Positions 1-32,938 of a DNA stretch of 32,938 bases are shown here, one piece after another (positions within the stretch are counted from its first letter, which is position 1; each line of letters begins with the position of its first letter). Source of the stretch: Nitrosomonas sp. (lineage in GTDB: Bacteria; Pseudomonadota; Gammaproteobacteria; Burkholderiales; Nitrosomonadaceae); NCBI GenBank assembly GCA_020890945.1, contig JAJHPK010000084.1, positions 1-32,938 of the forward strand, in the 5' to 3' direction. The translations under genes and the position numbers were made by a program. The notes under the pieces were generated by a model. The model did not search any database, was not told where the DNA came from, and worked only from the letters and a program-made list of their open reading frames with translations.

Positions 1-559
1 ACCCTGCCGGACGAGACCACGATACTGAATTTCCGTCATCTTTTGAAGCAGCATGAATTGACGGCGATATTGCTGGAAGTGATCCATGCTCATCTTAAGG
101 CTCAAGGGTTTCTGGTTTCCAAAGGTAAGATGGTAGATGCAATACTCATTCATGCACCAAGTCCGACCAAGAATCGGGAACAGGCGCGTGATTCTGAGAT
201 GCTCCAGACGAAGAAGGGAAAGCAATAGTACTGTGGCATGAAGGCACATGTTGGTGCAGACCTAAATTCAGGATCAGTGCACACAGTTGAAGTTACCGCA
301 GCCAATAAGTGGATATCAACGTCCTGCCCGAGCCCGCTACCGCGGGCTGATGAAAAATACCGTCCAGGTGAACATGCTGATGGGCTTGGTCAACTTGTGC
401 CTGCTGCGCAGGGACTGCTGGCTACTTGAGGAGCAATTTGCTCAAGATGCTTCAACGGCACAGACGATGAAGCACAAACGGGAAAAATCTGGCGGCAAAA
501 CGCTGCCAAAAAATGAATTGCCGGAATTCATATTCAAAAAAACTGACAGTAATACCTAA
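1..559 (+). pseudogene. IS5-family transposase remnant
   Basis: The reading frame open from base 1 encodes residues typical of the middle of IS5-family transposases: a DETTILNFRHLL segment (first catalytic Asp region), a VDAILIHAPSPTKN segment, then QTKKGKQ. A TAG at 226-228 sits where the family has the Trp of KKGxQWYFGMK, and the same frame continues after it with YCGMKAHVGADLNSG up to about 308. The next recognisable family segment, RYRGLMKNTVQ followed by LVNLCLLRR, lies in another frame from about 330, so the part carrying the second Asp and the Glu of the DDE triad has been lost. The gene is therefore dead: truncated by the window edge, interrupted by a nonsense codon and internally deleted. 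The last 40 codons of the second frame (to 559) may not belong to the element. Terminal inverted repeats were not identified. Confidence 0.8.
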
Positions 560-697
560 AAATCTGAAAACCGCTAATTGTTCAGCGCTTTCTTAATGAA
601 ATTAGACAGTTCAGTCAAAAAAATAGCTTAACCGGAAAATGTAAAAATTCCTGCGGTATCATTACTCTTATTTCATAATTCAAAGTGTAACAACCCG

Positions 698-724
698 TTG
701 AAAGACAGCCGATCCGGCTATAAT
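698..724 (+). promoter_or_regulatory. Candidate sigma-70 promoter upstream of selO
   Basis: A perfect -10 box TATAAT lies at 719-724, preceded by TTGAAA at 698-703. The spacer is only 15 nt, so the -35 assignment is uncertain. Between the boxes lies a short perfect inverted repeat, AGCCG-ATC-CGGCT (707-719), that could be an operator. The rest of the gene-free stretch 560-850 shows no coding or RNA feature that I can recognise. Confidence 0.45.
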
Positions 725-850
725 GTAGCATTCGACGCATTAAATAATTTGCTGGTACAGTAAGTAGATCAACTTTCCTTTCTCACGGCCATATTCATTT
801 TGACGTGAGTGAGATTATCAAAAATACATACTTTTCTTAGAGTTAAGTAC

Positions 851-2368
851 ATGAAAGTGAAAAAGGAATCCGATCATCGTTTGCAAAACAGCTCCAAAGA
901 TAACTTGCAGGCTTGTTCTGTGGGTTGGCATTTTGATAATAGTTATGTGCGTTTGCCGGAGTATTTCTTCGCAAAGCTTGCGCCAGTATCTGTTCAAAAG
1001 CCTGATACTGTTATATTGAACTACGCTTTGGCAAATTCGCTGGGTTTGAACTTTGATGTCATTTCGAATACAGAAGCGGCGAGGGTGTTTTCTGGAAACA
1101 TGCTACCCGAAGGCGCGGAGCCGATTGCTCAGGCTTATTCTGGGCATCAGTTCGGACATTTTACGATGCTGGGAGATGGACGAGCGATTTTATTGGGAGA
1201 ATTGATCACGCCAGAAGGCAGTCGATTTGATATGCAACTCAAAGGGTCGGGTCAAACACCATTTTCTCGCCGTGGTGATGGTCGTGCTGCCCTGGCTCCG
1301 ATGTTACGTGAATATATTATTAGCGAAGCTATGTATGCATTGGGTATTCCTACCACACGCAGCCTTGCAGTCGTCACTACCGGGGAAAATGTGCGCCGAG
1401 AAACACTGTTACCGGGCGCTATTCTGACACGAATTGCTGCGAGTCATATCCGCGTGGGCACATTTGAGTATGCAGCGCGGCAAAGCGATAGCGTTGCTAC
1501 TAAAATTCTCTCTGATTACACCATTCAACGTCATTTTCCCGACTTAATCGAAACAGATAATCGCTATTTGTGTCTTTTAAATAGAATCATTGAGCGTCAA
1601 GCAGAGTTGGTTACTAAATGGTTATTGGTGGGTTTCATTCATGGCGTGATGAATACAGATAATATGAGCGTTTGTGGAGAAACGATCGATTACGGACCTT
1701 GCGCATTTATGGATGCTTATGATCCTAATACTGTTTTCAGTTCCATTGATCAATACGGTCGCTATCGCTATAGCCACCAGCCGATGATGGCGCAATGGAA
1801 TTTGGCTAGATTGGCTGAAACGTTGTTGCCGTTGATCGATCCCGTGCAAGAAAAGGCTCTTGAATTAGCCGGAGATGCCATTGATGGTTTTCCGCAGATT
1901 TACCAATCATATTGGATGAGCGGTATGCGCAAAAAACTAGGATTATTCACGGAAGAAGCGCAAGATACCGAACTTTTTACTGCTTTGTTGACCTGGATGC
2001 AGCATCACTACGCGGATTATACGAATACTTTTCGCGCGCTTTCTGTTGAAACTTTGCCGAATGATACTCTCTTTGAAGATGCGGAATTTAAAGCTTGGTA
2101 TGGTCGTTGGCAGGCTCGGTTGGTACGTCAGGACCAAGCCAAATCTCAGTCATTGGAATTGATGAGAGCTAATAATCCTGCAATCATTCCACGTAACCAT
2201 AGAGTTGAGGAAGCATTATTGGTTGCTTCCGAGCACAGTGACTATACTGTGCTGCATAAACTTTTATCTGCGATCTCAAAACCATATGATGAGTTGACTC
2301 AATTCAACGGCTACCGTTCACCACCATTATCTTCAGAACGGGTTTATCAAACATTTTGCGGCACGTAA
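851..2368 (+). CDS. selO: Protein adenylyltransferase SelO (YdiU family)
   Basis: SelO is a pseudokinase-fold enzyme that transfers AMP from ATP to Ser/Thr/Tyr of target proteins and is linked to redox stress. The 505-residue protein shows the family blocks in order: YSGHQFGHFTMLGDGRA (about 96-112), QLKGSGQTPFSRRGDGRAAL (129-148, with the ATP-binding Lys131), HGVMNTDN (264-271) and DYGP (280-283). Asp270, Asn271 and Asp280 align by spacing with the catalytic and metal-binding residues of Pseudomonas SelO. The extreme C terminus keeps a Cys at the third position from the end (TFCGT), the redox Cys position of the family; the activation-loop Cys that partners it in E. coli appears to be Ser here. 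I chose ATG at 851. A GTG at 809 in the same frame would add 14 poorly conserved residues. The gene stands alone, 125 bp before uup. Confidence 0.93.
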   Translation: MKVKKESDHRLQNSSKDNLQACSVGWHFDNSYVRLPEYFFAKLAPVSVQKPDTVILNYALANSLGLNFDVISNTEAARVFSGNMLPEGAEPIAQAYSGHQFGHFTMLGDGRAILLGELITPEGSRFDMQLKGSGQTPFSRRGDGRAALAPMLREYIISEAMYALGIPTTRSLAVVTTGENVRRETLLPGAILTRIAASHIRVGTFEYAARQSDSVATKILSDYTIQRHFPDLIETDNRYLCLLNRIIERQAELVTKWLLVGFIHGVMNTDNMSVCGETIDYGPCAFMDAYDPNTVFSSIDQYGRYRYSHQPMMAQWNLARLAETLLPLIDPVQEKALELAGDAIDGFPQIYQSYWMSGMRKKLGLFTEEAQDTELFTALLTWMQHHYADYTNTFRALSVETLPNDTLFEDAEFKAWYGRWQARLVRQDQAKSQSLELMRANNPAIIPRNHRVEEALLVASEHSDYTVLHKLLSAISKPYDELTQFNGYRSPPLSSERVYQTFCGT

Positions 2369-2493
2369 CAACAACAGACTGATCGATCTATGAATTTTTA
2401 TCAACATATTCTCAAAAAATAGCGAATTTTTATGTTCAGCGATATCAATCCAATAAAAAAAGAGTTATCCATCAATTTGTATCAAACACGTAT

Positions 2494-4422
2494 ATGCCGC
2501 TGATTACCATAGAAAATGCTTGTTTGGCTTTTGGCCATCATGCTTTACTCGACCATACCAATTTACAACTGGACCCCGATGAACGTGTGGGACTCATCGG
2601 TAGGAATGGAGGCGGGAAATCCAGCTTGCTACGCGTTCTCGCCGGCGAAATAAAGCTGGATGATGGCAAGTATTGGCAAGCCCCAAATTTAAAGCTGGCC
2701 TATGTTCCTCAAGAACCTGTTTTAGTTCCTGCCAATACGGTTTACCAGGAAATTTCCAGTGCATTAGGTACGGTTAGCAAAGTATTGTTGGAATATCATG
2801 AAGTGTCACATGCTTTGAGCCACCATCAAGCCGATACTGAAAAATTATTAATACAGTTAGAAAATCTGCAAGGTTTGTTAGAAACACAAGATGGTTGGAA
2901 TCTGCAAGCAAAAATAGAAACTGTTATCGATCGATTGAATTTACAAGCCGATGTGTTGATTGAACATCTTTCAGGCGGAATGAAAAAAAGAGTAGCGTTA
3001 GCTCGCGCCTTGGTCACTGAACCTGAAGTGCTATTGCTCGATGAGCCTACCAACCATCTGGATTTATCTTCCATCGAATGGTTGGAAAATTTATTACGCG
3101 ATTTTTGCGGTAGCATTTTGTTGATTACCCATGATCGGCGTTTTCTGGATAATGTTTCGTCTCGAATTGTTGAGCTGGATCGCGGCATGTTACAAACTTT
3201 TAATGGCAATTTCACGGACTATCAAAACAAAAAAAACGAAATGCTCGAAGTGGAAGCTATTCATCAGCAAAAATTTGACAAATTTCTAGCTCAGGAAGAA
3301 GTGTGGATCCGTAAAGGGATCGAAGCAAGACGAACTCGCAATGAAGGTAGAGTAAGACGGTTGGAAGCATTGCGTTTACAGCGTGCCGCAAGACGCGAAA
3401 AAGTTGGCAAAGCCAACATCACGGTGGAAGTGGGAGAGCGGTCAGGAAAACTCGTTGCTGAATTGGAGAATGTCACCAAAAGTTTTGGCGACAAAATGAT
3501 TATTAATAATTTTTCTTGCCGTATCCAACGAGGTGATCGAGTCGGATTGTTGGGGCCAAACGGCGCTGGAAAATCTACTTTGTTGAAGTTGCTGCTGGGT
3601 GAATTGCAGCCAGATTCCGGTAACATTCAACAAGGAACGAAGTTATCGGTGGCTTATTTTGATCAAATGCGCGAGCAACTCGATGAAGAAATGAAGTTGG
3701 TCGATACCATTAGCCAAGGCTCTGATTTCATCGAAATTAATGGCAAACGCAAGCATGTCATCAGCTATTTAGAAGATTTTTTATTCCCCCCAGAACGCGC
3801 GCATTCCCCGGTCAAGTCGCTTTCCGGCGGCGAACGCAATCGCTTATTATTGGCGCGTTTATTTACTCGGCCCGCGAATGTTTTGGTGCTCGATGAGCCG
3901 ACTAATGATTTGGATATTGAAACACTGGAATTACTAGAGGCGTTGTTGCAAGAGTATGACGGCACAATATTTCTAGTTAGCCATGACAGAGAGTTTCTTG
4001 ATAATGTCGTAACGCAAGTCATTGCGTTTGAGGGAGAAGGTGTCCTCCGTGAGTATATTGGCAGTTATCAAGATTGGGTTAGAACAAAAGCGGCACAAAC
4101 AACACCAGTTAGTTCCAAAGCGTTACCTAAACAACCAGAAACCACTGTTGTTTTGAACTCAACTGTTTCCAACGTTGCTTCTTCTGTTACTAAGAAACTT
4201 AGTTATCAAGAAAATCGAGAATTGCAGGCATTACCTGGTAAAATTGACGGCCTGGAACAAGAACAAAAACATATTGCGCTGCGGTTAAACGAACCCACGT
4301 TATATCGCGAGAATTCGGGTGAGGTGAAATTATTACAAAAGCGCCTTGCCGCCATTGAAGACGAACTGATGGCATGTTTTTCTAGATGGGAAGAATTGGA
4401 ATCAAAATCAGTAAAAAAATAG
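2494..4422 (+). CDS. uup: ABC-F family ATPase Uup
   Basis: This is a soluble protein with two ABC ATPase domains and no membrane segment, as in ABC-F proteins that act on ribosomes; Uup also affects transposon excision and branched DNA in E. coli. Domain 1 has Walker A GRNGGGKSS (36-44), signature LSGGM (159-163) and Walker B with LLLDEPTNHLD (180-190). Domain 2 has GPNGAGKST (about 353), LSGGERN (about 443) and VLDEPTNDLD (about 465). Between them is the charged, Arg-rich inter-domain linker typical of ABC-F proteins. The C-terminal part from about residue 569 is a predicted coiled coil rich in Glu, Lys and Leu, which separates Uup from EttA. Length (642) is usual for Uup. No clear Shine-Dalgarno precedes the ATG at 2494, but the N terminus is conserved from this Met. 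Confidence 0.93.
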   Translation: MPLITIENACLAFGHHALLDHTNLQLDPDERVGLIGRNGGGKSSLLRVLAGEIKLDDGKYWQAPNLKLAYVPQEPVLVPANTVYQEISSALGTVSKVLLEYHEVSHALSHHQADTEKLLIQLENLQGLLETQDGWNLQAKIETVIDRLNLQADVLIEHLSGGMKKRVALARALVTEPEVLLLDEPTNHLDLSSIEWLENLLRDFCGSILLITHDRRFLDNVSSRIVELDRGMLQTFNGNFTDYQNKKNEMLEVEAIHQQKFDKFLAQEEVWIRKGIEARRTRNEGRVRRLEALRLQRAARREKVGKANITVEVGERSGKLVAELENVTKSFGDKMIINNFSCRIQRGDRVGLLGPNGAGKSTLLKLLLGELQPDSGNIQQGTKLSVAYFDQMREQLDEEMKLVDTISQGSDFIEINGKRKHVISYLEDFLFPPERAHSPVKSLSGGERNRLLLARLFTRPANVLVLDEPTNDLDIETLELLEALLQEYDGTIFLVSHDREFLDNVVTQVIAFEGEGVLREYIGSYQDWVRTKAAQTTPVSSKALPKQPETTVVLNSTVSNVASSVTKKLSYQENRELQALPGKIDGLEQEQKHIALRLNEPTLYRENSGEVKLLQKRLAAIEDELMACFSRWEELESKSVKK

Positions 4423-4541
4423 CTGTGTGAATGAAGGGTTCGAATGGGATTTCCCCATAAACAACATGGACATGCTTACAGATTTCATTGACCAAATCGG
4501 GCACATCGTTTAAAGTTCAACTTTTAGAGAAGGAGGAATAG

Positions 4542-4880
4542 ATGAAACACAAGAATATGATGAAATTGGTGCTAGCTTTAAGTATTTTTTTAGTATTTGG
4601 CGTTGCTCAAGCCGCTGATTCTGGATCGAACGACAAATTTACCATGAGTGACAAAGCCTCGATGTGTGTTGGCTGTCACGGAATTCCTGGTTACAAAACT
4701 GCTTTCCCAAGCGCTTATAGTGTTCCGAAATTAGGTGGCCAACATGCCGAATACATTGTAAAAGCTTTGGAAGGATATAAAAGCGGTACGCGTAGCCACC
4801 CTACCATGACAGCTTTGGCAAAAACTTTGTCGCAAAAAGACATTGAAGAGTTGGCAGCTTACTATGCCAAAATGAATTAA
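4542..4880 (+). CDS. Monohaem cytochrome c (class I, c553-like), periplasmic
   Basis: This is a 112-residue exported electron carrier. A signal peptide covers about residues 1-24 (basic start, hydrophobic core, cleavage after AQA). The haem attachment motif is CVGCH (Cys42, Cys45, His46), and Met89 in HPTM is the likely distal ligand. GGQHAEYIVKALEGYKSG is the usual c4/c553 half-domain pattern. A strong Shine-Dalgarno AGGAGG (4531-4536) precedes the ATG, which suggests high expression. It is followed 30 bp later by a second cytochrome of the same type, so the two were probably made by tandem duplication and are co-transcribed. The redox partner cannot be read from the sequence. In an ammonia oxidiser such proteins could carry electrons to a terminal oxidase or from haem-rich dehydrogenases. 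Confidence 0.9.
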   Translation: MKHKNMMKLVLALSIFLVFGVAQAADSGSNDKFTMSDKASMCVGCHGIPGYKTAFPSAYSVPKLGGQHAEYIVKALEGYKSGTRSHPTMTALAKTLSQKDIEELAAYYAKMN

Positions 4881-4910
4881 GTCTAGTCTATAAATCGCAA
4901 GGAAGAAATT

Positions 4911-5240
4911 ATGAAGAATTATGTGATAGCCGCGTTAAGCGGAGCCGCTTTAATACTTTCCGGTCAAGTTGTGGCTGCTGATATCGAAGCGGGAAAAACT
5001 AAAGCAGCCGAAGTTTGCGCTTCATGTCATGGCTTGGACGGCAATAGTCCAGCACCCGCTTTCCCAAAAATTGGTGGGCAATATAGAACCTATATCGTAA
5101 AAACACTAAAAGATTATAAATCTGGAGAACGTAAAGATCCTATCATGGCTGGAATGGCAGCTGCTCTGACTCCGGTCGACATTGAAAATTTGGCTTTCTA
5201 CTACTCAAGCCAACAAGGCCCTTTGAATTCAAAAAAATAA
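4911..5240 (+). CDS. Monohaem cytochrome c (class I, c553-like), second copy
   Basis: This 109-residue exported cytochrome is paralogous to the upstream gene. The signal peptide runs to about residue 23 (VVAA). The haem motif is CASCH (Cys36, Cys39, His40), followed by GLDGNSPAP and GGQYRTYIVKTLKDYKSGER, with Met79 in DPIM as the probable sixth ligand. A Shine-Dalgarno AAGGAAG lies just before the ATG. It is the last gene of the plus-strand cluster: a strong hairpin terminator follows about 70 bp after the stop. The two cytochromes differ mostly before the haem motif and at the C terminus, so they may have diverged in partner or potential. Some c553 pairs act as redox partners of oxidases, but I infer no specific partner. 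Confidence 0.9.
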   Translation: MKNYVIAALSGAALILSGQVVAADIEAGKTKAAEVCASCHGLDGNSPAPAFPKIGGQYRTYIVKTLKDYKSGERKDPIMAGMAAALTPVDIENLAFYYSSQQGPLNSKK

Positions 5241-5310
5241 TATTAGCAAATCAATAAATCGCTTTTATTAGAGTAATAATTTATTTCCAGTAATAAAAGA
5301 TAAAAAATTA

Positions 5311-5346
5311 AAACGGGATAGATCAGTTTGTCTATCCCGTTTTTTT
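5311..5346. terminator. Bidirectional rho-independent terminator between convergent genes
   Basis: A perfect 12-bp stem (arms 5311-5322 and 5331-5342; core ACGGGATAGA / TCTATCCCGT) with an 8-nt loop is followed by a T run on the plus strand, and by a matching T-rich run on the minus strand. It lies between the stops of the second cytochrome gene (+) and the DUF1841 gene (-), so it can serve both. Confidence 0.9.
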
Positions 5347-5353
5347 ATGAAAG

Positions 5354-5785
5354 TTAATTCGTTACTTGCTGATCTAAGCAATTCAGATAAATGGTGGCAT
5401 CAGGGGCAGTATTGTGTCGTTGAGCATGCCAAATCATTTCTGCTAAACATTCCATGACTTGATGAATCGCATCATGTTCATCGCTAGTGATTTCTAACAA
5501 CCGATCAAAGCGATCGCATATTCCAATCGGTTGATTGATCGATAGCTGCTCTTTGATTGCTACATGCATACTCATGTGAAGAAAAGGATTGGTATCACCC
5601 ATTTCCGGCAAGTAATCTTGATCTAGAAATTTCTCTTGATTATTGAGAATGGAATGATACTCAGGATGCAATAGTATGACTTCAATAACAATTGCTTCGA
5701 TCCCTGATAACATTTCGTGCTTTTGGTATTTTTTCCAAGTATGAAAAAATAATTGACGAACTTGCTCACGTGAAGGATTAAACAT
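5354..5785 (-). CDS. DUF1841 family protein
   Basis: This is a 143-residue soluble protein. The start FNPSREQVRQLFFHTWKKY and the middle NPFLHMSMHVAIKEQ are hallmarks of the DUF1841 family, widespread in beta- and gammaproteobacteria. No catalytic function is known for the family. The conserved His-rich HMSMHVA segment and the acidic helical C terminus (EHDAIHQVMECLAEMIWHAQR) suggest an all-helical, possibly metal-binding protein; that is inference only. The protein has no signal peptide or membrane segment. It ends right against the shared terminator and starts at ATG 5785. Confidence 0.85.
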   Translation of the reverse strand: MFNPSREQVRQLFFHTWKKYQKHEMLSGIEAIVIEVILLHPEYHSILNNQEKFLDQDYLPEMGDTNPFLHMSMHVAIKEQLSINQPIGICDRFDRLLEITSDEHDAIHQVMECLAEMIWHAQRHNTAPDATIYLNCLDQQVTN

Positions 5786-6088
5786 TATTTAGTAATTCAA
5801 TCAATTGATTTGTGCTTCTCTTCCGGAAAGTCATTTAAAGGCCTTCAATACATTCATTTTTATTCACAAAATCTTTTAAATATTTTTAGGACTGTAGTAA
5901 ACAAGATTTAATTATGGAACACCCAGACAATAGTTAAAAATTATGAAATCATGGACTCAAAATTAATCTGATCTACGACGCATTTAAATTTTTTCATGAT
6001 GACTTCTTTTTGTTAATCCTGCTGTATTAATGGTTTTGAGCATTGATTGAATGATTAAGGTGCTTGCCGATATTAAAAAACGTAGTCA
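5786..6088. other. Intergenic region between DUF1841 gene and recJ
   Basis: This is an AT-rich 303-bp gap. I see no open frame with coding character, no RNA gene and no convincing hairpin. It should contain the promoter of the minus-strand DUF1841 gene, but no near-consensus box pair stands out. Confidence 0.6.
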
Positions 6089-7846
6089 TTATTCATTGAC
6101 CGCGATCCAGTATTCCAACAATAATTGTACAGTTCTTTTTCCGTTAAATTCATTCACTTGTAAACGATACACCGCATCTATCAATTCGGGAAGTGGGTCA
6201 TGATGAAAAAATAACATGGCATCGTAGACATCATTAGCGATCTGCGTATTATCCTTCTGTGTTGTATCAGTTGATTTCCTCAAACGCAGTTTTGTATGTT
6301 TTTCACCTACAATGCGCTGGCTTTCAACCATAAATCGTGTCATAAAAATCGGCTGTGGAAAACCCTGTCCCCATACCTGCTGATTGAAACACTCAGCCAG
6401 TTCCAAATTAATTTCGGACAACGTTAGATCGCCATCCGTTTCAATCAAGCGTGTCAAATCGTTTGGCGTCATCAATGTTTGAGCAATGTGCTCAAAAGCC
6501 TGACAAAACTGATCAAATGCTTGCCGTTTAATGGTCAATCCCGCTGCAGCAGCATGGCCGCCAAATTTAATAATAAGCCCGGGATATTTTTTAGTGACGA
6601 GATCCAATGCGTCGCGCAAATGAAAACTTTGAATCGAACGACCAGAACCTTTTAATTCATCACCATTGCCAGGCGCAAAAATAATGACGGGGCAGTGATG
6701 TTTATCCTTGATTCGCGAGGCCAAAATTCCAATGACGCCTTGATGCCAATCTTTATCGAATAAACTGATGGTGTAGTTATTATGTGTTTCTGTTGGGCGT
6801 TGCGTCAGTAAATGATCGAGTTTGAGTATTGCGCTTTCTTGCATCGACGACTCTATTTCGCGCCGTTCTCGGTTTAAATTATCCAATTGTTGTGCAATTT
6901 GGGCGGCATAGGCTTCGTTATCGGTGATCAAGCATTCAATCCCTAACGACATATCATCCAAGCGCCCGGCTGCGTTTAAACGTGGCCCAAGAATAAAGCC
7001 CAGCTCGTAAGTAGAAATTTGCCGATAGTCGCGCTTTGCGGTCTGCAATAGAGCATGAATACCAATACAACATTGACCTTTTCGGATGCGTTGCAAACCT
7101 TGCTGAACCAAAATACGGTTATTGCTATCCAATTTCACCACATCTGCTACTGTTCCTAGTGCAACCAAATCGAGGAAATTCGCCAAATTGGGTTCCGGCA
7201 GAGCATTGGAAAACGTACCGCGACTGCGTAATTCAGCGCGTAACGCCAGCATCAAATAAAAAACTACGCCAACCCCAGCAATACTTTTACTCGGAAAAGC
7301 ACAGCCGGGCTGATTGGGGTTAAGAATTGCTGCGGCATCCGGCAAAGTATCGCCAGGAAGATGATGATCTGTGATGAACACTTGCATGCCTAATGCATTT
7401 GCTTCGTTTACACCCTCGACACTGGCTATGCCATTATCGACAGTGATCAGGATATGCGGCTTTTTAAGTGAATGTGCCAACCGAACGATTTCTGGCGTCA
7501 AACCATAACCAAATTCAAAACGATTCGGCACCAGGTAATCAACGGTTGCGCCAAACTTTCGCAAAATACGAATCGCCACTGCGCAAGCGGTAGCGCCGTC
7601 CGAATCATAATCGGCAACGACAAGTAAGCGTTTTTTTTCGTGAATTGCGTCAGCGAGTAATGCTGCAGTGGTGGTAATGCTTTTGAGTTGCTTGAATGGA
7701 ATCAGTTGTGACAGTTCGGTTTCAAGTTGCGAAATGCTATCAATACCTCGTGCCGCATAGATACGGGACAGAATAGGTGATAGTCCGCAGTCATTGAGCT
7801 TTTTGTAACATTGCGCATCATAGGTTCGAGTAACAATCTTAGTCAT
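6089..7846 (-). CDS. recJ: Single-stranded-DNA-specific exonuclease RecJ
   Basis: RecJ degrades single-stranded DNA 5' to 3' in recombination, mismatch and base-excision repair. The 585-residue protein has the DHH phosphoesterase motifs in order: VADYDSDG (77-84), TVDNG (135-139) and ITDHH (158-162) with metal-binding Asp and His residues. They are followed by the GVGVVFYL segment, the DHHA1 part (DKDWHQGVIGILASR), the nucleotide-binding LKGSGRSI block and the KFGGHAAAAGLT motif, and finally an OB-like C-terminal domain. Length matches the family (about 570-590), so the protein looks intact. It is followed on the same strand by nothing close, and corC lies 42 bp upstream, so recJ may be read through from the corC-side operon. 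Confidence 0.95.
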   Translation of the reverse strand: MTKIVTRTYDAQCYKKLNDCGLSPILSRIYAARGIDSISQLETELSQLIPFKQLKSITTTAALLADAIHEKKRLLVVADYDSDGATACAVAIRILRKFGATVDYLVPNRFEFGYGLTPEIVRLAHSLKKPHILITVDNGIASVEGVNEANALGMQVFITDHHLPGDTLPDAAAILNPNQPGCAFPSKSIAGVGVVFYLMLALRAELRSRGTFSNALPEPNLANFLDLVALGTVADVVKLDSNNRILVQQGLQRIRKGQCCIGIHALLQTAKRDYRQISTYELGFILGPRLNAAGRLDDMSLGIECLITDNEAYAAQIAQQLDNLNRERREIESSMQESAILKLDHLLTQRPTETHNNYTISLFDKDWHQGVIGILASRIKDKHHCPVIIFAPGNGDELKGSGRSIQSFHLRDALDLVTKKYPGLIIKFGGHAAAAGLTIKRQAFDQFCQAFEHIAQTLMTPNDLTRLIETDGDLTLSEINLELAECFNQQVWGQGFPQPIFMTRFMVESQRIVGEKHTKLRLRKSTDTTQKDNTQIANDVYDAMLFFHHDPLPELIDAVYRLQVNEFNGKRTVQLLLEYWIAVNE

Positions 7847-7888
7847 AGAGTCAATAATGACAATGCGAATCGTTACTGATAAAGAAAA

Positions 7889-8749
7889 TTATCCGGGAAC
7901 AGTGTCACGCGCGGTTTCGTACGGTACCGTAATTTTTTCAGCCTTGAGTAAATAAATGCGCCGGCTGTCTGCGCGTTGCACGGTAAATCGATACTGATTG
8001 ATGACGACTGATTCACCGCGATTGGGCAAACGCCCGAATTTATTCAATACTAACCCACCAATCGTATCGTAGTCGGTATCGTCATAATGCGTATTCAATG
8101 TTTCATTGATTGAATCAATTTCGGTCACGGCTTTGATGCGATAGATTCCCTCTGCTTCGATGACGATGTTATCCTCTTCTTCATCGAAATCATATTCGTC
8201 TTCAATATCGCCGACAATTTGTTCTAGGACATCTTCAATCGTCAGCAAACCGGCCACGCCACCGTATTCATTCACCACGATGGCCATGTGATTACGGTTG
8301 CTGCGAAAGTCCTTTAACAACACATTCAACCGTTTGGATTCAGGAATAAAAACCGCCGGACGCAACATGCCACGTAGATCGAATTCATCCGGATCGGCAT
8401 AATAACGCAACAAGTCTTTTGCCAACAGAATGCCGATAATCTCATCTTCGTTACCTTCTATCGCGGGAAAACGTGAATGCGCGGCTTCAATAACAAATGG
8501 AATGAATTCTTCAGGTTTCTTGCTGATATCAATCAGATCCATTTGTGAGCGAGGCACCATGATGTCGCGTGCCTGCATTTCTGAGACTTGCATCACTCCC
8601 TCGATCATGCTGAGCGCGTCTGAGTCGAGCAGATTCCGCTGAAAAGCGGAGTGCAATAAATTTATCAATTGTTCGCGGTCTTCCGGCTCACGAATCAGCA
8701 AAGTGCTAAGTCGTTCCAGCCAGCCGCTCTTAGGTGAAGGATCATCCAT
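7889..8749 (-). CDS. corC: CorC/HlyC-type CBS-domain protein
   Basis: The 286-residue protein is cytosolic and lacks the membrane (DUF21) domain of longer relatives. It carries the MQARDIMVPRSQMD motif (58-71), two CBS repeats (roughly 67-125 and 132-185, ending in GLLTIEDVLEQIVGDIEDEYD), and a C-terminal CorC_HlyC transporter-associated domain (about 200-275). In E. coli CorC influences magnesium/cobalt efflux, and an adenosine nucleotide binds the CBS pair. The gene lies in the conserved phoH-ybeY-corC order, 53 bp after ybeY. The usual next gene of this cluster, lnt (apolipoprotein N-acyltransferase), is not here; recJ follows instead. Confidence 0.93.
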   Translation of the reverse strand: MDDPSPKSGWLERLSTLLIREPEDREQLINLLHSAFQRNLLDSDALSMIEGVMQVSEMQARDIMVPRSQMDLIDISKKPEEFIPFVIEAAHSRFPAIEGNEDEIIGILLAKDLLRYYADPDEFDLRGMLRPAVFIPESKRLNVLLKDFRSNRNHMAIVVNEYGGVAGLLTIEDVLEQIVGDIEDEYDFDEEEDNIVIEAEGIYRIKAVTEIDSINETLNTHYDDTDYDTIGGLVLNKFGRLPNRGESVVINQYRFTVQRADSRRIYLLKAEKITVPYETARDTVPG

Positions 8750-8802
8750 TTATTACCGGTACTCGTAAAAAATCAAAATAAAACAGATTCAACTTGTTCA
8801 TT

Positions 8803-9273
8803 CTAATCGACTAAATCAAAAGTATTCATTTCATGTGTTACATAAGGGTTTGGTAAACCAAATTGAGACAAAATTTGTACTTCCAGTTGTTCCATTTCGG
8901 CTGCTTCCGAGTCATCGAGATGGTCGTAGCCTTGCAAATGTAATATGCCGTGTATCGTCATGTGCGCATAATGTGCTTGTAGTTGTTTGTGCTGTTGTTG
9001 CGCTTCTTGCTGAATGACCGGCGCACATAATACGATATCGCCCAGCAATGGTTGAATATCGTGATCGGCGAAAGTTAGCACATTAGTTGCGTAATCTTTA
9101 CCGCGAAATTGGCGATTTAATTGTTGTCCTTCCATTTCATCGACGATACGAATGACAATTTCAGCCGACTGTGAAAGTGCAGCTTTAACCCAACGCCGGA
9201 ATTGCGATCGCGTTGGACAATTCTTCGAATCGTTAACAGCATATTGCACCGCGAGTTTAAAGCTGGCATTCAT
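8803..9273 (-). CDS. ybeY: Endoribonuclease YbeY
   Basis: YbeY is a zinc metalloprotein needed for 16S rRNA 3'-end maturation and ribosome quality control. The signature HGILHLQGYDH gives the three zinc-binding His residues, and RGKDYATNVLTF precedes it as in the family. I chose the Met that starts MNASFKLAVQYAV (156 residues), because this matches the usual length and family N terminus and places the start just after the phoH stop. In-frame upstream starts at 9318, 9309 and 9297 would overlap phoH by up to 35 bp, and none has a clear Shine-Dalgarno. The gene is translated with phoH and corC in one minus-strand operon. Confidence 0.93.
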   Translation of the reverse strand: MNASFKLAVQYAVNDSKNCPTRSQFRRWVKAALSQSAEIVIRIVDEMEGQQLNRQFRGKDYATNVLTFADHDIQPLLGDIVLCAPVIQQEAQQQHKQLQAHYAHMTIHGILHLQGYDHLDDSEAAEMEQLEVQILSQFGLPNPYVTHEMNTFDLVD

Positions 9274-9283
9274 GGTCAATAAA

Positions 9284-10282
9284 TCAAGACCGTGCATTGT
9301 TTTGATCATGCTGTTCATAAGCGTTGATGATGCGTTGTACTAAAGGATGTCTAACGACATCGTCCGATTTGAAACGGGTAAAAGCAATGCCACGAATATT
9401 ATTCAATACGTCTTGAACATCAACTAGGCCACTTTTTTGATGTTTTGGCAAATCGATTTGCGTAATATCACCGGTAATGACTGCCTTGGAACCCATGCCA
9501 ATGCGAGTCAGAAACATTTTCATCTGTTCCGGAGTGGTATTTTGTGCTTCGTCCAAAATAATAAACGACTGATTCAACGTGCGCCCGCGCATGAATGCTA
9601 AGGGTGCAATTTCGATAGTGCTGCGCTCAAATTGTTTGCCAGTTTTATCGAAGCCCATCAAATCATATAGCGCATCATAGAGTGGACGTAAATACGGATC
9701 GACTTTCTGCGTCATATCTCCCGGCAAAAAACCTAACCGCTCACCGGCTTCGACGGCCGGGCGTACCAAAATCAAACGCGAAACCAAGCCGCGTTCTAAA
9801 GCATCCACTGCACTGGCAACTGCGAGATAAGTTTTTCCGGTACCTGCCGGACCAATGGCAAAAGTAATATCGTGATCTTGAATTTGCTGTAAATATTGCA
9901 CTTGTCGCGGCGTGCGGCCGTGCAAATTGCTGCGCCGGGTCATCAACGTTGATGATATCGCCGAAGCGATCGGAAGAGTCGGTGCATCACTGCTTGAGGC
10001 ATCCGATGGTTTCCTTAAATTGAGTGCCTCAACCAAACCCAATTGAATTTGTTCCAAACTCAGATGGTGCTTCGACTGATCATAAAAATCTCGTAAAACT
10101 TTTGCGGCCAGCTTGGTTTGATCAGACCGGCCAGACAAACTGAAATGCTCGCCTCGACGAGAAATTTCTACATCGAATGCGTTTTCAACTTGCTTGAGAT
10201 TTTCGTCCAAAGAGCCGCACAAGTTAGCCAATCGTTGATTGTCTGCGGGCGTAAAGGAAATTTCGAGAGATGCTGGTTTCAA
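9284..10282 (-). CDS. phoH: PhoH family ATPase
   Basis: This 332-residue cytosolic P-loop ATPase has Walker A GPAGTGKT (144-151), Walker B FIILDEAQNTT (about 238-248) and the VITGDITQIDLP motif. The N-terminal 110 residues form the KH-like extension of PhoH/YbeZ proteins (FDVEISRRGEHFSLSG). YbeZ is a partner of the endoribonuclease YbeY, and the two genes are adjacent here as in most proteobacteria, which supports a joint role in rRNA processing or RNA decay. It is the first gene of the phoH-ybeY-corC group, with an 82-bp gap to miaB upstream. Miab-PhoH-YbeY adjacency is a standard proteobacterial arrangement. Confidence 0.94.
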   Translation of the reverse strand: MKPASLEISFTPADNQRLANLCGSLDENLKQVENAFDVEISRRGEHFSLSGRSDQTKLAAKVLRDFYDQSKHHLSLEQIQLGLVEALNLRKPSDASSSDAPTLPIASAISSTLMTRRSNLHGRTPRQVQYLQQIQDHDITFAIGPAGTGKTYLAVASAVDALERGLVSRLILVRPAVEAGERLGFLPGDMTQKVDPYLRPLYDALYDLMGFDKTGKQFERSTIEIAPLAFMRGRTLNQSFIILDEAQNTTPEQMKMFLTRIGMGSKAVITGDITQIDLPKHQKSGLVDVQDVLNNIRGIAFTRFKSDDVVRHPLVQRIINAYEQHDQNNARS

Positions 10283-10364
10283 TGGTTAATGAAGCTGTTG
10301 CGATAGTGCGATTGTGGCAGTGGTTGAGAGACTTTGCAAGCAAAAAATGGGTTAAGAAACCAGT

Positions 10365-11693
10365 TCAATTTTGCAGCATTTCACCGCGCAGAGTGTGTGA
10401 GCGTGCTTCTGTGATACGAACATTAATGAAGCGACCGACATGGTCAGGACTGCTCATCAAATTGACAACGCGGTTATTGTCGGTGCGGCCTGAAAATTCC
10501 TCAGCATTTTTTTTAGAGGTCCCTTCGAGTAATATGCGCTGTGTGGATCCCACCATGTTTTGGCTGATTTTACGGGCTTGTATGTTGATTTGCGCTTGCA
10601 ATCGATGCAATCTTTCCAGTTTAACTTCCTGTGTGTTTTCATCGGGCAAATCAGCCGCTGGCGTACCAGGGCGCGGGCTGTAAACAAAGCTATACGATTC
10701 ATCGAAATTCAATTCTTCAATCAACTGCATGGTTGCGGCGAAATCGGCTTCAGTTTCTCCAGGGAATCCCACGATAAAATCGGACGATAACGAAATATCT
10801 GGACGAATGGTGCGTAATTTACGAATGATCGATTTATATTCTAATATGCTGTAACCGCGTTTCATCGCTGCGAGTATCCGGTCAGAACCGGACTGCACGG
10901 GTAGATGCAGATGATTGACCAATTTCGGCAAATTACGGTAAGCCTCAATCAATCGCGTAGTAAATTCTTTGGGATGCGATGTGGTGTAACGGATGCGTTC
11001 GATGCCGGGAATTTCGTGCAAGTATTCTAACAACAATGCAAAATCAGCAATTTCACCGTCGTCCATGACGCCCAGATAGGCATTCACATTCTGTCCCAGC
11101 AAAGTAATTTCTTTGATACCTTGATCAGCCAGCACGGCGATTTCTGTTAGCACATCAATCAGCGGACGCGATACTTCCTCTCCGCGCGTATAAGGCACGA
11201 CACAAAAACTGCAATACTTGCTGCACCCTTCCATGATTGATACAAATGCGGTGACGCCTTCGGTACGAGCGGGTGGTAAGTGATCAAATTTTTCAATCTC
11301 CGGAAAAGAAATATCTACTTGCGGACGGCCCGTCGCTTTGCGTGTTTCGATGAGTTGCGGCAAGCGATGTAACGTTTGCGGTCCAAAAACCACATCAACG
11401 AATGGCGCTCGACTGACAATCGCTTTACCTTCTTGACTGGCAACGCAACCACCGACGCCGATCAGCAAATTGGGATTGTTCTCTTTCAAATGCCGCACCC
11501 GCCCCAGATCATGGAATACCTTTTCCTGCGCTTTTTCGCGCACCGAGCAGGTATTAAACAGAATGATATCGGCTAGCGCTGGATCGTCGGTTGATTCCAC
11601 GCCATAAGCGGCGTGCAGGACGTCAGCCATTTTTTCCGAGTCGTACTCGTTCATTTGGCAACCAAAGGTTTTAATATAAAGTTTATCGCTCAC
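10365..11693 (-). CDS. miaB: tRNA-2-methylthio-N6-dimethylallyladenosine synthase MiaB
   Basis: MiaB is a radical-SAM methylthiotransferase that modifies adenosine 37 of tRNAs reading UNN codons. The 442-residue protein has the N-terminal UPF0004 domain with cluster ligands Cys12 (TFGCQMN), Cys49 (NTCSVREKA) and Cys83 (GGCVASQEG). The radical-SAM motif is C-x3-C-x2-C at Cys157, Cys161 and Cys164 ([16 protein letters not shown]). The C-terminal TRAM domain holds the [13 protein letters not shown] segment. All cluster ligands are present and length is normal. The start ATG at 11693 follows the small exported-protein gene by 12 bp, so the two are probably co-transcribed. Confidence 0.96.
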
Positions 11694-11705
11694 AATAGTG
11701 CTGTG

Positions 11706-12074
11706 TTAAAAAAAGAAAAAAAGTTTTTTTAGTTTTGGTATCAAATGCCCTTCGCTTTCCGCCTCTTTGACCTCGTCTGGCGTCAGAATCCAAACCCGAT
11801 GGAGATTGCCCATTGTATCCAATTGATAGCGAATCAGACCGATATAGTTTGCCGTGGTCGGTAGAATAATCAAATTATCGACCCCACGGATCTGTCCACC
11901 GGCACTCATAGTCATTTTCTGACCATTGATGGTAAAAACCGGAAAAGCAACTGCGGTCAGATTACCCAATTGGCTATCGGTAGGGAACTTCCGGGTTTGC
12001 TGGCTAAAAACAGGATGCGAGAACGTGATCAATACGATGAGCAATATAAACGGTACCACCTGTAGCTTTTTCAT
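11706..12074 (-). CDS. Conserved small exported protein of unknown function
   Basis: I do not recognise a named family. From ATG 12074 the protein has 122 residues and begins with a clear signal peptide (KKLQVVPFILLIVLITFSHPVFS). The mature part has a short beta-rich pattern (AVAFPVFTINGQKMTMSAG, IIGLIRYQLD-like segments, HRVWILTPDEV) and ends with a basic-hydrophobic tail LKKLFFFF. A TTG at 12107 in the same frame would add 11 residues in front of the signal peptide and is less likely. The gene is directly upstream of miaB on the same strand. The core sequence looks conserved rather than random, so it is probably a periplasmic protein restricted to related betaproteobacteria. Confidence 0.7.
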   Translation of the reverse strand: MKKLQVVPFILLIVLITFSHPVFSQQTRKFPTDSQLGNLTAVAFPVFTINGQKMTMSAGGQIRGVDNLIILPTTANYIGLIRYQLDTMGNLHRVWILTPDEVKEAESEGHLIPKLKKLFFFF

Positions 12075-12307
12075 AGTTTTACTGAATGGCAGCCGGGCAC
12101 AAGACAAACAGTATGAAACAGAGATTTAATTTTTGACCGGCACCAGATGTTTATGAGGGCCTTATGATACGCTAAAGTGAAATTATGTATCAACGAAATT
12201 TATGACTTCTGGATCCATTCAATGGATTTATAAATAATCAGCTTTTAGTCCATTATGATGAGCTTGCGCCTTGCGCAGCAAAGATGTTTGTTAAAAAGGA
12301 AGAAAAA

Positions 12308-13756
12308 ATGAAACTCGGACGAAACGATCCATGCGCTTGCGGCAGTGGAAAAAAATATAAGCAGTGCTGTTTGCGGACGCAAGAAACATCACTAACTGAA
12401 GATTTCTTGTGGCATCAAATACGCCAAGCAATTAAAGGGTTGCCTGAAAAATTACTGAAATTCTCGCAAAACCATTGGGGTTCGGACGCTTTATTGGAAG
12501 CATGGGGAGATTTCACGTTATGGAGCGAAGAGGATTTCTCTCCGGACACGCCGCACATGCAGTTATTTATGCCCTGGTTCTTTTTTAACTGGCACCCGGA
12601 TTATTCAATCCCCGATACCGGTAATCCACGCAAAAAAACAACCGGAGAAGCATTTTTCGATAAGCATGGCCAGCAACTTGATCCGCTCCTGAAACGCTAT
12701 ATTGAACAATGCTGCATAGCGCCATTTAGTTTTTTCGATATTGTATCGGTGCGCCCCGGCGATGGATTCGTGCTGCGTGACATTTTTACCGGTGAAGAAT
12801 GTTATGCCACCGAGCATTCCGCCTCGGTACACGCCACAGCCGGACAAATCGTATTTGGCAAGCTGGTCAAAATCGGCCATGTCGCGATATTGGAAGCCAG
12901 CGCCGCTTTCTTTATTCCACCCATCAAAAAATTTACCATTTTGGAGCTGCGCAAAGAATTATGCGCATTGGAGGATCCGCCATCGCACGATTTGCTCGGA
13001 AAATACGAACATGAAATGCTCGCAATTTATCAATTAATCTATGAACGGTTATTTAACCCGCCCATGCCGTCATTACGCAATACCGACGGCGATGCGATGA
13101 TATTTCAAAAGCTCGTCTATGATATTCAATCTCCGCAAGCCGCTTTTACCGCGCTGAAACAACTCTGTATCGACAGCACCGAAGACGAACTACTGCAAGA
13201 AGCTGAGTTTGACGCAGCAGGCGAACTACTTCGCATCGAATTTCCGTGGCTGAAGAAGGGCAATGCCAAGAACAAATCCTGGGACAACACTATACTGGGC
13301 AACATTAAAATCAAAGAACATCAGCTTACCGTCGAGGTTAATTCGGACAAACGGGCGCAACAATTTCAAAAACTGATCAAAAAATTACTACCGGAAGCGC
13401 ACTATAAAACCAGCGTGATTGAGTCGCCGCAGGCCATGCTGGCACAAATGCAGGGCGAGGGCGAAAGCGCGCAAGCGAAACAACGGCGGGAAGAGCGGGA
13501 AGAACTGAATAACCGCCCGGAAGTGCAGGAAAAAATTGCGGAATTCATGCGTGAACATTATCGCAAATGGCCCACAGAGAAACTCCCTGCCCTAGGCGGA
13601 AAAGCACCCTTGCAAGCCGTCAAAACCAAAGATGGCCGCGAAATGGTCGAAGCATTGCTGCGCGACTTTGAGCTAAGAAGCGCGAATTCCAATTTGCCGG
13701 TCGATCAATCCATCTTTGACGAACTGCGGGAGCGATTGGGATTAACCGGCCATTGA
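12308..13756 (+). CDS. SEC-C motif-containing protein
   Basis: The 482-residue protein opens with a SEC-C zinc motif, GRNDPCACGSGKKYKQCC (Cys9, Cys11, Cys20, Cys21), the same module as at the C terminus of SecA. The rest has no motif that I can name; it is rich in aromatic and acidic residues, with a segment near 330-380 (Lys-rich, then GEGESAQAKQRREER) that looks helical. I chose ATG 12308 because AAGGAAG (12296-12302) lies at the right distance; an ATG at 12284 in frame lacks this. The coding sequence is richer in G+C than the cas genes downstream (53% in a line counted by eye at 13201-13260). The last codons, GLTGH and stop, are made by the left arm of the palindromic element at 13742, so the original C terminus may have been changed. 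Role unknown. Confidence 0.8.
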   Translation: MKLGRNDPCACGSGKKYKQCCLRTQETSLTEDFLWHQIRQAIKGLPEKLLKFSQNHWGSDALLEAWGDFTLWSEEDFSPDTPHMQLFMPWFFFNWHPDYSIPDTGNPRKKTTGEAFFDKHGQQLDPLLKRYIEQCCIAPFSFFDIVSVRPGDGFVLRDIFTGEECYATEHSASVHATAGQIVFGKLVKIGHVAILEASAAFFIPPIKKFTILELRKELCALEDPPSHDLLGKYEHEMLAIYQLIYERLFNPPMPSLRNTDGDAMIFQKLVYDIQSPQAAFTALKQLCIDSTEDELLQEAEFDAAGELLRIEFPWLKKGNAKNKSWDNTILGNIKIKEHQLTVEVNSDKRAQQFQKLIKKLLPEAHYKTSVIESPQAMLAQMQGEGESAQAKQRREEREELNNRPEVQEKIAEFMREHYRKWPTEKLPALGGKAPLQAVKTKDGREMVEALLRDFELRSANSNLPVDQSIFDELRERLGLTGH

Positions 13757-13889
13757 AAAACGTTTTCGAGGCAGCCGATGCAAGGCAAAAACAGGCGAAA
13801 AAGCGCAGTTTATGCGTAATAAATGAGCATTTTGAGCCTGTTTTTAACACCGTAGCGGCAACGCAGATAGTTTTTCAACGGCCGGTTAA
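13742..13889. repeat. 148-bp palindromic (hairpin-forming) element
   Basis: The ends are 20-bp inverted repeats with one mismatch: TTAACCGGCC(A/G)TTGAAAAAC at 13742-13761 and its complement at 13870-13889. Nested inside are a perfect 10-bp inverted repeat AAAAACAGGC (13787-13796 / 13836-13845) and an apical TTTAT-ATAAA pair (13809-13813 / 13819-13823). All three share the same centre (about 13816), so the whole element can fold as one long imperfect hairpin. It looks like a MITE-like or extragenic palindromic repeat. It could also act as a transcription terminator after the SEC-C gene. No second copy was found in this window. Confidence 0.75.
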
Positions 13890-13990
13890 CCGATTGATAT
13901 TCATACAAACTAATAAATAAATTCACAGACTCAGGTTTTGAGCCTGCGATCTTGGATAATGCCGGGGTGTATTTTTTAATGGGAGGCGTC

Positions 13991-14386
13991 ATGTCTCGAC
14001 GCGCATTCTTACAATCACTGACAGCACTGCTGAGTGGATTGGCGCTACCTGCAATTTCCCAGGCTAAACCAGAACGGATGCAATGGAAAACCTTGCAAAC
14101 TTCCCCCGTAGCCGGATTCCAATATCACCAAGGCGAAACACTCTGGCCGCAACTTGCCACCGGTCAACCGCTCACATTGGTGCGCGAACCCGGCAACCGT
14201 TTCGACCAACGCGCAGTACGTATCGACTGGCAAGGCGAAAAACTCGGCTACATCCCGGCGATTGATAACGCCGCAATCTCGCAACTGCTGGACCGCGGAG
14301 AAACGCTATCGGCCTCGATTGCGGGGCTGAAAAACAGTAAAAATCCTTGGGAACGGATTGAAGTGGAGGTGAGATGGAAGGTGTAA
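13991..14386 (+). CDS. HIRAN-domain protein with N-terminal export signal
   Basis: The 131-residue protein begins SRRAFLQSLTALLSGLALPAISQA, a Tat-like signal peptide (twin Arg at 3-4, hydrophobic core, cleavage near residue 25). The rest is a single HIRAN domain (about 38-130): SPVAGFQYHQGE, LTLVREPGNRFDQRAVRI and GEKLGYIPAIDNAAI are the family blocks. HIRAN domains in HLTF/Rad5 bind DNA ends, yet here the domain appears to be exported, which makes a nucleic-acid role uncertain. GGGAGG at 13981-13986 fixes the start at ATG 13991; an earlier in-frame ATG at 13952 is less likely. The gene lies 84 bp before cas1 on the same strand. Confidence 0.82.
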   Translation: MSRRAFLQSLTALLSGLALPAISQAKPERMQWKTLQTSPVAGFQYHQGETLWPQLATGQPLTLVREPGNRFDQRAVRIDWQGEKLGYIPAIDNAAISQLLDRGETLSASIAGLKNSKNPWERIEVEVRWKV

Positions 14387-14401
14387 AACACACTTCTCTG
14401 T

Positions 14402-14421
14402 GATTCATATTGCTGTGAATC
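14402..14421. promoter_or_regulatory. Inverted repeat upstream of cas1
   Basis: GATTCA-N8-TGAATC is a perfect 6-bp dyad in the 84-bp gap between the HIRAN gene and cas1. It could be an operator for the cas operon. There is no T run directly after it, so it is not a convincing terminator. Confidence 0.35.
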
Positions 14422-14470
14422 TGATACTTTGTTTCTTCTTTTGAGTTTGAAATAAAAGGATAGCAGCGGC

Positions 14471-15418
14471 ATGGAACAATTAACCGACTTAAAAGCAATT
14501 CTGCATTCCAAGCGTGCCAATATCTATTATCTGGAGAAATGCCGGGTCATGCAGAAAGATGGCCGAGTTCTCTATTTAACAGAAGCCAAAGACGAGCAGC
14601 TTTACTGGAATATTCCAATTGCCAATACCACGGTCATTTTATTAGGGACCGGAACCTCAATTACTCAAGCAGCCGTTCGCATGCTGGCATCGGCAGGCGT
14701 TTTGATTGGCTTCAGTGGTGGTGGCGGTACACCACTACTCATGGGAACTGAAATTGAATGGCTTACGCCCCAAAGTGAATACAGGCCAACCGAATACGTT
14801 CAGGGGTGGCTATCTTTCTGGTTCGAGGAAGGGAAACGCCTGAAAGTCGCCAAGCATTTTCAGCTTCTCCGCATCGATTTTCTAAGAGCCGTATGGAATA
14901 AAGATAAAGATCTGAAAAATGAAGGCTTCTTTTGGGATGACCAAGACGTTACGCAAGCATTCTCAGGCTTTTCGACTAAAGTAGAACAAGCAGTCAATGT
15001 GACCGAATTACTACTGATCGAAGCGCAACTCACCAAAAATCTTTACAGAATTGCCGTTGGCCGAACTCAGCAAAAAGACTTTGTGCGTAATTACGATAGT
15101 ACCGATAGCGCAAACGCTTTTCTAAATCATGGCAATTATTTGGCTTATGGCCTGGCAGCCAGCACGCTTTGGGTCCTCGGAATACCGCACGGTTTTGCTG
15201 TGATGCACGGAAAAACCCGCCGCGGGGCATTAGTGTTCGATGTCGCTGATCTGGTCAAAGACGCTATCGTATTACCGTGGGCATTCATTTGCGCTAAGGA
15301 AAAAATGAGTGAACAAGAATTCCGCCAGCAAATCCTGCAAAAATTTACCGAGCACAAAGCGCTGGATTATATGTTTGAGACTGTCAAACAAGCCAGTTTG
15401 CAAGGTGGCGAACTATGA
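14471..15418 (+). CDS. cas1: Type I-F CRISPR-associated endonuclease Cas1
   Basis: Cas1 is the integrase that inserts new spacers at the leader end of the array. The 315-residue protein is of the I-F type. Metal-binding catalytic residues are visible as Glu184 (LLLIEAQLTKN), His246 (VMHGKTRRGA) and Asp257/Asp260 (VFDVADLVKD); the His-to-Asp spacing of 11 and 14 equals that of Pseudomonas aeruginosa Cas1. The N-terminal beta domain (ILHSKRANIYYLE...) is complete. The stop overlaps the cas2/3 start (ATGA), showing translational coupling, and the two proteins form one integration complex in I-F systems. AAAGGA lies upstream of ATG 14471. The protein looks functional. Confidence 0.97.
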   Translation: MEQLTDLKAILHSKRANIYYLEKCRVMQKDGRVLYLTEAKDEQLYWNIPIANTTVILLGTGTSITQAAVRMLASAGVLIGFSGGGGTPLLMGTEIEWLTPQSEYRPTEYVQGWLSFWFEEGKRLKVAKHFQLLRIDFLRAVWNKDKDLKNEGFFWDDQDVTQAFSGFSTKVEQAVNVTELLLIEAQLTKNLYRIAVGRTQQKDFVRNYDSTDSANAFLNHGNYLAYGLAASTLWVLGIPHGFAVMHGKTRRGALVFDVADLVKDAIVLPWAFICAKEKMSEQEFRQQILQKFTEHKALDYMFETVKQASLQGGEL

Positions 15419-18342
15419 TGGTCACTTTTGTTTCCGAATGCGAGAAAAAAGCACTGAGCCGCACCCGGCGGGTATTGGATGCCTTCGCCAATCGCATCGG
15501 CAGCAATACCTGGCAAACGGTGATTACGGAAGAAGGATTGATTGCTGTTAAAACACTGCTGCGCAAAACCGCCACCAAAAATACTGCAGTTGCTTGTCAT
15601 TGGATACGCTCCAGAAGCCGAAGTGAGTTGGTTTGGATCGTAGGGAATCGAGATCGATTCAATTCTCAAGGCATCGTGCCAGTCAATTCCACAACAAAGG
15701 AACTCATAATGGACATACCCAAGCAAGCACCTAATCCCAATTTTCTCTACGCTAATACCCACCTACAGGGATTGGCGGAACATTTATTTGCCGTGGGTTA
15801 TGTTGCTGAGCAATTACTAGCACGTTTAACGCTGAACAAAACGAACGAAATGGAGATGATCTTTGTTGCTGGGTGCTTACACGATATAGGAAAAATTGAT
15901 CCGGCCTTTCAGGATTGGGTAAGGGACCCGAAGAAAAAGGCGCTTCAGGCGGAAGACGGTCAGCACATTGACGATACCAAATTCAGCTTCGATAAGCATC
16001 CGCGACATAACGAGATCTCTGTACTGCTTTATCAATTACTCGATCCCATCTCGTTCAAAGGTATCAGTACTGGTCACAAAAATGCAATCAAGCATACAAT
16101 TTATTGGCACCATGCAAAACCTTTCCGTAAGGAAAAAGACCCTGAATTTTCGACCTTTGGAGGGATTTACAAAAAGCTCAACGGCAATTTGTCCTCTCTA
16201 TCATTTTCGGAATTCATTGAAAAAGTGCAGCGACTGTTACAGCAAGTCAGTGACATCGATTGCAAATATCGGAACACTGAAGCATCGCTAATTAACAGGA
16301 TTTACAGTGAAACGGTAGATTTGGATTCATTGGATAACATCAAAACAACACCGTTACCCAGCTACAAAACGTATGAACCGGAAAATCGCATTGACGATTA
16401 TCGACAGCAAATTACCACCAATGCCCTACACAACGTGATACGCGCTTGTGTCATTTCTGCAGATCGATTGATCTCCGGATTATCCGTTGAAGATTTGCAT
16501 GGCCATGTCAGAGGCCAAACTTTGCACCGTTTGGTCGAAGAGACCTTGCTATCAGAAAGTAGTTTATGTTCGCAAATTCATTCCTGCATGACGCAATTTC
16601 CATCCAGCGAGCGCACGAGCAAACAGCATGAAATCGCCGTTCAGCTCAGCAAGATAAACGATGTTGCCGTACTGTCCGGCCCAGCCGGATGCGGTAAAAC
16701 CAAGATTGCATTAGAGTGGGCAATGTTAAAGAATGCCCAACAAATCATTTGGATTTGTCCGCGTGTACAAGTCTGCCAAGGTTTGTTTCTTGAGTTGACT
16801 TCCGGGCAATATTTGCCGGATACCAGCATCGAAATCAATACCGGCGAATTCAAATACACTAGAGAATGGGGAAAAGACACAGCGGAAGACGATTATTTTT
16901 CTGGCGATATCGTCATCACCACTATTGATCAAGTATTCAGCGCCATCATCACTCACACCAAGGTAAATACATTGATCAACGTCTTAAATGCTCATGTGGT
17001 ATTTGACGAATTCCACGAATATGTTGCCATGCCGGCGTTCAATCTGTTGTTTGCAGAACTGATCGAATGCAAAAAAATGCAGGGCAGCCTTGCCAATACC
17101 TTGCTGGTGTCCGCCACGCCACATTACTTCTTTCTGAATACCATCATGCAGATTCAACCGGAAGACATCATCGAAATGCCCAGTTTCAACCCAAGCGAGT
17201 ATCGCGTTGAATTCAAGGTATTCGATGAAGCGCGGCAAGACGAAGGCAATCCGTTGTATCAGCACCAGAGTGGTAAAACTATCGTAATTAGTAATACCGC
17301 CCAAACTGCGCAAAAAAGCTTTATCTGCAATCAAGATAGCGAGAACGCAATATTGTTGCATTCCAAGTTCAAGAAAAGCGATAGACACAAACTGTTCGAT
17401 GAAGTATACGAATCCTTCAAAAAAAACGGCACTCCAAAATACAATGTTTTACGGGCCGGGCCAATTGTGCAAGCATCATTAAATATCACCAGCGATTACA
17501 TGGTGTCTGAACTTACCACCGCTGAAAACTTTCTACAGCGTTTAGGTCGGCTTGATCGATTTGGTGTTAATTCGGCGACTAATATTTACTGTGTTGCCGT
17601 GCCGGAATTAATCCAGCAAGGCAAAGGCACCGGAGCAGCCGCCCGATTCCTTAACCGGCAATATTCCTTCTCCGCCACCAAGGCTTGGTATCGCTTTTTG
17701 CAATCTGAAGAAATTGAAAACCAAACAATCCAATTACCTAAGCTTTACTCGTTGTACCGTAAATTTCACGAAACAGCACTTGCCAAACAGGCAATGGAAT
17801 CGGATTTATTGGCTTGCTTCAAACAAGGGGTACAGTTGATTCAAAACAAAGTCGTCGATCCGATTACCATCCCACCGAAAAAAGCTACCGAAAAAGGCCG
17901 CGGCAAAATCAGCAAATATTCTTTACGCGGCGAGAACCGGTTTGTGCAAATGGCGGTATGCGAGGTCAGCCAATGGCCAAAAATCGAGTTCTTGAACGAA
18001 TACGCTTACCAACCTCCAGTGAACGAGCGCGAACAGTTCGATAATTTGACTGCATCGCTCGATGAAATTCAAGGATACGGCGATAGCGATAGAAACTTGT
18101 TGGCTTATATGAAAAGCAAACACCACAACATTATCGGTGGTCAAAAAGCTTTTAAAGATTTTATTTTGCTCAATGAAGCAAGAGACCCGGAATTTCCCGT
18201 TTATCTGAGCTATACCCCGGAAGGTCATGATCGGGTTGGCGGGGAAAGTTCTCGGCATAGTTATGCCGTTTACTATGCCGTATGTGATAAACAACCCATC
18301 GGTGCAATTTCAATCAAGCAATTAACAACTAACGAGGATTAA
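15415..18342 (+). CDS. cas3: Cas2/3 fusion: adaptation subunit plus HD nuclease-helicase
   Basis: The 975-residue protein is the I-F-specific fusion of Cas2 and Cas3. Residues 1-95 are the Cas2 domain ([42 protein letters not shown]). Next comes the HD nuclease with AEHLFAV (His123), CLHDIGK (His156, Asp157), HPRH (195-198) and WHHAK (His232, His233). The helicase has Walker [11 protein letters not shown] (421-430), motif II DEFH (531-534), motif III SATP (566-569) and the motif VI-like [10 protein letters not shown]. All nuclease and ATPase motifs are present. It is shorter than the roughly 1075 residues of the P. aeruginosa protein, as is usual in the I-Fv variant. It unwinds and cuts target DNA after Cascade binding and joins Cas1 for spacer insertion. 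Either Met of the initial MM may be used. Confidence 0.96.
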
Positions 18343-18344
18343 GC

Positions 18345-19319
18345 ATGCAAAAAATTACCGGGATTAAAAGCGTGGATTTTAAAGTGGTTGCTTATGGATA
18401 TGGAGTGGTTAACTGGAATGGTCCGACTACTTTGCAGAGCGATGGACGCATTATCGATAACCATTCGATGCCAAAATTACGCGGCTATACCAATTTAACC
18501 GGCAAGGAAAGCGATAAAGGCTATAAATTAAAAAAAGATCCATCGGAAATCGATTTTAAACAAACACCCATGTATATCAGTCAAAACTGTATCAGGCACC
18601 ATATGTTTAGAGACCAAGCCTATGATCTGCATTATGCAAAAGATAAAAACCTGCTTTCTGTGCTGACTTCGATTACCGGCTTGATTCGGGGTTACGTAGT
18701 TCCGGCAAGTCAATGTAAACGCACCAGTCCATTACTTCTGGAAGACTTTATCGATCAATTGGGTAATGGTAATTTCGAACAAATGGGACGTTCCGGCACT
18801 AAAGAGAAAGACAAAGATGATAAAGGCGACGATATAGCCAGCAACTCTTTTTTTTCTAAAACCACGTTTGGAGAAACCGAATATTTAGCTTATGGTTCAA
18901 TCAGTGTTGAGCAATTGCAATTCATTTCCCTGGATAAAAAATTTGATCGGGCTTCAATGGTTATCAAAGAGGGTGAAGGCGGGAAAATTGCTCAGGCTGT
19001 GCAAGATTTCATAAAATCAATTGATCCGAACCGTAATCCCAAAGCAGTGTTTCATCCTAACTACGTGCGTTCCGGCACGATATTTGAGGAAGGCGAAGTC
19101 GGTATTTTATTGGATAACGAAGCAACAGATATTCTCGTCAAAGAAACGTTGCGTATGATTGAAGAGCTGAGCATTCGTCAAGCCAAAGGCTATATGTATG
19201 TCGATAACTTGCTTGTCGATTACAACGATAGTAACAAAATGATGCGCATAAAGCGCAATTCAACCGAAATTAACGAAGAACCAAAATCACCTTATGCCAT
19301 TTATTTTTATGCCAAATAA
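18345..19319 (+). CDS. cas7fv: Type I-F2 (I-Fv) Cascade backbone protein Cas7fv
   Basis: The 324-residue protein matches the Cas7fv of the minimal I-Fv system: starts [13 protein letters not shown], then [69 protein letters not shown] and [26 protein letters not shown] near the end. In Shewanella putrefaciens CN-32 this subunit polymerises along the spacer part of the crRNA and replaces Csy3. A charged low-complexity insertion (about residues 149-168, rich in Lys, Asp and Glu) sits between GNGNFEQ and SFFSKTTFG. It starts two bases after the cas2/3 stop and ends in TAAGGAGGA, where its stop forms part of the cas5fv ribosome site. Confidence 0.95.
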
Positions 19320-19328
19320 GGAGGAATC

Positions 19329-20357
19329 ATGCGGATTACTATTAAATATGAAGCCTCTTGGCGAAATTCGTTTTTGGACGGTTCTAATAACGAACCATTG
19401 CCAAAAAGTGGTCGGGCATTTGTCGGTTCAATGACGACTCTGGGGAAACGCGATAGTCAAGGTAAGTATTCAAACTTTATCAAACGTGAAATTACGCATG
19501 ACACCGTCATGGGAGTACTGAATCGCCTTATTGGCGATCAAAGAAAGCTTTATCAATCTAGAAATTGCTCTGAATACTTCTTTTCAGGTTTGGAAGAATA
19601 TATATCTTTTAACGACCAGCAGAATCAAAGTGAGCCAATAAATACTGAAACAGTTTACATCCGGAATATGGAAGGAAATACCGATCAAAATTCATTCACG
19701 GGAATGATTAAAGTCAATGATCCAGTTTTTAGATCGGATTATTCAAACATTTTTTGGGGAGTTTTGCTCCTTGACATTGAAAGTCTTTGTCGTTTTATCG
19801 TGGATGAAAGCTTTCAAATACAACCATCAAAGCAATTTGATCCTTTAGATGTTTTACAAAAACTGGATGAATTAAACAAATTAAAGCCCATTGATATTGA
19901 AATGATAATAAATGCTCTGGATACACTGCAGAAATATTTTTCTGATGTAGCTTATAAAGTCATCGATAACAAAATAAAGCCTATCGAATTGTACTGTTCA
20001 GCATTGTATTTGCAGATCGGTCGTTTAAGTCATAAATATGATGTATCTCTCGCACTTACAAAAAATGGTGGTTTAGCGGGTATCTCAAAACGTGGTTATA
20101 CGCCAAAAGATTTCATGGATCGATACACCACGGGTAGTAAAAAACCAATATGGGGAAATCCATACCAACTAAAGGAAAAACGCAAAGGTGAAGGTGAGGT
20201 AGTTTCTCTGCTTACCAAGGCCAACGGTACGCTGGATATTCTTCTCAACATTCCCGACCACAAAGCTGAACAACTGAAAAGAATGATTGATGACGCCGGT
20301 GTTTCCAGTTTTTACCTAGGTAAAAAAGGCTTGGCCTATGTTGACGTAATTCGCTAA
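19329..20357 (+). CDS. cas5fv: Type I-F2 (I-Fv) Cascade subunit Cas5fv
   Basis: The 342-residue protein resembles Cas5fv: YEASWRNSFLDGSNNEPLPKSGR at the start, TVMGVLNRLIGDQRKLYQ, then GISKRGYTPKDFMDRYTTGSKKPIWGNP and the end VSSFYLGKKGLAYVDVIR. In the S. putrefaciens complex it caps the crRNA 5' handle and carries a helical insertion that reads the PAM and takes over the role of the missing large subunit Cas8f. Here the predicted helical region is about residues 140-245. That part is much poorer in G+C (28% in two 60-base lines counted, 19861-19980) than the flanks. A strong Shine-Dalgarno AAGGAGGA precedes ATG 19329. Confidence 0.94.
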   Translation: MRITIKYEASWRNSFLDGSNNEPLPKSGRAFVGSMTTLGKRDSQGKYSNFIKREITHDTVMGVLNRLIGDQRKLYQSRNCSEYFFSGLEEYISFNDQQNQSEPINTETVYIRNMEGNTDQNSFTGMIKVNDPVFRSDYSNIFWGVLLLDIESLCRFIVDESFQIQPSKQFDPLDVLQKLDELNKLKPIDIEMIINALDTLQKYFSDVAYKVIDNKIKPIELYCSALYLQIGRLSHKYDVSLALTKNGGLAGISKRGYTPKDFMDRYTTGSKKPIWGNPYQLKEKRKGEGEVVSLLTKANGTLDILLNIPDHKAEQLKRMIDDAGVSSFYLGKKGLAYVDVIR

Positions 20358-20369
20358 CCGGGAGATACC

Positions 20370-21014
20370 ATGAACTACTACCTTGAAATTACCTTATTAC
20401 CGAATTATGAAATCAATCTTTTCAGCCTCTGGTCCAAAACCTTCCAACAAATACATCTCGGTTTGGTTGAAATGCAAGATAAGCATAAGCAGGTACCGAT
20501 TGGCGTATCGTTTCCCGAGTACAAAATGGGTGAAAAATTCGGCATATTGGGTAGCAAGCTGCGGGTTTTTGCTCCAGACGAAGCCACTTTGAAAGCGTTT
20601 GATACTGGCAAATGGTTAGCTCGTTTGAACGATTATGTGCATTACACCACTATCCGCCCGGTACCGAGTGCGATAAACAGTTATGCTATCTACCAGCGCG
20701 AACAGCCTAAAACAGGCAGAGAGCGTTTAGCTAGGCGTTACGCGAAACGGCATAATTTGGATTACGAAACTGCATTGAATGGAAGAGTGGAATTAAGCGC
20801 GAAGGCTGAGGAAGGAGGAAGATGCGAAAAAGTAATGATGAGCTATAGCGAAATGCCCAATAAAGCTATCGCCACACCCTTTATTCGGCTAAAAAGTTTA
20901 AGCAGTGACCATACGTTCTGCCTGTGGATCAAAAAAAGGGAAATAGAAACCAACGTTAACGGAACTTTCACTACCTACGGTTTAAGTTCTGCTGCTTCCG
21001 TCCCAGAATTCTGA
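20370..21014 (+). CDS. cas6f: CRISPR repeat endoribonuclease Cas6f (Csy4)
   Basis: The 214-residue protein cuts the repeat RNA at the base of its hairpin and stays bound to the crRNA 3' end. Catalytic His29 (QQIHLGL) is at exactly the position of His29 in P. aeruginosa Csy4. The Arg-rich helix that binds the stem is RERLARRYAKRH (117-128). The Ser pair of the active site is likely Ser176/Ser178 (LKSLS). The C-terminal block TFTTYGLSSAASVPEF matches the family end YGLSxxxxVPxF. GGGAG upstream fixes ATG 20370, 12 bp after cas5fv. It is the last cas gene, 132 bp before the first repeat. Confidence 0.97.
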   Translation: MNYYLEITLLPNYEINLFSLWSKTFQQIHLGLVEMQDKHKQVPIGVSFPEYKMGEKFGILGSKLRVFAPDEATLKAFDTGKWLARLNDYVHYTTIRPVPSAINSYAIYQREQPKTGRERLARRYAKRHNLDYETALNGRVELSAKAEEGGRCEKVMMSYSEMPNKAIATPFIRLKSLSSDHTFCLWIKKREIETNVNGTFTTYGLSSAASVPEF

Positions 21015-21048
21015 CCCATTTTTTTAACGATCTTTAACAATTCATAAA

Positions 21049-21061
21049 AATCAGCCAGTTG
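21049..21061 (+). promoter_or_regulatory. Candidate IHF binding site in the CRISPR leader
   Basis: AATCAGCCAGTTG fits the consensus WATCARNNNNTTR at every fixed position, and an A-rich run precedes it. IHF bends the leader for Cas1-Cas2/3 integration in type I-F systems studied in Pectobacterium. The site starts 98 bp before the first repeat. Confidence 0.55.
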
Positions 21062-21127
21062 TGATGTAGGTGTTGGTGAGATGGTGATTCATTCATAAAC
21101 ATCCTGTACACTCCACCACGACTGGCT
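21053..21127. repeat. Leader inverted repeat overlapping the IHF-like site
   Basis: AGCCAGTTGTG (21053-21063) and CACGACTGGCT (21117-21127) are inverted copies with 10 of 11 positions matching, 53 bp apart. The left arm lies inside the IHF-like site; the right arm ends 19 bp before the first repeat. Confidence 0.6.
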
Positions 21128-21146
21128 TTAAGTATTTTTATCGTCA

Positions 21147-22859
21147 GTTCGCTGCCGCACAGGCAGCTTAGAAATGGAAGCTCTTCTTTAGTTAAGTAAT
21201 CGATGTGTTCGCTGCCGCACAGGCAGCTTAGAAAAGCGTCGTTCACTTTCAGCCGGCGACGATCGAGTTCGCTGCCGCACAGGCAGCTTAGAAAAATAAC
21301 AGCCCACGCGAAATGAAATTATGGCGGTTCGCTGCCGCACAGGCAGCTTAGAAACATGAGGTTTCAGAGATTTTTATTGCCTATGCAGTTCGCTGCCGCA
21401 CAGGCAGCTTAGAAATTTTTTCTTAACGCAAACGGATAATCTCCGGAGTTCGCTGCCGCACAGGCAGCTTAGAAATTGTAGTAATTTTTTTGTGTTAGTT
21501 TTCATATGTTCGCTGCCGCACAGGCAGCTTAGAAAATCAGGGAAATTCCATTTAAAACTTGCTTGAGGTTCGCTGCCGCACAGGCAGCTTAGAAATTGTG
21601 AAGAACCAGTTCCAGTTGATCCAGTGCGTTCGCTGCCGCACAGGCAGCTTAGAAATAACAATACTTACATTTAATCCATTCGATTTAGTTCGCTGCCGCA
21701 CAGGCAGCTTAGAAATGTACCTGTCCAAGCGGTTATCTGTACTCTGAGTTCGCTGCCGCACAGGCAGCTTAGAAAGATTAATCAATTTATTCTGTAAACC
21801 GGCAAAGGTTCGCTGCCGCACAGGCAGCTTAGAAATATTTAGGGGGGTAAAATGAGCACTCCTAGAGGTTCGCTGCCGCACAGGCAGCTTAGAAAACTCA
21901 CGCGCATAAATACGTAACTAATCGTGCGTTCGCTGCCGCACAGGCAGCTTAGAAAATACACCGCTACCACTTCCCAATTTATACTCAGTTCGCTGCCGCA
22001 CAGGCAGCTTAGAAATTCTCACGCACTGTTTAAAACACTCTCACGAAGTTCGCTGCCGCACAGGCAGCTTAGAAATTCAGATATGTGACCAATCCAATCG
22101 ATAAGTAGTTCGCTGCCGCACAGGCAGCTTAGAAAAATCCCAGCTGTTGATAATTGCTCTTTAATAAGTTCGCTGCCGCACAGGCAGCTTAGAAATTCTT
22201 GTTGAATTGTACTATACGCTTTACCGAGTTCGCTGCCGCACAGGCAGCTTAGAAAATTTTAAGTTTTCCTTATAAAGTTTGCGTTTCGTTCGCTGCCGCA
22301 CAGGCAGCTTAGAAAATCGTCACTAAGAACTCTTAACATTTCGGTTAGTTCGCTGCCGCACAGGCAGCTTAGAAAGTGTTAAACCGATAAATGCAGATTT
22401 TTTGAGCGTTCGCTGCCGCACAGGCACAGCTTAGAAATTCCGGGTTAAGACGCTCTGTTAGCATAGCTAGTTCGCTGCCGCACAGGCAGCTTAGAAATTT
22501 TCAAAATTGATTTAAGATAATCTTAATTTGTTCGCTGCCGCACAGGCAGCTTAGAAAGTCACTATTCATCATCTTTTTAAGGGTGTCGTAGTTCGCTGCC
22601 GCACAGGCAGCTTAGAAATAATTTTTTACGCATACGCGGCGCAGTTGCTAGTTCGCTGCCGCACAGGCAGCTTAGAAATATTCATGCGGGTTTGCGCTTA
22701 GATACCCGAAGTTCGCTGCCGCACAGGCAGCTTAGAAAATCGTGCAAAACACTTCTATAGCGGCTTGCGGTGTTCGCTGCCGCACAGGCAGCTTAGAAAA
22801 ATACTAGATTCAAACAGGTATTAGACAGCGTGTTCGCTGCCGCACAGGTAGCTTAGAAA
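21147..22859 (+). CRISPR. Type I-F CRISPR array, 29 repeats and 28 spacers
   Basis: The 28-bp repeat begins GTTCGCTGCC and ends AGCTTAGAAA. It contains the I-F hairpin CTGCC-GCACA-GGCAG (5-bp stem, 5-nt loop), so Cas6f cleavage gives the 5' handle CTTAGAAA. Repeats start at 21147 and then every 60-61 bp (62 after the odd one); spacers are 32 bp, with 33 bp at spacers 4, 24 and 27. All copies are identical by eye except repeat 22 (22408-22437, 30 bp, extra CA in the 3' half of the stem) and repeat 29 (22832-22859, C to T in the stem). The terminal variant marks the leader-distal end, so transcription runs on the plus strand from the leader at 21015-21146. No spacer was seen to match elsewhere in this window. 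Confidence 0.99.
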
Positions 22860-23183
22860 AATTCCTTTCCGGGCGGGGCGGGTTACATCAAATTCAGAAG
22901 AACTCATGCCTATCACTTCAATGCTATTGTTTTAAAAACTATTATAGCATCCGGTTAATCAGTTCTGATTACAACCGTGCAAAAGTTTCTGATCATCAAG
23001 AAATGGCATAAAGTATTTTGACATACCGCTAATTTAAAGATATTTTTTGATACTGCGATGAAAGCAACTTCCCTTCCTACAAGGACAATCTGTCAATGAA
23101 CATTTGTTTCTGGCTATCAATGATTTTTCCAGGAAGTTATATGATGATTTTTTTTCGATAAACCCCTACTTTATCTATAAACG
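22860..23183 (+). other. Gap between CRISPR array and ygfA, with structured leader
   Basis: The first 150 bp show nothing recognisable. From about 23053, just after the promoter at 23018-23046, the sequence can fold: TCCT-ACA-AGGA (23075-23085) inside a long-range pair AACTTCC (23066-23072) / GGAAGTT (23132-23138), followed by eight T at 23148-23155. This could be a structured 5' untranslated leader of ygfA or a separate small RNA of about 100 nt. The region upstream of ygfA is where 6S RNA lies in many proteobacteria, but I cannot recognise 6S here. Confidence 0.4.
23018..23046 (+). promoter_or_regulatory. Promoter upstream of ygfA
   Basis: A consensus -35 box TTGACA (23018-23023) is followed by an exact 17-nt spacer and TATTTT (23041-23046) as the -10 box, 4 of 6 matches. 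Transcription would begin near 23053, leaving about 130 nt before the ygfA ATG. Confidence 0.6.
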
Positions 23184-23762
23184 ATGAAAAACGATTGGAA
23201 AGACTGGCGGAAAGAAAAACGAAAGCAGCTTATTACCGCTCGTGATGCCATTCCAAAAGAAGTGCATCAGCAATGGAGTGAAAATATTTCAGAATTTCTG
23301 CAGAAAGGTTTTCCTCAGCTAAATAAACTCGTGCTGGGAATTTACTGGCCATTTCGCAATGAATATGATCCACGCTTAGTCGCGCAATATTTTTTAGAAC
23401 AGGATGTCACATTGGCATTGCCAGAAGTAGTGCAGCGTAATGAACCATTGTGTTTCCGAAAATGGACTCCTGAGAGTGCTATGAGGCGCGGAGAATACGA
23501 TATCCCTGTGCCTGCGGATGCTCCCAGTGTTATTCCTAATGCGTTATTGATTCCTATGGTTGGATTCGATTCGCAAGGTTATCGTTTAGGTTATGGCAGC
23601 GGATATTTCGACCGCACACTTGCGAAGTATGATGCGTTACCAATGGCGATCGGTATTGCATTTGAATTACAACGGCTACCCGATACCTATCCTCAACCAC
23701 ATGATATTCCAATGCATTATATTGTTACCGAGACGGGAATTCATCTCCCCAACGTGGCATGA
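23184..23762 (+). CDS. ygfA: 5-formyltetrahydrofolate cyclo-ligase
   Basis: The enzyme converts 5-formyl-THF to 5,10-methenyl-THF with ATP, returning a stored folate to one-carbon metabolism. The 192-residue protein begins with the basic helix DWRKEKRKQLITARDAI. It has YWPFRNEYDPR (substrate region), a middle PLCFRKW block, LLIPMVGFDSQGYRLGYGSGYFDRTLA (the GYGxGYYDR-type nucleotide motif), and the ending MHYIVTETGI. Length is typical. The last 38 bp overlap the convergent ubiX gene. A consensus-like promoter lies about 130 bp upstream. Confidence 0.94.
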   Translation: MKNDWKDWRKEKRKQLITARDAIPKEVHQQWSENISEFLQKGFPQLNKLVLGIYWPFRNEYDPRLVAQYFLEQDVTLALPEVVQRNEPLCFRKWTPESAMRRGEYDIPVPADAPSVIPNALLIPMVGFDSQGYRLGYGSGYFDRTLAKYDALPMAIGIAFELQRLPDTYPQPHDIPMHYIVTETGIHLPNVA

Positions 23763-24348
23763 GAGAATGATTTATTTTTAAATGATCGAGTATACGGGCC
23801 ACCACAAAATCTACCATATCTCCGATGGTTTGGGGATGATGATAAAAACCAGGGTTAGCTGGCATGATAATGGCGCCACTGCGCGCCAATTTGAGCATAT
23901 TTTCGAGATGCAGCGTGGAAAAAGGCATCTCCCTCGGCACCAAAATTAATGGGCGATTTTCTTTCAACATGACATCAGCGGCACGTTCAATTAGCTTTTG
24001 ATTCAAACCTATTGCGATAGCCGATAACGTTCCCATCGTGCAAGGACAGATGACCATTGCATCGGCAGGATTGGAACCAGAAGCCACCGGTGCAAACCAT
24101 TCTTCACGGCCAAACACGCATAATTGACCTTCAGGAAGTTGATAACGTTGCTTAAAATAAGACTCAGCGTCCTTAGGATTTGAGGGCAGACTTAAATCCA
24201 TTTCTTGGCGCGCAACGATTTGAGCAACTTGTGAATACAGCAAATAAACTCTTTGCTGGCGCAACAGTAATTGTTCTAATAAGCGAATGCCATAAGGCAT
24301 GCCAGAGGCGCCGGTCAAAGCAAGCGTGATGGTCTTTTGATCAGACAT
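23725..24348 (-). CDS. ubiX: Flavin prenyltransferase UbiX
   Basis: UbiX makes prenylated FMN, the cofactor of the UbiD decarboxylase in ubiquinone synthesis. The 207-residue flavoprotein has the N-terminal LALTGASGMPYGIRLLEQLL phosphate/FMN loop, VASGSNPADAMVICPCTMGTLSAIAIG, ENRPLILVPREMPFSTLHLENM and IIMPANPGFYHHPQTIGDMVDFVVARILD, all family blocks. The active-site Glu and Arg of the VPREMP segment are present. The 3' end overlaps the 3' end of ygfA by 38 bp on the opposite strand. ubiD is not in the window. The gene starts 72 bp downstream of hprK on the same strand. Confidence 0.95.
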   Translation of the reverse strand: MSDQKTITLALTGASGMPYGIRLLEQLLLRQQRVYLLYSQVAQIVARQEMDLSLPSNPKDAESYFKQRYQLPEGQLCVFGREEWFAPVASGSNPADAMVICPCTMGTLSAIAIGLNQKLIERAADVMLKENRPLILVPREMPFSTLHLENMLKLARSGAIIMPANPGFYHHPQTIGDMVDFVVARILDHLKINHSLMPRWGDEFPSR

Positions 24349-24400
24349 GCGTCAAAAACCCGCTCGATCAATAAGATTCAATTTTTTCGAGACTCAAGAA

Positions 24401-24420
24401 AATATTCCCATGAGAATATT
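24401..24420 (-). terminator. Possible weak terminator after hprK
   Basis: AATATTC-CCATGA-GAATATT is a perfect 7-bp dyad immediately after the hprK stop. On the minus strand the second arm runs into TTTTC. The stem is AT-rich, so termination would be weak; it may rather be a processing or stability element between the hprK operon and ubiX. Confidence 0.35.
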
Positions 24421-25380
24421 CTACTGATCATACTTTTTGTCATTTTCATTGAGCATTTCCCGTTCTTGCCGCTCGATAAAATCTTTGGTGCTATCAATAC
24501 CGCGCAACTGCAACACATAGTTTCGTACCGCAGCTTCTACTAAAACAGCCAGATTTCGACCCGCTGCAACCGGAATAATCACTTTGCGGATATCAACATT
24601 CATGATGCTCTGATTCAAATTGCTCAACGGTAGGCGTTCTTGCATAACAGTATCTCCGGAGCCGCCATTTTGCAGATGTACAATCAATTTCATATTCTTG
24701 CGGCGCCGTACTGCGGTTTCGCCAAAAATAGTGCGGATATTCAAGATACCCAATCCTCGAACTTCGAGATAATCCCGTAACATCGGAGGACAGCGACCTT
24801 CCAACGTTTCTGGAGCAATACGGCGCAATTCCACGATGTCATCGGCGACTAAACCATGCCCGCGGCTTATCAGTTCAAGTGCTAACTCGCTTTTGCCGAC
24901 ACCGCTTTCACCGGTTATTAACACTCCCATGCCCAGCACATCCAAAAGAACGCCGTGCAAAATACAAGAAGGAGCGAGCACACTATTGAGATAGGAGCGA
25001 ATTACCCAAATAATTTCAGAACTGGGGTACGGTGAGCTAAGTAGCGGAATATTAGCGTTATCTGACAATGCGAGAATAGATTGTGGTGCGTCGGCATTAT
25101 CTGCGATGATGATACAAACCATATTGCTTTGTATCAGTTGATCGGTTTTCTTCTCTAATACTTGCGCATCGAGTCTGTTTAAATAATTAATCCCGTCACT
25201 ATTTAATACTTGAATCCAATCCGGTTGAATAAAATTCAAGTAGCCTATCGCTTCTTTACCAGTATTTAATACTGACTCGTCCGTCAGTAATTTATTCCGG
25301 CCATTGTGACCAGAAACCCAGCTTAATTTGAGTTTTTCTTTTTTATCTTCAAATAGTTGTGCGATACTAATTTGTGACAT
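24421..25380 (-). CDS. hprK: HPr kinase/phosphorylase
   Basis: HprK phosphorylates and dephosphorylates a Ser of HPr and is part of the incomplete, regulatory PTS of many proteobacteria. From the Met of MSQISIAQLFEDKK the protein has 319 residues. The P-loop GVLITGESGVGKSELALELISRGHGLVADD is clear, followed by the family region EVRGLGILNIRTIFGETAVRRRKNMKLIV and the C-terminal IPVAAGRNLAVLVEAAVRNYVL block. I chose ATG 25380; a Met at 25398 in frame would deepen the overlap with ptsN (already 14 bp). It is the last gene of the lptC-to-hprK operon. HPr and enzyme I are not in this window. Confidence 0.95.
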   Translation of the reverse strand: MSQISIAQLFEDKKEKLKLSWVSGHNGRNKLLTDESVLNTGKEAIGYLNFIQPDWIQVLNSDGINYLNRLDAQVLEKKTDQLIQSNMVCIIIADNADAPQSILALSDNANIPLLSSPYPSSEIIWVIRSYLNSVLAPSCILHGVLLDVLGMGVLITGESGVGKSELALELISRGHGLVADDIVELRRIAPETLEGRCPPMLRDYLEVRGLGILNIRTIFGETAVRRRKNMKLIVHLQNGGSGDTVMQERLPLSNLNQSIMNVDIRKVIIPVAAGRNLAVLVEAAVRNYVLQLRGIDSTKDFIERQEREMLNENDKKYDQ

Positions 25381-25834
25381 CTGGTTTCCAGTTTGCAATC
25401 ATTTGGTGGATGACGGCAGCATCCTTGTGGCGAAGGAGATTGTCACGAAAATTCTTATCGCTAAACATTTGCGCTAATTCACTGAGGATTTGCAAATGCT
25501 GATCGGTAGCTTTTTCGGGTACCAGTAAAATACACGCGATACTAACCGGTTGCCCATCGGGTGCATCAAAAGGAATCGGTTCTTTCAACGTAACCAGTGC
25601 TGCAACAGCTTCGCGTAAACCTTTAATGCGGCCATGTGGAATCGCTACACCTTGTCCTAAACCAGTAGAGCCAAGTTTTTCGCGTGCAAACAGGCTATCG
25701 AATACTTGGCTGCGTGCAATTTTATGCGTATTTTCAAATAATAGTCCTGCTTGCTCGAAGACTCTTTTCTTGCTTGCGACATCTAAATCAACGATGACGT
25801 TTGAAGGAGGAAGGAGTTTTGAAATAAGATTCAT
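25367..25834 (-). CDS. ptsN: Nitrogen-regulatory PTS protein EIIA-Ntr
   Basis: The 155-residue protein is a single EIIA domain of the fructose/Ntr type. The phosphorylated His lies in GQGVAIPHGRIKGL. ENTHKIARSQVFDSLFAREKLGSTGLG precedes it and ILLVPEKATDQHLQILSELAQMF follows, all in family order. In other proteobacteria EIIA-Ntr regulates potassium uptake and other systems according to its phosphorylation state. No EIIB or EIIC gene is adjacent, so a transport role is unlikely. The position downstream of rpoN and hpf and overlapping hprK by 14 bp is the classic arrangement. Confidence 0.95.
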   Translation of the reverse strand: MNLISKLLPPSNVIVDLDVASKKRVFEQAGLLFENTHKIARSQVFDSLFAREKLGSTGLGQGVAIPHGRIKGLREAVAALVTLKEPIPFDAPDGQPVSIACILLVPEKATDQHLQILSELAQMFSDKNFRDNLLRHKDAAVIHQMIANWKPDVTN

Positions 25835-25909
25835 TAAATGTTACTTCTTAATTATTAGAATTGATGTTGAATTTGATGTGTATTGTTCTGAACAAGTTCT
25901 CATTATTTT

Positions 25910-26236
25910 TTAGGCATCAAATTCCTGATCTTTTAGTGCGCCATGATTACGTTTTTCAAGATTTTTTTCTTTGTGTTTGAGTATCTGTCTGTCCAATTTA
26001 TCGATCAAACCATCAATAGATGCATACATGTTTTCACTTTCCGTTTCGACAAAAATGTCTTTGCCGCGGATATGAATATTCGCTTCCGCCTTTTGTTGTA
26101 GCTTATCGACCGACAAAATAACGCTCACATCAATTACGTGATCAAAATGCCGTGTAATTTTGCTGAGTTTCGAACTAACATATTCACGCATTGCTTCAGT
26201 AATTTCTACATGATTGCCGGTGAGTTTTAGATTCAT
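25910..26236 (-). CDS. hpf: Ribosome hibernation promoting factor (short HPF/YfiA type)
   Basis: The 108-residue protein starts NLKLTGNHVEITEAMREYVSSKLSKI and continues HFDHVIDVSVILSVDK, AEANIHIRGKDIFVETESENMYASIDGLIDKLDRQI, the complete S30AE fold. It lacks the C-terminal domain of long HPFs, so it is the short form that binds the 30S decoding centre in stationary phase, with dimer formation usually needing RMF. The ATG is preceded by AAGGGA, a fair ribosome site. It lies 19 bp after rpoN, as in E. coli, and 75 bp before ptsN. Confidence 0.95.
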   Translation of the reverse strand: MNLKLTGNHVEITEAMREYVSSKLSKITRHFDHVIDVSVILSVDKLQQKAEANIHIRGKDIFVETESENMYASIDGLIDKLDRQILKHKEKNLEKRNHGALKDQEFDA

Positions 26237-26255
26237 AACTATCCCTTATATTTTA

Positions 26256-27701
26256 TTAAAATGATTTACGAAGATTCGCGGGTGGAATTTGTAATATTTC
26301 TCTGTACTTAGCAATAGTCCTACGTGCTACGATTATTCCTTGTTGGATCAAAATTGTTGCGATTTTACTATCACTCAAAGGTTTTTTTGGATTTTCTTGT
26401 TGAACCAGTTCCTTAATCAGTGCGCGAATGGCTGTGGCTGAACATGCGCCACCAGAATCGGTGGTCAAATGACTACCAAAAAAATATTTGAGTTCAAAAA
26501 TACCTCGTGGAGTATGCATAAATTTTTGTGTTGTGACACGCGAAACGGTTGATTCATGCAAATTCAGTATTTCTGCAATTTCACGTAATACCAAAGGGCG
26601 CATCGCCACTTCTCCGTGTTCAAAAAATTGTTGTTGCCGGGTCACGATCGCTGTAGCTACATTTAATATCGTTTGAGCACGTTGCTGAACATTTCGAATG
26701 ATCCACTTGGCCTCAGACAATTGACCCGCTAGATTATTTTCCAATCCATTCTGGATTTGATTGAGTGTATTGGCATACAAATGGTGAATGGTTAATCGCG
26801 GCAGTGCTGCAGTATTAAGCTCTGCAACCCAATTACCTTTTTTTCTTTTGACAATGATATCAGGAACGATATATCTCTCAATAAGTGTATTGAATTGCGC
26901 TCCTGGTTTGGGATTTAAATGCATGATGAGCTTTTGTATACCCTGAAGCGCTTTATCATCGCATCCTAGTGATTTTTTGATTTGACCGTAATCATGCGAA
27001 GCCCAAATATGTAAATAATCTGAAATAATGGTATATGCTTCATTTCGATAAAGTGTTTTTTCAGGCATGCTTTGTAATTGCAAAGCCAAGCATTCTTGCA
27101 AATCTTGTGCACCTACTCCTGAAGGATCAAGTTTTTGTAGACATTTCAATGCAATTACTAAATCATCTCGACTAATATCTAATTCGGTTGGTAAGAAAGC
27201 ATGCAATTCATCAAGCGATTGGGTCAAATAACCATCATCATCTAAGCTATCGATAAGCAAGCCAACGATCTTTCTAGTAAGTTCCGTAATTTGTTGGGAA
27301 CAAGCTACTTGCGAAAGTAAATGTTCACGCAAAGTTATTGGTTTGGCTGCAATCTGTGGTCCATCATAATCAGTATTCTCGGCAGTATAATTTCCTGAGT
27401 AATCATCTTGATGAAATTCTCTATCATCTGCGTATTCTTCTTCAAATTCACTGGAATTCTCTGAATCCGATGTTTGCAAAGACTCACTCTCGTTATTATC
27501 TTCTGATGAGCTATTTAAAGTATCGTCATTCGCCGAAACACTGGAACTATCGTGTAACTCTAGCAATGGATTTTCTTGCACAATTCGCTCAATTTCTTCA
27601 TTGAGCTCAACGGTCGAAAGCTGTAACAATCGAATGGACTGTTGCAGTTGCGGTGTCAGTTTAAGTTGATGTGATAACTTTAATTGCAGTGTCGGTTTCA
27701 T
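26256..27701 (-). CDS. rpoN: RNA polymerase sigma-54 factor
   Basis: The 481-residue protein has the Gln/Leu-rich region I (LQLKLSHQLKLTPQLQQSIRLLQLST) that binds activators. A long Ser/Asp/Glu-rich region II (about 50-110) follows. The core-binding region III contains the helix-turn-helix LHESTVSRVTTQKFM. The C-terminal RpoN box is ARRTIAKYREILQI, which contacts the -24 element. All regions are complete. Sigma-54 drives nitrogen and other regulons with enhancer-binding activators. The gene sits 59 bp after lptB and 19 bp before hpf on the minus strand. The start ATG lacks a clear Shine-Dalgarno. Confidence 0.97.
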   Translation of the reverse strand: MKPTLQLKLSHQLKLTPQLQQSIRLLQLSTVELNEEIERIVQENPLLELHDSSSVSANDDTLNSSSEDNNESESLQTSDSENSSEFEEEYADDREFHQDDYSGNYTAENTDYDGPQIAAKPITLREHLLSQVACSQQITELTRKIVGLLIDSLDDDGYLTQSLDELHAFLPTELDISRDDLVIALKCLQKLDPSGVGAQDLQECLALQLQSMPEKTLYRNEAYTIISDYLHIWASHDYGQIKKSLGCDDKALQGIQKLIMHLNPKPGAQFNTLIERYIVPDIIVKRKKGNWVAELNTAALPRLTIHHLYANTLNQIQNGLENNLAGQLSEAKWIIRNVQQRAQTILNVATAIVTRQQQFFEHGEVAMRPLVLREIAEILNLHESTVSRVTTQKFMHTPRGIFELKYFFGSHLTTDSGGACSATAIRALIKELVQQENPKKPLSDSKIATILIQQGIIVARRTIAKYREILQIPPANLRKSF

Positions 27702-27760
27702 GTTTATACATAATGGACGTAATTAAGAATTCATTGAGTTCATAGAATTCATTCATTACG

Positions 27761-28483
27761 TTATAGTCGGAAGTGCTCCCCTAAATAAACTTCTCTTACT
27801 TTTTCATTATGAATGATTTCTTCTGGTTTGCCTTTCGCTAGAACATGTCCCTCACTAATAATATAAGCTCGATCGCAAATACCTAAGGTTTCTCGAACAT
27901 TGTGATCAGTAATTAAAACCCCAATATCTCGGCTTCTAAGAAAAGAAACCACTTTTTGAATATCCATCACGGCAATTGGATCGACACCAGCAAAAGGTTC
28001 ATCCAACAAAATAAATCTAGGTTGTGAAGCCAGTGCTCGAGCAATCTCAACACGCCGGCGCTCACCACCAGACAAACTCATAGCAGAATTATTGCGTAAA
28101 TGTGAGATATGTAAATCGTTTAATAAACTATCTAAATGGTTTTGTTTTTCTGCTTCTTCAAAGTTTTGTAATTCCAATACGCCTAAAATATTTTCTTCAA
28201 CAGTCAGTCGTCTGAAGATAGAAGCTTCTTGGGGTAAGTAACTGAGACCAAGCTTAGCTCTCTGATGTATCGGTAATCGGCCAAGATCGGTATCATCCAA
28301 CGACACCTCTCCGCTATCCAATGGCACAAGCCCAACAACCATATAAAAACAAGTGGTTTTCCCGGCTCCGTTTGGCCCAAGCAACCCGACTACTTCACCA
28401 CTATGCAATGAAAATGACACATCTTTAACAACAGTACGTGATTTATAATTTTTCTTCAGATGACTTGCTTTTAATTCGCTCAT
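27761..28483 (-). CDS. lptB: LPS export ABC transporter ATPase LptB
   Basis: LptB powers lipopolysaccharide extraction from the inner membrane with LptF and LptG. The 240-residue protein has Walker [14 protein letters not shown], the Q-loop [24 protein letters not shown], signature [16 protein letters not shown], Walker [17 protein letters not shown] and the H-loop [12 protein letters not shown]. The ARG-like export ending VYLGEHFRL is typical. Length is normal. It lies 35 bp after lptA in the lptC-lptA-lptB order. lptF and lptG are not in the window, as usual. Confidence 0.97.
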
Positions 28484-28518
28484 GCCAGAATAACGTTAGT
28501 AGTTGGTATAGTACAAAG

Positions 28519-29052
28519 CTATTGATCTGATTTATTCTTAGGTTGAATAGTAATGCGAACTCTTTTGCCAGGATTGGTTTCAACGCTTCGGTCATTATTT
28601 CCAATCACTTTAAAAAATTCAGTGCCCATTTCATAAGAAATGTAATCTCCATTGACCTCATCTGAGCCGCGTCTCAATCGAGCTTGACGGAATAGCTCGA
28701 TTTTATCAGCTTTGCTATCATATTCTGCGCGTTCACTCCAACCTTCAACATATTCATTCAAACCATCGCGTTTTTGACGGAAAGTTACCAAATTTCCGGT
28801 CGCTGTAGCGTGACGGAAACCATTTAAATCTTCTTTCATCACTAATTTGTCTGCTTTAATTTTCAGCGTGCCTTGCGTAAGAATGACATTTCCGGTGAAG
28901 GTACTGATACGAGTCGATTCTTTGCGATTAACATCCTCAACTGTTGCTCGGTCTGATTCAAGTTGTATCGGTTTATTTCGATCGGCCTTCTCAGCAATTG
29001 CAGCAGTTGCAACAAAAGATAACGAGAAACAGAGTGCAAAGAGTGGTTTCAT
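28519..29052 (-). CDS. lptA: LPS transport periplasmic protein LptA
   Basis: LptA bridges LptC and the outer-membrane LptDE complex and carries LPS across the periplasm. The 177-residue protein has a signal peptide (KPLFALCFSLSFVATAAIA) and the OstA/LptA beta-jellyroll pattern: IQLESDRATVEDV, STFTGNVILTQGTLKIKADKLVM, ATATGNLVTFRQKRDGLNEYVEGWSERAEYDSK and KIELFRQARLRRGSDEVNGDYISYEM. The start overlaps the lptC stop by 4 bp, showing translational coupling. Its C-terminal tail is basic. The protein looks complete. Confidence 0.95.
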   Translation of the reverse strand: MKPLFALCFSLSFVATAAIAEKADRNKPIQLESDRATVEDVNRKESTRISTFTGNVILTQGTLKIKADKLVMKEDLNGFRHATATGNLVTFRQKRDGLNEYVEGWSERAEYDSKADKIELFRQARLRRGSDEVNGDYISYEMGTEFFKVIGNNDRSVETNPGKRVRITIQPKNKSDQ

Positions 29053-29627
29053 TTTTTTGAGGATGGTTTGAAGTTAATGGCTTTTACACTAGATAAGAGT
29101 TGCAAAATTCCAGTTTGATTATTTAATTCCATACCGACTGCACTGACTTCGGAGCCTGGTTTCGTGATTGTGACAAAACGGTCAGTAAGTACCATACTTT
29201 CATCGGGTATCAAGTGCAGAAAATCAGTTGTCAAAGTGATTTTATTTTTTTCATTTTCAATGCCTCGAACAGCCGTAATGTTTTCTCTTAAGTAAATGTT
29301 TTTGCCTTTGTCTTTAATCTCTGCGGTGTCCGCTTGAATTCTAAAAGTCGGTTTATTTTCGGCCAAATTTTTAAAATCAATATGTTGCATGCGGGTGGTA
29401 TTTTCTTCGAAATAATGTGAGAGCGTCTGCGCGGAAAAATTCTTGCGGACTGCCTGAACATGGTCTGTTCGAATACCCGATACGCCTTCAATAATGTAAT
29501 CAGGATTATGAAAAAATTTACCATTTACGGATTCATAAGGGCGCGAAATTTGATCCAACCATAACGCTACGAGCGCCAAGAAAATAAACACCGCTAATGG
29601 AAAACTAATATGCGAATATTTAATCAT
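29049..29627 (-). CDS. lptC: LPS export system protein LptC
   Basis: LptC is a single-pass inner-membrane protein that receives LPS from LptBFG and passes it to LptA. The 192-residue protein starts with one membrane segment (about residues 8-26, FPLAVFIFLALVALWL), followed by a periplasmic LptC-type jellyroll (FHNPDYIIEGVSG, FRIQADTAEIKDKGKNIYLREN, ITLTTDFLHLIPDESMVLTDRFVTI). Sequence similarity within this family is low, so the call also rests on position directly upstream of and overlapping lptA. It is the first gene of the operon. The gap to the divergent nadA is 254 bp, which must hold both promoters; no clear box pair stands out. Confidence 0.92.
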   Translation of the reverse strand: MIKYSHISFPLAVFIFLALVALWLDQISRPYESVNGKFFHNPDYIIEGVSGIRTDHVQAVRKNFSAQTLSHYFEENTTRMQHIDFKNLAENKPTFRIQADTAEIKDKGKNIYLRENITAVRGIENEKNKITLTTDFLHLIPDESMVLTDRFVTITKPGSEVSAVGMELNNQTGILQLLSSVKAINFKPSSKK

Positions 29628-29881
29628 ATTAGCTGAAGATAGGCGGACAGTTGTGTTAATGATCGCACTGATGTGAATTGACTAGACACAACCTAATTTA
29701 TTCAAGTTTTTGCATTGTATGATTATATCAGAATGGAATTTATACTTTTAGCATGTATCTGATTCTCTTTTTTTGATCTGAGTCGTATTTTTGAAAAACA
29801 ACTTTAAATAGCTTACTTGAACCTATATCTTAATAGGATAATGTGCATTATTCTATCCATTACTGGAATTAACTAATAATT

Positions 29882-30979
29882 ATGCAATCTGAAGCAATCG
29901 ATTTTGAACATTATGATTTATTGCAAGATGAAGTGTGCGCTCAGCGCATCATCGAAGCAAAAAAGAAGCTGGGTAAACGCGCGGTCATTTTGGCACACCA
30001 TTATCAACGCGCGGATGTCTACCGGCACGCCGATTTGACCGGGGATTCTTTAAAGCTTTCTTTTTTAGCGGCACAAACTGAGGCCGATTACTTAGTTTTT
30101 TGCGGCGTACATTTTATGGTCGAAGTTGCGGATATCCTTTCCAGTCCACAACAAATCGCTATTCTTCCTGATATGTCGGCAGGGTGTTCAATGGCTGACA
30201 TGGCGAGCTTATCTAACGTCGAAAGAGCATGGCGTGAATTAGCAGAAGTGTTGGATCCAGATGAAACGGTCACGCCTGTTACCTATATCAATTCTGCTGC
30301 GGATCTGAAAGCATTTTGTGGCGAACACGGCGGAATTGTATGTACTTCTAGTAATGCCAGCAAAGTATTGCAATGGTCTTTCAAGCAACGAGAAAAAGTG
30401 TTGTTTTTCCCAGACCAGCATTTAGGGCGTTGGAGTGGGCATCAACTGGGTATTCCTTTAGATGAAATGGTCGTATGGAATTTTGATGAACCTTTAGGTG
30501 GATTAACGCCAGAGCAAATCAAAAAGGCTAAAATTTTACTGTGGAAGGGACATTGCTCGGTCCATCAAATGTTTCAGCCGCATCATATTATTCGATTCCG
30601 AAATCAGTACCCCGATGGATTGGTGATTTCACATCCGGAATGTAGCTTTGAAGTATGTAAAGCATCCGATTTTGTTGGCTCTACCGAATATATCATCAGA
30701 ACTATTGCCGAAGCACCGAGTGATACCCGCTGGTTAGTAGGTACCGAACTCAATTTGGTGAGTCGCATTACCGAAGAATTTAAGCCGCAAGGAAAAATCA
30801 TTCAATTCATGTCACCGATGGTGTGTATGTGTTCAACCATGGCGCGAATTGACCCTCAGCATTTGGCTTGGACATTAGAAAATTTGGTCAATGGCAATGT
30901 GGTTAATCAGATTACAGTGACACAAGAAGAAGCCAAGCTTGCTAAATTATCTTTGGATCGCATGCTAAAGATTTCTTAA
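29882..30979 (+). CDS. nadA: Quinolinate synthase NadA
   Basis: NadA condenses iminoaspartate with dihydroxyacetone phosphate to quinolinate, a [4Fe-4S]-dependent step of NAD synthesis. The 365-residue protein has RAVILAHHYQRADVYRHADLTGDSLKLS at the start. The three cluster Cys positions are VFCGVHFM (Cys74), HPECSFEV (about 254) and CMCSTMAR (near 320). GVLDEMVVWNF-type and WKGHCSVHQMF segments between them also fit the family. Length matches the longer proteobacterial NadA. nadB and nadC are not adjacent. No clear Shine-Dalgarno precedes ATG 29882. Confidence 0.96.
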   Translation: MQSEAIDFEHYDLLQDEVCAQRIIEAKKKLGKRAVILAHHYQRADVYRHADLTGDSLKLSFLAAQTEADYLVFCGVHFMVEVADILSSPQQIAILPDMSAGCSMADMASLSNVERAWRELAEVLDPDETVTPVTYINSAADLKAFCGEHGGIVCTSSNASKVLQWSFKQREKVLFFPDQHLGRWSGHQLGIPLDEMVVWNFDEPLGGLTPEQIKKAKILLWKGHCSVHQMFQPHHIIRFRNQYPDGLVISHPECSFEVCKASDFVGSTEYIIRTIAEAPSDTRWLVGTELNLVSRITEEFKPQGKIIQFMSPMVCMCSTMARIDPQHLAWTLENLVNGNVVNQITVTQEEAKLAKLSLDRMLKIS

Positions 30980-31016
30980 TTTTCGTCAGTACACCAGTAA
31001 CATGGAAGTGGTCTCT

Positions 31017-32039
31017 ATGTCCTCGGATAATTGGGTTGTCACGGCACACGATCGTGAGCAAATTTCTCAAGCAGTAGATATTTTAAATGCTGGCGGTACG
31101 GTTGCCTTTCCAACTGAAACGGTTTATGGTCTTGGCGCAGATGTAACGAATACTGAAGCAGTCAGTAAAATTTATCGGATAAAGCAGAGACCCATTGGCC
31201 ACCCTCTGATTGTCCATATTGCCGATATCGCCTATCTTCATGAATGGACGAAAGAAATCCCTGAAGCTGCTGTAAAACTTGCAGAGCAACTCTGGCCTGG
31301 GCCATTGACGCTGATCTTGAAAAGAAACCAGAGGGTTCCCAATGTCGTCACAGGTGGCCAAGATACGGTTGGAATACGCGTGCCATCACATCCAATGGCG
31401 TTGATGTTGTTGCAAGAAATGGGGCCTAGAAAAGCGCTTGCGGCACCTTCTGCTAACCGTTTTGGTCGCATCAGTCCGACTACTGCAGCGCATGTGCAAA
31501 AAGATTTGGGAACAGCAGTTGACATGATTTTAGACGGAGGTGCTTGTACCGTTGGTTTGGAAAGTACGATTGTAAGTTTCGTAGACGAATACCCAAAAAT
31601 TCTTAGACCAGGCGGAATTTCTTTAGATGAACTCGAATTGGTTTTGGGGCATTCAATGAATCTTCCGCATGTAACGAACGCTCCCACTATTCGCGTATCT
31701 GGATCATTGGCTTCGCATTATGCACCTACCACCCCGCTTGAATTATGCGACACAAAACAATTGTGGCAGCATGCGCAGGATTTGGCTGATCAGCAATTAA
31801 AAACGATGGTAATCACGTGGTCAAAGCACCAACAACTGTTTCAAAAAAACCCATATTTACACCAATCTTCGATGCCTATCGATGCTGAAACTTACGGTCG
31901 GCGGTTGTATGCCATCCTACATGAAATAGACCAAGCTGATTTCGATTACATCTTGGTCGAAGCAGTACCCGATAATTCAAATTGGCTGGCGATTAAAGAT
32001 CGTCTGCAAAGAGCAAGTCATCGTTCTCCTAAAATTTAA
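31017..32039 (+). CDS. Threonylcarbamoyl-AMP synthase, Sua5 type
   Basis: The enzyme makes threonylcarbamoyl-AMP from Thr, bicarbonate and ATP for the t6A37 modification of tRNAs reading ANN codons. The N-terminal YrdC domain shows GGTVAFPTETVYGLGADV, IYRIKQRPIGHPLIVHI, GPLTLIL and APSANRFGRISPTTA. The extra C-terminal part (about residues 205-340, with LRPGGIS and SGSLASHYAPTTPLEL) is the Sua5 domain, so this is the long form rather than the short TsaC. I chose ATG 31017 because GGAAG (31004-31008) lies at the right distance; an ATG at 31002 in frame would add 5 residues. It lies 37 bp after nadA and 14 bp before the HAD gene, so the three may form one operon. Confidence 0.93.
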   Translation: MSSDNWVVTAHDREQISQAVDILNAGGTVAFPTETVYGLGADVTNTEAVSKIYRIKQRPIGHPLIVHIADIAYLHEWTKEIPEAAVKLAEQLWPGPLTLILKRNQRVPNVVTGGQDTVGIRVPSHPMALMLLQEMGPRKALAAPSANRFGRISPTTAAHVQKDLGTAVDMILDGGACTVGLESTIVSFVDEYPKILRPGGISLDELELVLGHSMNLPHVTNAPTIRVSGSLASHYAPTTPLELCDTKQLWQHAQDLADQQLKTMVITWSKHQQLFQKNPYLHQSSMPIDAETYGRRLYAILHEIDQADFDYILVEAVPDNSNWLAIKDRLQRASHRSPKI

Positions 32040-32053
32040 TCTTGAGGTAATCC

Positions 32054-32821
32054 ATGAATTCCGGTAACACTTTACAAGCTGTTTTGTTCGATGTCGATGG
32101 AACACTCGCAGATACCGAACAAGACGGTCATCGCATCGCGTTTAATCAAGCATTTCAAGAAAATGATCTCGATTGGCAATGGAGCATTGATCTTTACGGA
32201 GAGTTATTACAAGTAACCGGGGGCAAAGAGCGTATTCGCTATTATATTGAAAAGTATGCCCCTGATAGGTTAGGCAAAGTGGATTTGAAAGATTGGATTG
32301 CGTATCTACATAAAACCAAGACTGGCTTTTATGAAACGCTAATGGAAAAAGGTAATATTCCTTTACGTCCTGGCGTTGCAAGACTGATTCGTGAATTGCG
32401 TAATAAAAAAATAACCCTTGCTATCGCTACCACGACTACAATGGAAAATGTCACCGCGCTCCTCAAATCGACGCTTGGAGCAGAATCCATCGATTGGTTT
32501 GATGTCATTGGTGCTGGTGATATCGTAGCAAAGAAAAAACCTGCTCCGGATATCTATCACTGGGTGTTAAAAGAGCTTGAACTCGATCCACAACAATGTA
32601 TTGCCATCGAAGATTCAGAAAATGGGTTACAGTCAGCATTGGCCGCGAATTTGCCCACTTTGATCACGATCAGTAGTTATAACCGTTCACAAGATTTTAC
32701 TGGTGCGCGAGCTGTTTTGTCAGACTTGGGTGAACCAGACAAACCTTTTACATTAATCGATGGAAAAGCTCTTACGAAGCAGTGGATTGATTACGATGAG
32801 CTTAAAGGACTGCTGAAATAA
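32054..32821 (+). CDS. HAD-superfamily phosphatase, CbbY-like
   Basis: The 255-residue protein has the HAD motifs in order: AVLFDVDGTLADTE (motif I with two Asp), TLAIATTTTMENV (motif II Thr), KKKPAPDIY (motif III Lys) and CIAIEDSENGLQSALAA (motif IV). The helical cap lies after motif I (QVTGGKERIRYYIEKYAP). This pattern fits the CbbY family, which removes xylulose-1,5-bisphosphate, an inhibitor of Rubisco. That would suit a Calvin-cycle autotroph such as Nitrosomonas, but substrate cannot be proved from sequence and phosphoglycolate phosphatase-like activity is possible. A Shine-Dalgarno GAGGT precedes ATG 32054. The 117 bp after the stop to the window end show nothing recognisable. Confidence 0.85.
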   Translation: MNSGNTLQAVLFDVDGTLADTEQDGHRIAFNQAFQENDLDWQWSIDLYGELLQVTGGKERIRYYIEKYAPDRLGKVDLKDWIAYLHKTKTGFYETLMEKGNIPLRPGVARLIRELRNKKITLAIATTTTMENVTALLKSTLGAESIDWFDVIGAGDIVAKKKPAPDIYHWVLKELELDPQQCIAIEDSENGLQSALAANLPTLITISSYNRSQDFTGARAVLSDLGEPDKPFTLIDGKALTKQWIDYDELKGLLK

Positions 32822-32938
32822 TGGTTAAAATTGAAAGAGTTAAATAAAATAAAATTTGAACTACTTTTTATGCATACAGTCCATCTTGATAGATTCACAC
32901 GATTAATAAATAGAAAATTGTTTGTGGATTTTGTAGCG

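Follow-up and report, generated by a model that had tools for sequence, protein, structure and literature searches.

The window analysed here is a stretch of 32,938 nucleotides that makes up a complete contig (C92) of a Nitrosomonas genome (2.68 Mb in 106 contigs, 99.95% complete). It contains a CRISPR-Cas locus composed of five genes (cas1, cas2/3, cas7fv, cas5fv and cas6f), all on the + strand, with the CRISPR array downstream. The gene cas1 (14471..15418, +) encodes an I-F type Cas1 predicted to function in spacer integration, which scored 603.7 bits with the PADLOC model Cas1fv against 465 with Cas1f and matches the chain of a solved I-F Cas1 (E = 3.2e-109). The gene cas2/3 (15415..18342, +) encodes a fusion of a Cas2 domain, an HD nuclease and a helicase (PADLOC Cas3fv, 1498.5 bits). 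Pfam matches in this protein are PF21384 (the Cas2 domain of I-F Cas3) at residues 1-79, Cas3_HD and helicase domains. Its nearest solved structure is 9g44_A (1075.6 bits), and its score of 150 with the NCBIfam I-F Cas3 model TIGR02562 lies below the cut-off of 566. The letters GCLHDIGK and GPAGCGKT, which we take to be the HD motif and Walker A, respectively, are present together with DEFH.

The predicted Cascade backbone protein is encoded by cas7fv (18345..19319, +). Its best PADLOC model is Cas7fv (579.4 bits), with a small margin of about 15 bits over the next model, Cas7f (564.0 bits). It also matches NCBIfam NF040577 with 481.5 bits (cut-off 200), and its nearest solved structure is 5o6u_C of Shewanella putrefaciens (E = 1.1e-149). 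The gene cas5fv (19329..20357, +) encodes the subunit predicted to bind the crRNA 5' tag and to read the PAM. Here the margin is large (PADLOC Cas5fv 478.9 vs Cas5f 248), the nearest solved structure is S. putrefaciens 5o6u_F (E = 1.7e-112), and no NCBIfam family was matched at 0.001. Residues 117-272 of Cas5fv (19677..20144, +) form the helical domain (PF20158, 227.2 bits). The fifth gene, cas6f or csy4 (20370..21014, +), encodes the putative repeat endoribonuclease (PF09618, 175.8 bits; PADLOC Cas6f, 198.7), in which histidine 29 aligns with the histidine of solved Csy4.

The probable leader, assigned by position only, extends from cas6f to the first repeat (21015..21146, +) and is followed by the array (21147..22859, +), which contains 29 repeats and 28 spacers. 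The array had been described as near-uniform in the sequence-only reading; this holds for 27 of the 29 repeats, which are the same 28-mer, but not for a 30-nt copy with a 2-nt insertion (22408..22437, +) and a weaker hairpin (-6.9 kcal/mol), or for the last copy, which carries one substitution. The substituted copy is at the array end far from the probable leader. The regular repeat forms a hairpin of -12.3 kcal/mol (z -3.1), and 28 repeat copies are matched by Rfam CRISPR-DR4. Twenty-five spacers are 32 nt long and three are 33 nt. When the whole genome was searched with the repeat pattern (up to 3 mismatches), matches were found in this array alone, and a reversed control pattern gave none. 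A scan for promoters and terminators yielded fewer sites than in shuffled sequences and was left out of the argument.

No full-length match to any of the 28 window spacers was found among the other loci compared, which fits recent or independent acquisition. Between different loci, the spacers of the arrays compared share short matches only and none of full length. Duplicate or near-duplicate spacers occur within single arrays. Protospacers were sought in six single-spacer searches covering four different spacers. Three of the 28 window spacers and one of the 31 spacers of the related locus L032 gave no match in viral contigs (patterns of the first 23 nt with every sixth base free), and two of those three window spacers, searched whole in 85 genomes of the genus with 3 mismatches allowed, matched the array itself only.

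Comparison of the genes and proteins with known families confirmed, at the level of sequence, that the locus is a complete type I-F2 (I-Fv) CRISPR-Cas system in Nitrosomonas. The best PADLOC models are of the I-Fv type for Cas1, Cas3, Cas7 and Cas5 and Cas6f for the fifth protein, and their E-values (2.5e-59 for Cas6f to 0 for Cas3fv) exclude chance. The gene, domain and repeat features of subtype I-F2 are present, namely Cas7fv and Cas5fv as effectors, the helical domain of Cas5fv, a genome without Cas8f/Csy1, Cas2 fused to Cas3, an I-F Cas1, Cas6f and a 28-nt hairpin repeat. The five-gene minimal I-Fv operon proposed in the sequence-only reading is thus upheld, with the genes in place and the I-Fv models scoring best. 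That reading had named a cas8f/csy1 homologue as evidence to the contrary, and PF09611 was found neither in the window genome nor in the eight other genomes of the genus with Cas5fv, while the E. coli control was matched. It had likewise named best matches of Cas7 and Cas5 to I-F1 or I-F3 families, and the Cas7fv and Cas5fv models won among PADLOC model lists in which none is labelled I-F3. Its statement that the motifs are intact stands for the open frames, domains and conserved motifs, and extends to these alone.

It is extremely improbable that the locus is instead an I-F1 system, or an I-F3 system of the transposon type, with a diverged large subunit. Cas1 (87-91% identity) and the Cas2 domain are indeed close to those of the I-F1 loci of the genus, but the I-F1 effector set (csy1, csy2 and csy3) is not indicated: a search of the whole genome found no csy1, and the best Cas5 and Cas7 models are those of I-Fv, with Cas5fv carrying the helical domain and exceeding Cas5f by the margin given above. 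Subtype I-F3 has tniQ/Tn7 genes and lacks cas1 or cas2/3, both of which are present here. Among 14 tested non-cas neighbour proteins no transposition gene was found, the sole match to an IstB-like ATPase lying inside PhoH. Structure models of Cas5fv from the window and from L032 were poor (mean pLDDT 69 and 62, respectively); at E <= 0.001 both matched only 5o6u and 9g44, with TM-scores of 0.35-0.41, and they were kept out of the argument.

Of the 125 genomes of the family, nine contain Cas5fv, and every one of these belongs to the genus of the window. Csy1 was detected in 13 of the 85 genus genomes and in none of the nine with Cas5fv. At E <= 0.001, and with partial and weak matches counted, Cas5fv occurs in 5 of 399 sampled genomes of the order and 5 of 369 sampled genomes of the class, the window's own genome being included in each. 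A scan of close relatives gave 22 named loci from Nitrosomonas (6), Nitrotoga (3) and methanotrophs (13). In 21 of these, all five genes are present, whole or incomplete, in an unchanged order; the remaining locus, L034, is truncated on the left. Four plasmid records (three of Acinetobacter and one of Legionella) contain Cas5fv, and no phage record does. A sister genome contains a broken I-F2 locus (L052) in which the cas5fv frame is interrupted and in whose 15 kb neither cas1 nor cas2/3 was recognised.

Since the small protospacer search found none, the PAM (GG) and the activity, including crRNA processing and interference, are inferred from the S. putrefaciens system. By analogy, Cas1 and the Cas2 domain of Cas2/3 would insert new 32-nt spacers beside the leader proximal to cas6f. 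Cas6f would cut each repeat after the hairpin, and the resulting crRNAs would be about 60 nt long and bear the 8-nt CUUAGAAA tag. Cas7fv would then coat the spacer, and Cas5fv, taking the role of Cas8f, would hold the tag and read the PAM with the helical domain, after which Cas2/3 would be recruited to degrade the DNA. That the system looks complete but is silent or decaying is improbable. The 30-nt repeat with its weakened hairpin, the substituted repeat, the lack of a protospacer in the small search and the broken locus of the sister genome are consistent with decay, but all five frames are open and 27 of the 29 repeats have remained identical.

Upstream of cas1, the window contains genes encoding a SEC-C motif protein (12284..13756, +; PF02810, 34.7 bits), which forms the left flank, and a HIRAN-domain protein (13991..14386, +; PF08797, 55.1 bits), which serves as the marker of the site and ends 84 nt before cas1. 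Judged from gene neighbourhoods, the window system is located in a chromosomal dock with the order miaB, o11706, a SEC-C and/or WYL gene, and the HIRAN gene. HIRAN homologues, searched for with positions 13985-14383, or their remnants were found in 22 of the 85 genus genomes (20 fetched regions, the window and L018). In 21 of these a cas operon comes next downstream, the exception being L142, and the start of the first cas frame ranges from 36 nt ahead of the HIRAN match end to 718 nt beyond it. At the 718-nt gap (L126), one unassigned frame lies between HIRAN and the cas operon. The subtypes, determined by PADLOC on representatives and by similarity to these for the remainder, are I-C in ten loci (L125, L126, L127, L130, L132, L133, L134, L139, L141 and L144), I-E in three (L131, L137 and L140), I-F1 in four (L128, L135, L136 and L138) and I-F2 in four (the window, L018 of Nitrosomonas strain Nm132, L129 and L143, with L129 and L143 typed from partial cas2/3 at contig ends). 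The genes miaB and/or o11706 are found on the left of the window and L129 (I-F2), of L126, L130 and L144 (I-C) and of L131 and L137 (I-E), so that one chromosomal site has held three subtypes. In several relatives the same SEC-C gene lies ahead of cas operons that belong to other subtypes. The I-F1 loci have SEC-C or WYL genes and HIRAN, and miaB was not seen within the stretches fetched for them. The downstream neighbour of the locus, a gene for 5-formyltetrahydrofolate cyclo-ligase, was considered as a common right flank and rejected, because it lies far from the dock in the single-contig genomes G035 and G050.

The HIRAN gene could also be a working part of the CRISPR systems, such as an accessory that binds DNA ends or senses them, instead of a flank of the dock. 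Operons of four subtypes do come next to it in 21 of the 22 genus genomes, and outside the genus it lies beside I-C genes in 5 of the 27 loci with the best scores. This role is nevertheless unlikely. HIRAN is not strictly conserved: an intact, near-full-length frame is present in 9 of the 22 genomes and an interrupted or partial one in 13, and just 4 of the 13 Csy1 genomes and 3 of the 9 Cas5fv genomes have the gene next to the I-F operon. The N-terminus SRRAFLQ, presumably a Tat-like motif, would predict export of the protein. HIRAN matches occur in 129 of 398 genomes of the order (own genus included), and 22 of the 27 best loci outside the genus have no dock-like cas gene within about 1.5 kb, so that HIRAN was also rejected as a general marker of CRISPR loci.

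The helical domain of Cas5fv, which substitutes for the large subunit, varies among relatives in a way that indicates an exchangeable cassette; the segment cas7fv-cas5fv also appears to have been exchanged in one relative by recombination among related systems. In two Nitrosomonas lineages the helical domains have 45-50% protein identity, whereas the flanking parts of Cas5fv have 92-95%. Among the 378 pairs formed by 28 Cas5fv proteins, 22 have flanks that are at least 88% identical. The helical domain is 79-94% identical in 18 of these pairs and 45-50% identical in the other four, which are three pairs with L032 and the pair L023/L051. The Cas5fv trees leave out L052 (broken cas5fv) and L056 (29% identical), and the structure alignments leave out L028, L039 and L051-L057.

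L032 (Nitrosomonas SJ634) and L019 have 86-97% nucleotide identity from cas2/3 through the end of cas5fv, except at Cas5fv residues 111-270, where identity falls to 55-57%. Fine windows place the edges of this drop at about residues 121-134 and 254-267, near the boundaries of the helical domain. At unchanged amino acids, the third codon positions of L019 and L032 agree at 91/108 sites in the N part, 33/71 in the helical domain and 51/65 in the C part (flanks 142/173 vs helical domain 33/71, Fisher p = 6e-8). In the pair L018/L019, which shows no drop, the corresponding values are 86/104, 122/141 and 39/65, which also vary but in another pattern. The window has a helical domain of the same type as L018 and L019. 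The branch of L032 has a length of 1.96 in the helical tree and 0.026 in the flank tree. Because an AU test on the helical tree did not significantly reject a grouping of L032 with the window, L018 and L019 (p = 0.236), the proposed replacement in L032 is argued from the codon positions and the sharp edges and not from topology. No donor lineage for its helical domain is present among the 28 proteins compared. In L051 (genome G013 of the genus), the flanks group with L023 and the helical domain groups with L036-L038. Third positions of L023 and L051 agree at 132/170 flank sites and at 47/80 sites of the helical domain (p = 0.003), and the helical data reject a grouping of L023 with L051 (p = 8e-61); in the reverse test on the flanks, the alternative was not significantly rejected (p = 0.176). 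A longer segment is concerned in L034 (N. oligotropha Nm45): the stretch from cas7fv up to residue 270 of Cas5fv is like that of L035 (Methylomonas SURF-1), and the sequence on either side is like the window. Residues 191-324 of the L034 Cas7fv are about equally close to the window and L035.

Alternatively, these helical domains were not imported but diverged in place because selection, exerted for instance by anti-CRISPR proteins, was strong. This reading agrees with the AU result for L032, with the lack of a donor among the 28 proteins and with the uneven third-position agreement even in L018/L019. Selection on the protein alone would not, however, produce the fall in third-position agreement within the domain that is observed in both L019/L032 and L023/L051, and the helical tree strongly rejects the L023/L051 grouping, though without significance in the reverse test on the flanks (p = 0.176), so that divergence in place is quite unlikely.

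The exchanged domain includes residues that may affect PAM reading. In S. putrefaciens, Cas5fv Q113 distorts the first PAM pair (PMC6546366). Its counterpart in the window protein is Q120, counted from the alignment. This glutamine is kept in 26 of the 28 Cas5fv proteins and replaced by proline in L034 and L035. The passage on the Cas5fv PAM in PMC6546366 also names a lysine and an aspartate, unnumbered. By our own identification, these form a KD pair close to where the helical domain ends. The pair is kept in 27 of the 28 proteins; L032 has RD instead, preceded by an insertion of one residue. The rules of PAM recognition may thus differ in L034 and L035, which lack the PAM-distorting glutamine, and in L032, which has an altered KD helix. 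A tentative extension, to which we give somewhat less than even odds, is that the helical domain is a swappable cassette for target recognition, and that phage pressure selects recombinants in which the domain or the cas7fv-cas5fv segment is replaced. The pressure may come from anti-CRISPRs that block PAM binding or from PAM escape. If so, the Cascades of neighbouring Nitrosomonas would differ in their PAM-reading surfaces, and the adaptation module, nuclease and repeat would be closely similar.

Taken together, the evidence favours, with a probability of about 0.93, a complete I-F2 system that would act as in S. putrefaciens, is located in a chromosomal dock and belongs to a group in which the helical domain of Cas5fv is exchanged. 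The I-F2 locus itself is ordinary, complete and of an already known kind; the parts worth following are the exchange of the helical domain and the dock. Among the titles and abstract beginnings listed in the literature searches, none concerned I-F2 in Nitrosomonas, Cas5fv domain exchange or a HIRAN-marked CRISPR site, which speaks only weakly for novelty. The comparison also provides natural forms of Cas5fv whose differences lie mostly in the PAM-reading domain, and these would allow direct tests of what this domain does in PAM choice and in resistance to anti-CRISPRs. The HIRAN-marked setting brings together four CRISPR subtypes in a single genus, and three or more of these share the miaB-linked site.

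Earlier work on S. putrefaciens described an I-F2 system and tested it, finding a GG PAM and a dispensable DinG (PMC4605320, PMC12714560). The system of strain CN-32 (5o6u, 5o7h and 9g44) resembles that of the window in having the same five genes, the Cas2/3 fusion, no Csy1, Csy2 or Csy3, a hairpin repeat, the helical domain of Cas5fv and the PAM glutamine. It differs in its flanking DinG (PMC4605320, PMC12714560), as none of the 14 neighbours tested in the window belongs to the DinG family, in its 81 spacers against 28, and in its chromosomal setting. The I-Fv system of V. cholerae lies on an island (PMC6360697). The 2015 list in PMC4605320 gives I-F2 in nine beta- and gammaproteobacteria, including the betaproteobacteria Oligella and Oxalobacter and not Nitrosomonas. 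The sequence-only reading had regarded the locus as an independent betaproteobacterial case; it is a betaproteobacterial member, but in view of that earlier listing it is a homologous one and not a separate origin. The locus provides a further, well-preserved I-F2 system from a betaproteobacterium, lacking DinG among the tested neighbours, that would be useful as a compact DNA-targeting Cascade. The loci L018-L039 from other Nitrosomonas, Nitrotoga and methanotrophs have the architecture of the window and a Cas7fv that is 75-96% identical to its own. Some of these contain ParD/zeta-like or PIN genes inside the locus, and the helical domains of L032, L034 and L051 differ from that of the window. 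The I-F1 loci of Nitrosomonas (L128, L135, L136 and L138) share with the window the HIRAN-marked dock and a Cas1 of 87-91% identity, but unlike the window they contain all three csy genes, csy1 included. In Cas2/3, the alignment of these I-F1 loci with the window over residues 1-94 has 81-86 identities in 93 positions, whereas the rest of the protein gives short and weak local matches only; the same Cas2/3 breakpoint has been described between strains of S. putrefaciens (PMC4605320).

The HIRAN-domain gene of the window (13991-14386), which has a Tat-like N-terminus and also occurs, whole or as a remnant, in 20 regions of other Nitrosomonas genomes (L125-L144), marks the dock, a chromosomal site in which cas operons lie. 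A type I-C, I-E, I-F1 or I-F2 system was found at the HIRAN site in 21 of the 22 Nitrosomonas genomes with a HIRAN gene or remnant; the window and L125-L144 are among those 22. The gene of a WYL-domain regulator (Pfam-tested in L125) often lies upstream of the HIRAN gene and cas operon in L125-L144, and, by sequence, also 5' of cas1 in two I-F2 loci of relatives (L023 and L025). Six dock I-C loci (L125-L127, L130, L139 and L144) contain a nucleotidyltransferase gene and three of them (L126, L127 and L130) also a HEPN gene; these genes, assigned by clustering with Pfam-tested members, are positioned between cas7 and cas4.

The dock of genome G075 is occupied by a type I-E operon (L131), and the same genome carries an I-F2 remnant (L052) that retains cas7fv and cas6f, with the cas5fv frame interrupted. 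No cas1 or cas2/3 was recognised in the 15 kb of L052.

Replacement between conserved flanks appears to affect the Cas5fv helical domain in two Nitrosomonas loci, L032 (L032:5572-6615) and L051, and the cas7fv-cas5fv segment in N. oligotropha Nm45 (L034:2595-3608). The cas6f gene may also be mosaic, because its last two thirds in the window (20550-21011) diverge from L018, L019 and L032 (66-77% nucleotide identity), while the final third is 95% identical between L018 and L032; the genes upstream of cas6f mostly show 78-97% nucleotide identity between the window and these three loci.

A gene pair encoding a ParD-like antitoxin and a zeta-toxin-like protein (L018:8797-9797), identified by Pfam, is located 3' of cas6f in L018. 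Judged by similarity to this Pfam-tested pair, such genes also follow cas6f in L025, L032, L038, L135 and L138; they were not seen in the window. PIN-domain toxin-like genes are inserted between the cas genes of the methanotroph I-F2 loci L022 (L022:5364-5765) and L026 (L026:6574-6972), and sequence points to such insertions in L024 and L029, also from methanotrophs.

In Acinetobacter and Legionella, I-F2 cas5fv also lies on plasmids that are mobilizable or conjugative (NZ_CP046295.1, NZ_CP156788.1, NZ_CP156769.1 and NZ_CP045304.1).
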